Shown here piece after piece: positions 1 through 64,000 of a stretch of 64,000 bases of DNA. The first letter of the stretch is position 1. Every line of letters begins with the position of its first letter. The DNA comes from Marinobacter pelagius (GTDB taxonomy: Bacteria; Pseudomonadota; Gammaproteobacteria; Pseudomonadales; Oleiphilaceae). The position numbers and the translations under genes were made by a program. The stretch spans positions 1-64,000 of the forward strand of contig NZ_QNRO01000010.1 of the NCBI RefSeq assembly GCF_003315345.1, in the 5' to 3' direction. The notes beneath the pieces were generated by a model. It was not told the origin of the DNA and searched no databases. It saw nothing but the letters and a program-made list of their open reading frames with translations.

Positions 1-521
1 TTCTGGAGCATCCCGGTAACCATCTTGAGTACGGGCCGCTCACTGAGCTCATAAGCCAGGATTTCACCGTTGAACAGGTCCATTACGGGCGACAGGTATA
101 ACTTGCGCCCTTGCACCTTGAACTCCGTAACATCCGTCGCCCACTTCGTGTTGGGACTGGCGGTATGGAAGTCCCGGGCCAGCAGGTTAGGTGCCTTTTT
201 GCCCACGGGGCCCCGGTAAGAGCGATATCGCTTCACCCGAACCTTGGATCTCAGCCCCAGCTGCTGCATCAGCCGTTGAACGATTTTGTGGTTTACCTTC
301 TCGCCCAGCCGGCGTAAAGCAGCGGTAATGCGTCGGTACCCATAACGCCCCTGGTGATCGCGGTAAATCGCCTGTATGCGAGCCTTCAAGGGCTCATGCT
401 TATCTCCCGCTCGAAGCACGTTCAGCTGGTAATAAAACGTGCTGCGGGACAGCCCGGCTGCGCGCAGCAGCCGTGGCAGGGAATGCTCGCGCCTTAACCC
501 TTGGACCGCTTCCGCTTTTTG
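1..521 (-). CDS. IS3-family transposase OrfB (integrase core), partial
   Basis: The frame is open from the slippery region near 515-521 to the window edge, in -1 relative to orfA, so it is probably made as an OrfAB fusion. My translation shows an HTH_21-type segment (QAIYRDHQGRYGYRRI) followed by the start of a DDE integrase core (TKWATDVTEFKV), which carries the first catalytic aspartate. The second D and the E lie outside the window. No stop or frameshift is seen in the visible part. Confidence 0.8.
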
Positions 522-1036
522 TTTCGCGCTGCGGCTTTCTCTTCCCGGATCAAGGCATCCAGCTTTTTTAGGTACGCGTTCTCCGCCCGCAGGTACAACA
601 ACTCTTCGAGCAGCTCTTCCTGTGACATGGTGCGCTCTGGCACATCAACCGGTGGGCGTTCTACAGACTTTTTGGCCATCGGGGCAGCTCGCTCGATCTC
701 GGGACATGGCTTTGTTAACTGACCACTATGATACTGCGCCAGCCATTTGCCAATAAGACCGGTGCTTCGGAGATTAAATCGCACCTCAGCTTGCCGGTCT
801 GACAAGCCGTCTCTAGTCACGCATTTGATGACCTGAAGTTTGAAGGATGGGCTGTAATGGTGCTTGGTTGCGGCCTCAAGCCCACTGGCACCATGGAGCC
901 GATACCTCGCAACCCAACGCCGGACTAATGAGTAATCAATGTCGTAATGTCTGGCGACCTGGTGAAGGCTGATCTCATTCTCAAGATAGAGCCGCGCCAC
1001 CTGTATCTTGAAGGTTTTGCTGTAGGTTCTTTTCAT
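494..1036 (-). CDS. IS3-family transposase OrfA (helix-turn-helix subunit)
   Basis: This 180-residue protein has two consecutive helix-turn-helix units, at about residues 5-55 and 60-110. A leucine-rich, probably coiled-coil segment follows (EELLEELLYLRAENAYLKKL, about 141-160), and then a very basic tail. That is the standard OrfA plan of the IS150 group: it binds the terminal repeats and is fused to OrfB by frameshifting to make the active transposase. A run of five A on the coding strand (plus positions 516-520) lies shortly before the stop, where the -1 frame of orfB takes over. The frame is intact. Confidence 0.85.
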   Translation of the reverse strand: MKRTYSKTFKIQVARLYLENEISLHQVARHYDIDYSLVRRWVARYRLHGASGLEAATKHHYSPSFKLQVIKCVTRDGLSDRQAEVRFNLRSTGLIGKWLAQYHSGQLTKPCPEIERAAPMAKKSVERPPVDVPERTMSQEELLEELLYLRAENAYLKKLDALIREEKAAARNKKRKRSKG

Positions 1037-1101
1037 GTAACCCCTCGAAAGTCGGTGTCCAACTTTCGGGGGTCACTTCATTTGGGGGATGAGCTGAACT
1101 T

Positions 1102-1210
1102 GGGGTCAGATGAAGGCTTTCATCAGACCCCGGAGTCTGGCGTTGGCCCCGGAGTCTGTGTCTGACTCGTACGTAAAAAAGGGGTCAGAAGAAGGTTTTC
1201 TTCTGACCCC
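1102..1210. repeat. Palindromic repeat doublet (GGGGTCAGA family), copies 1-2
   Basis: Two 30-bp hairpins lie at 1102-1131 and 1181-1210 between the IS end and the 3' end of ntrC. The first pairs GGGGTCAGATGAA with a half ending CATCAGACCCC, with one mismatch. The second is a perfect GGGGTCAGAAGAA stem preceded by six A. They could act as terminators for ntrC transcripts. The same family recurs at 8376-8581, 48121-48267 and 53322-53418. Confidence 0.85.
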
Positions 1211-1247
1211 AACTTGAGATAGGCAAACCCCGGCGGTTTGCTGCTCG

Positions 1248-2681
1248 TCAATCCTCTCCGGTTTCCGGGTGATCCAGTCCTAGTTCGTTGATCTTCCTGG
1301 TCAGTGTATTTCTACCCCAGCCCAGCAGGATTGAGGCATCCCTGCGCCGGCCGCCGGTGTGTTTCAGGGCGGTTTCGATCATGATTTTCTCGAACTCGGG
1401 GATGGCGGTGTCAAGAATGCTTTTCTTGCCGCGTTTGAGTTCCTGTTCGGCCCAGTTGCGCAGGCCTTCCTGCCAGGTCTGGCCGGTGGCGGTGGTTTCG
1501 GTCTCGGCCTGGTGCAGCAGTTCTGGTGGCAGGTCGTCGATGTGGATTTCACGGCCGCTGGCCATGACGGTGAGCCAGCGGCAGGTGTTTTCCAGCTGGC
1601 GGACGTTGCCGGGCCAGGGCAGGGTGGTGAGATATTCCTCGGCGTCTGGGCGCAGGATCTTGGGCTCGACGGCCAGTTCCTTGGCGGCGCGCTTGAGAAA
1701 GTGCTGCATGAGCCGGGGGATGTCTTCCCGTCGTTCTGCCAGTTTGGGCAGGTGTACCCGGATCACGTTCAGCCGGTGGAACAGGTCTTCCCGGAAGCTG
1801 CCGGCCTGGACCAGTTTTTCCAGGTCCTGGTGCGTGGCGGCAATAATGCGTACGTCTACCTTGATCGGGGTGGTGCCGCCAACGCGATAGAACTCGCCGT
1901 CCGCCAGAACCCGCAGCAGTCGGGTCTGGGTGTCCGCAGGCATGTCCCCGATCTCGTCCAGGAACAGGGTGCCGCCATTGGCCTGCTCGAAGCGCCCCTG
2001 GCGGGCGGCGCCGGCGCCGGTGAAGGCGCCTTTCTCGTGACCGAACAGCTCGGATTCGATCAGGTCCTTGGGGATCGCTGCCATGTTCAGGGCAATGAAC
2101 GGGTGCTTGGCCCTGGGGCTGTGATTGTGCAGGGCCTGGGCCACCAGTTCCTTACCCGTACCGCTCTCCCCGTTGATCAGTACCGTGATGTTGGAATGGG
2201 AAAGTCGGCCGATGGCCCGGAAAACCTCCTGCATCGCCGGCGCTTCACCGATGATCTCGGTGTTGCGCTGGACGCTCTCGGCCTGCGGTTCGGACTTGGC
2301 CCGCTGTTCATGACTGTGAGCCACGGCACGCTTGACCAGGGCTACGGCATCGTCCACATCGAAAGGCTTTGGCAGGTATTCGAAGGCACCGGTCTGGTAA
2401 CTGGTGACCGCACTTTCGAGGTCCGAGTGCGCGGTCATGATGATCACCGGCACATCCCGGTGTGCTTCCACGATCTGGGAGAGCAGGGTGATGCCGTCCA
2501 CGCCCGGCATCCGGATGTCACTGATGATGGCATCGGGATGTTCGTGTTCCAGGCGGGTCATGATGCTTTCGCCGCTGTCAAAGACCCGGGGGTGCATGCC
2601 GGCCTGGTTCAGGGCGCGCTCCAGCACCCAGCGAATACTGCGGTCGTCGTCTATGATCCAGACGTTCGCCGGTTGGCTCAT
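1248..2681 (-). CDS. ntrC: Nitrogen regulation response regulator NtrC (sigma-54 activator)
   Basis: This 477-residue activator has three parts. The receiver domain (about 6-118) has the phospho-acceptor Asp55 in SDIRMPG and a Lys near 105. The sigma-54 AAA+ domain has Walker A GESGTGKE (171-178), the GAFTGA loop (218-223) that contacts sigma-54, and Walker B LFLDEIGD. The C-terminal Fis-type helix-turn-helix lies at about 440-470. Phosphorylated NtrC activates nitrogen-scavenging genes such as glnA. The start ATG overlaps the ntrB stop by 4 bp, so the pair is translationally coupled. Length and motifs are typical, and the identity is firm from the neighbours ntrB and glnA. Confidence 0.96.
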   Translation of the reverse strand: MSQPANVWIIDDDRSIRWVLERALNQAGMHPRVFDSGESIMTRLEHEHPDAIISDIRMPGVDGITLLSQIVEAHRDVPVIIMTAHSDLESAVTSYQTGAFEYLPKPFDVDDAVALVKRAVAHSHEQRAKSEPQAESVQRNTEIIGEAPAMQEVFRAIGRLSHSNITVLINGESGTGKELVAQALHNHSPRAKHPFIALNMAAIPKDLIESELFGHEKGAFTGAGAARQGRFEQANGGTLFLDEIGDMPADTQTRLLRVLADGEFYRVGGTTPIKVDVRIIAATHQDLEKLVQAGSFREDLFHRLNVIRVHLPKLAERREDIPRLMQHFLKRAAKELAVEPKILRPDAEEYLTTLPWPGNVRQLENTCRWLTVMASGREIHIDDLPPELLHQAETETTATGQTWQEGLRNWAEQELKRGKKSILDTAIPEFEKIMIETALKHTGGRRRDASILLGWGRNTLTRKINELGLDHPETGED

Positions 2682-3772
2682 GGGTTTTCCTCCAGGGGCA
2701 GGAAGATGATGAAGTCGGTTTTCCCGGGCTCGCTCTCACATTCCACAAGCCCGTGATGTTGTCCGATAATGCTCTGGGTAATGGAAAGGCCCAGGCCGGT
2801 GCCACTGGCACGGCCACTGATCATCGGATAGAAAATGTTCTGCAACAGATCTGGCGGGATACCGGGGCCGTTGTCGATCACGTCCACGCGGCAGGCCAGG
2901 CGGTAGCGCTTATGGCCGATGGTGAACTGGCGCAGGGCGCGGGTCCGGAACATGATGGTGGGCGGTTCCTCATCGCTCGCCCCGGTCTGGTTCTCGAAGG
3001 CAGCCTCCATGGCATTGCGGGCGATGTTCAGGAAGGCCTGGATCAGTTGCTCCTTGTCGGCCCAGAGCTCCGGCAGGCTCGGATCGTAATCACGCAGGAA
3101 AGTCACCCGACCTTTACTCTCGGCCTCCAGTAGCGTGCGTACCCGCTCCAGCACCTCATGGACATTGGTGGCCGCGAATTTGAGTGCCTTGTTCGGCCCG
3201 AGCATGCGGTCCACGAGGCTGCGGAGGCGGTCGGCCTCGTCAATGATCACCCGGGTGTATTCCCGCTGGTCTTCATCATTCAGCTCCCGGTCCAGCAACT
3301 GGGCCGCCCCCCGGATGCCACCAAGGGGATTCTTGATCTCGTGGGCCATGCCGCGGACCAGAATGCGCGAGGTTTCCTGCTGGGAGATCAGGTCCTCTTC
3401 CCGGCTGATGCGGAGCAACCGGTCCCGGGGCTGGATCTCGATGAGCAGTTCCGTCGGATCCAGCGAGATCGGGGTAACGGAATAGTCCACGGTCAGCCTT
3501 GCCCCGCTGGTGAGCGCGAATTCCGCCTCCCGGCGGGTATAGGACTGCCCGTTTTGGAGTGCCGCATACAGGGTATTGAGGGCATCCTCGGACGCCGCGA
3601 GAATATCGCTGAACGGATGGCCCTGGCTGCGGGTGAGGCTGGTCTCGAACAGGCTTTCGGCGGCGGGGTTCAGGTAACGGATTTTCAGATTGTCCTCGAG
3701 TACCAGAACCGCGGTGGTCAGGCTGTCGAGAATGCTCTTGTATCCGTCGTTTGTGGCCGGGGCGAACGCCAT
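2678..3772 (-). CDS. ntrB: Nitrogen regulation sensor histidine kinase NtrB
   Basis: This cytosolic kinase/phosphatase phosphorylates NtrC under nitrogen limitation and is controlled by PII. The 364-residue protein has an N-terminal PAS domain (about 10-115), a HisKA domain with phospho-acceptor His144 in MAHEIKNPLGG, and an HATPase domain with the N-box NIARNAMEAA and the G-box DNGPGIPP. I chose the ATG at 3772 because AGGAA lies at good spacing upstream. A longer frame reaching 3928 has no domain content in the extra 52 residues. No transmembrane segment is seen, as expected for NtrB. Confidence 0.95.
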   Translation of the reverse strand: MAFAPATNDGYKSILDSLTTAVLVLEDNLKIRYLNPAAESLFETSLTRSQGHPFSDILAASEDALNTLYAALQNGQSYTRREAEFALTSGARLTVDYSVTPISLDPTELLIEIQPRDRLLRISREEDLISQQETSRILVRGMAHEIKNPLGGIRGAAQLLDRELNDEDQREYTRVIIDEADRLRSLVDRMLGPNKALKFAATNVHEVLERVRTLLEAESKGRVTFLRDYDPSLPELWADKEQLIQAFLNIARNAMEAAFENQTGASDEEPPTIMFRTRALRQFTIGHKRYRLACRVDVIDNGPGIPPDLLQNIFYPMISGRASGTGLGLSITQSIIGQHHGLVECESEPGKTDFIIFLPLEENP

Positions 3773-3817
3773 GGGCAATTCCTGTCGTGTCGTTTTAAAG
3801 ATGACGGGGTAGGAATT

Positions 3818-3832
3818 GCAAAAACCGAACCA
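3818..3832 (-). promoter_or_regulatory. Candidate sigma-54 promoter of ntrBC
   Basis: Read on the minus strand, TGGTTCGGTTTTTGC has the GG-N10-GC spacing of a -24/-12 promoter with a good TTTTGC -12 half. The -24 half is weaker than TGGCAC. It lies about 45 bp upstream of the chosen ntrB start and downstream of an NtrC-type palindrome at 3994-4008. It is inferred from pattern only. Confidence 0.45.
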
Positions 3833-3993
3833 CTTTGACCGATTTGCCACAAAAGATGGGCAAAGGCGGGGCCTGTGCCCGTTATGGCGCGGCGCACGTG
3901 CCGTACGGTGGTGCATGACCTGGGCCAAGGCGTGGTCAGCCGGGCAATTCCGCCCTGTTGCTGATCAGAGTATGGCCTCTATCTGGTGCGAGC

Positions 3994-4008
3994 GCACCAA
4001 ACTGGTGC
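3994..4008. promoter_or_regulatory. NtrC-type binding palindrome upstream of ntrB
   Basis: GCACCA-AAC-TGGTGC is a perfect 6-bp inverted repeat and matches the GCACCA-N3-TGGTGC consensus of NtrC sites. It sits between the end of the DUF4124 gene and ntrB, about 170 bp upstream of a candidate sigma-54 promoter. The arrangement suggests that NtrC controls its own operon. Confidence 0.65.
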
Positions 4009-4024
4009 GAAAAAAGTGGGGGGG

Positions 4025-4549
4025 TCAGTTTAACACGGACGGGCGGTGGACAGTGAAGGTGATGCGGGAGCCGGTTTTCACCTGCACGCCGTTTTCGTCC
4101 ACGATGTGAACGCGAGCCTCATGAGTGCCCCGGAAAATGTTATTTACCACCACCGAGCTTGAACTGGTCTGGGCAACGGGCTGGCCGTCGAGTGTGATCT
4201 CGTACTTGTGGCCGACCTGCAGTCCCGGTGTGCTGGTGACGTCGAAGCGGACGTCGCCACTACCGCTGTGGAAGGCTTGCTTGTTCTGGGGGTGCACGAA
4301 GGAGACGCTTTGGTAGACTGCGCCCTCGCGCTTCACCTCTTCCCGAAGCTTGTCGGTTTCGCGCACAGTCTGGGGCTTGGGCAGGGTGACGGTGGTGACC
4401 GGTTTTACGTCAACAGTTTCACCGCCTTCGATCGGCTCGTCAGAGAAGGTGACATTACCCTGGGCGTCCACATGGCGATACACCTCACCAAGGGCCGGGG
4501 CCGAGAGCAAAACCAGAAAACCTGCCACCAATCCGTACTTCGCGTTCAT
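4025..4549 (-). CDS. DUF4124 domain secreted protein
   Basis: This 174-residue protein begins with a signal peptide (MNAKYGLVAGFLVLLSAPAL, cleavage probably after ALG). A DUF4124 segment follows (VYRHVDAQGNVTFSDEP). The C-terminal half looks like an Ig or fibronectin-type beta domain (GHKYEITLDGQPVA onward). It is probably periplasmic and its function is unknown. I prefer the ATG at 4549 to an upstream TTG at 4564 because AGG sits at good spacing. It lies between glnA and ntrB, where pseudomonads also carry a DUF4124 gene, so it may take part in nitrogen-responsive expression; that link is inference. Confidence 0.85.
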   Translation of the reverse strand: MNAKYGLVAGFLVLLSAPALGEVYRHVDAQGNVTFSDEPIEGGETVDVKPVTTVTLPKPQTVRETDKLREEVKREGAVYQSVSFVHPQNKQAFHSGSGDVRFDVTSTPGLQVGHKYEITLDGQPVAQTSSSSVVVNNIFRGTHEARVHIVDENGVQVKTGSRITFTVHRPSVLN

Positions 4550-4670
4550 AACCGTAACCTGCAACGATGGTTTGGTTTGATTATCAACGGCCTGCCGGGC
4601 CTTTTCAACGCTCTGGCCGGTCCATGTTGGTTACATATCGTTAAGGGCGCGAGAGTGTGCGGCCGAGCAC

Positions 4671-4695
4671 AAAAAAGCCCCGCGCGGGGCGGGGC
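4671..4695 (-). terminator. Rho-independent terminator of glnA
   Basis: Just after the glnA stop, the minus strand carries a GC-rich hairpin built on GCCCCGCGCGGGGC (4677-4690) followed by six T. Confidence 0.8.
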
Positions 4696-4722
4696 TTGCT
4701 GCAGTTCCGGGATCAGACCGGA

Positions 4723-6126
4723 TCAGCAGGAGTAGTAAAGATCGAACTCGACCGGGTGAGTGGTCATGTTCAGACGCTCTACTTCGCCCTGTTTCAGGTC
4801 GATGTAGCCGGCGATCATGTCTTCGGTGAAGACGCCGCCGCGGGTCAGGAACTCGTGATCCTCTTCCAGGCACTTGAGCGCTTCCTGCAGGGTAGTGGCA
4901 ACCTGGGGAATGTTCAGGGCCTCTTCCTTCGGCAGGTCGTACAGATCCTTGTCCATGGCATCGCCAGGGTGGATCTTGTTCTGGATGCCGTCCAGGCCAG
5001 CCATCATCAGGGCCGCGAAGGCCAGGTACGGGTTGGCCGCCGGATCCGGGAACCGCACTTCTACGCGGCGTGCCTTCGGGCTGTTTACATACGGGATACG
5101 GATGGAGGCGGAGCGGTTGCGGGCGGAGTAGGCCAGCATGACCGGCGCTTCAAAGCCCGGAACCAGGCGCTTGTAGCTGTTGGTGGCCGGGTTGGTGAAG
5201 GCGTTGATGGCCTTGGCATGCTTGATGATACCGCCGATGTAGTACAGCGCCATCTCGCTCAGGCCTGCGTAGCCGTCGCCGGCAAACAGGTTCTTGCCAT
5301 CCTTGTTCAGGGACATGTGCACGTGCATGCCGGAACCGTTGTCACCCACTACCGGCTTGGGCATGAAGGTGGCGGTCTTGCCGTAGGCGTGGGCCACGTT
5401 GTGTACGCAGTACTTCAGGATCTGAACTTCGTCCGCCTTGCGGGTCAGAGTGTTGGCGCCAACACCGATTTCGCACTGGCCGGCGGTACCGACTTCGTGG
5501 TGGTGTACTTCGATTTCCAGACCCATGGACTCCATGGCGGCACACATGGCGCCACGCAGGTCGTGCAGGCTGTCTACCGGCGGAACCGGGAAGTAGCCGC
5601 CTTTCACGCCCGGACGGTGACCGATGTTGTTACGATCGAAGTCTTCGCCGGAGACCCAGGCAGCTTCTTCGGAGTGCAGGGAATACATGGCGCCCTGCAT
5701 GTCCACGTTCCATTTTACCGAGTCAAAGACGAAGAACTCCGGCTCCGGACCGAACAGTGCGCCGTCGGCAATGCCACTGGACTTCAGATATTCCTCGGCA
5801 CGACGGGCAACAGAGCGCGGATCACGCTCATAACCCTGCATGGTGGTTGGCTCCACGATGTCGCAGGTAATGTTGATGGTGGTTTCTTCGGTGAACGGAT
5901 CCAGTACGGAGGTTTCATCGACCGGCATCAGGATCATGTCGGATTCGTTGATGCCCTTCCATCCCGCGATGGAGGAGCCGTCGAACATCTTGCCGTCGGT
6001 GAAGAAATCCTCGTCGACCTCGGTCGCCGGCAGAGTCACGTGCTGCTCTTTACCGCGGCTGTCGGTGAAGCGCAGGTCTACCCATTTGACTTCGTGCTCT
6101 TTAATCAAATCAATCGTCTTGGACAT
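4723..6126 (-). CDS. glnA: Glutamine synthetase, type I
   Basis: The enzyme makes glutamine from glutamate, ammonia and ATP as a cytosolic dodecamer. The 467-residue length fits GSI-beta. The N-terminal beta-grasp domain holds the latch segment (FDGSSIAGW). The catalytic domain has the metal and nucleotide motifs [23 protein letters not shown] and the [13 protein letters not shown] glutamate flap. Tyr396 in [10 protein letters not shown] is the adenylylation site modified by GlnE, which is encoded at 13841. I chose the ATG at 6126 ([13 protein letters not shown]) over a 13-residue upstream extension. It is preceded by a sigma-54 promoter and NtrC-type sites. Confidence 0.98.
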
Positions 6127-6284
6127 TGTGCATGCTCCGTAAGTTATCCCGCGGTGCGGGCGCATTTCATGTTCGTGGTGCCGGATCGTTCAGAAGGACT
6201 GAGTTCCGATCTGTTTTTCGGGTTCGGGCAGCTTACCAAAAGCGTGCATCCCTTACCTGATAATTTTCGGCTGACTAAGCATAA

Positions 6285-6299
6285 GCAAGGGGCTTGCCA
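6285..6299 (-). promoter_or_regulatory. Sigma-54 promoter of glnA
   Basis: The minus strand reads TGGCAAGCCCCTTGC. This is a near-consensus -24 (TGGCA) and -12 (TTGC) pair with exact GG-N10-GC spacing, about 160 bp upstream of the glnA start. NtrC-type sites lie about 100 bp further upstream, the usual enhancer distance. Confidence 0.85.
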
Positions 6300-6385
6300 G
6301 TTTTTTGCTTTTGCGCCAGAACGGCGCAGTCACAAGGCTTTCGGCCCGTTATGGCGCGCAGATCCGGATAGTCACCCGCTGCTTC

Positions 6386-6413
6386 GCACCAAAATAGTGC
6401 ACCAATATGGTGC
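6386..6413. promoter_or_regulatory. Two overlapping NtrC-type enhancer sites upstream of glnA
   Basis: GCACCAAAATAGTGC (6386-6400) and GCACCAATATGGTGC (6399-6413) both fit the NtrC palindrome; the second is perfect (GCACCA-ATA-TGGTGC). They overlap by 2 bp, with centres 13 bp apart. They lie about 100 bp upstream of the glnA sigma-54 promoter and 130 bp upstream of typA on the other side. A weaker GCGCC-N5-GGCGC palindrome lies at 6313-6327. Confidence 0.75.
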
Positions 6414-6542
6414 GGTAACACAGCAGGTGCGTCATATCAGTGCGCAAGCGACTGGTTAAAGAATAGGCACTAATCTTCATATTAACGACATCGACTTTTC
6501 GATATACTGCGCGCCGCTCATTTTTTCCTCAGGAAACCCGTT

Positions 6543-8354
6543 GTGATTGATAAGCTCAGAAATGTCGCCATTATTGCCCACGTAGACCACGGTAAGACTA
6601 CCCTGGTTGACCAGTTGCTGCGCCAGTCCGGCACGTTGGACCGTAAGGAGCTCGAAAGCGAGCGCGTTATGGATTCCAACGACCAGGAAAAAGAGCGCGG
6701 CATCACCATTCTGGCCAAGAATACCGCGCTGAAATGGAAAGACTACGATATCAACATCGTGGACACTCCGGGGCACGCTGACTTCGGCGGCGAAGTTGAG
6801 CGGGTCATGAGCATGGTGGACAGTGTGCTGCTGGTGGTGGATTCCATCGACGGCCCCATGCCGCAAACCCGTTTTGTTACCCAGAAAGCTTTCGCAGCGG
6901 GCCTGCGCCCGATTGTGGTAGTGAACAAGATTGACCGGCCCGGCGCACGTCCGGACTGGGTTGTGGATCAGGTGTTTGACCTGTTCGATAACCTGGGTGC
7001 CACCGACGAGCAGCTGGACTTCCCGATTGTGTACGCCAGCGCCCTGAACGGCATTGCCGGTATGGAGCACGAAAACCTGGACGACAATATGGACGCCGTG
7101 TTCCAGGCGATTGTCGACCACGTGCCCGCGCCTGCCGTCGATCGGGACGGCCCGTTCCAGATGCAGATCTCCCAGCTGGACTACAACAGCTTCCTGGGCG
7201 TCATCGGCATCGGCCGCATCATGCGCGGCTCCGTAAAGACCAATACCCCGGTGGTCGCTCTTGGTACTGACGGCAAGAAGCGTAACGGTCGTATCCTCAA
7301 GATCATGGGCCACTCCGGCCTGCAGCGTGTGGAAGTTGATGAAGCCCAGGCTGGCGACATCGTGTGCGTCAGCGGTCTGGATCCGCTTTATATCTCCGAC
7401 ACCCTTTGCGATCCGAACAACGTTGAGGCGCTGCCGGCACTGACCGTGGACGAGCCTACCGTTTCCATGACCTTCCAGGTGAACGATTCCCCGTTTGCCG
7501 GTCAGGAAGGCAAATACGTGACCAGCCGTAACATCAAGGAACGTCTGGAAAAAGAGCTGCTGCATAACGTGGCTCTGCGTGTGGAAGAGGGCGACTCTGC
7601 CGACAAGTTCAAGGTGTCTGGCCGGGGCGAGCTGCACCTGTCGGTTCTCATCGAGAACATGCGCCGGGAGAACTTCGAGCTGGCCGTGGGCCGCCCGGAA
7701 GTGGTTATTCGCGAGATCGACGGCGTCAAGCAGGAGCCGTACGAGAACGTGATCGTGGATATCGAGGAGCAGCACCAGGGCGCTGTAATGGAACAGCTCG
7801 GTCTGCGCAAGGGCGAGATGACCAACATGATCCCGGATGGCAAAGGCCGCATGCGTGTGGAATACATCATCCCGGCCCGTGGTCTGATCGGCTTCCGTAA
7901 CGCCTTCCTGACCATGACCTCCGGCACCGGCATCCTGACCTCCACCTTCAGCCACTACGGCCCGATCAAGGAGGGTGCCATGGGCGGTCGCCAGAACGGA
8001 GTGCTGATCTCCATGGCCAAAGGCACGGCGATGACCTACTCCCTGGAAACCCTGCAAAGTCGTGGCAAACTGTTCCTGGCGCCGGGTGACGAGATCTACG
8101 AGGGCCAGCTGTGTGGTATTCACAGCCGTGATAACGACATCGTGATCAACCCCACCAAGGCCAAGAAGCTCGATAACATGCGCGCTTCCGGCAAGGACGA
8201 AGTGATCGGCCTGGTGCCGCCCATCAGGCACACTCTGGAGCAGGCCCTCGAGTTCATCGATGAAGATGAGCTCGTGGAAGTCACGCCCAAGTCCATCCGT
8301 CTGCGCAAGAAGCTGCTCACCGAAAACGAGCGCAAGCGCGCCGGCAAGAAGTAA
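6543..8354 (+). CDS. typA: Translational GTPase TypA/BipA
   Basis: This ribosome-binding GTPase is linked to 50S assembly and stress adaptation. The 603-residue protein has the G1 loop AHVDHGKTT (about 13-21), G3 DTPGHADF, G4 NKIDRPGA and G5 SAL, followed by EF-G-like domains II, III and V and the BipA-specific C-terminal domain ([15 protein letters not shown]). The start is GTG at 6543, with AGGAA well placed upstream. A TATACT hexamer at 6503-6508 could be a -10 element. It is divergent from glnA, as in E. coli. Confidence 0.97.
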
Positions 8355-8375
8355 GCAAGGGGATGATTTGAAAAA

Positions 8376-8581
8376 GGGGTCAGAAGAAAGCGTTCTTCAG
8401 ACCCCGGCATTACCCTCAAGCTCGATGCAAAACCCGGGGTCAGATGAAAGCCTTCATCTGACCCCTTTTTAATTCTGGCCAGGCTCACACTCCAGGGGTC
8501 TGAAGAACACCTTCTTCTGACCCATCTTCAGCCAAACTCCGATCATTCCCTGGGGTCTGAAGAACGCTTTCTTCTGACCCC
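8376..8581. repeat. Cluster of four GGGGTCAGA-family palindromes, copies 3-6
   Basis: Hairpins lie at 8376-8405, 8436-8465, 8495-8524 and 8552-8581 between typA and the iminopeptidase gene. The copy at 8436 has a perfect 13-bp stem followed by five T and looks like a working intrinsic terminator. The copies at 8495 and 8552 are part of a 57-bp tandem duplication, because both are followed by the same CATCTTCAGCCAAACTCC tail. The gene-free stretch 8355-8628 holds little else. Confidence 0.88.
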
Positions 8582-8628
8582 ATCTTCAGCCAAACTCCCA
8601 TAAAAGCCTTTACACCGGAGTTTCGCCC

Positions 8629-9591
8629 ATGCTGACCCTCTACCCCGAAATCCACCCCAACGCCCAGCACCGTCTCGCGGTCGATCCTCCCCACGAGCTC
8701 TATATAGAAGAAAGCGGCAGCCCCGATGGCATTCCCGTTCTGGTGGTCCACGGTGGCCCGGGCGGAGGCTGCGAGGACTACCACCGACGCTTTTTCGATG
8801 CCGAGCGTTTTCGCATCATCCTCATGGACCAGCGCGGTGCGGGCCGATCCACGCCGTTGGCGGAATTGGAAGGCAACAGTACCGACAAGCTGGTCGAGGA
8901 TATGGAAACCGTCCGCCAGTTCCTGGGCATTGACCGCTGGCTCCTGTTCGGGGGCAGCTGGGGCTCAACCCTGAGCCTGGTGTATGCACAGACTCATCCT
9001 GAGCGCGTTATGGGGCTGGTGCTGCGGGGCATTTTCCTTTGCCGGCCGCGGGACATTCACTGGTTCTACCAGGAAGGCGCCAGCCGGGTGTTCCCGGATT
9101 ACTGGGAGGATTTCGAAGCGCAGATCCCCGAGGCTGAACGTGATCACATGGTTTCGGCCTACTACCGGCGACTGACCAGCACCAACGAGCTGGAGCAGAT
9201 CCAGGCCGCCAAGGCGTGGTCGATCTGGGAGGGACGATGCGCCACCCTGAACCCCAACCCCCGGGTGGTCGAGCATTTCGCACACCCTCATGTGGCTATC
9301 GCCCTGGCGCGCATTGAATGCCATTACTTCATGAACAATGCTTTCCTCGAGCCCGATCAAATTGTCCGGGACGCCCACAAGCTGGCCGATATTCCGGGGA
9401 TCATTGTTCATGGCCGCTATGACATGGTCTGTCCTCTGGACAATGCCCTGGCACTCAGCAATGCCTGGCCCGAAGCTGACCTCAGGATCATCCGGGATGC
9501 GGGTCACTCTGCGTCCGAGCCGGCCATTGTTGATGCTCTGATCAGAGGCGTCGAGGAAGTGGTTGCGAAAAGCGAGAAGCCGGTCGGATAA
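8629..9591 (+). CDS. pip: Proline iminopeptidase (alpha/beta hydrolase, peptidase S33)
   Basis: It cleaves N-terminal proline from peptides in the cytosol. The 320-residue protein carries the oxyanion segment VHGGPGGGC (about 41-49), a DQRGAGRS motif typical of the family, the nucleophile elbow GGSWGS (Ser near 113), and a C-terminal GHSASEP segment with the catalytic His. There is no signal peptide. It probably has its own promoter or reads through from typA, because a terminator-like repeat lies between the two. Confidence 0.92.
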   Translation: MLTLYPEIHPNAQHRLAVDPPHELYIEESGSPDGIPVLVVHGGPGGGCEDYHRRFFDAERFRIILMDQRGAGRSTPLAELEGNSTDKLVEDMETVRQFLGIDRWLLFGGSWGSTLSLVYAQTHPERVMGLVLRGIFLCRPRDIHWFYQEGASRVFPDYWEDFEAQIPEAERDHMVSAYYRRLTSTNELEQIQAAKAWSIWEGRCATLNPNPRVVEHFAHPHVAIALARIECHYFMNNAFLEPDQIVRDAHKLADIPGIIVHGRYDMVCPLDNALALSNAWPEADLRIIRDAGHSASEPAIVDALIRGVEEVVAKSEKPVG

Positions 9592-9674
9592 AAAGGCATT
9601 GGTCGGGTTGCGGTCTTCCTGGAGCGGGGATACACTCTTGCCGATTCGTAATCTCCCCGTCAGTCAGGAAGCGA

Positions 9675-10130
9675 ATGAAAGGGCTTATCCAGAGAGTATC
9701 GGAAGCCAGTGTCACGGTTGATGGCCAGTCAGTTGGCACGATTGGCCGTGGCGTTTTACTTTTGCTCGGAGTTGAGCGGGATGACGGGGCTGCAGAGGCA
9801 AAGGAGCTGTGCCGAAAAATTCTTTCCTATCGTATCTTCCCTGACGAGCAGGGCCGCATGAATCGCAGTCTTCAGGACATCGGAGGCGGCTTGCTCGTTG
9901 TGCCCCAATTCACCCTTGCAGCCGATACCCGTTCGGGAACCCGCCCGGGCTTTTCCCTGGCCGCGAAGCCCGATGTGGCCAACGACCTGTATCGCCAGTT
10001 CGTTCTTGAGGCGAAAGAGCGCCTGGGGGGTGAACGTGTCTCGGAAGGGCGTTTCGGGGCGGATATGAAAGTGCAGTTGATCAATGACGGGCCGGTGACC
10101 TTCTTGCTGGAGGTTACGGGTTTGTCATAA
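9675..10130 (+). CDS. dtd: D-aminoacyl-tRNA deacylase
   Basis: It hydrolyses D-aminoacyl-tRNA and glycyl-tRNA(Ala) in translation quality control. The 151 residues are close to the usual length of about 145. The N-terminus MKGLIQRVSEASVTVDG and the cross-subunit motif NDGPVTFLLE (Gly-cisPro) are present. The conserved SQFTL motif reads PQFTL here, so the usual serine is a proline; the rest of the motif (QFTLAADTRSG) is intact. It lies 84 bp downstream of pip on the same strand, so the two may be cotranscribed. Confidence 0.93.
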   Translation: MKGLIQRVSEASVTVDGQSVGTIGRGVLLLLGVERDDGAAEAKELCRKILSYRIFPDEQGRMNRSLQDIGGGLLVVPQFTLAADTRSGTRPGFSLAAKPDVANDLYRQFVLEAKERLGGERVSEGRFGADMKVQLINDGPVTFLLEVTGLS

Positions 10131-10638
10131 ATGGGCGCTGCACCATGATTGGGCGGCAGTCGCCTGCGTGTTTGTGGATGGTGCGCACGATAACCCGGAT
10201 CGTTTGACATTTGGCCCAGTACAAAAATTTGGTGGTGTTAGTTCGCTGAATTGAAAGAAAAAAATGGTGGTTGGCCTCGTATTTGTAACGCAGTGGTCAC
10301 AAAACCGAACAGAGCTCATGGCTATAAAGGGTTGCCTTTCTGGTGCCAAACAAGCTAAAAATGCGCTGTTTAAAATTTGCAAATGCAGGTTCTTTGTATT
10401 AAAACAGATTCATTACTCAGTGCTTTAAGAAAGTGCTGTAAGTAACTGAGCTACAAAGATCTGCAGTTCTGCAGGTTTTCAAAAGAAGAAGAAAAGTTAT
10501 CTGGATGTCATAAAACTGACATGGAGATAATGGAGAATCCGGCACATCCAGCCTGACTGGTGATGCCTGAACAACTTAATAAATCGGGATTAATACCCGT
10601 CGCTAAAACCTGAGTTAACTCAAAAAGGAAGACGCAAC
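10131..10638 (+). other. Long AT-rich leader region of the porin gene
   Basis: I see no convincing gene in this 508-bp stretch between dtd and the porin; short frames in it have no recognisable protein character. It is clearly more AT-rich than the flanking genes. It contains a PhoB-like box at 10505-10522 and a good Shine-Dalgarno (AAGGAAG) ahead of the porin. The first 350 bp hold nothing I can name. Confidence 0.6.
10505..10522 (+). promoter_or_regulatory. Candidate PhoB (Pho) box upstream of the porin
   Basis: ATGTCATAAAACTGACAT consists of two 7-bp half-sites separated by 4 bp of A/T. It matches the consensus CTGTCAT-A(A/T)A(A/T)-CTGTCAT at about 15 of 18 positions. It is about 115 bp upstream of the porin start, and GATAAT and GAGAAT hexamers just downstream could serve as the -10. 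Phosphate control of the porin is inferred from this. Confidence 0.6.
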
Positions 10639-11634
10639 ATGAAAAAGACGCTCATCGCATCTGCTATTGCAGCAGCTACTTTCTCTGGCGCTGTTGCAGC
10701 CCAGGAAAGCAACCTGCCGACCGTTTACGGTAACATTCAGTATGCTCTTACGTACAACGACGTTGAAAACACAGCTGGTGAAAAATTCAACGGCGTCGAG
10801 CACTTCGACAACGGCACCACTCTGGGTGTTAAGCACGATCACGAAATTGCTCCGGGAATTACCGGCTTCCTGAAAATGGAGCTGGAAGGTATCAACGCTG
10901 ACGACAAGGGTGAGAGCAACGGCATCGATGCTCTGGATGAAGCTTATGTCGGTATTCAAGGTGACAGCTTCGGTAAGATCTGGGTGGGTTCTGATGATTC
11001 CACTTACGAAAGCGCCGTTCAAAAAATCGTAAACTTCCACGAAGTTGGTTCTGACATCGGTGGTAGCCTCGAAGAAACTGGCGAGGGCGACCTGATCCAG
11101 TACCAGAGCCCGTCCTTTGGTGGTCTGAAGCTGGGTGCGGCTGTTCAGATCAATGGCGAGTCTGACCCCAATACTGACGGTAGTGAGAAGTCCTACCCGT
11201 ACCAGCTGGCTGCGACTTATTCCGTTGATGCCCTGGAGCTGGCGGTCGCCATGGATTCCAACGACGGCGGTGTCGCTGACAATGATGAGAACACTTACGG
11301 CCTCCGTGGCACATACTCCATGGGCGATTTCAGCCTGACCGGCGAATACCAGACCCGCAAGGATGTAGCTGACGAGTATGGTGTTATCGGGGTGTACACC
11401 ATGGGTGCCAATCAGTTCGCTCTTTCCTACCAGATCAACGATGATGATGCGACTGGTGACAAGAATGACACTGTGATCCTGCAGGCCCTGCATAATATGT
11501 CCGACAACATGTACGTCTATGTTGAAGGCTACCTGTCTGGCGCAGATGCGGATCGTGAGTACGGTGTTGGCAACTTCGAAGCAGTTGGCGAAGAGCGCTC
11601 CACTCTGGCCCTCGGCGCAGTCTACTACTTCTGA
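10639..11634 (+). CDS. Outer membrane porin (general trimeric porin family)
   Basis: It forms a diffusion channel for small solutes in the outer membrane. The 331-residue protein has a clear signal peptide (MKKTLIASAIAAATFSGAVAAQ, cleavage after VAA). Acidic, aromatic-alternating beta strands run throughout, and it ends in the C-terminal aromatic signature GAVYYF needed for BAM recognition. The length fits a 16-stranded monomer. A Pho-type box upstream suggests a PhoE-like role in phosphate starvation, though the sequence alone does not fix its specificity. A hairpin terminator follows directly. Confidence 0.9.
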   Translation: MKKTLIASAIAAATFSGAVAAQESNLPTVYGNIQYALTYNDVENTAGEKFNGVEHFDNGTTLGVKHDHEIAPGITGFLKMELEGINADDKGESNGIDALDEAYVGIQGDSFGKIWVGSDDSTYESAVQKIVNFHEVGSDIGGSLEETGEGDLIQYQSPSFGGLKLGAAVQINGESDPNTDGSEKSYPYQLAATYSVDALELAVAMDSNDGGVADNDENTYGLRGTYSMGDFSLTGEYQTRKDVADEYGVIGVYTMGANQFALSYQINDDDATGDKNDTVILQALHNMSDNMYVYVEGYLSGADADREYGVGNFEAVGEERSTLALGAVYYF

Positions 11635-11663
11635 TCAGCTAACCAGCTAATCAAGTAGTCGAG

Positions 11664-11696
11664 AAAACCGGTGACCTTCGGGTCGCCGGTTTTTTT
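11664..11696 (+). terminator. Rho-independent terminator of the porin gene
   Basis: A 10-bp stem (ACCGGTGACC / GGTCGCCGGT, with one G-T pair) closes a TTCG tetraloop and is followed by seven T. Confidence 0.9.
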
Positions 11697-11732
11697 ATGT
11701 ATGCTCAGGCAAAACCCGACAGGAAAGCGGAA

Positions 11733-12587
11733 ATGGCAGAAGAACTCGAGATCAAATTGACGGTTTCAGAGGCCGACCAGCAAAAGGTTCAGGCTTGGCT
11801 GTCCAATGACGCGACCGCTGAATACGTCGGTGAAAAATCACTCATCAACCGATATTTCGATACCCCTGCAGCGGCTCTGAACCACCAGAAAGCAGCCCTG
11901 AGGGTGCGGCAGGCCGGAGACAAATACATCCAGACCCTCAAAACCCGCGGTGAATTCGTCAACGGTGCCCATCGCCGCCAGGAGTGGGAGTGGCCGCTGC
12001 CGGGGCCGGATCTGAGCCTGGGCTTGCTGGCGGACACCCCGCTGGCGGACCGGATCAATCTCGCCGAGCTGGAGGTGGTGTTCGAGACCAACTTCCAGCG
12101 CCAGGTCTGGATGATCCGGCGTGAAGATGCCGAGGTGGAGGTTGCGCTGGATTCGGGAACCGTCGCCAGCAGGGGCCGGACTGAGCCCCTGAATGAAGTG
12201 GAGTTTGAGCTCAAGTCCGGTAATCCGGCAATACTGATGTCACTGGCCCGGGAGCTGGCGGAGCAAATACCGGTGTTCCTGAACCTGGTCAGCAAGGCGG
12301 AGCAGGGGTACTACCTGGCAGGGCTCTACGAGCCGAGGGCTGAGCCGGAAGCCGGCGCCTTGTCGGTAACAGGATTTCTGTACCAAGTGAGTCTGGCGTG
12401 GCTCCAGGGGAGTGGATGGAAGGCAGGGGGCAATGACCTCTCCAAAGTCGAACAGGCCGCCGGAAAGGCTGGCGCTGAAACGGAGTTGAAGGGAGTTCTG
12501 GAGGCTCTGGACCAGGGGGCTGCGGTTCGAGAGCTGGTACGCAGCCCCGAGCTGGGGCAATTGCAGTTGCAGCTGGCGGCCGCCTGA
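11733..12587 (+). CDS. CYTH domain protein (inorganic triphosphatase family)
   Basis: The 284-residue protein opens with EELEIKL, the ExExK signature of CYTH enzymes, which form a beta-tunnel and hydrolyse triphosphates. The CYTH domain covers about residues 3-195, with conserved Arg, Lys and Glu strands such as ALRVRQ and YIQTLKTRG. The remaining 90 residues are too short for the full CHAD domain of E. coli YgiF. I chose the ATG at 11733 for its AGGAAAG ribosome site; an earlier ATG at 11697 overlaps the porin terminator. In many gammaproteobacteria this gene precedes glnE, as here apart from the channel gene between them. Confidence 0.85.
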   Translation: MAEELEIKLTVSEADQQKVQAWLSNDATAEYVGEKSLINRYFDTPAAALNHQKAALRVRQAGDKYIQTLKTRGEFVNGAHRRQEWEWPLPGPDLSLGLLADTPLADRINLAELEVVFETNFQRQVWMIRREDAEVEVALDSGTVASRGRTEPLNEVEFELKSGNPAILMSLARELAEQIPVFLNLVSKAEQGYYLAGLYEPRAEPEAGALSVTGFLYQVSLAWLQGSGWKAGGNDLSKVEQAAGKAGAETELKGVLEALDQGAAVRELVRSPELGQLQLQLAAA

Positions 12588-12596
12588 CAAGCCAGG

Positions 12597-13760
12597 TCAG
12601 GCGGAGCCGGACTTTTCCTCAGCCTTGTCGTCGTATTTTTCATGCCAGCTGGCCAGGAATTTCCGGTACCGCTCCAGTGCCTCTTCCACCACTTCGACTC
12701 CGGGGGTGTCGGTGGATTTGACCAGCACAATCAGCCCCTTGCCTTCGACTTCCTCGTTGGTCGGCGGATGACAGATCACCTCGTCGTCATGGTCAATGTA
12801 GGCCAGGGCAGTGCCAATGCCATGACGCACGAGTGCGCTGACGATGTCCGCCCAGTTGAGGTCGTCCAGTTCAATATCGTAACGGTGGGGGTGGTCCCGC
12901 TCGTAATTGAACAGATCTTCCAGCACCTTCTCCGAGCCGGGAGCAACCACGGCCCGCACCATGATCTCCGGGTAAGTCCGAACCGGTCGGATGATGGTCC
13001 GGATTCCGAGAGCCTTGAACCTTTCCCGGTTGCCGTCACTGACACATTCGACCGTGGTTCGCCCGCCAAGATTGGACTCTGACAGGCGGTGGGCGATATC
13101 GAACGTCAGACTGTCGGAGCCCGGATCGCTCTCGTCCGCTGCCAGCACAATGATGTGTCGTGCGCTCCCCGTATGCACCGCCTTGAGGGCTTGCGGATCG
13201 CTGCCCGAACCATGGAAGTGCACGACGCCGCAATCAGACAGCTCTGTCGGCAGGCCTTCGGGAAACTGGCGGGTGAGGAGCATGATCGGAATGGTTTCAT
13301 AGCCCGGCACGGCCCTTACCTGGGCGGCAAAGCGCATGAAATACTGGGCGCCACCGCGCCGAGGGGTGTTGATGATGACGATGTGGTCTTTCATTTTGTA
13401 GATCCAGCGTCCGGTGATAATCCGTTCCCGGCGGTAGAACCGGTACTCGATAAAGTCGCTGACGATCAGCGTCAGCAGAGTGATCGCTCCCACAAACATG
13501 ATCAATATGGTGCTGATCCGTCCGACGTAGGTTTTCGGCGCGAAATCCCCGTAGCCGACGGTGGAAACGGTGGTCATGGTGATCCAGATGGACTCGAAGA
13601 AACTCAGGTCTTCGACCGTCCAGATGATCAGGATCTGGGTCGACATCATGGCCGCGAGAATAAGGAACAGGCGTTTCACTCGTTGGAGGATCAGACGCCC
13701 CATGGGCAGGTGAGTCTGTTTTGCGTGTTCCGGGTTCAGGGGGCGACGGTTTCGCTGCAT
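12597..13760 (-). CDS. Ion channel with TrkA-N/RCK domain (potassium channel)
   Basis: The 387-residue inner-membrane protein has two transmembrane helices (about 31-49 and 84-105). They flank a pore loop with the potassium selectivity filter TVGYGD (67-72). From about residue 118 a cytosolic RCK or TrkA-N-like domain begins (DHIVIINTPRRGG), with a second regulatory part near the C-terminus. This is the plan of 2TM calcium- or ligand-gated K+ channels. It is convergent with the CYTH gene, 9 bp apart, and divergent from glnE. Confidence 0.9.
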   Translation of the reverse strand: MQRNRRPLNPEHAKQTHLPMGRLILQRVKRLFLILAAMMSTQILIIWTVEDLSFFESIWITMTTVSTVGYGDFAPKTYVGRISTILIMFVGAITLLTLIVSDFIEYRFYRRERIITGRWIYKMKDHIVIINTPRRGGAQYFMRFAAQVRAVPGYETIPIMLLTRQFPEGLPTELSDCGVVHFHGSGSDPQALKAVHTGSARHIIVLAADESDPGSDSLTFDIAHRLSESNLGGRTTVECVSDGNRERFKALGIRTIIRPVRTYPEIMVRAVVAPGSEKVLEDLFNYERDHPHRYDIELDDLNWADIVSALVRHGIGTALAYIDHDDEVICHPPTNEEVEGKGLIVLVKSTDTPGVEVVEEALERYRKFLASWHEKYDDKAEEKSGSA

Positions 13761-13840
13761 CCGTTAGTGCGGCCTGTTCAGTCATGGGAGAGTTCGGTAT
13801 ACAGTACCGGAAATATAACAGAGAGACAGGGGTTTGCATT

Positions 13841-16744
13841 ATGTCCGCGCCATGGAGTGCCTTGCCGTCACCAATCGCCGAGGACGTCGCCGAATGCTGG
13901 GAGTCGGTCTTTCCGGAGGGCGTGCCCGCCTGGCTGATCGAGGATGAGTCGGTTCCGGAGTCCGTGGTTGCCGATGCGGTGGGGCGCAGCCTGTTCCTGC
14001 GGCAGACCCTGGAGCGGCACGGGGATCAGGTCCGGCAGGCGGTTGAATCCCGGCTTCTTTCCGAGTCGACAACCCCGGAATACTTGGCACAGCGCTGGAA
14101 GGAGTATCTTGAGCAGGTTGATGGCGAACCGGCACTTCATGCAGCCCTGCGCCGGTTCCGGCGGGAAATCCAGTTCCGGATCATCTGGCGTGATCTGCTG
14201 CGGTGGGCCGATCTGGCCGAAACCATGGCGGCGGCCAGCGCATTTGCGGACACCTGTATCGACGGCGCCCTGGGCTGGCTCTATGAGGACTCCTGTGAGC
14301 AGTTCGGCACTCCCTATGGTCTGGACCCGGTGACCGGTGAGGAGGCGCCCCAGCCCCTGGTTGTGATCGGCATGGGCAAGCTGGGTGGCCGTGAGCTCAA
14401 TGTCTCCTCCGACATCGACCTGATCTTTGCCTTTCCCGGCAAGGGCGAGACCCGTGGCGGCCGGCGCTCGCTGGATAACCAGCAGTTTTTCATTCGCCTG
14501 GGCCAGCGGCTGATCCAGGCCCTGGACCAGATAACCGCAGACGGCTTTGTCTTCCGGGTGGATATGCGGTTGCGACCCTACGGCCAGAGTGGTGCCCTGG
14601 CGCTCAGCTTCGCCGCGCTGGAGACCTACTACCAGGACCAGGGGCGCGACTGGGAGCGCTACGCCATGGTCAAGTCCCGGGTGGTTGCCGGCGACCAGAA
14701 AGCCGGGCAGGTATTGATGGAAAGCCTGCGTCCCTTCGTCTACCGGAAATACATCGACTTCAGCGCCTTCGAATCCTTGCGCAGCATGAAGGCCATGATC
14801 AGCCGGGAGGTGCGCCGGAAGGGCCTGGAAAACAACATCAAGCTGGGCAGCGGTGGCATCCGGGAAATCGAGTTCGTGGTCCAGGCCTTCCAGCTGATCC
14901 GGGGTGGCAGGGATCGGGAACTGCAGCAGCGGGAGCTGCTGACCATCCTGAAAGAGCTGGAAGCCCTTGAGCTTCTGCCTTCCGGGGTCGTCAGTGAGTT
15001 ACGGGAGGCCTATGTATTTCTCAGGAACCTTGAGCACGCCCTGCAGGGTATCGAGGACAAGCAGACCCAGACCCTGCCGGAGGATGACCTGAACCTTGCC
15101 CGCATTGCCCTGATTATGGGCTTTGATTCCTGGGCCGAATGCCAGAAAGTTCTGGACGAGCATCGTGAGCGGGTTGCTACCCACTTTGCCAACATTATTG
15201 CCACCGAAGAGGAGGAAGATGGCGGGGAATCCGAGCTGGCCGAGGAATGGCAGGAAATCTGGCTGGCGGAGATGGACGACGAGAGTGCGCGGGACTGGCT
15301 AAAGGAGCAGGGCTATGAAAACCCCGAGGAGAGCTGTCGTGAGCTGACAGAGCTTCGGGATAGCAGGACCGTGGAGACCCTCCAGACCCAGGGTAGAAAA
15401 CGCCTTAACCAGTTCATGCCGGTGTTGCTGGATGCCCTGACCGACGTTGAAAATCCCTCGCAGACACTGTCCCGGGTGTTGCAGTTGGTCAGCGCAATCC
15501 TGAGGCGTACCGCCTATATGGTCCTGCTGCTGGAGAATCCGGGCGCCCGTACTCAGCTGGTCCGGCTGTGTAGCGAAAGCCCCTGGGTGGCGCAACAGCT
15601 GGCAGAGACACCGTTGCTGCTGGATGAACTGCTCAATGCGGAGAGTCTTTACACGCCTCCAGCCAAGGAGGAACTCCAGGACGACCTGCGCCAGCAGATG
15701 CTGCGGATTCCGTTTGAGGATCTCGAAGAGCAGATGGAGTCCCTGCGCCATTTCAAGAAGGCGCATATCCTCCGGGTGGCGGCATCAGAGCTCAAAGGCA
15801 CGTTGCCGCTGATGAAAGTGAGCGATTACCTGACCTGGATCGCCGAAGTGGTTCTGGACCACGTGGTAGATGTGGCCTTCGCCAACCTGGTCAGCCGCCA
15901 TGGCTATCCGCGACGCTCAGACGGTTCCGCCTGCGAGACGGATTTTGCCATCATCGGCTACGGCAAGTTGGGTGGAATCGAGCTTGGCTATACCTCAGAC
16001 CTGGATCTGGTGTTCGTTCACAAGGCCGATCCGGAGTTGTCCACCGATGGCGACAAGCCCATCGATAACGCGGTGTTCTTCACCCGTCTTGGCCAGAGAA
16101 TCGTGCACATCCTCAGCACCCAGACCCCCTCGGGGCAGCTCTATGAAGTGGATATGCGGCTCCGTCCCTCCGGCAATTCCGGACTTCTGGTGACAACGCT
16201 GAACGCCTTCGAGAAATACCAGCGCAATGATGCCTGGACCTGGGAGCACCAGGCCCTGGCCCGGGCCCGCGGTGTGGCAGGTTGCACCGAGACCCTGGAG
16301 GCTTTCGAGGCCATCCGCCATGACATCCTCTGCCAGCAGCGTGATCGCACAAAGCTCCGGGAAGAGGTGGTGGAGATGCGGGAGAAAATGCGGGCGAGCC
16401 TGGGAACACCGGAGAGCAGGCGCTCCGAGGTGTTTCATATCAAGCACGATCCCGGTGGCATTGTCGATATCGAGTTCATGGTGCAGTACCTGATGCTGGC
16501 GTGGTGTTCCGACCATCCTGAACTGACCCAGTGGTCTGACAATATCCGCCAGATGGAAGAGTTGGGGCGGGCCGGTGTGTTGCCGGTGGAGGACACCGAA
16601 AAGCTGCGGGAGACCTTCATAACCCTGCGCTCGACCATCCATCGCCGCGCGCTGCAGAACCTGAACAGCCAGGTGGAGGGAGATGAGTTCCCGGAAGAGC
16701 GTGACTACATCCAAAGTATGTGGAAAAAAGTGATGCTTGATTAG
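13841..16744 (+). CDS. glnE: Bifunctional glutamine synthetase adenylyltransferase / adenylyl-removing enzyme
   Basis: GlnE adds AMP to GlnA Tyr396, or removes it, in response to PII and glutamine. The 967-residue protein contains both nucleotidyltransferase domains. The N-terminal deadenylylase has GKLGGRELNVSSDIDLIF, and the C-terminal adenylylase has GKLGGIELGYTSDLDLVF; each carries the catalytic D-x-D. Linker motifs GSGGIREIEF and DPGGIVDIEF are also present. I chose the ATG at 13841 (MSAPWSALPSP) because the 40 residues upstream have no family character. It is followed after 80 bp by ilvE, as in Pseudomonas. Confidence 0.96.
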   Translation: MSAPWSALPSPIAEDVAECWESVFPEGVPAWLIEDESVPESVVADAVGRSLFLRQTLERHGDQVRQAVESRLLSESTTPEYLAQRWKEYLEQVDGEPALHAALRRFRREIQFRIIWRDLLRWADLAETMAAASAFADTCIDGALGWLYEDSCEQFGTPYGLDPVTGEEAPQPLVVIGMGKLGGRELNVSSDIDLIFAFPGKGETRGGRRSLDNQQFFIRLGQRLIQALDQITADGFVFRVDMRLRPYGQSGALALSFAALETYYQDQGRDWERYAMVKSRVVAGDQKAGQVLMESLRPFVYRKYIDFSAFESLRSMKAMISREVRRKGLENNIKLGSGGIREIEFVVQAFQLIRGGRDRELQQRELLTILKELEALELLPSGVVSELREAYVFLRNLEHALQGIEDKQTQTLPEDDLNLARIALIMGFDSWAECQKVLDEHRERVATHFANIIATEEEEDGGESELAEEWQEIWLAEMDDESARDWLKEQGYENPEESCRELTELRDSRTVETLQTQGRKRLNQFMPVLLDALTDVENPSQTLSRVLQLVSAILRRTAYMVLLLENPGARTQLVRLCSESPWVAQQLAETPLLLDELLNAESLYTPPAKEELQDDLRQQMLRIPFEDLEEQMESLRHFKKAHILRVAASELKGTLPLMKVSDYLTWIAEVVLDHVVDVAFANLVSRHGYPRRSDGSACETDFAIIGYGKLGGIELGYTSDLDLVFVHKADPELSTDGDKPIDNAVFFTRLGQRIVHILSTQTPSGQLYEVDMRLRPSGNSGLLVTTLNAFEKYQRNDAWTWEHQALARARGVAGCTETLEAFEAIRHDILCQQRDRTKLREEVVEMREKMRASLGTPESRRSEVFHIKHDPGGIVDIEFMVQYLMLAWCSDHPELTQWSDNIRQMEELGRAGVLPVEDTEKLRETFITLRSTIHRRALQNLNSQVEGDEFPEERDYIQSMWKKVMLD

Positions 16745-16824
16745 TAAGCTAAATTTATTTTCCCTGAGTTTTCCTGCTAGAATGCCGACTCCCCGAAAAC
16801 CGCTTTTTTTAGGAGCAGAAAACA

Positions 16825-17748
16825 ATGTCGATGGCTGATCGCGATGGCCTTATCTGGCTCGACGGTGAAATGGTTCCCTGGCGGGAAGCCAAAACCCACG
16901 TCCTGACTCATACCCTGCATTATGGCCTTGGCTGTTTTGAAGGTGTGCGAGCCTACAATACCGCGAACGGCCCGGCGATTTTCCGCCTGAAAGAGCATAC
17001 CGACCGCCTGTTCCGCTCCGCCCACATCCTGAACATGAAAATGCCGTTCACTAAGGATGAGGTCAACGAAGCTCAGCGCGCGGCGGTGCGCGAGAACAAC
17101 CTGGACGAAGCCTACCTGCGCCCGATGGTGTTCCTGGGTTCCGAGGGTATGGGCCTGCGCGCCGACAACCTGAAGGTTCATATCATGGTTGCCGCCTGGA
17201 GCTGGCCGTCCTACATGTCTCCGGAAGCGAAGGAGATCGGCATCAAGGTCCGCACCTCTTCCTACACCCGTCACCACGTCAACATCACCATGTGTAAGGC
17301 CAAGGCGAACGGCAATTACATCAACTCCATGCTGGCGCTGAACGAGGCCATCTCCGGCGGTGCCGAGGAAGCCCTGTTGCTGGATAACGAGGGGTATGTC
17401 GCGGAAGGCTCCGGGGAGAACATCTTCATTGTCCGTGATGGCGTGCTGCACACCCCTGAGTTGACCTCCTGCCTCGAGGGCATCACCCGTGCCACGATCA
17501 TCGACTTCGCCAGGGACATGGGGCTGCAGGTGAAGGAGCGCCGTATTACCCGGGACGAGGTGTATGTAGCCGAGGAGGCTTTCTTTACTGGCACCGCAGC
17601 CGAGGTACTGCCCATTCGCGAACTGGATGGCCGCATCATCGGTGAAGGCAAGCGCGGCCCGGTGACCGAGAAGCTGCAGTCACGTTATTTTGATGCCGTG
17701 AAGGGTAAGCTGCCTGAGCACAGTGACTGGCTGACGCTGGTTCGGTAA
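16825..17748 (+). CDS. ilvE: Branched-chain amino acid aminotransferase
   Basis: This PLP enzyme transfers amino groups between glutamate and the keto acids of leucine, isoleucine and valine. The 307-residue class IV fold includes HTLHYGLGCFEGVRAY (about 29-44), the PLP lysine (probably Lys160) in CKAKANGNYINS, and the phosphate-binding GTAAEV segment. AGGAG is well placed ahead of the ATG. It is probably cotranscribed with kdkA, which begins 8 bp after the ilvE stop. Confidence 0.96.
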   Translation: MSMADRDGLIWLDGEMVPWREAKTHVLTHTLHYGLGCFEGVRAYNTANGPAIFRLKEHTDRLFRSAHILNMKMPFTKDEVNEAQRAAVRENNLDEAYLRPMVFLGSEGMGLRADNLKVHIMVAAWSWPSYMSPEAKEIGIKVRTSSYTRHHVNITMCKAKANGNYINSMLALNEAISGGAEEALLLDNEGYVAEGSGENIFIVRDGVLHTPELTSCLEGITRATIIDFARDMGLQVKERRITRDEVYVAEEAFFTGTAAEVLPIRELDGRIIGEGKRGPVTEKLQSRYFDAVKGKLPEHSDWLTLVR

Positions 17749-17755
17749 CCGCCCC

Positions 17756-18469
17756 ATGGGGGAAGGTTATACCAGGCACGTCGGGGCCACCGGAGGGTAT
17801 CTGGTGGCCCGTTCGTTTCAGAACCGGTTCAGGGAGGAATGGTTTGACCCCCGGTTCTGGGGTGACAACGCGGTGCCCGTCACCAAAGGTGGTCGGGGCT
17901 CGGCGTGGTTCATTCGCTCGAAGTCGGGGGGGCTGGTACTCAGGCATTTCTGTCGGGGTGGCGTGCCGGGGCGGTTCATTCGCCGGGAATACGTCTATAC
18001 CCGCGCCGATGCGGTCAGGTCTTTTGTCGAATTCCGGCTATTGCACAAACTCTTCCGCAAAGGGCTTCCGGTACCCGAGCCCGTAGCTGCTGGATACAGC
18101 CGTCGCGGCCAGCTTTTTTATCACGCATCCATCATCATCCGTCGTATTCCCGGAGCCCGCCCGCTTGCCGAGTTTGCCAGTGCGTCCTGTGTTTCCTCGT
18201 GGCGTGATGCAGGAGCGTGTGTTCGGCGTTTTCATGATGCCGGTGTGTTTCACGCCGACCTCAACTGCATGAATATCCTGGTGGCTGATAACGTGTACCT
18301 GATCGATTTTGATCGGGGGCGCCTGATGCCTGCCGGTAAAGGTGATGACTGGAAGACGTCCAACATCAGTCGCCTGGAGCGATCCGTCAACAAGACCCTG
18401 GCGGACCTGGATGCACCGTTGCGGGAGCAGTTGTGGCAGGCATTTCTCGATGGCTATGGCAGAAGCTGA
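17756..18469 (+). CDS. kdkA: 3-deoxy-D-manno-octulosonic acid (Kdo) kinase
   Basis: The kinase phosphorylates the Kdo residue of the LPS inner core at the cytoplasmic face of the inner membrane. The 237-residue protein is a protein-kinase-like fold of the KdkA/WaaP group. It has the catalytic loop HADLNCMNILV (HAD at 166-168) and the metal-binding DFD (184-186, LIDFDRGR). It lacks a signal or transmembrane segment. The start is an ATG 8 bp after the ilvE stop, and the gene ends directly against the convergent acyltransferase gene with no spacer. WaaP-like heptose kinase is the alternative, but size and motifs fit KdkA better. Confidence 0.85.
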   Translation: MGEGYTRHVGATGGYLVARSFQNRFREEWFDPRFWGDNAVPVTKGGRGSAWFIRSKSGGLVLRHFCRGGVPGRFIRREYVYTRADAVRSFVEFRLLHKLFRKGLPVPEPVAAGYSRRGQLFYHASIIIRRIPGARPLAEFASASCVSSWRDAGACVRRFHDAGVFHADLNCMNILVADNVYLIDFDRGRLMPAGKGDDWKTSNISRLERSVNKTLADLDAPLREQLWQAFLDGYGRS

Positions 18470-19360
18470 TCAATAGACCGGCTTTTCTCCGGGCGCAGTG
18501 CGGCGGAAACGCTTGTACTCCCATTGATACTGGGCCGGCACGTCAGCGATGCACTTCTCTACTGACCGGTTGAGGGCAGTGAGGGATTCAGTCATGTCCT
18601 TCGAGGCCATTCCCGGCTCGGCATCTCGGATCACAATCTTGAAGCCCCGGGCGTCCGGCAGTCTCTGGGCATAGGTGACCAGTGGCCGCGCTCCGGTCTT
18701 GTGAACCAGCTTGGAAGCCAGGGTCATGGTGATGGTCGGGATGCCGAAAAACGGAGCAAACTCTCCGCCTTCCCGGCGAGGTGTCTGGTCCGGCAGGATT
18801 CCTACGACACCGCCCTCGCGAAGGATGCTGAACAGGCGCATGATGCCTCGTCTATCTGTTGCCACCAGCTCAGAACCACTGCGACTTCGGACCGCTTTCA
18901 TGTACTCTTCGAAGCCGGGCTGGTTCGGTGGGCTGTATAGGGCGGCCATCTTGTAGCGGGATGCAAAGAACAGCCCGGCCAGCTCCCAATTACCAAGGTG
19001 GGGAGCCAGTAACAGCAATCCTTGCTGACCGGCTTTGTACTTCTCCAGCAGTTCTTCACCCTCAATCTCACGGATCAGGCCGAGGCAGCGTTCTACCGGC
19101 CATTCCCACATCAGCGGGATTTCCAGGGCAGTCGCACCGGTTTCCTGAAGGCTTTTGCGCCCAAGGGTTTCTATCTCCTGTTTATTCAGATCCGGGTAGC
19201 ACGCACGAAGGTTCTTGCGGGTGGTCTCAACTGAACGCCCGCCAAGCTTCCAGGCTACTCCCCCCAGCATGCGGCCGAGGCGCTGGGCATTGCGAAGGCC
19301 TAGAAGGGATAAAAGGCGGAAAGCCAGTTTGATGAGTGTGCCGGACACAGAAAAAACCAT
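18470..19360 (-). CDS. Lipid A biosynthesis acyltransferase, LpxL/HtrB family (copy 1)
   Basis: It probably transfers a secondary acyl chain onto lipid A at the inner membrane. The protein has an N-terminal membrane anchor (LIKLAFRLLSLLGLR, about 9-23), the HX4E active-site motif HLGNWE (121-126), and the downstream family segments GGVVGILPDQTPRREGG and FFGIPTITMTLASKL. The start is uncertain. I give the ATG at 19360, which begins where family homology begins; an ATG at 19396 is possible, and a longer frame to 19669 has no family character. A second LpxL-type gene lies at 34413. Confidence 0.85.
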   Translation of the reverse strand: MVFSVSGTLIKLAFRLLSLLGLRNAQRLGRMLGGVAWKLGGRSVETTRKNLRACYPDLNKQEIETLGRKSLQETGATALEIPLMWEWPVERCLGLIREIEGEELLEKYKAGQQGLLLLAPHLGNWELAGLFFASRYKMAALYSPPNQPGFEEYMKAVRSRSGSELVATDRRGIMRLFSILREGGVVGILPDQTPRREGGEFAPFFGIPTITMTLASKLVHKTGARPLVTYAQRLPDARGFKIVIRDAEPGMASKDMTESLTALNRSVEKCIADVPAQYQWEYKRFRRTAPGEKPVY

Positions 19361-19510
19361 CCAATCAGGAGGAAAACAGGGGCGAAAAAGTATCATTGTC
19401 GCCAAACGTACACAAGCTGATTGACGGTTTGTAACAGCTTGCCTGTCTGCTTTTAAGGGGTGCCGTGGTAGAATTCGCGGGCTTTTGATTATGCTGCCCG
19501 GGCGACGACT

Positions 19511-20410
19511 ATGTGGAATCTGATACAACTGGCTTTTTTCCGGTTCGCCGCGGGCGGCTGGATACCTCCCGCCTGGTTCGAGCCTGACCTGCCGCCAGAA
19601 GGTGAAAGGACGGCCAGAACCGGCCACCTGCAGTTGGAGGTGGTCAGCCACTGCTGGAACTACTCCCATTTCCTGGTTTACCAGTTGAGCTCCCTGGTGC
19701 TGTTCCCGCCAAAGAAGCTCGACGTCACCATGACCGTTTTCTACAGCCCTGAGGACACCAGAACTGAAGAATTACTGGCTTTCTTCGGGAAGCAAGAGGT
19801 TCCTGGTGTCACCTGGAACTGGCAGCCGGTTCCCAAGCAGGAGTTGTTCCGCCGTGGTATCGGTCGTAACCGGGCTGCACTGGCTACAAAAGCCGACTGG
19901 GTCTGGTTCACCGACTGCGATCTGATGTTCCGGGAAGACTGTCTCGACTCCCTTGCCGAGGTGCTGCAGGGGCGGCGTGATGCACTGCTGTTTCCGGAAG
20001 AGGAGCGCACCACCGACCTGCTGGCGGAGGATAACCCCATGCTTGAGGCCGGCTCCGGAGGTCCGCAGGTACTGGATATCGACACCTCGTCGTTTACCAC
20101 CCGCACAATTACCAAGGCTACCGGCCCCTTGCAGATTGCCCATGGCGATGTCTGCCGGGCTGTCGGTTACTGCCGGAATATTGGTCTGTACCAGCAGCCG
20201 GTGGAAAGTTTTGCCAAGTGCCACGAGGACCGGGCGTTTCGTTGGTTGCTTCGCAGCCAGGGTAAGCCGATCCAGGTGCCTGGTGTTTACCGGATTCGTC
20301 ATATTGCAAAAGGTCGTTATACCGGCAGTGAGACGCGGAGTCGCTTGAGGACATGGTTGCGGGTTTGGCAGTCGCGGTGGCGGGATTGGCGGCAGGGGAG
20401 GGTGTCATGA
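19511..20410 (+). CDS. Putative glycosyltransferase, GT-A fold
   Basis: The 299-residue protein has a GT2-like nucleotide-sugar region and a metal-binding DCD motif (FTDCDLMF, 135-137) preceded by RNRAALATKADWVW, a common GT-A arrangement. It lacks membrane segments. The donor and acceptor cannot be read from sequence. It is the first gene of a plus-strand run of six LPS genes, is divergent from the LpxL-type gene, and overlaps the next start by ATGA. Confidence 0.75.
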   Translation: MWNLIQLAFFRFAAGGWIPPAWFEPDLPPEGERTARTGHLQLEVVSHCWNYSHFLVYQLSSLVLFPPKKLDVTMTVFYSPEDTRTEELLAFFGKQEVPGVTWNWQPVPKQELFRRGIGRNRAALATKADWVWFTDCDLMFREDCLDSLAEVLQGRRDALLFPEEERTTDLLAEDNPMLEAGSGGPQVLDIDTSSFTTRTITKATGPLQIAHGDVCRAVGYCRNIGLYQQPVESFAKCHEDRAFRWLLRSQGKPIQVPGVYRIRHIAKGRYTGSETRSRLRTWLRVWQSRWRDWRQGRVS

Positions 20411-21360
20411 AATCCGATCCTCGTTTAGTGCTGATCACTCCAACCTGGAAAGGTGATCTCGATCATTTTCGTGTAATGCGGTGTTCCTTGGAGCACTCGG
20501 GTTTGGCTGAGCTAGATCATTACGTGATTGTTCAGAATGAAGATCTCTCTCTGTTCGAGGAGTTTCGCGGCCGTACTGGGCTGAGGCTGCTCTCGACGAA
20601 AGATGTGTTGCCTGAATCGGTAGAGTGTCGACGCGTGCGCGCAAGGATGCTTTCAGAGCATTTTGGTCGTAACTTCACCCGGATTTGTGGCAGCTTAAGG
20701 CGGATGGTCGGCTGGCCCCTTTGGCCATCCTACACCGGATGGCATACTCAGCAGATTTGCAAGCTAAAGCTTGCCAGCGAGCTGGGTTGTGATAAATCGG
20801 TCATACTGGACTCGGATGTTGTGGTTACCCCATCTGCGACGGCGCAGGACTTTCTTGGTTCTTCCCGAATCCTATGTTTTACAGAGTGGCGCAAGCGTGC
20901 GGATCTGAGGGGGAAAGTACGAAATTGGGTCCTGGAATCCGAGCGCCTGGTTGATGCAGACCACGAGGTTGATCCAGTCAATACCTATTTTGATACACCG
21001 TTCGTCTTTGATCGACGAGTGTTGTCTGCGGCACTCGCTGATCTGGAATCAAAAAGCGGTACGACATGGTGGTCTGCTTTGTTTAGCCGGCCTCCGCGCA
21101 GGTGGTCAGAATTTGGCTTTTATAAAGCGTATCTGACATACAAAGTCCCTCGGGATAGCGTTGATTGGTTGGTCCCCTCATTTTCACGTTATATATACGA
21201 TACCAGTGATCCGAAACGCGTTACCGAAACAGTGCGTAAGATGATTGTCGATCCCGATATCCACTATGTCACTATCCATTCCCAGGCTAGTGGTCGGGAA
21301 AGCTGGGATCCGAAGGTCTATCTGGCGCCTCTGTTATCGCTTTTGATGGAGGAGCACTGA
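20407..21360 (+). CDS. DUF6492-type putative glycosyltransferase
   Basis: The 317-residue protein begins MKSDPRLVLITPTWKGDLDHF and has a DSD motif at 135-137 (VILDSDVVV), both consistent with a GT-A nucleotide-sugar transferase of the DUF6492 type. I chose the ATG at 20407, which overlaps the upstream stop in ATGA; a longer frame from 20353 lies inside the previous gene. From here the DNA is visibly more AT-rich than the flanking housekeeping genes. The substrate is unknown. Confidence 0.7.
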   Translation: MKSDPRLVLITPTWKGDLDHFRVMRCSLEHSGLAELDHYVIVQNEDLSLFEEFRGRTGLRLLSTKDVLPESVECRRVRARMLSEHFGRNFTRICGSLRRMVGWPLWPSYTGWHTQQICKLKLASELGCDKSVILDSDVVVTPSATAQDFLGSSRILCFTEWRKRADLRGKVRNWVLESERLVDADHEVDPVNTYFDTPFVFDRRVLSAALADLESKSGTTWWSALFSRPPRRWSEFGFYKAYLTYKVPRDSVDWLVPSFSRYIYDTSDPKRVTETVRKMIVDPDIHYVTIHSQASGRESWDPKVYLAPLLSLLMEEH

Positions 21361-21363
21361 GTT

Positions 21364-22650
21364 TTGGATATATCCGGTAATTTCTCGATGCAGAGAGTGT
21401 CCGCTATTACCAGGATTAGACCGGTGAACCTTCAACAGGTCCTGTTTGCCGTCTGGTTGCTTCTGGGAGTAGTTACGACCGAAGACGTCTACCGCACTTT
21501 TTTTCATGTACTGATCTATCCCCTGACCATCTATCTCCTCATTCGGGTAGATGAAGGTTTGGTCTGGAGAGACCCATTTATCAGGTTGTTTCTTCTGTTC
21601 TGCGGGTATATGTCACTAACGACATGGATGGTTGGGAGCGGCCCTTATGAGGAAGACCTTCAGGCCTTCCGGTGGGGCCTCGAGGCAGCGCTTGGCATGC
21701 TGGCATATTTCTTCTGGGCGTTTTACGCCAGCCGTAGCGAACAGCTTTGGGGGCGGTGTTTTCTTGTGCTGGTGCTAACCGGCACAATTGCCGGGCTGGT
21801 ATCATCATTGCCAGGAGTGCTTCAGGGTGGTCGGCTTGGAGGGCTCGGGGTAATGACTCACCCGATACAGGGGGCATCAGTCGCAATAATTTTCCTCGCT
21901 ACAGGGTTGTTTCTGACTTTCCGTGAACGGGGCAAGGAAAGCCTGGCCGACATCCTGCTTGCAGTTTTTTCTATCCTGTCCGTTTGTATTTTCGTGATCA
22001 TGACCAAGAGTCGTGCGCCTATCGCGTCCTTGGCGATCTATCTTTCAATCTTCGCTGTTATCCTCGGCATTCAGTATCGCCGGCCAACACTCATTGTGGT
22101 TTATGGTTTGGTTATAGGGGGGATCTTGTTGCTGACTGACTGGGCCATTGGATTGGACGTCCTGTACAAGCAGCTACTTTCCCGGGGAGCGTCCTATCGT
22201 TTTGATATTTGGACTACCTATCTGACGTATCCGCCTGAGACTCTTTTGCTGGGCAATGGTGCGGGCGTGGATTTCAGGCTCACCGACGCATACCGGCTTT
22301 ATTTTCAGCCAATGGGGCTCGATATTGCTCATCCCCATAATATCTGGCTGGGTGCCTTTTCCGAAACGGGTCTGATAGGGGTTCTCATGCAGGCGGGACT
22401 TGTTTGTCTGCCAGTCATTTCTGTTCTCCGAAGCAGGCTGAACTTGTCAGTCAAATTTCATCTGCTGGCTCTTGTCGGGCTTTTTCTGTTTTTGACTTTT
22501 TCGGACGAGTATACGCTCTTGCGGTCTGTCCATCCCATTTGGTTCTTTGGTTGGATCCCCCTGATTTTTGTCTGGGTACAGGCTCGGTATTGCGATCGCA
22601 GAGCTACTGACAACGCTTGGCGGAATGGATATCGGGGTAAGTCGTCATAA
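21364..22650 (+). CDS. O-antigen ligase / polymerase-like membrane protein (Wzy_C family)
   Basis: The 428-residue protein has about ten to twelve hydrophobic helices. Its periplasmic loop carries HPHNIWLGAFSETGLIG (about 325-341), the hallmark of WaaL/Wzy_C proteins that join or polymerise O-antigen on lipid carriers. A TTG start at 21364 is preferred because GGAGGAG lies 9 bp upstream, inside the previous gene; the ATG at 21388 has no good ribosome site. The stop overlaps the next gene's ATG (TAATG). Ligase and polymerase cannot be told apart from sequence alone. Confidence 0.85.
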   Translation: MDISGNFSMQRVSAITRIRPVNLQQVLFAVWLLLGVVTTEDVYRTFFHVLIYPLTIYLLIRVDEGLVWRDPFIRLFLLFCGYMSLTTWMVGSGPYEEDLQAFRWGLEAALGMLAYFFWAFYASRSEQLWGRCFLVLVLTGTIAGLVSSLPGVLQGGRLGGLGVMTHPIQGASVAIIFLATGLFLTFRERGKESLADILLAVFSILSVCIFVIMTKSRAPIASLAIYLSIFAVILGIQYRRPTLIVVYGLVIGGILLLTDWAIGLDVLYKQLLSRGASYRFDIWTTYLTYPPETLLLGNGAGVDFRLTDAYRLYFQPMGLDIAHPHNIWLGAFSETGLIGVLMQAGLVCLPVISVLRSRLNLSVKFHLLALVGLFLFLTFSDEYTLLRSVHPIWFFGWIPLIFVWVQARYCDRRATDNAWRNGYRGKSS

Positions 22651-23558
22651 TGAAGATTCTGACGGTCTGCATATTCTCTTTTAATCGAGGCAAATATCTT
22701 CGTAATTGCGTGGACTCAATCCGTCGCTGTATTCCGGATGCCGACATTGTAATTTTTGATGACAACAGTTCCGATCCCGAAACCTGTGCCTATCTCCAAA
22801 AAGTATCCGCCAGTTATCAGGTAATCAGGCCGGAGAAGCAGGGCACTATCAAGCATGGTGGCCTTTACCATAACATGGATTCGGCATTGCGAAGATTTCA
22901 TAATAGGCGCTTGGTGTGTTTTCTTCAGGATGATACTCAGGTCGTAAGGCCTGTAACATTCGAAGAACTGAGCGCTCTCGATCAGATATTTGAAAAGACA
23001 GATGGGCTTGGATTCATTCACCCTTGCTTTGTCCGGGGGATAGATCTGACAAAAAGACCTGTCACTCCATTGCCGGGCCCGGCACCGGAGCTATTTTTTC
23101 GGAAAGATACCGGACAAAGCGCGGGTATCCATTACTCCGATCTTGTTGTTTTTCGACCAGGCAGACTCATTAATGCCGGCTGGGAATTCAAACAATCCGA
23201 GCCCTCAAATGACCAGCAAGCGAAACGGTTGTTCGGTATGATGGCCTATATGTGGCTGCCTTTCGCTATGTGGTTACCCGAGGTTCCGGCCTATCGAGGG
23301 AAAAACAAAACACTGGGCCTAAAGTTGGCGGAGCGGAAGAAAGGTGTCGGCTTTTATCCGTTTCAGCTTTGGTCAGATAGTCAGGTAGCAGAATTGAAAG
23401 CCCGGTCTGGTAACAAACTTCCGGTGGCTGAAGACTTTCTTATCTGTATGCCAAAGAATCCACCGAGGCCATGGACTTATAATCCACTAACCGGGTTGCG
23501 CTTTTTCAAGCAGCTCAACAATTTTGAAGTTGCCTTGAGGCGTTGGTTCAAACGTTAA
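22650..23558 (+). CDS. Glycosyltransferase family 2-like protein (copy A)
   Basis: The 302-residue protein starts with a GT2 nucleotide-binding strand (TVCIFSFNRGKYLRNCVDSI), then VIFDDNSSDPE and a second acidic motif LQDDTQ (about 91-96). The C-terminal half has PFAMWLPEVPAYRGKNKT and PVAEDFL. The same motifs recur in the same order in the protein encoded on the opposite strand at 25126-26040, so the two are clear paralogues. No transmembrane segment is seen. It is translationally coupled to the O-antigen ligase-like gene. Confidence 0.8.
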   Translation: MKILTVCIFSFNRGKYLRNCVDSIRRCIPDADIVIFDDNSSDPETCAYLQKVSASYQVIRPEKQGTIKHGGLYHNMDSALRRFHNRRLVCFLQDDTQVVRPVTFEELSALDQIFEKTDGLGFIHPCFVRGIDLTKRPVTPLPGPAPELFFRKDTGQSAGIHYSDLVVFRPGRLINAGWEFKQSEPSNDQQAKRLFGMMAYMWLPFAMWLPEVPAYRGKNKTLGLKLAERKKGVGFYPFQLWSDSQVAELKARSGNKLPVAEDFLICMPKNPPRPWTYNPLTGLRFFKQLNNFEVALRRWFKR

Positions 23559-23597
23559 CCCTGATCCGCTGCCTGCTCTACTTTTAGGAACTATTAA

Positions 23598-24356
23598 ATG
23601 GGTGCTCAGCCTGAAATTGTTGTTATCAGTCTTCTCAGAGCGGTTGATCGCCGGGAGGCCATCAAAAGGCAGTTTTCCGGTATGGGGATGGACTTCCGCT
23701 TTTTTGATGCGGTCGACGGCAAGCAAGGTCACGAGCTGTTTTCCAGATTTGATGCCCGGAAGGCGAAGCGCATTGGCGAAATTCCCCTTACCGCAGGGCA
23801 TATGGGCTGTTATGCCAGCCATTACCTGGTATGGAAACAGTGTTACGAGTCCGGAAAGCCAATGATTGTCCTGGAGGACGATGCACAGATCTTTGAGCAA
23901 CCGTTCCTGCGTTTTTTGGGTGTATCCTCAGTGTTTCCCGAGCATATCGAATGTGTAAGGCTTTTCGAGAGCAAGTCCAGAAACAGGGAAAGATTACCTG
24001 TGTTCGAACATAATGGAGTAACTGTTTCCAAATTTTTGAGAGGTCACAAGAGCGCCACCGGCTATTTTCTCAGGCCCTCCGCCGCAAAAAAATTCCTCGA
24101 TTACGCAAAGACCTGGGCGGAGCCCGTTGATATCGAGATGGACCAGTTCTGGGATAACGGCGTGGAATGTTATGGCGTTGAAGAGCCGTGTGTTACCAAT
24201 AACCCTGAATTTGAGTCGGCAATTGACACAGGTTTCAACACTGCTGAACTGAGGCGGGGTCTTATGCGCCTGCGCTGGCGCTGGTACTTGATTAAGGGAA
24301 AGATCAGACGAGAAATTCATAATTTCAGGTTCAGACAACGATTAAACGCAAACTAG
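23598..24356 (+). CDS. Glycosyltransferase family 25 (LPS core type)
   Basis: The 252-residue protein has the GT25 pattern: ISLLRAVDRREAIKRQF near the start, FFDAVDG (about 35-41), LTAGHMGCYASHYLVWK (65-80) and the metal motif LEDDAQ (92-97). Family members such as LgtB and LpsA add galactose or glucose to the LPS outer core. The specific sugar is not readable. It lies 39 bp after the preceding transferase, in AT-richer DNA. Confidence 0.88.
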   Translation: MGAQPEIVVISLLRAVDRREAIKRQFSGMGMDFRFFDAVDGKQGHELFSRFDARKAKRIGEIPLTAGHMGCYASHYLVWKQCYESGKPMIVLEDDAQIFEQPFLRFLGVSSVFPEHIECVRLFESKSRNRERLPVFEHNGVTVSKFLRGHKSATGYFLRPSAAKKFLDYAKTWAEPVDIEMDQFWDNGVECYGVEEPCVTNNPEFESAIDTGFNTAELRRGLMRLRWRWYLIKGKIRREIHNFRFRQRLNAN

Positions 24357-24400
24357 TTGTCAAAGGTAAGCTCACTGTTTTTATCGCAAGGAAGGTCAGA

Positions 24401-25129
24401 TTGCCTCGCATTCCGAAAGTTTTCCATTTTATATGGGTGGGTGATGAGCGTCGCCGGCCTGACGCTTGTTTTGAAACTTGGAAATTATTGAATCCGGAGT
24501 TCGCGCTGAGAGTCTGGGGTAACCGTGAATATAATGAATACCCTTGGAAAACCAAGCGTCATATGGAAGCAATGTGGAGAACGGGGCAGCTTTTTGGCGT
24601 AGCCGACCTGATGCGTTGGGAGATACTCTTCAACGAAGGCGGATTTGCTCTCGATGCCGACTCCATTGCTCTTTCTCCGTTACCGGACTGGTTGTTTGAT
24701 TGTACGGCATTTGCGTGCTGGGAGAATGAACTCATATCCCCGGGCCTGATAGCCAATGGTTATTTTGCCTGTTATCCCGGAGACCCGCTGGTTGGGCGTT
24801 TGTTGGATAAATTTGTTGCTGCCCGGCACTTGGCGACCCGCTTTATCTGGTACAAGCTGAAGCATAAGCCGGTGGCCGCGTGGAAAACCGTTGGCCCCAG
24901 GGTTGTAACAGAGACTGTACGAGAGATGCGTTATAGCGATCTCTCGGTTCTTCCCAGCCATTTCTTTTGCCCAAGGCACTTGAGTGGACAAACCTATCGG
25001 GGGGCGGGGCCGGTATTCTGCGATCAGTTGTTTGCCAGTAGCAGACCGAACGGATACCAGCAACTTCAGTTAGAGGAAGCTTCTGCCGAATCGCTGATTA
25101 CCATGGCCCGGGAGCGTTTGGGTCGCTAG
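24401..25129 (+). CDS. Glycosyltransferase family 32-type (DXD sugar-binding) protein
   Basis: The 242-residue protein begins MPRIPKVFHFIWVGDERRRP and has the GT32/OCH1-like core GVADLMRWEILFNEGGFALDADS (66-88), whose DAD binds metal and nucleotide sugar. The start is a TTG at 24401 with AGGAAGG immediately upstream; no closer ATG exists. It is the last plus-strand gene of the run and overlaps the 3' end of the convergent gene by 4 bp. The sugar is unknown. Confidence 0.85.
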   Translation: MPRIPKVFHFIWVGDERRRPDACFETWKLLNPEFALRVWGNREYNEYPWKTKRHMEAMWRTGQLFGVADLMRWEILFNEGGFALDADSIALSPLPDWLFDCTAFACWENELISPGLIANGYFACYPGDPLVGRLLDKFVAARHLATRFIWYKLKHKPVAAWKTVGPRVVTETVREMRYSDLSVLPSHFFCPRHLSGQTYRGAGPVFCDQLFASSRPNGYQQLQLEEASAESLITMARERLGR

Positions 25130-26040
25130 CCGGATTTGTTTAAAACCCGGTTAATGAAAGCTTCTAGCTTTGCCAGCTTTCGCAGCAATCGATATCGCCT
25201 AAGCGGGTCATAAATCCACGGGCTTTTCAGACCTTTGACTTTGACGGTAAGAAAATCTTCAGCAATTGGAACCTGATTTTTTGGCCTGTTTCTCAGCCTC
25301 TGAACGGAACCCTCGTCCATGATTTCAAAAGGATAGAACCCCGCCTTGTTGACGATTTCAGCGAGCCGGAAGGTGAAGGTCTTTTTCTTGTTCCGGTAAG
25401 CTGGTGGATTGGGAAGCCACATGGCAAAGGGTGCAAAAAGGTAGCCCATTTCCAGAAATTGCTGCTTTGCCTGCTGCTCGTTTTCAAATTCGCCGGGAAC
25501 AAACTGCCAGTTAACAGAGCGTAGGCGGTCGCTTCGGGTCACAGAAATATCGGAGTAAAAAACACCGGCAACCTGTTTTTTGCTTCGGTGCTCGCATACA
25601 TAAACGCCACGATCCTCCCTGTAGATAAAGCGATCGAGAGTACGCCGGCGGGTGATTCGTTTTTGAAAGACCGGGGCCAGGAACCCTGCAGTCGGAAACC
25701 GTTCAAACTGGTTCTTGAGGAATTCCAGGTCCTGATTGTCGATGCGCCGAACGAGCTGAGTATCGTCCTGAAGAAAGCATATCAGCGTGTCCTCTTCTAG
25801 AGAGTCAATGGCACGCTGCATGTTGGTATAGAGAGCCCCGTGCTGGTCCCCGGAACCCTTGTCATCACGCCTTCTCACCTCGTGCCGTGCTTCAATGCCC
25901 CCGAGAATCTGCAGGGTTTCCGGGTCGTCGCTGGAATCGTCATAAACAATCACCCGGTGACCGGGAGCACAGGCTTCGATGGACTCAATACAGTTCTTCA
26001 GATGGGGCCCACGGTTGTAGGAAAACACAAAGAAAATCAA
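25126..26040 (-). CDS. Glycosyltransferase family 2-like protein (copy B, paralogue of 22650-23558)
   Basis: The 304 residues align by eye with the protein at 22650: FFVFSYNRGPHLKNCIESI, VIVYDDSSDDPE, CFLQDDTQ, PFAMWLPNPPAYRNKKKT, FYPFE and PIAEDFL occur in the same order and spacing. It starts at a TTG (26040), with AGGAG upstream, and overlaps the stop of the preceding gene (TTGA). The two paralogues lie in opposite orientation in the same locus, which suggests duplication and specialisation on related acceptors. The substrate is unknown. Confidence 0.8.
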   Translation of the reverse strand: MIFFVFSYNRGPHLKNCIESIEACAPGHRVIVYDDSSDDPETLQILGGIEARHEVRRRDDKGSGDQHGALYTNMQRAIDSLEEDTLICFLQDDTQLVRRIDNQDLEFLKNQFERFPTAGFLAPVFQKRITRRRTLDRFIYREDRGVYVCEHRSKKQVAGVFYSDISVTRSDRLRSVNWQFVPGEFENEQQAKQQFLEMGYLFAPFAMWLPNPPAYRNKKKTFTFRLAEIVNKAGFYPFEIMDEGSVQRLRNRPKNQVPIAEDFLTVKVKGLKSPWIYDPLRRYRLLRKLAKLEAFINRVLNKSG

Positions 26041-26879
26041 TTGAGGGCTCCTGGGACCTGGGACTGTAGATGCTGCTCGATTCCATGCTCTGTGCGGATA
26101 ATACCTTCCTTGTCGACGTTTATTCGATGCTGCTTATTGGCTTCGACAATGTTAGGTTCAACATATCCGCGAGCATGATCAAGATGAATTACAATGGCAT
26201 TATATCGGACGTGCTTGGGCTTGATGCCCAAATTGACAAGCCTCACACCAAACTCCCTGTCTTCGCCTCCATAAGCCATGGTTTCATCAAATCCGTTTAC
26301 TGCCAGAACATCTTTTTTCCAGACAGACCCGTTGGACCCTTTGAAGCGGCAACGTGTCGGAGTCAACGCATTGAACAGTCGGGCCTGCCAGTGGTTGGCT
26401 GTCAGTTTGCTGTTTTTGTAGGTGGATTTCAGGCCGTGGGCTTTCAGCCAGGGCAGCTCAAAACAGCGGCCGGAAATAATGTCGTCGTGGGCTATGGCCT
26501 TGCTCGTGGCCATGGGAAGCTTGTGGTATCCCCCGGAAAGGTAACGCCCGGGCTCGGCTTCAGAGGCGTGCACTTCAAGAAAGTCACGTCTCGGAATGCA
26601 GTCGCCATCAGTGAACACCAGATACTCGGATTCAGATTTAAGAACAGCCAAATTAAGAATGCGGCATTTTCGAAAGCCGTCGTCTTCCTGCCACACATGC
26701 TTTATAGGCAGACCCGTTGCCTCCCGCATACGATTAATGCACTGGCGTGTTTCGCCGGTTGATCCGTCATCGGCAATGATCAGTTCGAAATCCTTGTGGG
26801 TCTGCACACTGTAGCCCCAGAGTACTTTTTCCAGCCACTCGGGCGAGTTGTAGGTGCTGATAATGACGGAAAGCTTCAT
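26037..26879 (-). CDS. Glycosyltransferase family 2
   Basis: The 280-residue GT-A enzyme shows SVIISTYNSPEWLEKVLWGY (4-23), ADDGSTGET, and the DGD metal motif (FTDGDCIPRRDF, 91-93). A second domain has FKGSNGSVWKKDVLAVNGFDE and AYGGEDREFGVRL, typical of the galactosyl- or chondroitin-type GT2 branch. It has no transmembrane segments. It is the upstream partner of copy B, with a 4-bp overlap. The donor is not assigned. Confidence 0.87.
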   Translation of the reverse strand: MKLSVIISTYNSPEWLEKVLWGYSVQTHKDFELIIADDGSTGETRQCINRMREATGLPIKHVWQEDDGFRKCRILNLAVLKSESEYLVFTDGDCIPRRDFLEVHASEAEPGRYLSGGYHKLPMATSKAIAHDDIISGRCFELPWLKAHGLKSTYKNSKLTANHWQARLFNALTPTRCRFKGSNGSVWKKDVLAVNGFDETMAYGGEDREFGVRLVNLGIKPKHVRYNAIVIHLDHARGYVEPNIVEANKQHRINVDKEGIIRTEHGIEQHLQSQVPGALN

Positions 26880-26909
26880 AAATTCAGGCCTGATCGTGTA
26901 GGACGCTAA

Positions 26910-28763
26910 TTATTTATAAAATCGGGACTGTTCCTCAAGAACCTGCAGTGTCCATGAGGGGTTGAGTTGGTAGTTTTTCACTGACTCCAGGTCATGGTTT
27001 ACCACGTCCACGTTGCCGGATGCATGGGTGACGAGTTTAAGGTCTTCGGTGAGCAGCGCATAGTCCATGTAACTGTGGGCAATGCTCCACTCCCGCTCGC
27101 GGGGCGAGAAAAGGCCGTTGCCCGTAGCGTAGTATTCCGTGGGTGTGGAGCTGCAACCCAGGGCATTCTTTATCAGCGTGGGGGCAATGTCGAAGTTTTC
27201 GGTTCGATAGTCAAAGCGTTGTGCAGACCTGCCGGGCCAGTGGACGACCATGGGTACCCTTAGCTGGTACTGGCCGAAGTTGCTGCCGTGGCCCCAGTAA
27301 TTCATCCCGTATTCGTTGAACTCCTGGCCATGGTCCCCGGTAATCATCACGATGGTGCTGTCCAGCAGCCCTTTCGCCCGCAAATCCTCCAGAACCCGAC
27401 CAATCTGGTTGTCCACAAAGTGCAGCGTCGATTTGTAATTATTTTTGATCAGCTCCGGGTTGAAATCCTGATCCAGTTGCAGCTTGTTGACGGTTTCCCA
27501 GTAGGGCTTGAATTTCACCGGGTAATCATCCGGTACCATGTGGTTGTGAGGCGTGTCGTAGAATAGAAATCCGAAAAACGGCCGTTGCGGCTCGAGTTCG
27601 GTTTCTGTAAAGGCCAGCCAGTCGTCGGTAATCCGGATATCGCGATCCCAGGGGTGTTGCCCGGGGGTTTCCAGGCGCAGGTCTGGAATTGTCGAAAACA
27701 CATTCTGGTCAAACGCCGGGCTAACCAATGTGGCAGACCCGAGCACCTCTGTCTGGTAGCCCAGTTCCTGCATCCGGCTGATTGTGACCGGTGGCTTCTT
27801 GGCAGCGGTAAAGGCATCCCAGTAGCTGGCGGGCAGCGAATAGAACAGCGTGAACACGCCGGGCTTGGTGGCATTGCCGTTGCTGTAGTGCTTTTCGAAC
27901 GTCAGGTTACTCCGGGCAAACTCATGAATATTGGGCATCCAGCGTGGGTCGAGCATGTCCCAGCGGGCGCCGTCGATCACGATCATCAGCACATTCAGTT
28001 TCTGCTCTGGTTCTGAGCACTGAAGGGGCTGGGTCGGGTAGTTGAGCTGGCTGCCTGTACTGACATTGCCCAGTGCCTGTGCGTCCAGGTTCTCTCGGAC
28101 TCTTTGCGGATCCACCAGGCCGTGCTCATTCATGAATCGCTTGGCGGTGGCTGCGTAATAAAGCGGTACGTGCCGGGTGATGCCAGTGATCCGGGTATCG
28201 TAATTCGCTTCCGCCCAGGCATGCCAGCCGTGGGCGCCGAGCTGGAAGGCAAACATCAGGGCGAATCCGGCACTCAGCCAGCGGGCCCGCGGCCGGCGAC
28301 GCCAGAGCAAAATAGCCATGACGCTCTCGACCACCAGGATGCCGATGAAAATGCCGATGGCTGATACCCATAGCTGCCAAGAAAAAGAGAAAATCTCTGT
28401 TCCGCCTCCGAGGGCCAGTTCCAGCACGAATGGCGACAGGTGGAAGCGATAGAGGGAGTAGGCCACGGTATCAGTCGCCAGGACAGCGATTCCGATACCT
28501 GCGTATAGGACAGCCAGAACTGAAAGTATCCGTTTAGCAGGTAGCACGGTTGCGAGAACGAGCAATGGCAGGCCACTCAGCCAGGCGAGAAGCGCAAATT
28601 GCCCCGGGTAAAGAAGAGCGACATAAGAGACAGTTTCGCCGTCCGGAATGCTCATCCATGGCAAATAGCGTAGTCCGACCAATAAGGCAAACAGCCCGTT
28701 TGCGAAAATGAACCAGGAAGTCCAGGCGGCCCGCTGCCCAAGCGTGTTGTTACTGCGCATCAT
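26910..28763 (-). CDS. YejM/PbgA-like inner-membrane sulfatase-fold protein
   Basis: The 617-residue protein has about five N-terminal transmembrane helices (DUF3413-like) followed by a periplasmic alkaline-phosphatase/sulfatase fold from about residue 240. The metal-site motif VLMIVIDGARWD, the position of the catalytic Thr (NATKPGVFT) and ITGDHGQEFNE are present. YejM (PbgA) of enterobacteria senses LPS and controls LpxC; a phosphoethanolamine or phosphoglycerol transferase is the alternative. The start ATG at 28763 has GGAA upstream; an earlier TTG is unlikely. It lies between glycosyltransferases and manC. Confidence 0.8.
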   Translation of the reverse strand: MMRSNNTLGQRAAWTSWFIFANGLFALLVGLRYLPWMSIPDGETVSYVALLYPGQFALLAWLSGLPLLVLATVLPAKRILSVLAVLYAGIGIAVLATDTVAYSLYRFHLSPFVLELALGGGTEIFSFSWQLWVSAIGIFIGILVVESVMAILLWRRRPRARWLSAGFALMFAFQLGAHGWHAWAEANYDTRITGITRHVPLYYAATAKRFMNEHGLVDPQRVRENLDAQALGNVSTGSQLNYPTQPLQCSEPEQKLNVLMIVIDGARWDMLDPRWMPNIHEFARSNLTFEKHYSNGNATKPGVFTLFYSLPASYWDAFTAAKKPPVTISRMQELGYQTEVLGSATLVSPAFDQNVFSTIPDLRLETPGQHPWDRDIRITDDWLAFTETELEPQRPFFGFLFYDTPHNHMVPDDYPVKFKPYWETVNKLQLDQDFNPELIKNNYKSTLHFVDNQIGRVLEDLRAKGLLDSTIVMITGDHGQEFNEYGMNYWGHGSNFGQYQLRVPMVVHWPGRSAQRFDYRTENFDIAPTLIKNALGCSSTPTEYYATGNGLFSPREREWSIAHSYMDYALLTEDLKLVTHASGNVDVVNHDLESVKNYQLNPSWTLQVLEEQSRFYK

Positions 28764-28911
28764 GGTGTGAGGTTCCGGTAACAATAAAAAAGGAAAGAAT
28801 CCTGAAAACGCGAGATTTTACCGTTTGATGACCAGACAGTGAAATCCGTGCTTTCCGTGGCAGTCTGACTCGTGCCCCCGGTTTTGCAGGGAACCCGGGT
28901 CACAGGAGGGA

Positions 28912-30333
28912 TCAGGTGCGCCCGTAAACGTCCTTGAAGCGAACGATATCGTCTTCACCCAGATAGGAGCCGGACTGGACTTCGATCAGGTCCAGGTCGA
29001 TGACGCCCGGGTTCTCCAGCGAGTGGATCTGGCCGATAGGAATGTAGGTGGACTGGTTTTCAGTGACCAGGTAGGTTTTTTCGCCGTTGGTCACCTTGGC
29101 TGTGCCGCTGACGACAATCCAGTGCTCGGCACGATGGTGGTGCATTTGCACCGACAGCTTGGCCCCCGGTTTCACAGTGATGCGTTTCACCTGATACCGG
29201 TTGCCATTATCGATCGAATCGTAAACCCCCCAGGGGCGATAGACTTCACGATGGTTCATGTGCTCGTGTCGGCCGTCATTCTTGATGCGTTCCACTACTT
29301 TCTTGACGTCCTGCACCTTGTCCTTGTGGGCCACCAACAGGGCATCTTTGGTCTCAATGATCACCAGATCCTTGACCCCCACTGTTGCCACCAGCCGGCT
29401 GTCCGCACGCACCAGGGTCCTCTCGGTATCGTGAGCGATCACATCGCCGGTGAAGGTGTTGCCGTTCTGATCTTTGTCAGAGACGTCCCACAGCGCGGAC
29501 CAGGAGCCGATGTCGCTCCAGCCTGCATCGAGGGATACCACCGCGGCGTTGTCGGTTTTCTCCATCACCGCGTAATCGACTGAGTCTTCAGGACACTCGG
29601 CAAAGATGCTCTCATTAATGCGGGTAAAGTGGAGATCCTCGCTGGCGCCATCAAAAGCTGCCTGGCAGATGGCGAGAATGTCGGGACGATGCTTCTCCAG
29701 CTCCGTCAGGTAACGGCGCGCTCCGAACATGAACATGCCGCTGTTCCAGAGATAATCGCCGGACGAGAGATAGTCCTCGGCGGTTTCCTGGTCGGGTTTC
29801 TCGACAAAACGGTTTACCGTGAAGCTGCCCTCAGCGAGTTCGGGGCCACGTTGTATGTACCCGTAACCGGTCTCCGCATGGCCGGGCACGATTCCGAAAG
29901 TGACCAGGTTGCCTTGTTGTGCAAGGGGAACTGCCTTGGCAATCCCATTCTGGAAGGCAGGGACATCCTGAATCAGGTGGTCTGCCGCCAGTACCAGCAT
30001 GAGGGGATCGTCGCCGTCGTCAGCAACGCCTTTCGCCAGTTGCAGGGCTGCGAGGGCAATGGCTGGTGCGGTGTTTCGTCCGCAGGGCTCGAGGATGATG
30101 CGGGCATCGTCATGACCGGACTGACGCATCTGCTCAGCCGCCAGGAAGCGATGTTCTTCATTACAGATCAGCAGAGGATCAGCGGACTCCATGCCTTCCA
30201 ATCGGGCGACAGTCAGCTGCAGCATGGACAGGTTATCATCCGTCAGCTTCAGGAACTGCTTCGGGTTCAATTGCCTGGACAGGGGCCAAAGGCGAGAGCC
30301 GGTGCCTCCGGCCATGATGACGGGATGAATCAT
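28912..30333 (-). CDS. manC: Mannose-1-phosphate guanylyltransferase / mannose-6-phosphate isomerase
   Basis: The enzyme makes GDP-mannose from mannose-1-phosphate and GTP, and often also isomerises fructose-6-phosphate. The 473-residue type II enzyme begins with the pyrophosphorylase motif [14 protein letters not shown] (7-20), has the FVEKPD sugar motif, and ends with a cupin isomerase domain ([33 protein letters not shown]). The ATG at 30333 has GGAG at 7 bp. It supplies mannose or derived sugars to the surrounding LPS transferases. Its 5' end faces the divergent GT2 gene. Confidence 0.94.
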
Positions 30334-30457
30334 GCAATTGCTCCATTCGTTGCTTTCGTTCAGCATTGGCGTTCAATCGCAAGATATTATCACAGCAGGT
30401 TTTGTCCGGCAGTGCTCTCGGGCGTCTGGCGGAACCGTGTCACGGGTGTCACCAATA

Positions 30458-31246
30458 ATGAAGCTGCCAATCTCGGTGTATTACATCACGCTCAACGAGG
30501 AACAGAGGCTGCCCGAATCGCTGGAGAGGGTTCGCGGTTGGGTGGACGAAATCGTTGTGGTCGATTCTGGAAGTACAGATCGCACGAAGGAAATTGCCGA
30601 AGCGGCGGGGGCGCTTGTTGTCCACCGGGATTGGGAAGGCTTCGCTCTGCAAAAGTCCTTTGCAGAATCCCTATGCAGGAATGAGTGGGTGCTCAATCTG
30701 GATGCAGATGAAGTTCTTTCCCATAAACTCGTGGAATCAATCAAAGCCAGGTTTTCTACACCTGTCCCCTCAGATATAGCCGGGTTCAGCTTTCGTTGGG
30801 TGATCAGACCACCGATGCCTGGCCACCCTTTCAGGCATGATAAGACTCATGTTCTGCTGCGTCTCTATAACAAAAAAAGAGCGAGCTTCGTTTCCGAAAG
30901 GCATAGCATTCACGACAGGCCTGAGCCTCATACCGGCAGGGTAGAGAAGCTCAAGGGCGATGTTTATCACATGACGCTCATATCGCTCGAACAGCTAGAA
31001 AAGAAGTATTGTAAGATGTCGTCGGATCAGGCTCTGCACCTTGTGGCTAGAGGGCGAAGGATATCTTCTGTGCGACTGTTCTCTGAGTTCCCTCTAAAGT
31101 TCCTCAGGTATTATTTTTTGCACCGTCAGGTCCTCAACGGCTGGTTTGGTTTGAGTGTCGCAATCACAGCAGCAAACAGAAATTTCATGAGGCTGGCAAA
31201 GGCAAAAGAGATGCAGATGCTTCGGGATCTGGGAACGGGCGAATAA
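30458..31246 (+). CDS. Glycosyltransferase family 2, LPS core type (WaaE/KdtX-like)
   Basis: The 262-residue protein has SVYYITLNEEQRLPESLERV (4-23), VVVDSGSTDRT and the LNLDADE metal motif (about 84-90), which is the pattern of the WaaE/KdtX beta-1,4-glucosyltransferase group acting on the inner core. No signal peptide is seen. I chose the ATG at 30458; the ribosome site (GGGTG) is weak, and a longer frame overlaps manC antisense. It is the only plus-strand gene between manC and waaA. Confidence 0.85.
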   Translation: MKLPISVYYITLNEEQRLPESLERVRGWVDEIVVVDSGSTDRTKEIAEAAGALVVHRDWEGFALQKSFAESLCRNEWVLNLDADEVLSHKLVESIKARFSTPVPSDIAGFSFRWVIRPPMPGHPFRHDKTHVLLRLYNKKRASFVSERHSIHDRPEPHTGRVEKLKGDVYHMTLISLEQLEKKYCKMSSDQALHLVARGRRISSVRLFSEFPLKFLRYYFLHRQVLNGWFGLSVAITAANRNFMRLAKAKEMQMLRDLGTGE

Positions 31247-31273
31247 CGACTCGGGAAGAAATGAAGGCATAGT

Positions 31274-32326
31274 TCATTTCCATAGGACTTCCAGGTAGAC
31301 CTTTTCAGTTTGTTCGGCCATCGCGGTTACTGTGAACTCTATGCGAACTCTCCTCATTGAGGGTTGTTCCTTATCCCTGAGGTCAGTCAAATGGCGTAGA
31401 CTGCTGATCAAAAGTTCGGCCAGGCTGGAGGGGGAATGATCGCGGGTAATGGCTTCTGGTGGAAGTAGTTCCTGCGGCCCAGATACGGGTGTTGAGATCA
31501 CTGGGCATCCGGCCATGAGCGCTTCCAGCAAGACGTAGGAGAAACCTTCTCTCCGGGAGCTGATAACGGTCAAATCGGAATTTGAGTACCAAGGGGCAGT
31601 GTTGTTCTGGTGGCCTGGCAGTGCAACATGTTCCCCAAGGACCAGCTCTGCCACAAGTTTTTCCAGGGAATGCCGTTGTTCACCTTCCCCGAGAATCGTC
31701 AGGTGGCTTTGGGGAAGGGCGTCCACCACAGGTTTCCATGCACGTATCAGTGTGTCGAAGCCCTTGACGGGTACCAATCTGCCCACAGCCAGGACGTTGA
31801 TCGTCCGGTTCTTTTCGTCCAGCCGCGGAGGGGCGGAGAGCTCGCCGAGATCCTGGCCGGATTTGATGCCGTTATAAATCAGTTTTCTCGCCGGATGGTT
31901 AAGCCGGTCATAGACGGAACGACTTACCGCAATTAGTGCAGAGCAGCCTGCGAACGCCCGCTCATTGCTTTTGATGCCGTGAATCGTGCCGATCGTTGAG
32001 CAGGGAAAAAACGTCCTGACATGGGATATCAGGCTTGCGGCCTTGTTGCCCTGGGCATGGAGAATATCGGGCCTTATGCGCCGGACAAGCCTGGCAAGTT
32101 TGAGCCAGAGCCAGGGGTTCTTGCGCCCCAACTGCACAGGACAAGGGTGAAAGTGAAGCGGCCGGGGAAACCGTTCACTGAAAGTTCTGTGGGCAATGAT
32201 ATGTACCTGATGCCCCCTCTCTGCCAGTGCTTCTGCCAATTCCTCGGTATGCTTTTCCATGCCTCCCCAGGTGGTTCCGGGGGTTCCGAGGACCAGGGCA
32301 ATGGTCAGAGGCGCCTGTGAGTTCAT
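31274..32326 (-). CDS. Glycosyltransferase family 4 (GT-B)
   Basis: The 350-residue GT-B enzyme has an N-terminal acceptor domain with GTTWGGMEKHTEELAEAL (about 17-34) and a C-terminal nucleotide-sugar domain with VLAVGRLVPVKGFDTLI and the EX7E-type segment SSRREGFSYVLLEALMAGCPVI. The acceptor and sugar are unknown, but an LPS core or O-chain role follows from the context. Its start overlaps the 3' end of the next gene upstream by 4 bp, so it belongs to a four-gene minus-strand operon (31274-35411). Confidence 0.9.
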   Translation of the reverse strand: MNSQAPLTIALVLGTPGTTWGGMEKHTEELAEALAERGHQVHIIAHRTFSERFPRPLHFHPCPVQLGRKNPWLWLKLARLVRRIRPDILHAQGNKAASLISHVRTFFPCSTIGTIHGIKSNERAFAGCSALIAVSRSVYDRLNHPARKLIYNGIKSGQDLGELSAPPRLDEKNRTINVLAVGRLVPVKGFDTLIRAWKPVVDALPQSHLTILGEGEQRHSLEKLVAELVLGEHVALPGHQNNTAPWYSNSDLTVISSRREGFSYVLLEALMAGCPVISTPVSGPQELLPPEAITRDHSPSSLAELLISSLRHLTDLRDKEQPSMRRVRIEFTVTAMAEQTEKVYLEVLWK

Positions 32327-33438
32327 TGCCTTCCTACCCTGTCCGCCAGGACTTTTTCATAGATTGCCAACGTCGCTTCCGTCTGTGCCTCCAGCCGGAA
32401 CCGGTCGGGAATCAGGATCTCATGTTCCGGCTCCTCAAGAATTTTCTGAACCGCAGTGGCAAATGCTCCAATATCGTCTGGAGGCACCAGACCTTCACGG
32501 AAACAGGCCTGGAGAGTTTCGGCTGCCCCTCCGCGATTGTAGGCAACCACCGGGGTGCCCGACGCCAAGGCTTCGGTCACGGTCCGACCAAAGGGTTCGG
32601 GCTTGGTGGACATGTGGCAGACCACATCAGCGAACAGATACAGGCTGTTCATGTCGTTGCGCTGGCCCAGGAAGGTCACCTTGTCGGTCAGGCTCAGGCG
32701 GCTGCGTTCCCTTTCCAGTTCCTCGAGGAAACGCTCCTTGCCCGGTTCCGCGCCGCCGGCGATGATGCCATGGCAGTCCGGGCGCTGGCGAACCAGCAGG
32801 TTCATCATGGCCAGGAAATCGAGCTGGCCTTTCCACCGGGAAATTCGGCCCGGCATCATGATGATTTTCTTGCCGGCCAGCTGGGGGTAACGGGATAGAA
32901 AGTGATCCAGCCACTGTTGGCTGAGTGCCCGGTTGTGGAAGGCTTCCACGTTTACGCCGCGCTGGATGACGGTGAGCTTCTCTTTCGGGACGTTGAAATT
33001 TTTCAGCACGTAGTCCCGCACACAGTTCGACACGGCGATCATGTGATCGGCCCTGGTCATGATGGCGCTGTACGGGTTCACCGAGTACATGCCGTGGAAC
33101 GTGGAAACGACCGCAGGTCGTTCCGCCTCGGGGAGGCTCTTCAGGGCCAGGTGGATGATCCAGGCGGGCATGCGGGATCGCACGTGGATGATGTCCGGCT
33201 TCAGGCCCTGAATCAGCTTGCGCATGGGTGGGATCTGACCAAAGGAAGCCAGAGACTTGCGGTGAATTGGCATGTGGATATGGGTAGAGCCTTGTCCCCG
33301 CACCTGCTCCGCCATGGGACCGCCGTTGGAAACTACGTAGGATTCGTGCCCGCGGCGAACCAGTTCGGCGGCGAGATCTACGGTGCCTCGTTCCACGCCG
33401 CCGCTGTACAGGGCTGGCAGTGCCTGAAGAATCCTCAC
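32323..33438 (-). CDS. Glycosyltransferase family 4 (GT-B), second member
   Basis: The 372-residue protein starts at a GTG (33438) with AAGGAAA 7 bp upstream. The frame extends a further 93 codons with no family character, so that part is rejected. ILQALPALYSGGVERGTVDLA is the GT4 glycine-rich loop. MMPGRISRWKGQLDFLAMM and STKPEPFGRTVTEALASGTPVVAYNRGG form the donor site. The start overlaps the ELM1-family gene stop in GTGA, and the stop overlaps the next gene start. The sugar is unknown. Confidence 0.9.
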   Translation of the reverse strand: MRILQALPALYSGGVERGTVDLAAELVRRGHESYVVSNGGPMAEQVRGQGSTHIHMPIHRKSLASFGQIPPMRKLIQGLKPDIIHVRSRMPAWIIHLALKSLPEAERPAVVSTFHGMYSVNPYSAIMTRADHMIAVSNCVRDYVLKNFNVPKEKLTVIQRGVNVEAFHNRALSQQWLDHFLSRYPQLAGKKIIMMPGRISRWKGQLDFLAMMNLLVRQRPDCHGIIAGGAEPGKERFLEELERERSRLSLTDKVTFLGQRNDMNSLYLFADVVCHMSTKPEPFGRTVTEALASGTPVVAYNRGGAAETLQACFREGLVPPDDIGAFATAVQKILEEPEHEILIPDRFRLEAQTEATLAIYEKVLADRVGRQ

Positions 33439-34403
33439 ATTGTGTTTCCTTGTTTCGATGTTCGTTTGTTCTGGAGGAACCGTTCTAGAACCCATTTGGC
33501 CACGCGGTCGGCCTCCCAGAGTTGTCTGCTGGCTACCGTTTGCCGGGCCATGACGCTGCGGTGATCGCTCCAGTGGGCGACGATTCCGGCCTCGGCCAGG
33601 CGGTTGACGCCATTTGCCACCCGGCTGCCCGGTCTGACGGGCAGGTCCAGCAGTCCCGTCGGTACACCGGAAGTGGCGGCTTCGCATACCATCGACATGC
33701 TGTCCGGCGTTGTCCATACCGCCCTGGAAGCTGATAGTTGATGCCTGAGCCAGTTCTCGTGGGTGGCTTCACAGCTCATCACAGTGATCCGGGGGCCGGC
33801 AAGATCCGCGAGGCGCTCTCGCATGTTCTGAGGCGTGCGCCGGGAATCGCTGATGGTCCAGCGCCAGTCCGGGTAGCGGGCAACCAGGTCATTGATCTGG
33901 GCGAGAACGGCATCGTCGTCCCAGTCAAAGTGGGGGGAGGGACCACCGACCAGAACCAGAGCCTGGCGGTTGTCGGTCAGCTTTGCCAGCGGAGTGATGG
34001 TGTTCATTACGCCTTCGGTGACGAAAACATTAGCGGAGGCTTTCACCTCGTCATGGGCGGGAACAATGGCTCCGTCCACCCAGGACAGCGGGAAGGCCGG
34101 TTTCATGATAACCAGGGTTCTGGTTTTGCCAAGGCGTCGGAGTGCGAGCAACAGCCGATGAGTGCCGGTGCCGGCGGCCACGATCAGGTCGGGGTGGGGC
34201 AGGCCCGCAGGCAGCGTCGGAGCCGCTCCGAGCAGGGTGCGCCACAAGGGGATCTGGTAGTCCGTTGCATCCAGCCAATACAAGCGGGCCCCGGTGTGGG
34301 CGCGCAGGCGGTTGCCCAGGCCTCTCAGCTGGTTCCGGTGGCCGGGTTTGCCGTCGGTCACCAACCAGACCACTGGCGCATCCTTCTCGGGCTCCAGGCT
34401 CAA
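33435..34403 (-). CDS. ELM1 / DUF1022 family protein
   Basis: The roughly 322-residue protein fits the Mito_fiss_Elm1 family: WLVTDGKPGHRNQLRGL near the N-terminus, DLIVAAGTGTHRLLLAL, VLVGGPSPHFDWDDD and TTPDSMSMVCEAATSGVPTGLLDLP. The last looks like a GT-B donor site, so a glycosyltransferase-like function in LPS assembly is plausible but unproven. The start is a TTG at 34403, favoured by AGGAG six bases upstream; another TTG lies at 34409. It is sandwiched between an LpxL-type gene and GT4 genes. Confidence 0.78.
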   Translation of the reverse strand: MSLEPEKDAPVVWLVTDGKPGHRNQLRGLGNRLRAHTGARLYWLDATDYQIPLWRTLLGAAPTLPAGLPHPDLIVAAGTGTHRLLLALRRLGKTRTLVIMKPAFPLSWVDGAIVPAHDEVKASANVFVTEGVMNTITPLAKLTDNRQALVLVGGPSPHFDWDDDAVLAQINDLVARYPDWRWTISDSRRTPQNMRERLADLAGPRITVMSCEATHENWLRHQLSASRAVWTTPDSMSMVCEAATSGVPTGLLDLPVRPGSRVANGVNRLAEAGIVAHWSDHRSVMARQTVASRQLWEADRVAKWVLERFLQNKRTSKQGNTM

Positions 34404-34412
34404 GGGCAACTC

Positions 34413-35411
34413 CTACTGTTTCTTGCGCCGGTAAAAACCGGGGTCGTCGGGGTCCGGCCGGGTCTTGAAGCGCCGGTGCATCCAGAGGTACTGGTCTGGC
34501 GCCTTGCGGATTTCCTGTTCGATGGTCCGGTTAATCCGGGTGGCATCCTCAAGATCATTGCCGCTGGGAAAGCTCTCCAGTGCCGGGTGGAAGTAGATGT
34601 CGTAGCCCGGCTTGTCATCCCGCCGGAAGTGGCTGAACGGTACGATTTTGCAGCGGCTGCGCTCGGCAATCCGTGAGGTAGCGGTGATGGTGCCGGCAGG
34701 AATACCGAAAAACGGGGCGAAAACGATATCCTTGCGCCCGTAATCCTGGTCGGTGGCGTACCATACCGCGCGGTTTTTCTTCAGGCTGCGGAACAGGCCA
34801 CGAAGATCCTTGGCGCCGAGGACGTTGCCATAACGACGGCCCCGGGCCCGTGTCATGACCGCATTCATCAACGGATTGTTGTGATCCCGCTGCATGACAT
34901 CGGCCTCGATGTATTCAGTCACCAGGCTGCCTCCCAGGTCCAGGGTGCTGTAATGCCCGCCCAGCAGCAGTACGCCGTGACCGGCTTCCAGGGCTTTTTC
35001 GAAATGCTCGATGCCGTGGATGCGGGTGATTCCGGTGAGCTTTGCCGGGTCCCGGAACCAGGCAATGCCCAGTTCCATCAGTCCGATTCCGTTGGCGATA
35101 AAGGCTTTTCGCACCAGCGCTGCCTGTTGCTGTTCGGTCAGCTCCGGGAAGCATAGCCCGATATTCACTTCGGTAATGTGACGGCGGCTGCGCGCCAATT
35201 TCCACGCCAGCAATCCGGCCAGTTTTCCCAGCCACCACTGCAGACGGATGGGCAGCTGGGCCACCAGCCACATGAAGGCGATACCCAGCCAGGTTGGCCA
35301 CCAGCGGGGGTGGCGATAGGCGGAGTAATCCGTGTTGCGTGGCAGTTTGCGGTACTTCTTCTTCAAATCAGGGAACCTTGCATCGACAATGGGTGAATCC
35401 GGGGGCACCAT
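34413..35411 (-). CDS. Lipid A biosynthesis lauroyl/palmitoleoyl-type acyltransferase (LpxL family, copy 2)
   Basis: The 332-residue protein has the longer N-terminal region and membrane anchor of the E. coli LpxL/LpxP group (WWPTWLGIAFMWLVAQLP, about 37-54). Its HX4D motif is HYSTLD (153-158), with the downstream segments YATDQDYGRKD and FFGIPAGTITATSRIA. It probably adds the secondary acyl chain to Kdo2-lipid IVA. I chose the ATG at 35411, with AAGGGG upstream. It leads the minus-strand operon with the ELM1-family and GT4 genes and is divergent from waaA. Confidence 0.9.
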   Translation of the reverse strand: MVPPDSPIVDARFPDLKKKYRKLPRNTDYSAYRHPRWWPTWLGIAFMWLVAQLPIRLQWWLGKLAGLLAWKLARSRRHITEVNIGLCFPELTEQQQAALVRKAFIANGIGLMELGIAWFRDPAKLTGITRIHGIEHFEKALEAGHGVLLLGGHYSTLDLGGSLVTEYIEADVMQRDHNNPLMNAVMTRARGRRYGNVLGAKDLRGLFRSLKKNRAVWYATDQDYGRKDIVFAPFFGIPAGTITATSRIAERSRCKIVPFSHFRRDDKPGYDIYFHPALESFPSGNDLEDATRINRTIEQEIRKAPDQYLWMHRRFKTRPDPDDPGFYRRKKQ

Positions 35412-35468
35412 GCGGCCCCTTGACGATTTTTGCGCTATGATAACGCACTGTTTTGCCGGGAGTCCTGT

Positions 35469-36722
35469 GTGTTCCAATTTCTCTATTCCCAGCTTATCCG
35501 TCTGATCCTGCCGTTTATCCTGTTGAGGCTGTGGTGGCAGGGTCGAAAGGCGCCAGCCCTACGCCGGGATCTTGGCCATCGTATCGGGCTGGTTCCCCGG
35601 CTTCCGGGGCCGGTGGTCTGGGTCCATGCCGTGTCCGTCGGCGAAACCATTGCGGCGGCCCCCATGGTGCGGCGCCTGCTGGCGCGGGACCCGCAGATCA
35701 CCATCCTGATGACGGCCATGACTGACACCGGTTTGGCCCAGGCCCGCAAGATGTTCGGTAACCGGGTTCGCTATGCCTACGCACCCTACGATACTCCCGG
35801 TTCCATCCGCCGTTTTCTCAATCGCACCCGCCCGCGGATTCTGGTCATCATGGAAACCGAGATCTGGCCCAACATGATACGCCAGAGCCGGGCCCGTGGG
35901 GTGCCGGTCTTCCTGATCAATGCCCGGTTATCGGAACGTTCTGCCCGCGGCTACGAACGGATCCGGAGTCTGGCGCTACCGATCATGCAGAGTATTAGCT
36001 GGGTGGCAGCGCAGGCCGAGAAAGATGCCGAGCGTTTCCGGCGTATCGGGGTCGTTCCGGACAAGGTGGAAGTCACCGGCAGCGTCAAGTTTGACGTGGA
36101 TATACCACCGGATGTGCGGCAGGCCGCCCGGGATCTGCGTACGCGGCTGGCGGGGCGACCGGTGTGGATTGCCGGCAGTACCCATGGTGGCGAGGACGCC
36201 CAGCTACTGACCGCTCACCAGGAATTGTTGGCCGCCCATCCCGATGCGCTCCTGATCCTGGTGCCAAGGCACCCGGAACGATTCGATTCGGTGGCTAACA
36301 AGGCCATGTCCAGGGGACTGACAGTTGCCAGGCGTTCCCTTGGCGAGGATCCGGCTGATGCCCAGGTTTACCTTGGCGACACCATGGGGGAGCTGATGAT
36401 GCTCTATGGTGCCAGTGACATCGCTTTTGTCGGTGGTTCGCTGATTGAACGGGGTGGTCACAATCCCCTGGAGCCGGCGGGCTGGGGAATCCCGGTGTTC
36501 TCCGGTCCCCACGTGTTCAATTTCGAAACCATTTATCAGCGCCTGCTGGACGATACCGGCGTCAAGATCGTCGCCAACGCCGAAGAGCTGGCGACCTTCC
36601 TGATTTCCCTGTTCAGTCACCCCGCCGAGCGGGAGGCGATTGGCCGGCGCGCACTATCCGTGGTGAACAAGAACCGGGGCGCGCTGGAAAAAGTGGTCGA
36701 GGGGATTATCGAGCGGGTTTGA
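35469..36722 (+). CDS. waaA: Kdo transferase WaaA (KdtA)
   Basis: It adds Kdo from CMP-Kdo to lipid IVA at the inner membrane. The 417-residue GT30 protein has an N-terminal membrane anchor (LIRLILPFILLRLWWQG), the WVHAVSVGE motif with the catalytic Glu, LVIMETEIWPN, and the donor motifs VPRHPERF and GGSLIERGGHNPLEPA. The start is GTG 35469 with GGGAG at 6 bp; a longer frame from 35430 lacks a good site. Whether it adds one or two Kdo units cannot be read, but the presence of kdkA in the locus would fit a mono-Kdo core. Confidence 0.95.
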   Translation: MFQFLYSQLIRLILPFILLRLWWQGRKAPALRRDLGHRIGLVPRLPGPVVWVHAVSVGETIAAAPMVRRLLARDPQITILMTAMTDTGLAQARKMFGNRVRYAYAPYDTPGSIRRFLNRTRPRILVIMETEIWPNMIRQSRARGVPVFLINARLSERSARGYERIRSLALPIMQSISWVAAQAEKDAERFRRIGVVPDKVEVTGSVKFDVDIPPDVRQAARDLRTRLAGRPVWIAGSTHGGEDAQLLTAHQELLAAHPDALLILVPRHPERFDSVANKAMSRGLTVARRSLGEDPADAQVYLGDTMGELMMLYGASDIAFVGGSLIERGGHNPLEPAGWGIPVFSGPHVFNFETIYQRLLDDTGVKIVANAEELATFLISLFSHPAEREAIGRRALSVVNKNRGALEKVVEGIIERV

Positions 36723-36764
36723 GGGGAGTGGCGGGCAGTGTGGCTGCCCGCCAAAGCCGGCCCC

Positions 36765-38129
36765 CTACTGGATCGGATCGTCCAGGGTCTGGTCCTCGTT
36801 GGCCAGGGCTTCAATGCCCGGTGCGGTTTCGCTCAACCAGTTGTTCAGGTCCACCAGATCCTGTGGGCTCAGGGTGCCTGCGGCCTGCTTCAGCTGCAGC
36901 GTATTGATCACGTAGTCATACCGGGCATTGGCGTAGTCGCGCAGCGCCACGTAGTAGGCCCGCTCCGCATCCAGCACTTCAACGATATTCCGGGTACCCA
37001 CCTCATAACCGGCTCGGGTCGCATCCAGTGCGCTGCGGCGGGAGATGATGGTCTGGGCAAGGGCAGAGGCGGTCTCGATGTTGTTGTTTACCGTCAGGAA
37101 CAGGCTGCGGGTGTTTACCCGGACATCCCGGCGAACGGTGTTGAGCTGCTGTTCGGCCACGGTTACCAGGGATCTTTGCTGCCGCACACTGGCCTGGGTG
37201 CCACCGCCGGAATACAGGGGCACGTTCAGTTCAAGGCCAATAACGCCCTGGGTCCCTTCGAACTGGTTCGGGCTTCCGCCGTCGATCTGGTTATCACCGT
37301 AGGAGGCGGTCAGATCCAGGGTCGGGTAATGACCTGCCTTGGCGACCTTCAGGTTGGCTTCGCTCGCTTGCAGCTCGAACAGGGTGGACTGGATGGACCA
37401 GTTCTGTTCCAGTGCAATGCTTTCCCAGGCGGACGGATCCATGGGTTCTGGGCGGCCCAGCGGGAAGTTACGGCGCAGGTTTTCGAGGTCTTCCGGGTAT
37501 TCGCCGGTCAGCCGTGCCAGCTGTTCCTTGGCAACGTTGAGCTGGTTTTCCGCGGCAATCCGCTGGCTCTTGGCGTCGTCATAGCTGGCGCGGGCTTCAT
37601 AGACTTCGGTAATCGCAATCAGGCCGACATCAAAGCGCTCCTGGGCCTGCTCGTATTGACGCTGGATCGCCGCTTCGGTGGCCAGGGCAGTAGTCACGGT
37701 GTCCTGGGCCCGGAGCACGTTGAAATAGGCGGTCGCCACATCCAGAATCAGCTGCTGCTGGGCCAGATTGTATTGTGCCCGGGCTGATTCGGTCTGAAAC
37801 TGGCTGGCGTCGTAACGGAACCAGGAGTCGGCTCGAAACAGCGGCTGCGTCAGCTGGACACCGTAGCTCGTTGACTTGTAGGAGTTATCCTGGATATCGA
37901 GATCTGCATCCAGGTCGGTGTGATTGGCTTCACCAAAAGCGCCTACTTGCGGCAGCAGTGCACTCTTGCTGACATCGCTCGCGGCCTGTTGAGCCTCAAA
38001 GCTGGCCTGGGCTGCAGCGATGCCGGAGTCGTAGGAGAGGGCTTTTTCGTAGGTCTCGATCAGGTCGATGGCAAAGGCCGGTTGGGCGGCCATCACGCCA
38101 ATCAGTCCGGAAAGCAGTCGTTTTTTCAT
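36765..38129 (-). CDS. tolC: TolC-family outer membrane channel protein
   Basis: This is the outer-membrane exit duct for tripartite efflux pumps and type I secretion. The 454-residue protein has a signal peptide (MKKRLLSGLIGVMAAQPAFA). Two homologous coiled-coil repeats contain the family segments SYGVQLTQPLF and GLELNVPLYSGGGT, with GYEVGTRNIVEVLDAERAYY near the C-terminus. The ATG at 38129 has GGAG upstream. The position beside thiC, nudF, DUF1249 and cpdA matches Pseudomonas, which supports the name tolC over other OEP paralogues. Confidence 0.92.
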   Translation of the reverse strand: MKKRLLSGLIGVMAAQPAFAIDLIETYEKALSYDSGIAAAQASFEAQQAASDVSKSALLPQVGAFGEANHTDLDADLDIQDNSYKSTSYGVQLTQPLFRADSWFRYDASQFQTESARAQYNLAQQQLILDVATAYFNVLRAQDTVTTALATEAAIQRQYEQAQERFDVGLIAITEVYEARASYDDAKSQRIAAENQLNVAKEQLARLTGEYPEDLENLRRNFPLGRPEPMDPSAWESIALEQNWSIQSTLFELQASEANLKVAKAGHYPTLDLTASYGDNQIDGGSPNQFEGTQGVIGLELNVPLYSGGGTQASVRQQRSLVTVAEQQLNTVRRDVRVNTRSLFLTVNNNIETASALAQTIISRRSALDATRAGYEVGTRNIVEVLDAERAYYVALRDYANARYDYVINTLQLKQAAGTLSPQDLVDLNNWLSETAPGIEALANEDQTLDDPIQ

Positions 38130-38317
38130 TCGTTCTCCTGAATACCTGTGCACATGGGCATCACTCCGGGACGCCCGGTAACCGGCCGCACATTGCTTTC
38201 AAGCAGCAGGTTGCGCATCCGGCGAGCTGATGGTTGGCCATTATGGACAATATTTCCCTTGGCCTCTACACTTGCAAACGTCACACAAATTGTGTGCTGA
38301 ACCGAATTTTACTCGCG

Positions 38318-38413
38318 TCTTGACGGGGTGCTGGCTTACCTGATTCCTGGGTGGCCGGCTGAGATTGCATCGCAGAACCCGCGACCTGATCCGGATAATA
38401 CCGGCGTAGGGAT
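38318..38413 (+). promoter_or_regulatory. TPP riboswitch (THI element) of thiC
   Basis: The conserved pieces of the thiamine pyrophosphate aptamer occur in order: ACGGGGTGCT (about 38323), GGCTGAGA, ACCC, ACCTGATCCGGATAATACCG and GCGTAGGGA ending at 38412. The last helix ends about 10 bases before the thiC ATG, so TPP binding could hide the ribosome site (translational control). Confidence 0.93.
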
Positions 38414-38416
38414 TAA

Positions 38417-40396
<1,980 letters not shown>

Positions 40397-40444
40397 TAGC
40401 TTGGTGCTCTGGTTCGCAGGACTGTGACTTTGCGGTTGGAGCCC

Positions 40445-40546
40445 GGTGGGTGGCCCGTTTCAGGACACGCTCCTGACGGCCCATCCCTGGGGCGCTTGGG
40501 CTCCGCCATCCCTGGCTCCGCACAGTCCTGAACCGGGCCACCCACC
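40445..40546 (+). repeat. Core element with matching inverted arms, copy A
   Basis: A 58-nt core (40467-40524, ending GGCTCCGCCATCC, then CTGGCTCCGCACA) is flanked by 22-bp arms at 40445-40466 and 40525-40546. The arms are inverted repeats of each other with one mismatch. The core matches those of copies B-E, but the arm sequence does not. It lies 48 bp after the thiC stop. No T-tract follows, so a simple terminator is unlikely. Confidence 0.85.
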
Positions 40547-40659
40547 GAGCTCTACTAGACTCACGGGAATTCGCTTTGAGAAACCGGAAATTTAGAAGCG
40601 ATACGGCCCTGTTAGCTATCTGGCAGGAATTCTACTTGCTCATTGCAGGGCGTCAGATC

Positions 40660-40772
40660 GGGTGAATCGGGAAGCGCCTCCCAAAACTGTGCGGAGCCAG
40701 GGATGGCGGAGCTCAAGCGTCACAGGGACGTGCCGAAGGAGCGTGTTTTGGGAGGCGCTTCCCGATTCGCCC
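40660..40772 (-). repeat. Core element with matching inverted arms, copy B (reverse orientation)
   Basis: The core (40688-40744, 57 nt) reads on the minus strand. The arms at 40660-40687 and 40745-40772 are 28 bp long with one mismatch; their inner ends are CCCAAAAC and GTTTTGGG. The element is inverted relative to copy A and 113 bp from it. The two copies fill most of the 487-bp gap between thiC and nudF, and I see nothing else recognisable there. Confidence 0.85.
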
Positions 40773-40883
40773 AGCTCCCGCAACTATCAGGCTGGGTCAG
40801 GAGCCGAAAGGCCAGATCGTGAGCTTGCAGGGAGCCCCAACAACCGGCTATCGTTCAAAGTCGATTACCAACCGGGGTGAACG

Positions 40884-41501
40884 ATGACCGAGCCGTTCCA
40901 GTTCAAAACCAGCGACGTCAAAGTCGAAAAACGCGAAACCGTCTTCCAGGGCTTCTTCCGCATGGACAAGCTCTGGCTGACCCACCCGCGTTTTGACGGC
41001 CGAGACATGCCGGTCTTTACCCGGGAGCTCTTCATAAGGGGCGACGCCACCTGCGTGCTGCCCTACGACTGCGACCGGGACGAAGTCGTCCTGCTCGAAC
41101 AATTCCGCCTCGGCGCCCTCGGCCGAAGCCAGTCCCCATGGCTTCTCGAGCTCGTGGCCGGAATGAACGAAGAGGGCGAAACCCCCGAAGAAGTGGCCCA
41201 GCGGGAAGGCCAGGAAGAAGCCGGGCTAACCTTCAGCCGGCTCGACAAGATCTGCGATTACCTGGTGTCACCGGGCGGCAGCACCGAAATGATCCACCTG
41301 TACTGTGGCCACATCAGCACCGAAGATGCTGGCGGCCTGTACGGCATGGAACACGAGCACGAGGATATCCGGGCCCACGTGGTTTCTGCGGACGAAGCCA
41401 TAGCCATGATCCACGATGGCCGAATCAACAACGCTGCCGCTATTATCGCGCTTCAATGGCTTGAACTAAACCGTTCAAGACTCCGTGAAGGAAAGCAGTG
41501 A
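40884..41501 (+). CDS. nudF: ADP-ribose pyrophosphatase (Nudix hydrolase)
   Basis: It hydrolyses ADP-ribose to AMP and ribose-5-phosphate. The 205-residue protein has the Nudix box GMNEEGETPEEVAQREGQEEAGL (GX5EX7REX2EEXG), the upstream LLELVAG and a C-terminal STEMIHLYCG segment characteristic of the NudF subfamily. The start ATG at 40884 follows GGGGTGA. It overlaps or abuts the DUF1249 gene, as in the E. coli nudF-yqiB-cpdA cluster. Confidence 0.93.
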   Translation: MTEPFQFKTSDVKVEKRETVFQGFFRMDKLWLTHPRFDGRDMPVFTRELFIRGDATCVLPYDCDRDEVVLLEQFRLGALGRSQSPWLLELVAGMNEEGETPEEVAQREGQEEAGLTFSRLDKICDYLVSPGGSTEMIHLYCGHISTEDAGGLYGMEHEHEDIRAHVVSADEAIAMIHDGRINNAAAIIALQWLELNRSRLREGKQ

Positions 41502-41986
41502 TGACCGAGTGGACCATGAAACCCAAGCGCTATGTGCCGGATCTCCGGCAGCTCGGTGCCCTGTGCGACGGCAATTATCAGCGCCTGAACAAGTTGCGTC
41601 AGCTGGAGGCCGACGGCAAGCCGGTGTGCGAATTCGAGTTGCACCGGGAGAATCAGTACCTGGGTCGGGTCCGGATCAAGGTTCTGCAGACGGCCCGATT
41701 TACCGAAACCCTGTTGCTGGAGCAGGTCCACAATTCCGGTCGCTGGCTGAATAATCCTCAAATGACCGTACGCGTCTATCACGACGCCGCCATGGCCGAG
41801 GTGATCAGCTGTTACCGGGACCGCCAAATTGCGCCGGTCAATGATTATCCCAACCGCTTTATGCATCACCCGGACGAGAAGGTTCAGGTAAACGGCTTCC
41901 TGGCTGACTGGCTGGATTACTGTCTGCGCTTTGGTCATCTGCCCATGGAGTATGCCGCCTGGCCTGCCGGCGAGGGCGTGGACTGA
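41501..41986 (+). CDS. DUF1249 protein (YqiB family)
   Basis: The protein of about 161 residues (MTEWTMKPKRYVPDLRQLGALCDGNYQRL) belongs to DUF1249, which has no known function and conserved aromatic and basic residues (FHEVIE-like AMAEVISCYRDRQ, YPNRFMHHPDEK). The ATG at 41501 follows AAGGAAAG; a GTG one codon earlier is possible. It is translationally coupled to nudF and is next to cpdA, a conserved gammaproteobacterial arrangement. Confidence 0.88.
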   Translation: MTEWTMKPKRYVPDLRQLGALCDGNYQRLNKLRQLEADGKPVCEFELHRENQYLGRVRIKVLQTARFTETLLLEQVHNSGRWLNNPQMTVRVYHDAAMAEVISCYRDRQIAPVNDYPNRFMHHPDEKVQVNGFLADWLDYCLRFGHLPMEYAAWPAGEGVD

Positions 41987-42147
41987 CGGTCCGCAAGGGA
42001 TGTGTCATAGTTGTCAAAAATAGCAATATGTTGACGGCGCCTGGCGGGAATGTGACCCCGGTTGCAATTGCCGCTGACCCTTTCTGACGCGTTCGTCGTA
42101 CACTTGTTCTTGTTTCAAGTGGTTGCATCAGGCTTAACAGGTTCGCC

Positions 42148-42954
42148 ATGACCAGACCGGACGAGGCCCGTCCCTTGCGGGTACTCCAGATAACAGACCC
42201 CCACCTGATGGCTCGAGACGACGGTGCCTTGCTGGGTGTGAATACTCGGGACAGTCTCGCGGCCGTGGTCGATGAGGTGTTGCAGGCCCATGGTCAGCCG
42301 GACCTGATCCTGGCCACAGGAGATCTGGCCCAGGACGCCTCGGAACAGGCGTATCGCGTTTTCGGTGACAGTCTTTCCTCCTTCCACTGCGGCTCCGCCT
42401 GGCTGGCCGGTAATCATGATGACTCCGGAGTTCTCAGCCGTGTTGCGGCGGAGTATCAGGCCGATCGCCGGCAGATTCTGCAGGGCGGCTGGCATTTTGT
42501 CCTGCTGGATTCTTCCGTTCACGGCAAGGTTTTTGGTGAGCTGGCGGACAGTGAGCTGGCGTTTCTCGATCGTGCGCTTTCCGAATATCCGGATGTGCCG
42601 ACACTGGTCACACTGCACCATCATCCGGTGGACATCGGGGCGGACTGGATGGAGCAAATCGGGCTCCGTAATCGCGACGCCTTCTGGGCGGTGATCGACC
42701 GCCATCCCCAGGTGCGGATTGTGCTCTGGGGTCATGTCCATCAGGAACATGAAGAAATCCGGAACGGGGTGCAGCTTCTAGCCACACCTTCCACCTGTAT
42801 CCAGTTCACCTCCGGCGCCAGGGACTTTTCCGTGGAGCCACTGGCGCCGGGTTACCGCTGGTTTGAACTCCAACCGGATGGTCACTTCAGCACCGAAGTT
42901 CATCGCGCCAGGACCTTCGAGTTCGAGCTTGACCAGAAAAGCTCCGGCTACTGA
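42148..42954 (+). CDS. cpdA: 3',5'-cyclic-AMP phosphodiesterase CpdA
   Basis: It degrades cAMP and so tunes catabolite control. The 268-residue metallophosphoesterase has the metal motifs ITDPHL (D-X-H), ATGDLAQD (GDXXXD), GNHDD, HHHP and WGHVHQE. The start is an ATG 161 bp after DUF1249. Its last 7 bp overlap the convergent metE gene. Context (nudF, DUF1249) and motifs support CpdA over other phosphodiesterases. Confidence 0.92.
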
Positions 42955-45260
42955 GTTACCAGTTCACCGTTCGCGACCGGTTGCGTCAGCCTTTGTCTCA
43001 GCTCCCTGGCTGCCGAGACCATCGCCTGTAAGGCCGGTCTCACCTCCTGCCACTGCCGGGTTTTCAGGCCACAGTCCGGATTCACCCACAGCCTTTGGGC
43101 CGGAATCCTCTCCGCCGCCTTTTCCATCAGGGCAATAATCCCGGCCTGATCCGGCACGTTGGGAGAGTGAATGTCGTAGACACCGGGGCCGATATCGTTG
43201 GGATATTCAAAGTCCTGGAATGCATCCAGGAGCTCCATGTCGGAACGGGAAGTCTCGATGGTAATGACATCGGCGTCCATCCGGGCAATCGCCTGGATGA
43301 TGTCATTGAACTCCGAATAGCACATGTGGGTGTGGATCTGGGTTGTGTCATCGACCACGTTGGCGGCAATCCGGAAGGCGTCGATGGCCCAGTCCAGATA
43401 GTCCTGCCAGTCGGATTTTCGCAGGGGCAGACCTTCCCGTAGCGCCGCTTCGTCAATCTGGATGATCCGGGTGCCGGCGTTCTCCAGTTCCTGCACCTCT
43501 TCACGGATGGCCAGGGCCAGCTGCCAGCAGGTCTCGGCCCGGGGCTGGTCGTCCCGGACAAAAGACCAGTTGAGCATGGTGACCGGTCCGGTGAGCATTC
43601 CTTTCACCGGCTTATCGGTCAGAGACTGGGCATATCGGATCCAGTCTACGGTCATTGCCCCGGGGCGAGTGATATCGCCGAACAGGATGGGTGGTTTGAC
43701 GCACCGTGAGCCATAGGACTGAACCCACCCAAACCGGCTGAAGGCATAACCATCCAGCTGCTCCCCGAAATACTCCACCATGTCGTTCCGCTCCGCTTCG
43801 CCATGGACCAGGACGTCCAGGCCCAGCGATTCCTGCTCATGGACGCAGTGGGCGATCTCCTGCTTGATCCGGGCCAGGTAATCTGCCTTGCCCAGTTTCC
43901 CGGACCGGTACTCTTGCCGCACCTGCCGGATGTCGCCAGTTTGCGGGAATGAGCCGATGGTGGTGGTCGGAAACAGGGGGAGGGGCAGGGCCCTGCTCTG
44001 GAGCTTTTGGCGAGCCTCGAAAGTACTGTTTCTCTGGCCAAGCTGCGGCGTAATTCGGGAAATCGCCTCGCGAACTGCCGGGTTGCGGGTTCGCGGCGAC
44101 CGCCGGCGGGCTTCTACGGCGATACGGTTGTCCTCCAGTTCTCGGGCAACGCTATCCCGGCCGTTATTCAGGGCTTTCGCCAAGGTGGCCAGCTCCCGGA
44201 GTTTCTGACGCCCGAAGCAAAGCCACTGACGAATTTCCGGATCGATTTTGTCTTCACGCTCCAGATCGACAGGAACATGCAGCAGTGAGCAGGACGGGGC
44301 CAGCCATAGCCGGTCGCCGAGCCGTGAATGCAAGGGTTCCAGCCAGTCCAGGGTGGCAATGAGATCGGTTTTCCAAACATTCCGGCCGTTGATTACCCCG
44401 AGCGACAGCACTTTGTGTGGCGCCAGCCAGTCGGCCAGCCGGTCCGCTTCAGGTCGGGCCGCCACGGCATCCAGGTGCACCCCGGCCACCGGCAATTCGC
44501 AGGCGAGCTGGAGGTTTTCCCGCAGCTGGCCGAAATAGGTGGTCAGCAGGAGTTTCGGGCGGGCGGCTTTGAGGTGATGGTAGGCAAGGCTGAAGGCGTG
44601 GCGCCAGCGATCGTCCAGTTCGGTGACCAGGGCAGGCTCATCCACCTGGATCCATTCCGCGCCAGCCTCGGCGAGTTGGTCGAGCAACGCACCGTAAAAG
44701 GGCAGGAGTCGCTCGAGCAGTGCCAGGGGGTCGCTTCCGTCCTTGGCTTTGCCCAGCCATAGATAAGTGATCGGGCCAATAATCACCGGTTTGGTGCGGT
44801 AGCCCTGTTTCTGTGCCTCATGGAGCTGGGCCAGTATCCGGCTGCTGTCGAGCCGGAATTCCGTGTCCTGGTGAAACTCCGGGACAATGTAGTGATAGTT
44901 GGTGTCGAACCACTTGGTCATTTCGCCGGCCTGGGTGCCGCAGCAGTTATCGTCGTTGGCACCGCGGCCCCGTGCGGCCCGGAAATACCGGTCGAGTCTG
45001 TGACCGTCCGGCTTGCCCGCCCGTTCGGGGAGGTGTCCGAGGGTTTCGCTCATGTCCAGTACCTGGTCGTACAGGGAAAAGTCCCCTGCCGGCACGAGGT
45101 CCAGCACCTGTTGGTCCTGCCAGTGGCGGCGTCGCAGGTCGCTGGCGGTAATCTCCAACTCCTCCTCGGTCAACCGGCCTTGCCAGTAGGCTTCCAGAGC
45201 GAATTTCAGCTCCCGTTGGGCGCCAATACGGGGGTATCCCAGTGAGTGAGTGGTAACCAT
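42948..45260 (-). CDS. metE: Cobalamin-independent methionine synthase
   Basis: It transfers the methyl group of methyltetrahydrofolate triglutamate to homocysteine, using zinc. The 770-residue protein has the MetE N-terminal domain ([19 protein letters not shown]) and the C-terminal catalytic barrel with the zinc ligands in HTHMCYSEF and NPDCGLKTR (His, Cys and Cys). GGAGC lies just upstream of the ATG. It is divergent from metR across a gap holding a MetR-type site, which is the classical arrangement. Confidence 0.97.
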
Positions 45261-45358
45261 TTTTTGCTCCTGACGTCTGATTTTTTTGCTTTGGATAAGA
45301 GTCGGTCAGGTTAGGCGGGCTGTGACATGAATAAAAATGGTATTATTTCAATATTTCA

Positions 45359-45371
45359 TGAAATAAATTCA
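45359..45371. promoter_or_regulatory. MetR-type operator between metE and metR
   Basis: TGAAATAAATTCA fits the MetR consensus TGAA-N5-TTCA exactly. It lies 99 bp from the metE start and 20 bp from the metR start, inside an AT-rich intergenic gap. A shorter ATTTCATGAAAT palindrome overlaps it. Confidence 0.75.
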
Positions 45372-45390
45372 CGGGAGGGTGGGTTGGCCC

Positions 45391-46281
45391 ATGATTGATC
45401 GACACCATCTAGAGATTCTCCGTGCCGTTGATCGCGACGGCTCCCTGACGGCGGCGGCAGAGTCCCTGCACCTGACGCAGTCGGCACTCAGCCATGCCAT
45501 TCGTAAGCTGGAGCGTTACCTGGGCACATCCCTGTGGCTCCGGGACGGTCGTCAGCTACGGTTGACCCAGGCTGGAGAGTATCTGCTGTCACTGTCCAAC
45601 CGGTTGTTGCCCCAGTTTGAGCATGCCGAACAGGTGATTGGCCAGTTTGCCAGAGGGCAGAGGGGGACGCTCCGTATCGGGATGGAATGCCATCCCTGTT
45701 ACCAGTGGTTGCTGAAGGTGGTTGGGCCCTATCTTGAGCGCTGGCCGGATGTGGATGTGGATGTGAAACAGAAATTCCAGTTTGGTGGGATCGGCGCCTT
45801 GTTCGGTCATGACATCGATATGCTGGTGACCCCGGACCCGCTGCACCGGCCAGGCCTGGTGTTCGAGCCGGTGTTCGATTACGAGCAGGTGCTGGTGGTC
45901 GCCCGGGATCATCCCCTGGCGGACAGGGATTTTGTCATACCCGGCGATCTGGAACGGGAGACCCTGATCACCTATCCGGTGGAGGTGGAGCGGCTGGATA
46001 TCTATACTCGCTTCTTCCTGCCGGCTCATGCCAGCCCTGCGCGGCACAAGACCATCGAGACGACGGACATCATGTTGCAGATGGTCGCCGCCGGGCGGGG
46101 TGTGTCTGCGCTGCCGAAATGGCTGGTGGCGGAGTATGCTGAGAAGCTCCCGGTGGTTCCGGTGCGTCTGGGAGAGGAAGGGCTGCCGAAGCAGATCTTT
46201 CTGGGCCTTCGTGAACGGGATTGTGAGGTAGATTACCTGAATTCGTTCATGAACCTGGCCCGGGAGGTTCGCTGGGGCTAG
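45391..46281 (+). CDS. metR: LysR-family regulator MetR
   Basis: The 296-residue protein has an N-terminal LysR helix-turn-helix (HLEILRAVDRDGSLTAAAESLHLTQSALSHAIRKLE, about 4-40) and a periplasmic-binding-like effector domain. MetR uses homocysteine as coactivator for metE. The divergent metE and the TGAA-N5-TTCA site between them support the name. I chose the ATG at 45391; a GTG 12 bp upstream is possible. Confidence 0.93.
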   Translation: MIDRHHLEILRAVDRDGSLTAAAESLHLTQSALSHAIRKLERYLGTSLWLRDGRQLRLTQAGEYLLSLSNRLLPQFEHAEQVIGQFARGQRGTLRIGMECHPCYQWLLKVVGPYLERWPDVDVDVKQKFQFGGIGALFGHDIDMLVTPDPLHRPGLVFEPVFDYEQVLVVARDHPLADRDFVIPGDLERETLITYPVEVERLDIYTRFFLPAHASPARHKTIETTDIMLQMVAAGRGVSALPKWLVAEYAEKLPVVPVRLGEEGLPKQIFLGLRERDCEVDYLNSFMNLAREVRWG

Positions 46282-46326
46282 GCTCTTGCGTTAAACTGCG
46301 CGAAAAATTCAACAGGAAGCACAATC

Positions 46327-46719
46327 ATGAGTGATATTCCCTCAGACCTGAAATACATTGAGACCCACCAGTGGGTGCGGGTGGCTGACGATGGCACCGC
46401 TACCGTAGGTATTACCGATTTTGCCCAGGAACAGCTCGGCGATGTGGTGTACATCGGTGTGCCGGATGTTGGTGTGACGGTTAACGGTGGCGAGGAAGCC
46501 GGTGTTGCCGAGTCGGTGAAGTCGGCTTCGGATGTGTTCAGCCCGGTGACCGGTGAGGTGATTGCGGTCAATGAGAACCTTGAGGACGAGCCGGAGCTGG
46601 TCAATGAGGATCCGTATGGTGATGGCTGGATGTTCAAGGTGAAGCTGGAGGATGCTGGTGAGCTGGATGGGCTGATGGATGCGGCCGCTTACGCAGAGCA
46701 TGTGGCTGCCGAGGAATAA
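46327..46719 (+). CDS. gcvH: Glycine cleavage system H protein
   Basis: This lipoyl carrier shuttles aminomethyl groups between the P, T and L proteins. The 130-residue protein has THQWVRV near the start and the lipoylation Lys65 in [10 protein letters not shown], with the [11 protein letters not shown]-like turn. AGGAAG precedes the ATG. No gcvT or gcvP is present in the window; the gene stands alone 45 bp after metR. Confidence 0.96.
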
Positions 46720-46734
46720 GCAGTTTGGGAGCAT

Positions 46735-46844
46735 GCGCGTTTCAGGGCGGGCCTTCCGAAACACGCTCAAGCCCATCCCTGGGGCGCTTGGGCTCCGCCA
46801 TCCCTGGCTCCGCACAGTTTCGGAAGGCCCGCCCTGAAACACGC
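46735..46844 (+). repeat. Core element with matching inverted arms, copy C
   Basis: The core 46763-46816 (54 nt) closely matches copies A, B, D and E. The arms at 46735-46762 and 46817-46844 are 28 bp long with one mismatch, ending inside in TTCCGAAAC and GTTTCGGAA. Each arm is also partly self-complementary (GTTTC…GAAAC). It lies alone between gcvH and rlmI. Confidence 0.85.
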
Positions 46845-46911
46845 CCAGACACCAGTGCACGCTGCCAAGGACACCGATCTTAACTTTCCAATTTTCCTCA
46901 GGTGATTTTTG

Positions 46912-48108
46912 ATGGATTTTCCGGTTCTTTACCTGCGCAAGGGTGCCGAACGCCGCCTTCGCGCCGGCCATTTGTGGGTGTATAGCAATGAAGTCGATAC
47001 CCGCCGTACGCCGCTGACGGAGTTCCAGCCCGGCGATCAGGCCGAGCTGCGGGCGTCCAATGACAAGCCGTTGGGGACGGTGTTTGTGAATCCCCATGCG
47101 CTGATTTGTGGCCGGTTGATCAGCCGGAATCCGTCCCAGGGGATGACGCCGCAGCGGTTGACGGAGCGAATGGAGCTTGCACTGGCGGTGCGGGAGCGGT
47201 TGTTCGACAAGCCGTTCTATCGCTGGGTGTTTGGTGACAGCGACGGGTTGTCCGGGCTGGTGGTTGACCGTTTCGGGGATACCGTGGTGGTGCAGATTTC
47301 CACCGCGGGCATGGAGCTGATGAAGGAGGCGATTGTTCGCGCTGTTCAGCGTCTGGTGCATGCCAATGCGATTATCCTGAAGAACGACGGCAAGATGCGG
47401 AAAGTTGAGGGTCTGGATACATATGTGGAACAGGCGCACGGGCCGGAGGCGGATCTTCTGCAGGTCGAGGAGAATGGCGTTCGCTTTGAGGTGCCGCTGG
47501 CCGGCGGTCAGAAAACCGGATGGTTCTATGACCACCGGATGAATCGTCAGCGGTTGCAGGCCTACGCACCCGGTAAGCGGGTGCTGGATGTGTTCAGTTA
47601 TGTCGGTGGCTGGGGGCTGCAGGCCGCCTGTGCCGGTGCCACTCAGGTGACCTGTGTTGATGCCTCGGCAACGGCGATCGATGCCGTGCATCACAATGCG
47701 AAGATCAACGGGCTCGACAATATTGAGACCATCGAGGGCGATGCCTTTGAAGCGCTCAAGGCCCTGGCAGATGAGAAAGAGAAATACGACATCGTGGTGC
47801 TGGATCCGCCGGCGCTGATTCCGCGGCGCCGGGACCAGAAAGCCGGTGAACAGGCCTATGCCCGTCTGAACCAGTTGGGATTGCGGCTGCTGGAGCGGGA
47901 CGGGTTGCTGGTTTCTGCGTCCTGTTCCATGCATCTGTCCCAGGAAAAGCTGATCGACATCATCCGCAGCAGCGGCCGCAAGATTGACCGGTTCGTGCAG
48001 CTGCTGGAGCAGGGCCACCAGGCGCCGGATCACCCGGTGATTCCGGGGATACCGGAGACGGATTACATCAAGTCGTGCTTCGTGCGATCGCTGACAGGCT
48101 TTATGTGA
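46912..48108 (+). CDS. rlmI: 23S rRNA (cytosine) methyltransferase, RlmI-like
   Basis: This class I SAM methyltransferase modifies 23S rRNA (m5C1962 in E. coli). The 398-residue protein has an N-terminal PUA domain (LRAGHLWVYSNEVD, RLISRNP), the central EEI-like domain, and a Rossmann domain with VLDVFSYVGGWGLQAA (SAM loop), IVVLDPPALIPRR and VSASCSMHLS, in which the catalytic Cys is plausible. I chose the ATG at 46912 after a CAGGTGA site. RlmK-type specificity is the main alternative. Confidence 0.88.
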   Translation: MDFPVLYLRKGAERRLRAGHLWVYSNEVDTRRTPLTEFQPGDQAELRASNDKPLGTVFVNPHALICGRLISRNPSQGMTPQRLTERMELALAVRERLFDKPFYRWVFGDSDGLSGLVVDRFGDTVVVQISTAGMELMKEAIVRAVQRLVHANAIILKNDGKMRKVEGLDTYVEQAHGPEADLLQVEENGVRFEVPLAGGQKTGWFYDHRMNRQRLQAYAPGKRVLDVFSYVGGWGLQAACAGATQVTCVDASATAIDAVHHNAKINGLDNIETIEGDAFEALKALADEKEKYDIVVLDPPALIPRRRDQKAGEQAYARLNQLGLRLLERDGLLVSASCSMHLSQEKLIDIIRSSGRKIDRFVQLLEQGHQAPDHPVIPGIPETDYIKSCFVRSLTGFM

Positions 48109-48120
48109 AGGCCTGAAAAC

Positions 48121-48267
48121 GGGGTCAGAAGAAGGCTTTCTTCAGACCCCAATCTAATCCCGGAGTCTTGACTCCCGGGGTCTGATGAAAGCTTTCATCT
48201 GACCCCTCTTTCACTCTGAATTCACCCCGTGCAACCCGGGGTCTGAAGAACGCCTTCTTCTGACCCC
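48121..48267. repeat. GGGGTCAGA-family palindromes, copies 7-9
   Basis: Hairpins lie at 48121-48150, 48177-48206 and 48238-48267, between the convergent ends of rlmI and the HAD hydrolase gene. The first is the mismatched type (…TTCAGACCCC); the second and third end …TCTGACCCC and are followed by CTCTTTCAC. They occupy most of the 174-bp gap and probably end both transcripts. Confidence 0.87.
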
Positions 48268-48282
48268 TCTTTCACCCCGAGC

Positions 48283-48939
48283 TCACCCCCGCAACGAAAT
48301 CACCGGCCACCCCGATTCCTTCGCCAGCGCCTCCAGCCTCGGGTCTGGATCCACCGCCACCGGGTTTTCCACCTGCTTCAGAAGCGGCACGTCATTATGG
48401 GAATCGCTATAGAACCAGGCCCCCTCCAGCGTGCGTTTGTGATGGTCAAGCCAGTCGTTCAGCCTGGTCACCTTGCCGTCCTGGAAGCTGGGGACGCCGG
48501 CGACCTCCCCGGTATACCGGCCATTCACCAGTTCCGGCTCGGTGGCGATCAGGTGCTCAACCTCTAACAACTCCGCAATCGGCTCGGTCACAAACCGGTT
48601 GGTGGCGGTGATGATCATCAGGGTGTGGCCCTGCTGGCGATGCCGGTCCAGCAGTTCCCGGGCCTTTTCCTGCATCATTGGGCGTACTTTTTTCTCAAGA
48701 AAGGCTTCGCGCCACGCCAGCAGTTCGTCCATGTCATGCCGGGCCAGCGGCTGCAGGGCGAAGCGGAGGTAGTGGAAGATGTCCAGCTCGCCGTTCAGGT
48801 ATTCTTCGTAGAACCGGTCGTTGGCTTTGCGGTATTCCTCGGCATCGACCAGACCTTCTTCCACCAGAAATTCGCCCCAGGCGTGGTCGCTGTCGCCAGC
48901 CAGCAGGGTGTTGTCCAGATCAAAAAGTGCGAGCGTCAA
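48283..48939 (-). CDS. HAD-IB family hydrolase (phosphoserine-phosphatase-like)
   Basis: The protein of about 218 residues has HAD motif I FDLDNTLLAGDSDHAWGEF, motif II in MIITATNRFVTEPIAELL, and motif III/IV in FYSDSHNDVPLLKQVENPVAVDPD. These fit the SerB-like HAD-IB group; the substrate is not known. The start is best taken as TTG at 48939, because GGAGG lies six bases upstream. A GTG at 48981 would add 14 residues with no family character. It is convergent with rlmI and divergent from rppH. Confidence 0.88.
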   Translation of the reverse strand: MTLALFDLDNTLLAGDSDHAWGEFLVEEGLVDAEEYRKANDRFYEEYLNGELDIFHYLRFALQPLARHDMDELLAWREAFLEKKVRPMMQEKARELLDRHRQQGHTLMIITATNRFVTEPIAELLEVEHLIATEPELVNGRYTGEVAGVPSFQDGKVTRLNDWLDHHKRTLEGAWFYSDSHNDVPLLKQVENPVAVDPDPRLEALAKESGWPVISLRG

Positions 48940-49110
48940 AGGGTGTCCTCCGCTGTTACAAGGGCTTTCAGGAAGGCTCACAGTCTACCATGACCTGTCG
49001 GCATCGGCTCCGTTTGCCGAACCCTTGGGATTCTGTAAGAATGAGAGCAACTTGGACAATTCTCGCCGGTCAGAAATTGACGGGCGGCCGACTTTTGAGA
49101 GGACTGTGCC

Positions 49111-49641
49111 GTGATCGATTCAGACGGTTTCAGACCCAATGTCGGAATCATTCTGGCCAACCACAGGGGCGAAGTTCTCTGGGCGAGGCGAATAGGTCAG
49201 GACTCCTGGCAGTTTCCCCAAGGTGGAATCAAGCACAACGAATCACCGGAGGATGCGCTTTACCGGGAGCTTGGAGAGGAAATCGGCCTCACAGCCAGTG
49301 ATGTGGAAATCATCAGCTGTACCCGGGGCTGGCTGAGGTACCGTCTTCCCAGGAGGATGGTGCGCCATCACTCACACCCTGTGTGTGTGGGCCAAAAACA
49401 GAAATGGTTCCTGCTGAGGATGTTATCGCCGGACGCGCAAGTGCGTGTGGACGGCACGGATTCACCGGAATTCGACGGGTGGCAGTGGGTTAGCTACTGG
49501 TACCCGCTGGGCCAGGTGGTTTCATTCAAACGAGAAGTATACAGACGTGCGCTGCGGGAGCTGGCTCCACGACTGTTCTACAACATGGAACAGTGGCGGA
49601 AAGCCGAGCAGAACCGGCGCCTGAAGGATCACTCAAGATGA
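49111..49641 (+). CDS. rppH: RNA pyrophosphohydrolase RppH
   Basis: It removes pyrophosphate from mRNA 5' ends and so starts RNA decay. The 176-residue Nudix protein has [11 protein letters not shown] near the start, the WQFPQGGI segment and the Nudix box [23 protein letters not shown]. The C-terminal [13 protein letters not shown] helix also fits RppH. The start is GTG 49111 with GAGAGGA upstream. It is followed 15 bp later by ptsP, as in E. coli. Confidence 0.95.
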
Positions 49642-49656
49642 CGGAATGACCTTGCC

Positions 49657-51963
49657 ATGCTGAGCATACTGCGAAGTCTTGTACAAGAGGTAAACAGCGC
49701 CCGCGATCTGCAGGAGGCGCTGGATATCATTGTATCGCGGGTGCAAAAGGCCATGAACACCGAGGTCTGTTCCGTCTATCTGCTCGATCCCGCCACCAAC
49801 CGCTATATCCTGATGGCCACCGAGGGCCTCTACCTCAAGGCGGTGGGGCAGGTGAGTCTGGGTTATTCGGAAGGTCTGGTTGGTCTGGTGGGTTCCCGCG
49901 AGGAGCCAATCAACCTCGAAGATGCCCCCTCTCATCCCCGCTATCGTTATTTCCCCGAGACCGGTGAAGAGCGCTTCCGCTCCTTCCTGGGGGTTCCCAT
50001 CATTCACCATCGCCGGGTACTTGGTGTACTCGTGGTTCAGCAGCGGGAAAGCTCCCGGTGTTTTGACGAGGGCGAAGAAGCCTTCCTGGTGACGGTCTCT
50101 GCCCAGTTGGCCGGGGTAATCGCCCACAGTGAAGCCACCGGTGCCATCAGTGGCCTGTCCCTGACCGGCGAAGAGGCCCGGGATGTCAGCTTCAACGGCG
50201 TGCCCGGTGCCCCCGGTGTTGCCATCGGATCCGGTGTGGTGGTGTATCCGGCGGCGGACCTGGATGTGGTCCCGGAAAAACCCACGGAAGATATCGATGG
50301 TGAGCTGAAGCTGTTCAAGGCTGCGGTCAAGGCGGTACGGGAAGATATTGAACGCGTGGCGAAGCGACTGGCCAGCCAGCTGCGCCCGGAAGAACAGGCG
50401 TTGTTCGACGTCTACCTGCGCATGCTGGGAGACGAGGCATTGCCCGGTGAGGTGGCCAACAAGATTGCTGACGGCATCTGGGCCCAGGGCGCGCTCAAAC
50501 AGGTGGTCCAGCAGTATGTCCGCCACTTCGAGATGATGGATGATCACTACCTGCAGGAGCGGGCGGTGGATATTCGGGACCTCGGCCGGCGCCTGCTGTC
50601 CCATTTGCAGGAAGGTGAGCAAAAACACCTGGTCTACCCGGAGAGAACGGTGCTGGTCAGCGAGGAGCTGACGCCCGCCATGCTCGGGGAGGTGCCCAAG
50701 GGGCAGCTGGTGGGTCTTGTTTCGGTCAAGGGCTCCAGTAACTCCCACGTGGCGATCCTGGCCCGCGCCATGGGTGTGCCCACGGTGATGGGCCTGGTGG
50801 ATATCCCGGTCAACCAGCTCGATGGCAAGGAACTCATTGTTGATGGCTTCGAGGGCCAGATCTTCGCTTCGCCCTCACAGGATCTCCGGGCCTTCTATCA
50901 GGCCATCTGTGACGAAGAGGATGAGCTGTTCCGCGGACTCGAGGCGCTTCGTGACAAGCCCTGCGAGACTACCGATGGCCACCGGGTATCGCTGCTGGTG
51001 AACACCGGCCTGATGACCGACGTGGTGCGGTCGCTTTCCCACGGTGCCGAAGGCATCGGCCTGTACCGCACGGAAGTGCCGTTCATGATCAAGGACCGCT
51101 TCCCCTCCGAGCAGGAGCAGCGGGAGTATTACCGGGAGCAGTTGGAAGCATTCGCCCCCAGTCCGGTCACCATGCGCACCCTGGACATCGGTGGTGACAA
51201 GGCGCTGACCTACTTCCCGATCAATGAGGAAAACCCGTTCCTGGGCTGGCGTGGCATCCGGGTCACCCTGGACCATCCGGAAATCTTCCTTGTACAGGTC
51301 CGGGCCATGCTCAAGGCCAGTGAAGGGCTGAATAACCTGCAGATCATGCTGCCCATGATCAGCAATATCTCGGAAGTGGAAGAATCCCTGCACCTGATCT
51401 ACCGCGTGTATCACGAGGTGCGGGAAGAGGGTTACGACATCCACATGCCGAAGGTCGGCGTCATGGTGGAAATTCCGGCGGCTGTCTACCAGATCCGTGA
51501 GCTGGCGGACCGGGTGGATTTCCTGTCCGTGGGCTCCAATGACCTGACCCAGTATCTGCTGGCGGTGGATCGCAACAACCCCAGGGTCGCGCAGTTGTAC
51601 CATTCCTACCACCCGGCGGTGCTCCAGGCCCTGGTGCGGATTGCCCAGGACGCCCATGCGGTCGGCAAGCCGGTGGGCATCTGCGGTGAGCTGGCGGGCG
51701 ATCCCGGTGGTGCGTTGCTGCTGATGGCCATGGGCTACGACTCCCTGTCCATGAACGCCGCCAGTCTGCCCAAGGTAAAGTCCGTCATCCGGAGCATTAG
51801 CCGTGAGTGGGCGATACAACTGCTGGAAGATGTTCTGCTGCTCGATTCTCCGCATGTCATCAAGAGTTGCGTGGATCTGGCATTGCGGAATGCCGGCTTC
51901 GGTCGCTATCTGCGTCCCGGACGAACGTCCTCCATGGCCATCTCTGAACAGGCCGTTTCCTGA
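49657..51963 (+). CDS. ptsP: PTS-Ntr enzyme I (PtsP)
   Basis: It starts the nitrogen-related phosphotransfer chain (PtsP, NPr, PtsN), using PEP and sensing glutamine. The 768-residue protein has an N-terminal GAF domain (about 18-150) followed by the enzyme I domains. The phospho-accepting His364 lies in GSSNSHVAILARAMG. The PEP-binding region has DIGGDKALTYFP and GWRGIRVTLD, and the C-terminal cysteine lies in ICGELAGDP. It is coupled to rppH. No other PTS gene is in the window. Confidence 0.95.
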   Translation: MLSILRSLVQEVNSARDLQEALDIIVSRVQKAMNTEVCSVYLLDPATNRYILMATEGLYLKAVGQVSLGYSEGLVGLVGSREEPINLEDAPSHPRYRYFPETGEERFRSFLGVPIIHHRRVLGVLVVQQRESSRCFDEGEEAFLVTVSAQLAGVIAHSEATGAISGLSLTGEEARDVSFNGVPGAPGVAIGSGVVVYPAADLDVVPEKPTEDIDGELKLFKAAVKAVREDIERVAKRLASQLRPEEQALFDVYLRMLGDEALPGEVANKIADGIWAQGALKQVVQQYVRHFEMMDDHYLQERAVDIRDLGRRLLSHLQEGEQKHLVYPERTVLVSEELTPAMLGEVPKGQLVGLVSVKGSSNSHVAILARAMGVPTVMGLVDIPVNQLDGKELIVDGFEGQIFASPSQDLRAFYQAICDEEDELFRGLEALRDKPCETTDGHRVSLLVNTGLMTDVVRSLSHGAEGIGLYRTEVPFMIKDRFPSEQEQREYYREQLEAFAPSPVTMRTLDIGGDKALTYFPINEENPFLGWRGIRVTLDHPEIFLVQVRAMLKASEGLNNLQIMLPMISNISEVEESLHLIYRVYHEVREEGYDIHMPKVGVMVEIPAAVYQIRELADRVDFLSVGSNDLTQYLLAVDRNNPRVAQLYHSYHPAVLQALVRIAQDAHAVGKPVGICGELAGDPGGALLLMAMGYDSLSMNAASLPKVKSVIRSISREWAIQLLEDVLLLDSPHVIKSCVDLALRNAGFGRYLRPGRTSSMAISEQAVS

Positions 51964-52067
51964 CATCCTGCCCCGGCCCGGGATTATAGGGTGTGTTTTC
52001 TAAATTCGACTGTTATGTTGTGGCCAAAGGGATACCGAAAACGATCCGGTCCGGAGAACGACTGATT

Positions 52068-53309
52068 ATGAGCGCCTCAACAGAACTCAAACCGAAGCCC
52101 AGAATCGGCCTCGCCCTTGGCGGCGGTGGCCCGCTGGGCGGTATCTATGAGATCGGTGCGCTCAGGGCGCTCGATGAGGCGCTTGACGGCCTGGATTTCA
52201 ACAATCTGGACGTCTATGTGGGCGTCAATGCCGGCTCCTTCGCCGCTGCCAATCTGGCAAACCAGATGACCACGGCCCAGCTGTGCCGGATTTTCGTGCG
52301 AAACGAGGCGGAGGTGCATCCGTTCCATCCGGAAGTATTCTATCGTCCGGCGTTCCGTGAGATCGGCAGCCGTTTGCTGGCGGTACCGGGCCTGATGTCT
52401 ACCGCGGTCAGCCGGTTCATCAATAACCCGTACGATCAGAGTTTCCTCGAGGCGCTGACCATCCTGGCCCAGGCGGCCCCGGCTGGCCTGTTCGATAATG
52501 AAGGGCTGCACGACTACCTCAAGCGCGCCTTCACCATGCTCGGGCGCACCAACGATTTCCGGGAGCTAAAGCGCAGCCTGTATGTGGTGGCAGCGGATGT
52601 GGAAAGCACTGAAGCCGTGTGTTTCGGGGCGCCCGGGTTTGACCATGTGCCGATCTCCAAGGCCATCCAGGCCAGCACCGCATCGCCCGGGCTCTATGTG
52701 CCGGTGGAAATCGATGGGCGTTACTATGTTGATGGTACGCTGCGCAAAGGTCTGCATGCCTCGGTTGCCTTTGAGGATGGCGCAGATGTGGTGTTTGCGG
52801 TGAATCCCCAGGTACCCATCGATGCCAGTGCCGCTGTGCGGGCCGGCACCATGAAGCCGGGCGAACTTACCCGCTCAGGTATGCCTAACCTGCTGTCGCA
52901 GACTTTCCGGACCATGGTTTATTCCCGCATGCAGTCCGGCATCGCCCAGTACGCGAGAGATTATCCGGACAAGGAAATCCTCCTGTTCGAGCCAACCCGG
53001 GATGATGCCAAGCTGTTCTTCTCCAACGTGTTCAGCTTCCAGAGCCGCCGGATGGTGTGTGAACATGCCTACCAGATGACCCGCCGGGATCTGCTTAACC
53101 GAGCCGACGAACTGGAGCCGAAATTGGCCCGGTATGGAATCAAGCTGCGCCGGGACCGTCTGGAGGATGAGCAGAGAACCATCAGTACCAGCCTCTATGG
53201 CGAGATGTTGCCGTTGTATGTAGCGAAAGGCAGGAAAAAGCAGGCGGAGAAAGGAAAGATCGCCGCCAGCCTGGAGAACGTGACGCATCTGTTCTCCAGG
53301 GCCCAGTGA
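52068..53309 (+). CDS. Patatin-like protein with Asn in place of the nucleophile Ser
   Basis: The 413-residue protein has the patatin oxyanion loop GLALGGGGPLGGIYE (about 14-27) and the catalytic aspartate motif YVDGTL (Asp222-Gly223). The nucleophile elbow, normally GXSXG, reads GVNAG at 52-56: Ser is Asn54 (codon AAT). It may be an inactive or re-purposed lipid-binding homologue, or may use Ser57 next to it. I chose the ATG at 52068 with GGAGAA upstream; the 25 residues before it look noncoding. There is no signal peptide. It lies downstream of ptsP on the same strand. Confidence 0.82.
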   Translation: MSASTELKPKPRIGLALGGGGPLGGIYEIGALRALDEALDGLDFNNLDVYVGVNAGSFAAANLANQMTTAQLCRIFVRNEAEVHPFHPEVFYRPAFREIGSRLLAVPGLMSTAVSRFINNPYDQSFLEALTILAQAAPAGLFDNEGLHDYLKRAFTMLGRTNDFRELKRSLYVVAADVESTEAVCFGAPGFDHVPISKAIQASTASPGLYVPVEIDGRYYVDGTLRKGLHASVAFEDGADVVFAVNPQVPIDASAAVRAGTMKPGELTRSGMPNLLSQTFRTMVYSRMQSGIAQYARDYPDKEILLFEPTRDDAKLFFSNVFSFQSRRMVCEHAYQMTRRDLLNRADELEPKLARYGIKLRRDRLEDEQRTISTSLYGEMLPLYVAKGRKKQAEKGKIAASLENVTHLFSRAQ

Positions 53310-53321
53310 CGGAATTAAAAA

Positions 53322-53418
53322 GGGGTCAGATGAAAGCGTTCATCAGACCCCGGAGATTGCGCTAGAGCTCGGAGTTCAAGTCCATGCCGGGGTCAGATGA
53401 AAGCCTTCATCTGACCCC
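53322..53418. repeat. GGGGTCAGA-family palindrome doublet, copies 10-11
   Basis: Hairpins at 53322-53351 (preceded by five A; 3' half ends CATCAGACCCC) and 53389-53418 (perfect stem) fill the gap between the convergent patatin-like and hslU genes. The layout repeats that of the doublets at 1102, 8376 and 48121. Confidence 0.87.
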
Positions 53419-53427
53419 ATGTTCCCG

Positions 53428-54759
53428 TCAGAGAATATACCGGCTCAGGTCCTCATCCTCGGACAACTCCCCAAGCTTCTCGTCCACATACTCCGCGGTC
53501 ACCTCGAAGCTCTCGGTCACCGCATCACCAGCATCGTAAGACAGGCTCTCCAGCAACCGTTCCAGCACCGTGTGCAGGCGACGGGCACCAATATTCTCGG
53601 TAGTCTCGTTGACCTTCCAGGCCACCTCCGCAATCCGGGCAATGGCATCCTCACCGAAGGTCAGTTTGACCCCTTCGGTCGCCATCAGCGCTTCATACTG
53701 CTGAACCAGTGACGCATCCGGCTCGGTCAGGATGCGCTTGAAGTCGTCCGGCGTCAGGGCCTGCAGCTCAACCCGGATCGGCAGGCGACCCTGCAATTCC
53801 GGAATCAGGTCGGACGGCTTGGACAGGTGGAACGCGCCGGAAGCGATGAACAGGATGTGGTCGGTGCGCACCGAGCCATACTTGGTGCTCACGGTGCTGC
53901 CCTCGATCAGCGGCAGCAGGTCCCGCTGTACGCCTTCCCGGGAAACGTCGGAGGAGGTGTTTTCCGAGCGCTTGGCCACCTTGTCGATCTCATCGAGAAA
54001 CACGATGCCATTCTGCTCCACCGCCTGAATGGCCTTCTGCTTGATTTCTTCCTCGTTGACCAGTTTGGCCGCTTCCTCGTCCTTTGCCTGCTTGAGCGCG
54101 TCGGCCACTCGCATCTTCCGGGTCTTGCGCTTGTCGGAAGACAGGTTGGAGAACATGCTCTGCAGCTGGTTGGTCATCTCTTCCATGCCCGGGGGCGCCA
54201 TGATCTCCACGCCGGCACCGGCGCTGCGCAGATCGATCTCGATTTCCTTGTCATCGAGTTCACCCTCCCGCAGCTTCTTGCGGAACAGCTGGCGGGTGGA
54301 GGAGTCATTGCTGACCCGCTGGCTTTCTTCGTTGAAGTCACGGGGCGGCGGCAGCAGGGCGTCCAGAATCCGTTCCTCGGCGGCATCCAGGGCACGGCTT
54401 TCGTGGCGCTTCATTTCCTTCTCGCGCAACATTTTCACTGCCATGTCCGCCAGATCGCGGACGATGGACTCCACATCCCGTCCTACATAGCCCACTTCGG
54501 TGAACTTGGTGGCTTCCACCTTCAGGAAAGGGGCATCGGCCAGCTTGGCCAGGCGACGGGCAATTTCGGTCTTGCCGACACCGGTGGGGCCGATCATCAG
54601 GATGTTCTTGGGGGTAATCTCGTCCCGCAGGCTGCTATCCAGCTGCATCCGGCGCCAGCGGTTCCGCAGCGCGATGGCCACCGCGCGTTTGGCTTCTTCC
54701 TGGCCCACGATGTGTTTGTTGAGTTCGTGGACAATCTCTCGGGGAGTCATTGCAGACAT
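53428..54759 (-). CDS. hslU: ATP-dependent protease ATPase subunit HslU
   Basis: This AAA+ unfoldase partners with HslV. The 443-residue protein has Walker A GPTGVGKT (57-64), Walker B in [10 protein letters not shown], the I-domain insertion, and a C-terminal tail ending in the hydrophobic LSRYIL that docks into HslV. GGAGCG lies ahead of the ATG. It follows hslV by 12 bp on the same strand. Confidence 0.98.
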
Positions 54760-54771
54760 GGTCGCTCCGGA

Positions 54772-55302
54772 TCAATCTTTGGTGGGTAGCACTTCAACGG
54801 TGCGATTGTGGTTGGTGTAGATACAGATGTCGGCCGCGATATCCAGGCCTTTTTCCACAATCTCATGGGCGGAAAGCTCGGTATTTTCCAGCAGGGCGCG
54901 GGCTGAAGCCTGGGCGAAGGGGCCGCCGGAACCGATGGCGATCAGGCCCTGCTCGGGTTCGATGACGTCACCGTTGCCGGTAATGATCAGAGAGGCGGTT
55001 TTGTCCGCCACGGCCAGCAGGGCTTCGAGTTTTCTGAGAGCCCGATCCGTTCGCCAGTCCTTCGCCAGTTCCACCGCGGCTCGGGTCAGATTGCCCTGGT
55101 GTTTTTCCAGTTGTGCTTCGAACCGTTCGAACAGGGTGAAGGCGTCCGCGGTTCCTCCGGCAAAGCCGGCAATTACCTGGCCGTTGTAGAGACGGCGTAC
55201 CTTGCGGGCGTTGCCTTTCATGACGGTGTTGCCAAGGGAAACCTGGCCGTCGCCTCCCATGGCGACTTCGTCGTCTCGCCGGACAGAAAGAATGGTAGTC
55301 AT
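54772..55302 (-). CDS. hslV: ATP-dependent protease peptidase subunit HslV
   Basis: This threonine protease forms the two-ring core of HslUV. The 176-residue protein begins [27 protein letters not shown]. The nucleophile is Thr2 after removal of Met, and GGDGQVS, GSGG and the conserved Lys lie nearby. GGAG lies upstream of the ATG. It is cotranscribed with hslU. Two inverted-arm repeats lie upstream, between it and the SPOR gene. Confidence 0.98.
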
Positions 55303-55388
55303 TGGGGCTCCAATTGCCTGTTTGAAATTGGTATTCCGAAGTTATGGAGGCTTATGGTGGGAATTCAAGAGGTTTGGCTCTGGGAGTA

Positions 55389-55504
55389 GGTCGGGTTTGG
55401 AGACCGTTCTCCAAAACACGCTCCTTGCGGCACGTCCCTGTGACGCTTGGGCTCCGCCATCCATGGCTCCGCACAGTTTTGGAGAACGGTCTCCAAACCC
55501 GACC
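55389..55504 (+). repeat. Core element with matching inverted arms, copy D (perfect arms)
   Basis: A 58-nt core (55418-55475) sits between perfect 29-bp inverted arms at 55389-55417 and 55476-55504. Each arm is itself a small palindrome (TTTGGAGA at 55396-55403, TCTCCAAA at 55408-55415). The core ends GGCTCCGCCATCC, then ATGGCTCCGCACA. It is an intergenic copy upstream of hslV. Confidence 0.88.
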
Positions 55505-55555
55505 CAAAACCTGGGAGTTGAACCTGTCCGAGTATGCGAAACTGCTGTATTTCGA

Positions 55556-55664
55556 GCGCCTTTCGGGGATGTGATTCCGAAACCCTGCGGAGCCATGGAT
55601 GGCGGAGCGGAGCGTACAGGGACGTATCCACAGCGTGTTTCGGAATCACATCCCCGAAAGGTGC
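55556..55664 (-). repeat. Core element with matching inverted arms, copy E (reverse orientation)
   Basis: The core (55584-55636, 53 nt) reads on the minus strand. The 28-bp arms at 55556-55583 and 55637-55664 have one mismatch and inner ends TTCCGAAAC and GTTTCGGAA. It is inverted relative to copy D and 51 bp away. Copies D and E fill most of the 380-bp gap between hslV and the SPOR gene. Confidence 0.86.
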
Positions 55665-55682
55665 TTCCACCAAGAGAAGAGG

Positions 55683-56312
55683 TCAGCCCTCTTTGGGAAT
55701 CTTCCGAATCAAAGGCTGGATGTTCAGCGAAACCAGCTTGTCGATGGCCGAGTTCATCTGGCTGCGGGAGGTGAATGGCCCGACATTTACCCGGTACCAG
55801 ACCGAACCGTTGTCCAGATCAATCCGTTGAACGCTGGCCCGTAGTCCCTGGAAGGCAATCTGGGCCCGTTGGCGTTCGGCGTCTTCACGGCTGCGGAAGG
55901 AGCCGGACTGGACCAGGTAATCGAAGTTCTGCTTGGTCGGGGAGGGACTGTACTCCTCTACCTTGGGCGGCACCACTTCGGATTCTGGCAGCATTTCGTA
56001 GAAGCGGAAATTCTGCTTCTTTTCTTCCTGGGTGGCAGTTTTTGGTACCTGCTGTACCGGTGCCTGAACCTGGGCCGGCGCTTTGGCCTGCTGGCTCGTG
56101 GCCGGCAGGGAGTTGAGGTAGACAATAAACCCGATAAAGCCGCCCACCGTCGCCAGGGACAGGATCCACTTCAGTGAAAGGCTGCCGTGCTGTCGGTGTG
56201 CCGGTGCAGCAGGCCGGGCACGCTGTTTCGAGCGTGCAGGCCTTGCAGGTGCCTTCTTTGGCGTGGCGGAAGACCGGCTGGGCCGGTCTTTGCGGGCGTA
56301 GTCTCGGGACAT
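55683..56312 (-). CDS. SPOR domain protein (FtsN-like)
   Basis: The 209-residue bitopic protein has a basic, Pro- and Ala-rich cytoplasmic tail (about 1-45), one transmembrane helix (about 48-66), a Gln/Pro-rich periplasmic linker and a C-terminal SPOR domain (about 128-205; YLVQSGSFRSREDAERQRAQ, WYRVNVGPF) that binds denuded septal glycan. Position between argS and hslV matches the FtsN-like gene of pseudomonads. It probably acts in cell division, but identity with FtsN is inferred. Confidence 0.85.
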   Translation of the reverse strand: MSRDYARKDRPSRSSATPKKAPARPARSKQRARPAAPAHRQHGSLSLKWILSLATVGGFIGFIVYLNSLPATSQQAKAPAQVQAPVQQVPKTATQEEKKQNFRFYEMLPESEVVPPKVEEYSPSPTKQNFDYLVQSGSFRSREDAERQRAQIAFQGLRASVQRIDLDNGSVWYRVNVGPFTSRSQMNSAIDKLVSLNIQPLIRKIPKEG

Positions 56313-56321
56313 TGGGTTGTC

Positions 56322-58007
56322 TTACATCACTTCCGGTGCGCTGACGCCCAGCAGGTCCAGGCCGTTTTCGAGTACCTGGCGAACCGCGAGGTACAGGCTC
56401 AGGCGTGCATCCCGCAGGGCGGTATCTTCGATCAATACCTTGTGCGCGTTGTAATAGGTGTGGAACTGCCCGGCCAGCTCGCGCAGGTAGTGGGCCACGT
56501 GGTGCGGCTCTCGCTGGGCGGCGGCGTTGGTGACCAGTTCCGGGTATTTCGCCAGCTGGTTGGCCAGGTCCTTTTCCTCATCCAGGGTCAGAATCGACAG
56601 GTCGCCAATGCACTCATGGCGGTCGCGGTTAACGCCTTCGTCCGCGAGTTTGCGCAGTACGCTGCAAATCCGGGCATGGGCATACTGGATGTAATAGACC
56701 GGGTTTTCATTGGTCTGGGAGCGGGCCAGGTCGATATCGAAGGTCAACTGTGAGTCTACCCGGCGTGCCGCCAGGAAGAACCGGGTGGCATCCCGGCCGA
56801 CTTCGTCGATCAAATCGCGCACAGTGACGTAGCTGCCGGCACGTTTGGAAATTTTCACTTCCTGGCCAGAGCGGGTGACCATGACCATCTGGTGCAGCAC
56901 GTAATCGGGCCAGCCCTGGGGGATGCCGGCCTTCAGCGCCTGGAGGCCAGCCCTGACCCGGGTGACGGTGGAGTGGTGGTCCGCCCCCTGTTCGTTGATG
57001 ACGGTGGTGAAGCCCCGCTGCCACTTGTCGAGATGGTAGGCCACATCCGGCAGGAAGTAGGTGTAACCGCCATCCTTCTTGCGCATCACCCGGTCCTTGT
57101 CATCTCCGAACTCGGTGGTGCGCAGCCACATGGCGCCATCCTGTTCATAGGTATAGCCGTTCTCCTGCAGGCGCTTGACGGTGGCTTCTACCTTGCCATC
57201 CTCGTACAGGGCGGATTCCAGGAAATAGACGTCAAAGTGCACGCCGAAGGCTTTCAGGTCCAGATCCTGTTCCCGGCGCAGATAGGCCACGGCAAATTCC
57301 CGGATGGCATCCATGTCTTCCGGGTCGCCTTTGCCGGTTACTTCCCGGTCGTCGGCCGTCACGGTTTCACCCGCCAGGTAGGACTTCGCGACATCAATAA
57401 TGTAGTCACCGCGGTAACCGTCAGCCGGCCAGCTGTCATCGTCAGGGGTCAGGCCCTTGGCGCGGGACTGGACAGACAGCGCCAGGTTGTTGATCTGGGC
57501 GCCGGCGTCGTTGTAATAGAACTCGCGGGTAACCTTGTAACCATTGGCTTCCAGCAGCCGGCTCAGGCTGTCACCAATCGCTGCGCCACGGCCGTGGCCC
57601 ACGTGCAGGGGGCCGGTGGGGTTGGCGGAGACAAATTCCACCTGCACCTTCTCGCCTTTGCCGCTGTCGTTGCGGCCAAACCGGTCCGCCTCGTTCAGGA
57701 CAGTCTCCACGATTTCGAAGGCGCTGGCCGTGCTCATGAAAAAGTTGATGAAGCCGGGCCCGGCAATCTCCACCTTGACCACCGCCTTGCTCTCCGGCAA
57801 ACGGTCAACCAGAGCCTCGGCAAGTTGGCGTGGCGGGCAGCCTGCGGCCTTGGAGGCAACCAGGGCAATGTTGCAGGCGTAATCGCCGTGGGCCTTGTCC
57901 TTGGTGTTGCCTACTTGCGGGGTAAAGGTCTGGTCCGCGGGCAGGGTGCCTTCAGATTGCAGCGCTGCCAGCGCAGACTGGAGCAGCTCGGAAACGGTCT
58001 CTTTCAT
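56322..58007 (-). CDS. argS: Arginyl-tRNA synthetase
   Basis: It charges tRNA-Arg. The 561-residue class I enzyme has the HIGH-type motif HVGH (135-138, in [18 protein letters not shown]), a KMSKS-type site read as [10 protein letters not shown], and the DALR anticodon-binding C-terminus ([16 protein letters not shown]). Length is typical. The ribosome site before the ATG at 58007 is weak. It is followed 10 bp later by the SPOR gene. Confidence 0.97.
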
Positions 58008-58105
58008 GCTGTCAGATGACTCGGTTTACTGGAGAATGGGTGTCAGGGCAGGGAGCCCGATGGAAACAGAAGGCGGGTATTATCGCGGAAAGTTTGGATG
58101 TAAGC

Positions 58106-58128
58106 AAAAAGCCCGGCAAATGCCGGGC
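58106..58128 (-). terminator. Rho-independent terminator after the lipoprotein gene
   Basis: On the minus strand, GCCCGGCA-TT-TGCCGGGC (8-bp perfect stem) is followed by five T. It lies 16 bp after the lipoprotein stop and upstream of argS. Confidence 0.88.
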
Positions 58129-58143
58129 GTGGACGTAAAGTCT

Positions 58144-58986
58144 TTATTTGAGTCCGCGAAAGTACGTGATTACCGCACTGTTGGTGCCGATTACAAGAAT
58201 TTGGTCACCCCCGAAGACTCCAAGTGCCCGATAGTCTCCATTTCTTTGTTCGGCGCTCGATCCTCCTGAGCTGCCGCAGTTCTCTGCAGTAAACAGTACT
58301 CGGAAAACGTTCACGGAAGTGTCCGGGATGTTTACCGAACCATTGAAGATGCAGCCACGTTGGTCAGTGCCCGTCAGGGAACCATCGGCGTTGATGGTGA
58401 TTTGGGTAGTAACGACGTTGCTGTCCTGCATCAGGTAGGAGCCAGCGAGATCGGCAATGGCTATTGGGGTATCGCTGATACCGTTGCTTCGCGAAAGCTC
58501 GACCACTGATCGATAGCCGGTTTCCGGTGCTTCGACTTTAAGCGTAGCCGTTTCCGAGTCGGTAGCCTGGCCGCTGACCGTGCCATCAACCTGGTCCCAT
58601 GTTTCAGAATAGAAAATATTGGTGCCGGCTCCGACGATCTGATTCTCACCCGTCCCCCCCAGTACTCCAAATGTGGCGTCGGTCTGGGAAATGAACGTTA
58701 CGAAACTGCCGTCAGGGTCAATGATGGTCGCGACACCCGAGTAGGTGTTTCCTTCTTCAACGTTAACCGTGGTCTCGTAATACCCGGGGCTGATCGGTAG
58801 TGAAACCACTGGTTCGGAGTCGCCGGTTTCAGTCTGAGTGTTGGTTGGCGGGGTCCACGGCTCAAATAAGGGGGAAGGTGGATTGCCCTGCGGAGCCAGA
58901 GGTTGGGAGTACTCCTGGCCCCCGCACGCAGACAACAGGAAAGTCGCAGATAATGTTAAACCGAGTAGGGGAAGTCTCCCTGGCAT
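58144..58986 (-). CDS. Putative lipoprotein of unknown function
   Basis: The 280-residue protein has a lipoprotein signal peptide with lipobox LLSAC (Cys near residue 21), so it is probably anchored in the outer or inner membrane. The mature part starts with a Pro-rich linker. Then come two beta-rich repeats of similar character, GYYETTVNVEEGNTYSGVATI and GSYLMQDSNVVTTQITINAD, the latter followed by LTGTDQRGCIFNGSV. I do not recognise the family. GGGAGA lies upstream, and a strong terminator follows, so it is a single-gene unit inserted between priA and argS, which are adjacent in Pseudomonas. Confidence 0.8.
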   Translation of the reverse strand: MPGRLPLLGLTLSATFLLSACGGQEYSQPLAPQGNPPSPLFEPWTPPTNTQTETGDSEPVVSLPISPGYYETTVNVEEGNTYSGVATIIDPDGSFVTFISQTDATFGVLGGTGENQIVGAGTNIFYSETWDQVDGTVSGQATDSETATLKVEAPETGYRSVVELSRSNGISDTPIAIADLAGSYLMQDSNVVTTQITINADGSLTGTDQRGCIFNGSVNIPDTSVNVFRVLFTAENCGSSGGSSAEQRNGDYRALGVFGGDQILVIGTNSAVITYFRGLK

Positions 58987-59174
58987 GCCAATCTCCCTGA
59001 AATTTATTTCGCTTGGACCAGTGCTTGACTGGAGGCTCTAGAAAGGGCCTTTATATGATTTTTGCAAATAAAAGAGTGTTAATATGTCGTCTTGATATTA
59101 GCCCCGTGGCGGCTGATGTCCATTCCCGCCACGAAAACTAAAAATCGCGAGGGAAGCAGTAGTTGGCGACGTTG

Positions 59175-61343
59175 TTATCCAATCTCCTGCGGATCCACAT
59201 CCACCATCCATTTCACCTTTGGCGGGAGCTTCTGCTGGTCCAGGTGCTGGCAGATGCCGGCAAGAACAGCGTTAAGCCGGCCCCTTTGATTGCTGAGTAG
59301 CACCAGTTGGGCGCGGTGACGGTCGGCGCGGCGGGCGATCAGGGCGGGCAGGGGGCCCCAGGTTTCGATGCCGGGGCCGGAGGCGGAGGGTTTGATGGCG
59401 TCCAGCAGTTCCAGGCTGCTCTGCATGGTGTCTGCTTCGGCGCGGAAGATGGCCATGTGCCGGAACGGTGGGAACTGGCCCTGCTCCCGTTCTGCCATCA
59501 GTTGGTCGGCAATGCTCAGGTAGTTCTCTGTGCACAGTGATTTGAGCAGCGGATGGTCGCTGTGGCAGGTCTGGATCAGCACCTTGCCGGCCTTGTTGCC
59601 ACGGCCGGCCCGTCCACTGACCTGGAGCAGGGTCTGGATGAGCTGTTCGGGCGCGCGGAAATCCACGCTGAACAGTCCGCCATCGGCATTCACCACCACC
59701 ACGAGAGTCACATTCGGGAAGTCGTGGCCCTTGGCGAGCATCTGGGTTCCCACCAGCACGCAGGGCGCGCCGCTGTTCACCTTGTCCAGGATGGCCTGGA
59801 TGCTGCCTTTTCTCTGGGTGCTGTCCCGGTCGACCCGAACCACCGGCACGGCCGGAAAAGCTTCGGCCAGCGTGTCTTCGGTCCGCTCGGTACCCTGGCC
59901 GACCGGCTTGAACGCCTCGCTCTGGCATTTGGGGCAATGACTGGTGGCGGCGGCCTGGTAGTCGCAGTGGTGGCAGCGCATGGCGCGGTCCCGGCGATGG
60001 TAGGTCAGCCGGGTGTCGCAGCGGGGGCATTCGACCATGTGGCCACAATCAAAGCACATCATAACCGGGGCATAGCCTCGGCGGTTTACGAACACCAGAG
60101 CCTGCTCACCCCGGTCGAGGGTGTCCCGGATGGCGTTCAGGGCAGGGCGGGAAAGCCCGCCCTCCAGTGGACGGCTGCGGATATCGAGCAGGCTCATGGT
60201 GGGCGGTACTGCCTTTTTCGCCCGTTCTTCGAGTCTGACCAGCCGATACTTGCCCTGGCGGGCATTGTGGTAGGACTCCAGGGATGGGGTGGCAGAGCCA
60301 AGTATGATGGGGCACTTGTTCAGATGGGCACGATAAACCGCCAGGTCCCGTCCCGAATAGCGGAAGCCCTCGCCCTGCTTATAGGAGCTGTCATGCTCTT
60401 CATCAACGATTATGGTTTCAAGGCCAATGAACGGCAGCAGCACGGCGGACCGGGTGCCAATCAGGATGACCGGTTGGCCGCGGCGGACCTTGAGCCAGGT
60501 GTTCAGCCGTTCGCCATCATTCAGCGCCGAGTGCCACACCACGATGCGGTCTCCGAAGTAATGTCGGAAACGGGCAACGGTTTGCGGGGTCAGGTTGATC
60601 TCCGGCACCAGCACTAACCCCTGGCCCGTATCGGTCAGGTGTTCCTTGAGGTAATGAAGATAGATCTCGGTTTTACCGCTGCCTGTGATTCCGTACAGGA
60701 GGGTGGTATCAAAACCGTCCTTCCCCGCGGGAAGCTGGCTTGCCGCTTGCTTCTGGGTTGGTGTCAGGGTCGGTCGAAGGTCCGGGGATAGTAGTGCGAC
60801 TGCCGGGTTATTCTCCTGCTGCGCTTGCTCAATCAGCCCCTTCCCGGCGAGGCCTTTGATCTGGGCACGGGTAAACCCGGCCTTGATAATGGTGCCGGTA
60901 CTGGCGGGAGCAGGTTGCTGGCTCAGCCATTGCAGCAGGGCTTTCTGGCGGTGGGCATTGGCTGCCAATTCACTACCCGAACTTTTTGCCGTCCAGCTCT
61001 CTTCCTCTTTTTCCCGGGCGGGCCGGCCCCGGCGGAGCGCGGGCGGTAGCGCGGTGAACAGGCATTCTCCGAGTGGGTGCTGGTAATAGGTGCTGGCCCA
61101 GCTCAGAAGATCAAAGGTTTCCGTTGGCAGGGCCTGCCAGTCCTCAAGCACATGGCTGATGGTTTTAAGGGTGATGCCCTCGGGCGGCTCCACATCCGTT
61201 TCCACCACCAGGCCGGTCAACTGCTGCCGGCCGAACGGAATCTGTACCCTTTGCCCCCGAGTAACCTGCATGCCTTCAGGGATGAGGTAATCAAACAGTC
61301 TCCTTAATGGACGGTTGAGGGCGATTCGTGCGGTTCGGGGCAC
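59175..61343 (-). CDS. priA: Primosomal protein N' (PriA helicase)
   Basis: It restarts collapsed replication forks by loading DnaB. The protein of about 722 residues has the N-terminal DNA-binding region (ARIALNRPLRRLFDYLIP), Walker A YGITGSGKTEIYL, the DEEH box (IIVDEEHDSSYKQ), eight zinc cysteines in CFDCGHMVECPRC and CHHCDYQAAATSHCPKC, and helicase motif SGRAGRG. I favour GTG 61343, which has GGAG 7 bp upstream and matches the usual PriA N-terminus; ATG 61355 and GTG 61379 are alternatives. Confidence 0.95.
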   Translation of the reverse strand: MPRTARIALNRPLRRLFDYLIPEGMQVTRGQRVQIPFGRQQLTGLVVETDVEPPEGITLKTISHVLEDWQALPTETFDLLSWASTYYQHPLGECLFTALPPALRRGRPAREKEEESWTAKSSGSELAANAHRQKALLQWLSQQPAPASTGTIIKAGFTRAQIKGLAGKGLIEQAQQENNPAVALLSPDLRPTLTPTQKQAASQLPAGKDGFDTTLLYGITGSGKTEIYLHYLKEHLTDTGQGLVLVPEINLTPQTVARFRHYFGDRIVVWHSALNDGERLNTWLKVRRGQPVILIGTRSAVLLPFIGLETIIVDEEHDSSYKQGEGFRYSGRDLAVYRAHLNKCPIILGSATPSLESYHNARQGKYRLVRLEERAKKAVPPTMSLLDIRSRPLEGGLSRPALNAIRDTLDRGEQALVFVNRRGYAPVMMCFDCGHMVECPRCDTRLTYHRRDRAMRCHHCDYQAAATSHCPKCQSEAFKPVGQGTERTEDTLAEAFPAVPVVRVDRDSTQRKGSIQAILDKVNSGAPCVLVGTQMLAKGHDFPNVTLVVVVNADGGLFSVDFRAPEQLIQTLLQVSGRAGRGNKAGKVLIQTCHSDHPLLKSLCTENYLSIADQLMAEREQGQFPPFRHMAIFRAEADTMQSSLELLDAIKPSASGPGIETWGPLPALIARRADRHRAQLVLLSNQRGRLNAVLAGICQHLDQQKLPPKVKWMVDVDPQEIG

Positions 61344-61601
61344 TCGGGACTCCATTTCAGGTGATGTTGTGGTTTTCACTTAGGGATCGAACCCGGCAGC
61401 CTGGTGGTATTGTGGCTGCGAGGCAGGGAATGAAGCGCCCGTAAGGCTTGCCTGTCACAGAGATTGCAAGTATTATTCGCGGTCTGTTTTCGGCAGGGCA
61501 TGATTGTGCCTCGCCTTTCACTTTGATTCAAACATGCGGTGCCAGGCGCCAGGGATTGATTCCCCGTGACCGGGTAGCGGCATGACCGAAAGAGGTTCGC
61601 C

Positions 61602-61823
61602 ATGAAAGAAGGTATTCACCCGAAGTACGAAGAGGTTACCGCCACCTGTTCCTGCGGTAACGTCATCAAGACCCGTTCCACCGTTGGCCACGATCTGCAG
61701 CTGGATGTTTGTTCCCAGTGCCACCCGTTCTACACCGGTAAGCAGAAGGTTATGGACACCGGCGGTCGTATCGAGCGTTTCAACAAGCGCTTCGGTGGCC
61801 GTATCGGTGGCAACAAGTCCTGA
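61602..61823 (+). CDS. rpmE: 50S ribosomal protein L31 (zinc-binding form)
   Basis: The 73-residue protein is L31 of the C+ type, with zinc ligands in CSCG (Cys16, 18) and CSQC (Cys37, 40), and the typical start [12 protein letters not shown] and end [10 protein letters not shown]. It is divergent from priA, as in Pseudomonas and E. coli, and is followed by a strong terminator. Confidence 0.98.
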
Positions 61824-61840
61824 TATCGACTGTTGCATGC

Positions 61841-61868
61841 AAAAAAAGCGCCTCCGGGCGCTTTTTTT
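61841..61868 (+). terminator. Rho-independent terminator of rpmE
   Basis: AGCGCC-TCCG-GGCGCT (6-bp stem) has seven A before it and seven T after it, so it could work in both directions. Confidence 0.9.
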
Positions 61869-62043
61869 ATGGCCATTTGCCAGTGTGTAGAAATTTGCGA
61901 TATACGCAATTAGCCCTATTGACTGATCACAAAATGCGCTGTTGCCACTTGTCGTTTCGGGACGGGCGGGCCATAATGGCGCGCTCCGCTGGGCAAGCTC
62001 CGGCGGTTCATTACCTTTAAACGTGACAAACGGAACAGTGGCA

Positions 62044-63309
62044 ATGTCTCAAGATCTGAAAGAAGCAGCCCTTGAATATCACGCCAAGCCGCGGCCTGGT
62101 AAGCTGAGTGTTGAAATCACCAAGCCGACCCAGACCTCCCGCGACCTTTCCCTGGCGTATAGCCCCGGGGTTGCCGAACCGGTCCGCGAGATCGCAAAGG
62201 ACCCGGAGAACGCATACAAGTACACCGCCAAGGGCAACCTGGTGGCTGTCATCTCCGATGGTTCCGCGATTCTTGGTCTGGGTAACCTGGGTCCGCTGGC
62301 GAGCAAGCCGGTAATGGAAGGCAAGGGCGTACTGTTCAAGCGCTTTGCCGGAATTGATGTCTTCGATATCGAGGTCAATTCCGAAAGCCCGCAGGCGTTT
62401 ATTGAAACGGTTGAGCGTATCGCGGATACCTTTGGTGGTATCAACCTTGAAGACATCAAGGCACCAGAGTGCTTCGAGATTGAGCGAGCGTTGATCGAAA
62501 AATGTAACGTGCCAGTCTTCCATGATGACCAGCACGGTACGGCAATCGTGACTGCAGCCGGCATGATCAATGCCCTTGAGCTGCAGGGCAAGAAAATTGA
62601 AGAAGCGACAGTGGTGTGTCTGGGTGCCGGAGCAGCCGCTATCGCTTGCATGAAGCTGCTGATCAGCTGCGGTATTCGCTCTGAGAACATCTTCATGCTC
62701 GACCGCAAGGGTGTGATCCACTCTGGTCGTGACGATCTCAACCAGTACAAGGCAATGTTTGCCAACGATACCGACAAGCGCACACTTGATGACGCCATTG
62801 ATGGTGCGGACGTTTTTGTTGGTCTCTCCGGTCCGGATCTTCTGTCAGCCGATCAGCTGAAGAAAATGGCTCCGAATCCGATCGTTTTCGCATGTTCCAA
62901 CCCTGATCCGGAGATCAGCCCGGAGCTGGCCAGTTCGGTTCGTGATGACCTCATCATGGCTACCGGCCGTTCCGACTACCCGAACCAGGTCAACAACGTG
63001 CTGGGCTTCCCGTTCATTTTCCGTGGTGCGCTGGACGTTCGTGCCACTGCGATCAACGAGGAAATGAAGGTGGCTGCGGTCAACGCGATCCGTGAGCTGG
63101 CGAAGGAGCCGGTACCGCAGGAAATCTGCGAAGCCTACGGTGTAGACAAGTTCGAGTTCGGCAAGGAATACATCATTCCGAAGCCGATGGATGTGCGTCT
63201 GCTGGAAGTGGTTCCGGCGGCGGTTGCCCGTGCAGCCGTGGATTCCGGTGTTGCCCGCAACGCGTATCCGGCTCACTACCCGCTCAAGTCCATGGACGAC
63301 ATCATCTGA
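62044..63309 (+). CDS. maeB: Malic enzyme (malate dehydrogenase, oxaloacetate-decarboxylating)
   Basis: It converts malate to pyruvate and CO2, probably with NADP. The 421-residue protein is the short form without the phosphotransacetylase-like domain of E. coli MaeB. It has SLAYSPGVAEP with the catalytic Tyr, VISDGSAILGLGNLGP, FHDDQHGTAIV, the Rossmann loop VVCLGAGAAAIA and ACSNPDPEI. The ATG at 62044 is chosen; the 34 residues upstream look noncoding. It is followed by a bidirectional terminator, then mrcA convergent. Confidence 0.94.
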   Translation: MSQDLKEAALEYHAKPRPGKLSVEITKPTQTSRDLSLAYSPGVAEPVREIAKDPENAYKYTAKGNLVAVISDGSAILGLGNLGPLASKPVMEGKGVLFKRFAGIDVFDIEVNSESPQAFIETVERIADTFGGINLEDIKAPECFEIERALIEKCNVPVFHDDQHGTAIVTAAGMINALELQGKKIEEATVVCLGAGAAAIACMKLLISCGIRSENIFMLDRKGVIHSGRDDLNQYKAMFANDTDKRTLDDAIDGADVFVGLSGPDLLSADQLKKMAPNPIVFACSNPDPEISPELASSVRDDLIMATGRSDYPNQVNNVLGFPFIFRGALDVRATAINEEMKVAAVNAIRELAKEPVPQEICEAYGVDKFEFGKEYIIPKPMDVRLLEVVPAAVARAAVDSGVARNAYPAHYPLKSMDDII

Positions 63310-63324
63310 TCGTCCTCGGGATAT

Positions 63325-63357
63325 AAAAAAACCGGCGGTGATCCCGCCGGTTTTTTT
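63325..63357. terminator. Bidirectional terminator between maeB and mrcA
   Basis: ACCGGCGG-TGATC-CCGCCGGT (stem about 8 bp) has A6 before and T7 after, so it can end maeB on the plus strand and mrcA on the minus strand. Confidence 0.9.
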
Positions 63358-63374
63358 GTGCGTGAAGGAAAAGA

Positions 63375-64000
63375 TCAGAACAGTTGGCGGGAAAGGTCGC
63401 CGTTCCCGTTGTTGTTGGTGCCGTCACGTTCTTCGGCTGTCAGCGGTTGTGGCGCGTTCTCTTCCTTGAACACCTCGAAAATTCCTTCCTCACCGGGGCG
63501 AGCCCGTTCACCGGTCTCCGGATTGATGCGCACATTCACGATGCCGTTCGGACGGGGCATTACAGCCGGTGGGGTGTCCTTGAGAGCAACCTGCATGTAA
63601 TCGATCCAGATGGGCAGCGCGGTGCTGGCACCGTACTCGCCGCGGCCAAGGGGTGCCGGCTGGTCGAAGCCTACCCATACGGTAGTGGCGACCTTGTGGT
63701 TGAAGCCTGCAAACCAGGTGTCCCGCTGCTCATTCGTGGTTCCGGTCTTGCCGGCGATGTCACTGCGGCCCAGGGCCTGTGCCCGACGGCCAGTACCACG
63801 GCGGATCACGTCCTGCATCATCGAGTGCAGAATATAGACAGAGCGCTCGTCGGCAAGGCGTTTCATGAGGCGAACCGGTTGGTCATCCCGGGTGTCTGTC
63901 AGCTCCTCGCTGGTCAGATCTTTCGGATTGGCGTCTGTCAGTGATTCGGGCTTTTCGTCGAGTTCTTCGTCGGCGACCAGGTCGTCACAGTTATCTTCAC
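63375..64000 (-). CDS. mrcA: Penicillin-binding protein 1A, C-terminal part (partial)
   Basis: This class A bifunctional peptidoglycan synthase runs off the window. The visible 208 codons, open to position 64000, contain the end of the transpeptidase domain: VYILHSMMQDVIRRGTGRRA, the active-site KTGTTNEQRDTWFAGF triad motif, VWVGFDQP and a hydrophilic tail ending SRQLF. Order mrcA-maeB-rpmE-priA matches Pseudomonas. The catalytic Ser and the glycosyltransferase domain are outside the window. Confidence 0.92.
   Translation of the reverse strand, partial: EDNCDDLVADEELDEKPESLTDANPKDLTSEELTDTRDDQPVRLMKRLADERSVYILHSMMQDVIRRGTGRRAQALGRSDIAGKTGTTNEQRDTWFAGFNHKVATTVWVGFDQPAPLGRGEYGASTALPIWIDYMQVALKDTPPAVMPRPNGIVNVRINPETGERARPGEEGIFEVFKEENAPQPLTAEERDGTNNNGNGDLSRQLF

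Follow-up and report, generated by a model that had tools for sequence, protein, structure and literature searches.

The window analysed here, a stretch of 64,000 nt from Marinobacter pelagius, carries between thiC and a nudF-like gene two copies of a repeat in opposite orientation, and the question that this locus raises is what kind of element the repeat is and whether its paired copies belong together. An earlier note on this DNA had compared the layout to that of BIMEs or REPINs, with pairs that move, or are kept, as units. The five copies it had named, A to E, are all found at their positions, with the core strands A +, B -, C +, D + and E -; copy C is indeed unpaired, and the gaps of 113 bp (A/B) and 51 bp (D/E) are about right when counted between the stem spans, which lie at approximately 40445-40552 (A), 40660-40772 (B), 46735-46842 (C), 55389-55505 (D) and 55556-55664 (E). 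What had been overlooked is the main point: the unit has a two-hairpin fold of the TwoAYGGAY type that resembles a CsrA site.

Repeat copies in the window

We describe the copies on the strand that carries their ANGGA loops; this is the strand of our 39-copy alignment A1, opposite to the "core +" of the earlier note, and A1 is the basis of the covariance model R1 used throughout. TwoAYGGAY-like copy A (40435-40556, minus strand, 117.3 bits with R1) lies between thiC (+) and copy B, and from the sequence and A1 both its loops read AGGGAT, that of hairpin 2 at 40508-40513 and that of hairpin 1 at 40483-40488, both on the minus strand. Copy B, also TwoAYGGAY-like (40656-40776, plus strand, 132.2 bits), is upstream of the nudF-like gene (+). 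It folds into a 28-bp stem in which a 5' arm at 40660-40687 pairs with a 3' arm at 40745-40772; its hairpin-2 loop is AGGGAT at 40699-40704, with A44, G46, G47 and A48 invariant in A1, and its hairpin-1 loop is AGGGAC at 40724-40729, with A69, G71, G72 and A73 invariant. The single copy C (46731-46848, minus strand, 122.1 bits) sits between gcvH and an RlmI-like gene. Copy D (55386-55507, minus strand, 129.2 bits, fold z -10.7) sits between hslV and a SPOR-domain gene; its partner E (55552-55668, plus strand, 110.7 bits, fold z -8.5) has the hairpin-2 loop ATGGAT at 55595-55600 and the hairpin-1 loop AGGGAC at 55618-55623, again from the sequence and A1.

The window holds further structured elements: a TPP riboswitch ahead of thiC (38314-38429, 62 bits), an L31 ribosomal protein leader (61533-61596) that scores 33.3 bits against a threshold of 33.2, and a second repeat family of GGGGTCAGATGAARGCNTTCATCTGACCCC-type palindromes at 1097-1212, 8371-8603, 48116-48289 and 53317-53440. 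There are 11 copies of these palindromes in the window, in clusters of two to four spaced by about 56-79 nt; AGAAG and AGATG forms of their stems alternate, and the change is compensated.

Architecture of the repeat unit

The unit is about 120 nt long and consists of a conserved core on a stem of about 28 bp. Stems run from 25 to 35 pairs, with 28 or 29 pairs in 47 of 89 copies and 4 pairs in one truncated copy (the 89-copy set omits C9:62345, and the comparison of cores given below also omits C26:22329). The arm sequences vary between copies, with a mean identity of 0.45 over positions 6-28, and standard pairs fill 98.5% of the stem cells of the 39-copy alignment. RNAalifold places 39 consensus pairs, 33 of which have changes on both sides; pairing cells amount to 98.8% versus 73.1% in shuffles, and the covariation score is 0.668 versus 0.156, a value reached by 0 of 500 shuffles. 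All five covariation measures lie above each of the 500 shuffles and above all slid versions of the alignment.

On the ANGGA strand, the core forms two hairpins, hairpin 2 and hairpin 1. At both places an A-N-GGA hexaloop with at least two closing pairs is present in 162 of 172 copies (89 from the own genome and 83 from relatives' loci), and all four letters occur at the middle base N; CsrA sites, too, have a free middle base between otherwise fixed loop bases. The ten other copies have an insertion in hairpin 1 (four), a lost loop base (two) or a mismatch beside the loop (four). Hairpin 2 contains opposed purines, GGA/GGA in 93 and UGA/GAA in 22 of the 162 copies. Folding of single sequences was strongly non-random in the nine tried; fold energy expresses no strand preference (z -5.9 for copy A and -6.7 for its other strand; -8.0 and -8.8 for copy B), and for copy C the two hairpins are missing from the minimum-energy fold.

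Other hairpin units were also seen inside hairpin 1 or hairpin 2, several of them directly after the loop bases ANGG: at L119 9722-9927, L120 9727-9998, L123 3652-3854, L142 822-1023, L167 6477-6648 and G000:C26:22329. Those in L119, L120 and L167 have an ANGGAC hairpin of their own on different stems.

Copy number and the order of close pairs

A pattern derived from the core, with up to three mismatches, occurs at 41 places in the own genome, and the R1 search finds at least 90 copies: 88 score above 70 bits, and of the other two one is truncated and one partial. This count omits reverse-strand echoes and three matches below 36 bits. The total is a lower bound because 150 of 1368 first-look candidates were scored. 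R1 maps with up to 150 candidates scored in each gave at least 82 copies in genome G016, at least 84 in G035, at least 12 in G041 and at least 8 in G039, which belongs to another family. With up to 62 candidates scored per genome, copies are present in all 36 other genomes of the genus that were searched, from 3 to at least 62 in each, and of 21 genomes from other genera of the order, 4 carry copies too; since a genome of the genus can have as few as 3, a high copy number is not required.

The genome-wide map of orientation and spacing called for by the earlier note shows forward-reverse pairs far beyond chance: among the copies scored in the own genome there are 14 neighbours with a gap below 300 nt, where about 0.8 would be expected if 90 copies were placed at random, and all 14 have the core order +/-, for which the chance of 14 of 14 in one of the four orders is 4e-9. 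The random mix of orientations that would have told against that note is thus not what is found among close pairs. The order at gaps below 300 nt is also +/- in 6 of 6 cases in G016, 9 of 9 in G035 and 1 of 1 in G039; G041 has no close pair among its at least 12 copies. Over the own genome, G016 and G035 together this makes 29 of 29, and the gaps of the inverted close pairs range from 25 to 162 nt. In the same three genomes the order is +/- in 7 of 8 neighbours 300-1000 nt apart, and from 1 kb upward all four orders are present, mixed. On the RNA-like strand, then, close copies almost always face away from one another; the sole exception among close pairs is L140 at the thiC-nudF site, whose second core is inverted.

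Position relative to genes

With genes called by a simple ORF scorer of our own, none of 89 copies lies inside a gene, and 7 overlap a called gene end by 2-88 nt. The 60 single copies with both neighbours known lie at 38 same-strand, 11 convergent and 11 divergent junctions, and of the 38 at same-strand junctions 21 are in sense. We rejected a role as 3'UTR element or terminator, as there is no preference for strand or junction type; the mix of strands and junctions among singles is unlike a cis-acting mRNA element or a terminator. As for a promoter of their own, the flank profile of the copies gave weak motifs only, more pronounced among pair members than among singles.

Probable selection on the ANGGA strand

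In the 24 inner arm pairs, read on the ANGGA strand and skipping copies with a detected stem below 16 pairs, G.U outnumbers A.C by 98 to 15 (p 4e-16), with 38 versus 5 in the own genome and 60 versus 10 in relatives; the 37 own copies with the exact hairpin-2 string have 16 G.U and 2 A.C. G.U on one strand is A.C on the other, so that equal numbers would be expected of a palindrome that acted purely as double-stranded DNA, and the excess of G.U points to selection on the single ANGGA strand. R1 could itself favour G.U, yet most of its matches lie far above threshold. The counts are most simply explained by selection on the folded ANGGA strand, with a possible contribution from strand-biased mutation. 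The selected form is likelier to be RNA than folded single-stranded DNA, although G.T is tolerated in folded single-stranded DNA too, which counts against reading the G.U excess as a sign of RNA.

Orthologous sites and core inversion

Of eighty loci that span the A-E region wholly or in part, 58 are titled Marinobacter; R1 gave 98 matches in relatives' loci, and 83 were used once 13 echoes on the reverse strand and 2 copies truncated at contig ends had been set aside. Among 38 regions syntenic to thiC-nudF, 12 contain two copies, arranged -/+ on the RNA strand (core +/-) in 11 and -/- in one, so that pairs are kept as forward-reverse pairs at a site shared by relatives. The other regions have a single copy on the plus strand (6) or on the minus strand (2) or none by R1 (18), with core-less or truncated remnants in some of the last, for example L157 and L134. 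L125, compared with L120 and L192, is without copy A including both arms. Of 58 hslV-SPOR regions, only that of the window has the pair; R1 finds one copy in 12 others and no copy in 45. Apparently core-less stems left as short hairpins can be seen in L124 (gcvH-RlmI), L118 (hslV-SPOR) and L157 (thiC-nudF).

Comparison of these sites reveals that the core can be inverted within its arms. L139 and L140 have opposite cores and differ at 0 of 48 arm bases, and the same holds in nearly the same arms for L192 and L129 (3 bases differ) and for L118 and L119 (4 differ). In the interval of copy C, five relatives have the opposite core direction, and in two of them, L119 and L129, the opposite core sits in arms that are nearly those of a minus-strand relative. 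Single cores flip in this way, yet pair order is constant in 41 of 42 cases (the window's A/B pair is counted twice here, and further overlaps are possible), which suggests that the forward-reverse order in pairs matters.

The arms have their own history. The sites of copies A to D and a fifth one, downstream of the RlmI-like gene, were compared over edges with no more than 20 arm differences; there, orthologous arms differ by 202 double Watson-Crick changes versus 78 one-sided pair changes, and 104 of the 202 are transversions. That double transversions are so frequent suggests, besides selection, copying of DNA from one arm to the other. One may then ask whether the repeats are passive DNA palindromes, cruciforms or bidirectional terminators whose symmetry is maintained by template switching from arm to arm, for which strand and RNA would be irrelevant. 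The double changes, half of them transversions, fit this view, as do the narrow range of stem lengths and the inversion of cores in (nearly) unchanged arms; but the G.U excess and the conserved ANGGA loops require a strand, tandem, convergent and divergent sites are used alike, unlike terminators, and the strand asymmetry argues against palindromes as the whole story. We consider this explanation highly improbable.

Mobility and relation to REPINs

Apparently recent copies were examined in G051, a genome of another family, and they are singles. This genome has 41 matches, from which 11 loci were sampled and 10 aligned: nine have near-identical arms and flanks that look unrelated, and the tenth, L235, has by eye a core inverted relative to the element ends. 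Seven of the nine start with TACTAG and eight end with GGTAGTA. As far as these loci tell, the mobile unit in G051 seems to be the single element with its arms. The G051 loci (L235-L263) have the same fold and sharp ends, and there are 11 Y1_Tnp matches in the genome. We also considered whether arms are made anew from target DNA at insertion, and discarded the idea since arms are shared among the G051 copies and remain homologous in many orthologous copies; the arms rather seem to travel with the element and to drift by paired changes. No two copies of the own genome share their arms fully (the best share 24 of 28), so the spread there looks old. A composite transposon, suggested by two pairs with the same 852-nt gap, was dismissed as well: the intervening DNA consists of host genes, by translation trpC-like and enoyl-CoA hydratase-like, and a blastn comparison with the trpC insert as query against the other two listed no mutual similarity.

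Pair members are often of different subtypes, with a core identity of 0.77 within a pair versus 0.70 between forward and reverse copies across pairs, and there is no evidence of pairs moving together. Of the proposal that pairs move or are kept as units, the keeping stands, as order at the orthologous site, and the joint movement is unsupported. The likeness to BIMEs and REPINs divides in the same manner: the layout agrees, and membership fails or is doubtful on unit length, single copies and RAYT. In common are intergenic position, many copies, inversion of close copies and similar gap sizes. If the repeats were canonical REPINs or BIMEs, in which a RAYT transposase mobilises inverted REP pairs, then inverted doublets should be over-represented, and they are (29 of 29 close pairs; 14 versus about 0.8); the stronger flank motifs of pair members would fit too. 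However, doublets should also be the main form and the more conserved one, while the copies scored in the own genome comprise 62 singles and 14 pairs, and pair members (core identity 0.714) are not clearly more conserved than singles (0.698). REPs are described in the text of PMC3733652 as short, 20-40 bp, with a GTAG or CGTC tag; the repeats are units of about 120 nt whose long stems vary while their loops are conserved, and the flank profile of the own copies contains neither tag, although the G051 copies do mostly end with GGTAGTA. Nor do RAYT genes track copy number in the 37 genus genomes searched with PF01797 (Y1_Tnp): it matches nothing in nine with at least 56 copies (G001, G004, G007, G008, G018, G020, G021, G022 and G023), and G003 has 22 matches and at least 7 copies. 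Membership among canonical REPINs or BIMEs is accordingly very doubtful.

A selfish element that acts as single-stranded DNA deserves more weight, and is nonetheless on the whole unlikely. Here the loops and the strand bias would reflect recognition of a folded single-stranded intermediate by some transposase, and the likeness to CsrA sites would be accidental. The near-identical G051 copies, with arms, sharp ends and unrelated flanks, speak for this, as do the lack of a gene-strand bias and the other hairpin units inserted in hairpin 1 or 2. Against it stand the lack of an associated transposase in the one family searched (PF01797), the lack of a replichore-like strand contrast among 66 singles of G035 (p 0.91), and the free middle N amid fixed loop bases, which is what a CsrA site predicts.

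Likeness to TwoAYGGAY and CsrA-binding RNAs

An Rfam scan of the window copies gave no family at its gathering score. At a relaxed threshold, the whole length of RF01731 (TwoAYGGAY) aligned to copy A with 26.2 bits (E 0.059; gathering score 43), and the match is shown with clan CL00106, which we take to be the Csr/Rsm clan. For copy B, RF01731 was not listed in the relaxed scan and a microRNA-precursor model came first with 28.2 bits; in 15 other own loci, RF01731 appeared in two (35.8 and 35.1 bits) and a microRNA model had the highest score, 40.3. As such precursor models score as high or higher, long stems alone attract weak matches. Searched against the own genome, RF01731 yields 12 matches at E<=0.01, the best with 38.8 bits and thus none over the gathering score. 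Of 58 genomes, 31 have matches at E<=0.01, and in 6 (five of the genus plus G055) a match exceeds the gathering score; 14 control genomes have none. Two of the places over the cut-off, G004:C30:177482 and G023:C11:1649343, are R1 matches.

The own genome has one CsrA gene match. Small RNAs of the RsmY/RsmZ/CsrB type, which sequester CsrA, share with the repeats multiple GGA-loop hairpins per RNA; they are, however, encoded by one to few genes with their own promoters, whereas the repeats occur in about 90 copies in either direction. Models for RsmZ (RF00166) and RsmY (RF00195) find nothing over cut-off in the 37 genus genomes, with weak sub-threshold matches only; Rsm RNAs of a kind outside these models may exist there.

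Weinberg et al. (2010, PMC2864571) reported TwoAYGGAY, with no function known for it, from human gut, gamma-Proteobacteria and Clostridiales, and considered it a probable RNA that is unlikely to be cis-regulatory; the later text of PMC4333381 gives tandem GA for it and a prediction that it binds CsrA. The repeats have in common with it a weakly conserved or variable outer stem, two hairpins with A-Y/N-GGA-Y loops and opposed GA purines in one hairpin stem, and differ in that the window copies score below the RF01731 gathering cut-off. A dispersed repeat of up to about 90 copies, forward-reverse pairs or invertible cores are not mentioned in the open texts of this literature, supplements aside. 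The most fitting description of the repeats is a variant of the TwoAYGGAY kind with high copy number, paired arrangement and invertible cores, one that possibly binds CsrA.

A model for the repeats

Sequence comparison provides the copy number, the covarying structure, the conserved loops and the ANGGA-strand pairing; the intergenic sites, the absence of a fixed gene-relative direction and the forward-reverse rule of close pairs; and the core inversions and descent at shared sites. On this ground we lean, with some reserve, towards the reading that the repeats are dispersed elements of the TwoAYGGAY kind that have spread as a mobile family and act as RNA. A stem of about 28 bp and of free sequence would present two short ANGGA-loop hairpins, and the two loops of one copy are predicted to clamp one CsrA/RsmA dimer, so that transcripts running through a copy would bind or sequester the protein. 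In a forward-reverse pair, transcription of either strand would yield one copy in the sense that binds, and the order may be kept for that. Our reserve has to do with the scores of the own-genome and window copies, which are below the RF01731 gathering cut-off, and with fold energies that do not single out the ANGGA strand, both of which count against the TwoAYGGAY/CsrA reading; 21 of 38 singles in sense and core flips at orthologous sites count against a cis-acting RNA, which should resist flips.

We further speculate, and regard it as rather unlikely in this full form, that the mobile repeat has become a genome-wide CsrA sponge, a predicted role in which pairs are maintained to provide sites on either strand and core inversion serves as a local switch. 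Some 90 dispersed two-site RNAs inside other transcripts would then tie CsrA activity to intergenic transcription, in a genus without any match over threshold to the models for RsmY and RsmZ. Core inversion would decide locally which strand binds.

A fold of the TwoAYGGAY kind is here an abundant dispersed repeat, with at least 82 to 90 copies in the three genomes mapped, that obeys a strict pairing rule and has invertible cores. Should the copies bind CsrA, this global regulator would receive many sites from a mobile repeat; should they not, the CsrA reading of TwoAYGGAY itself needs revision.
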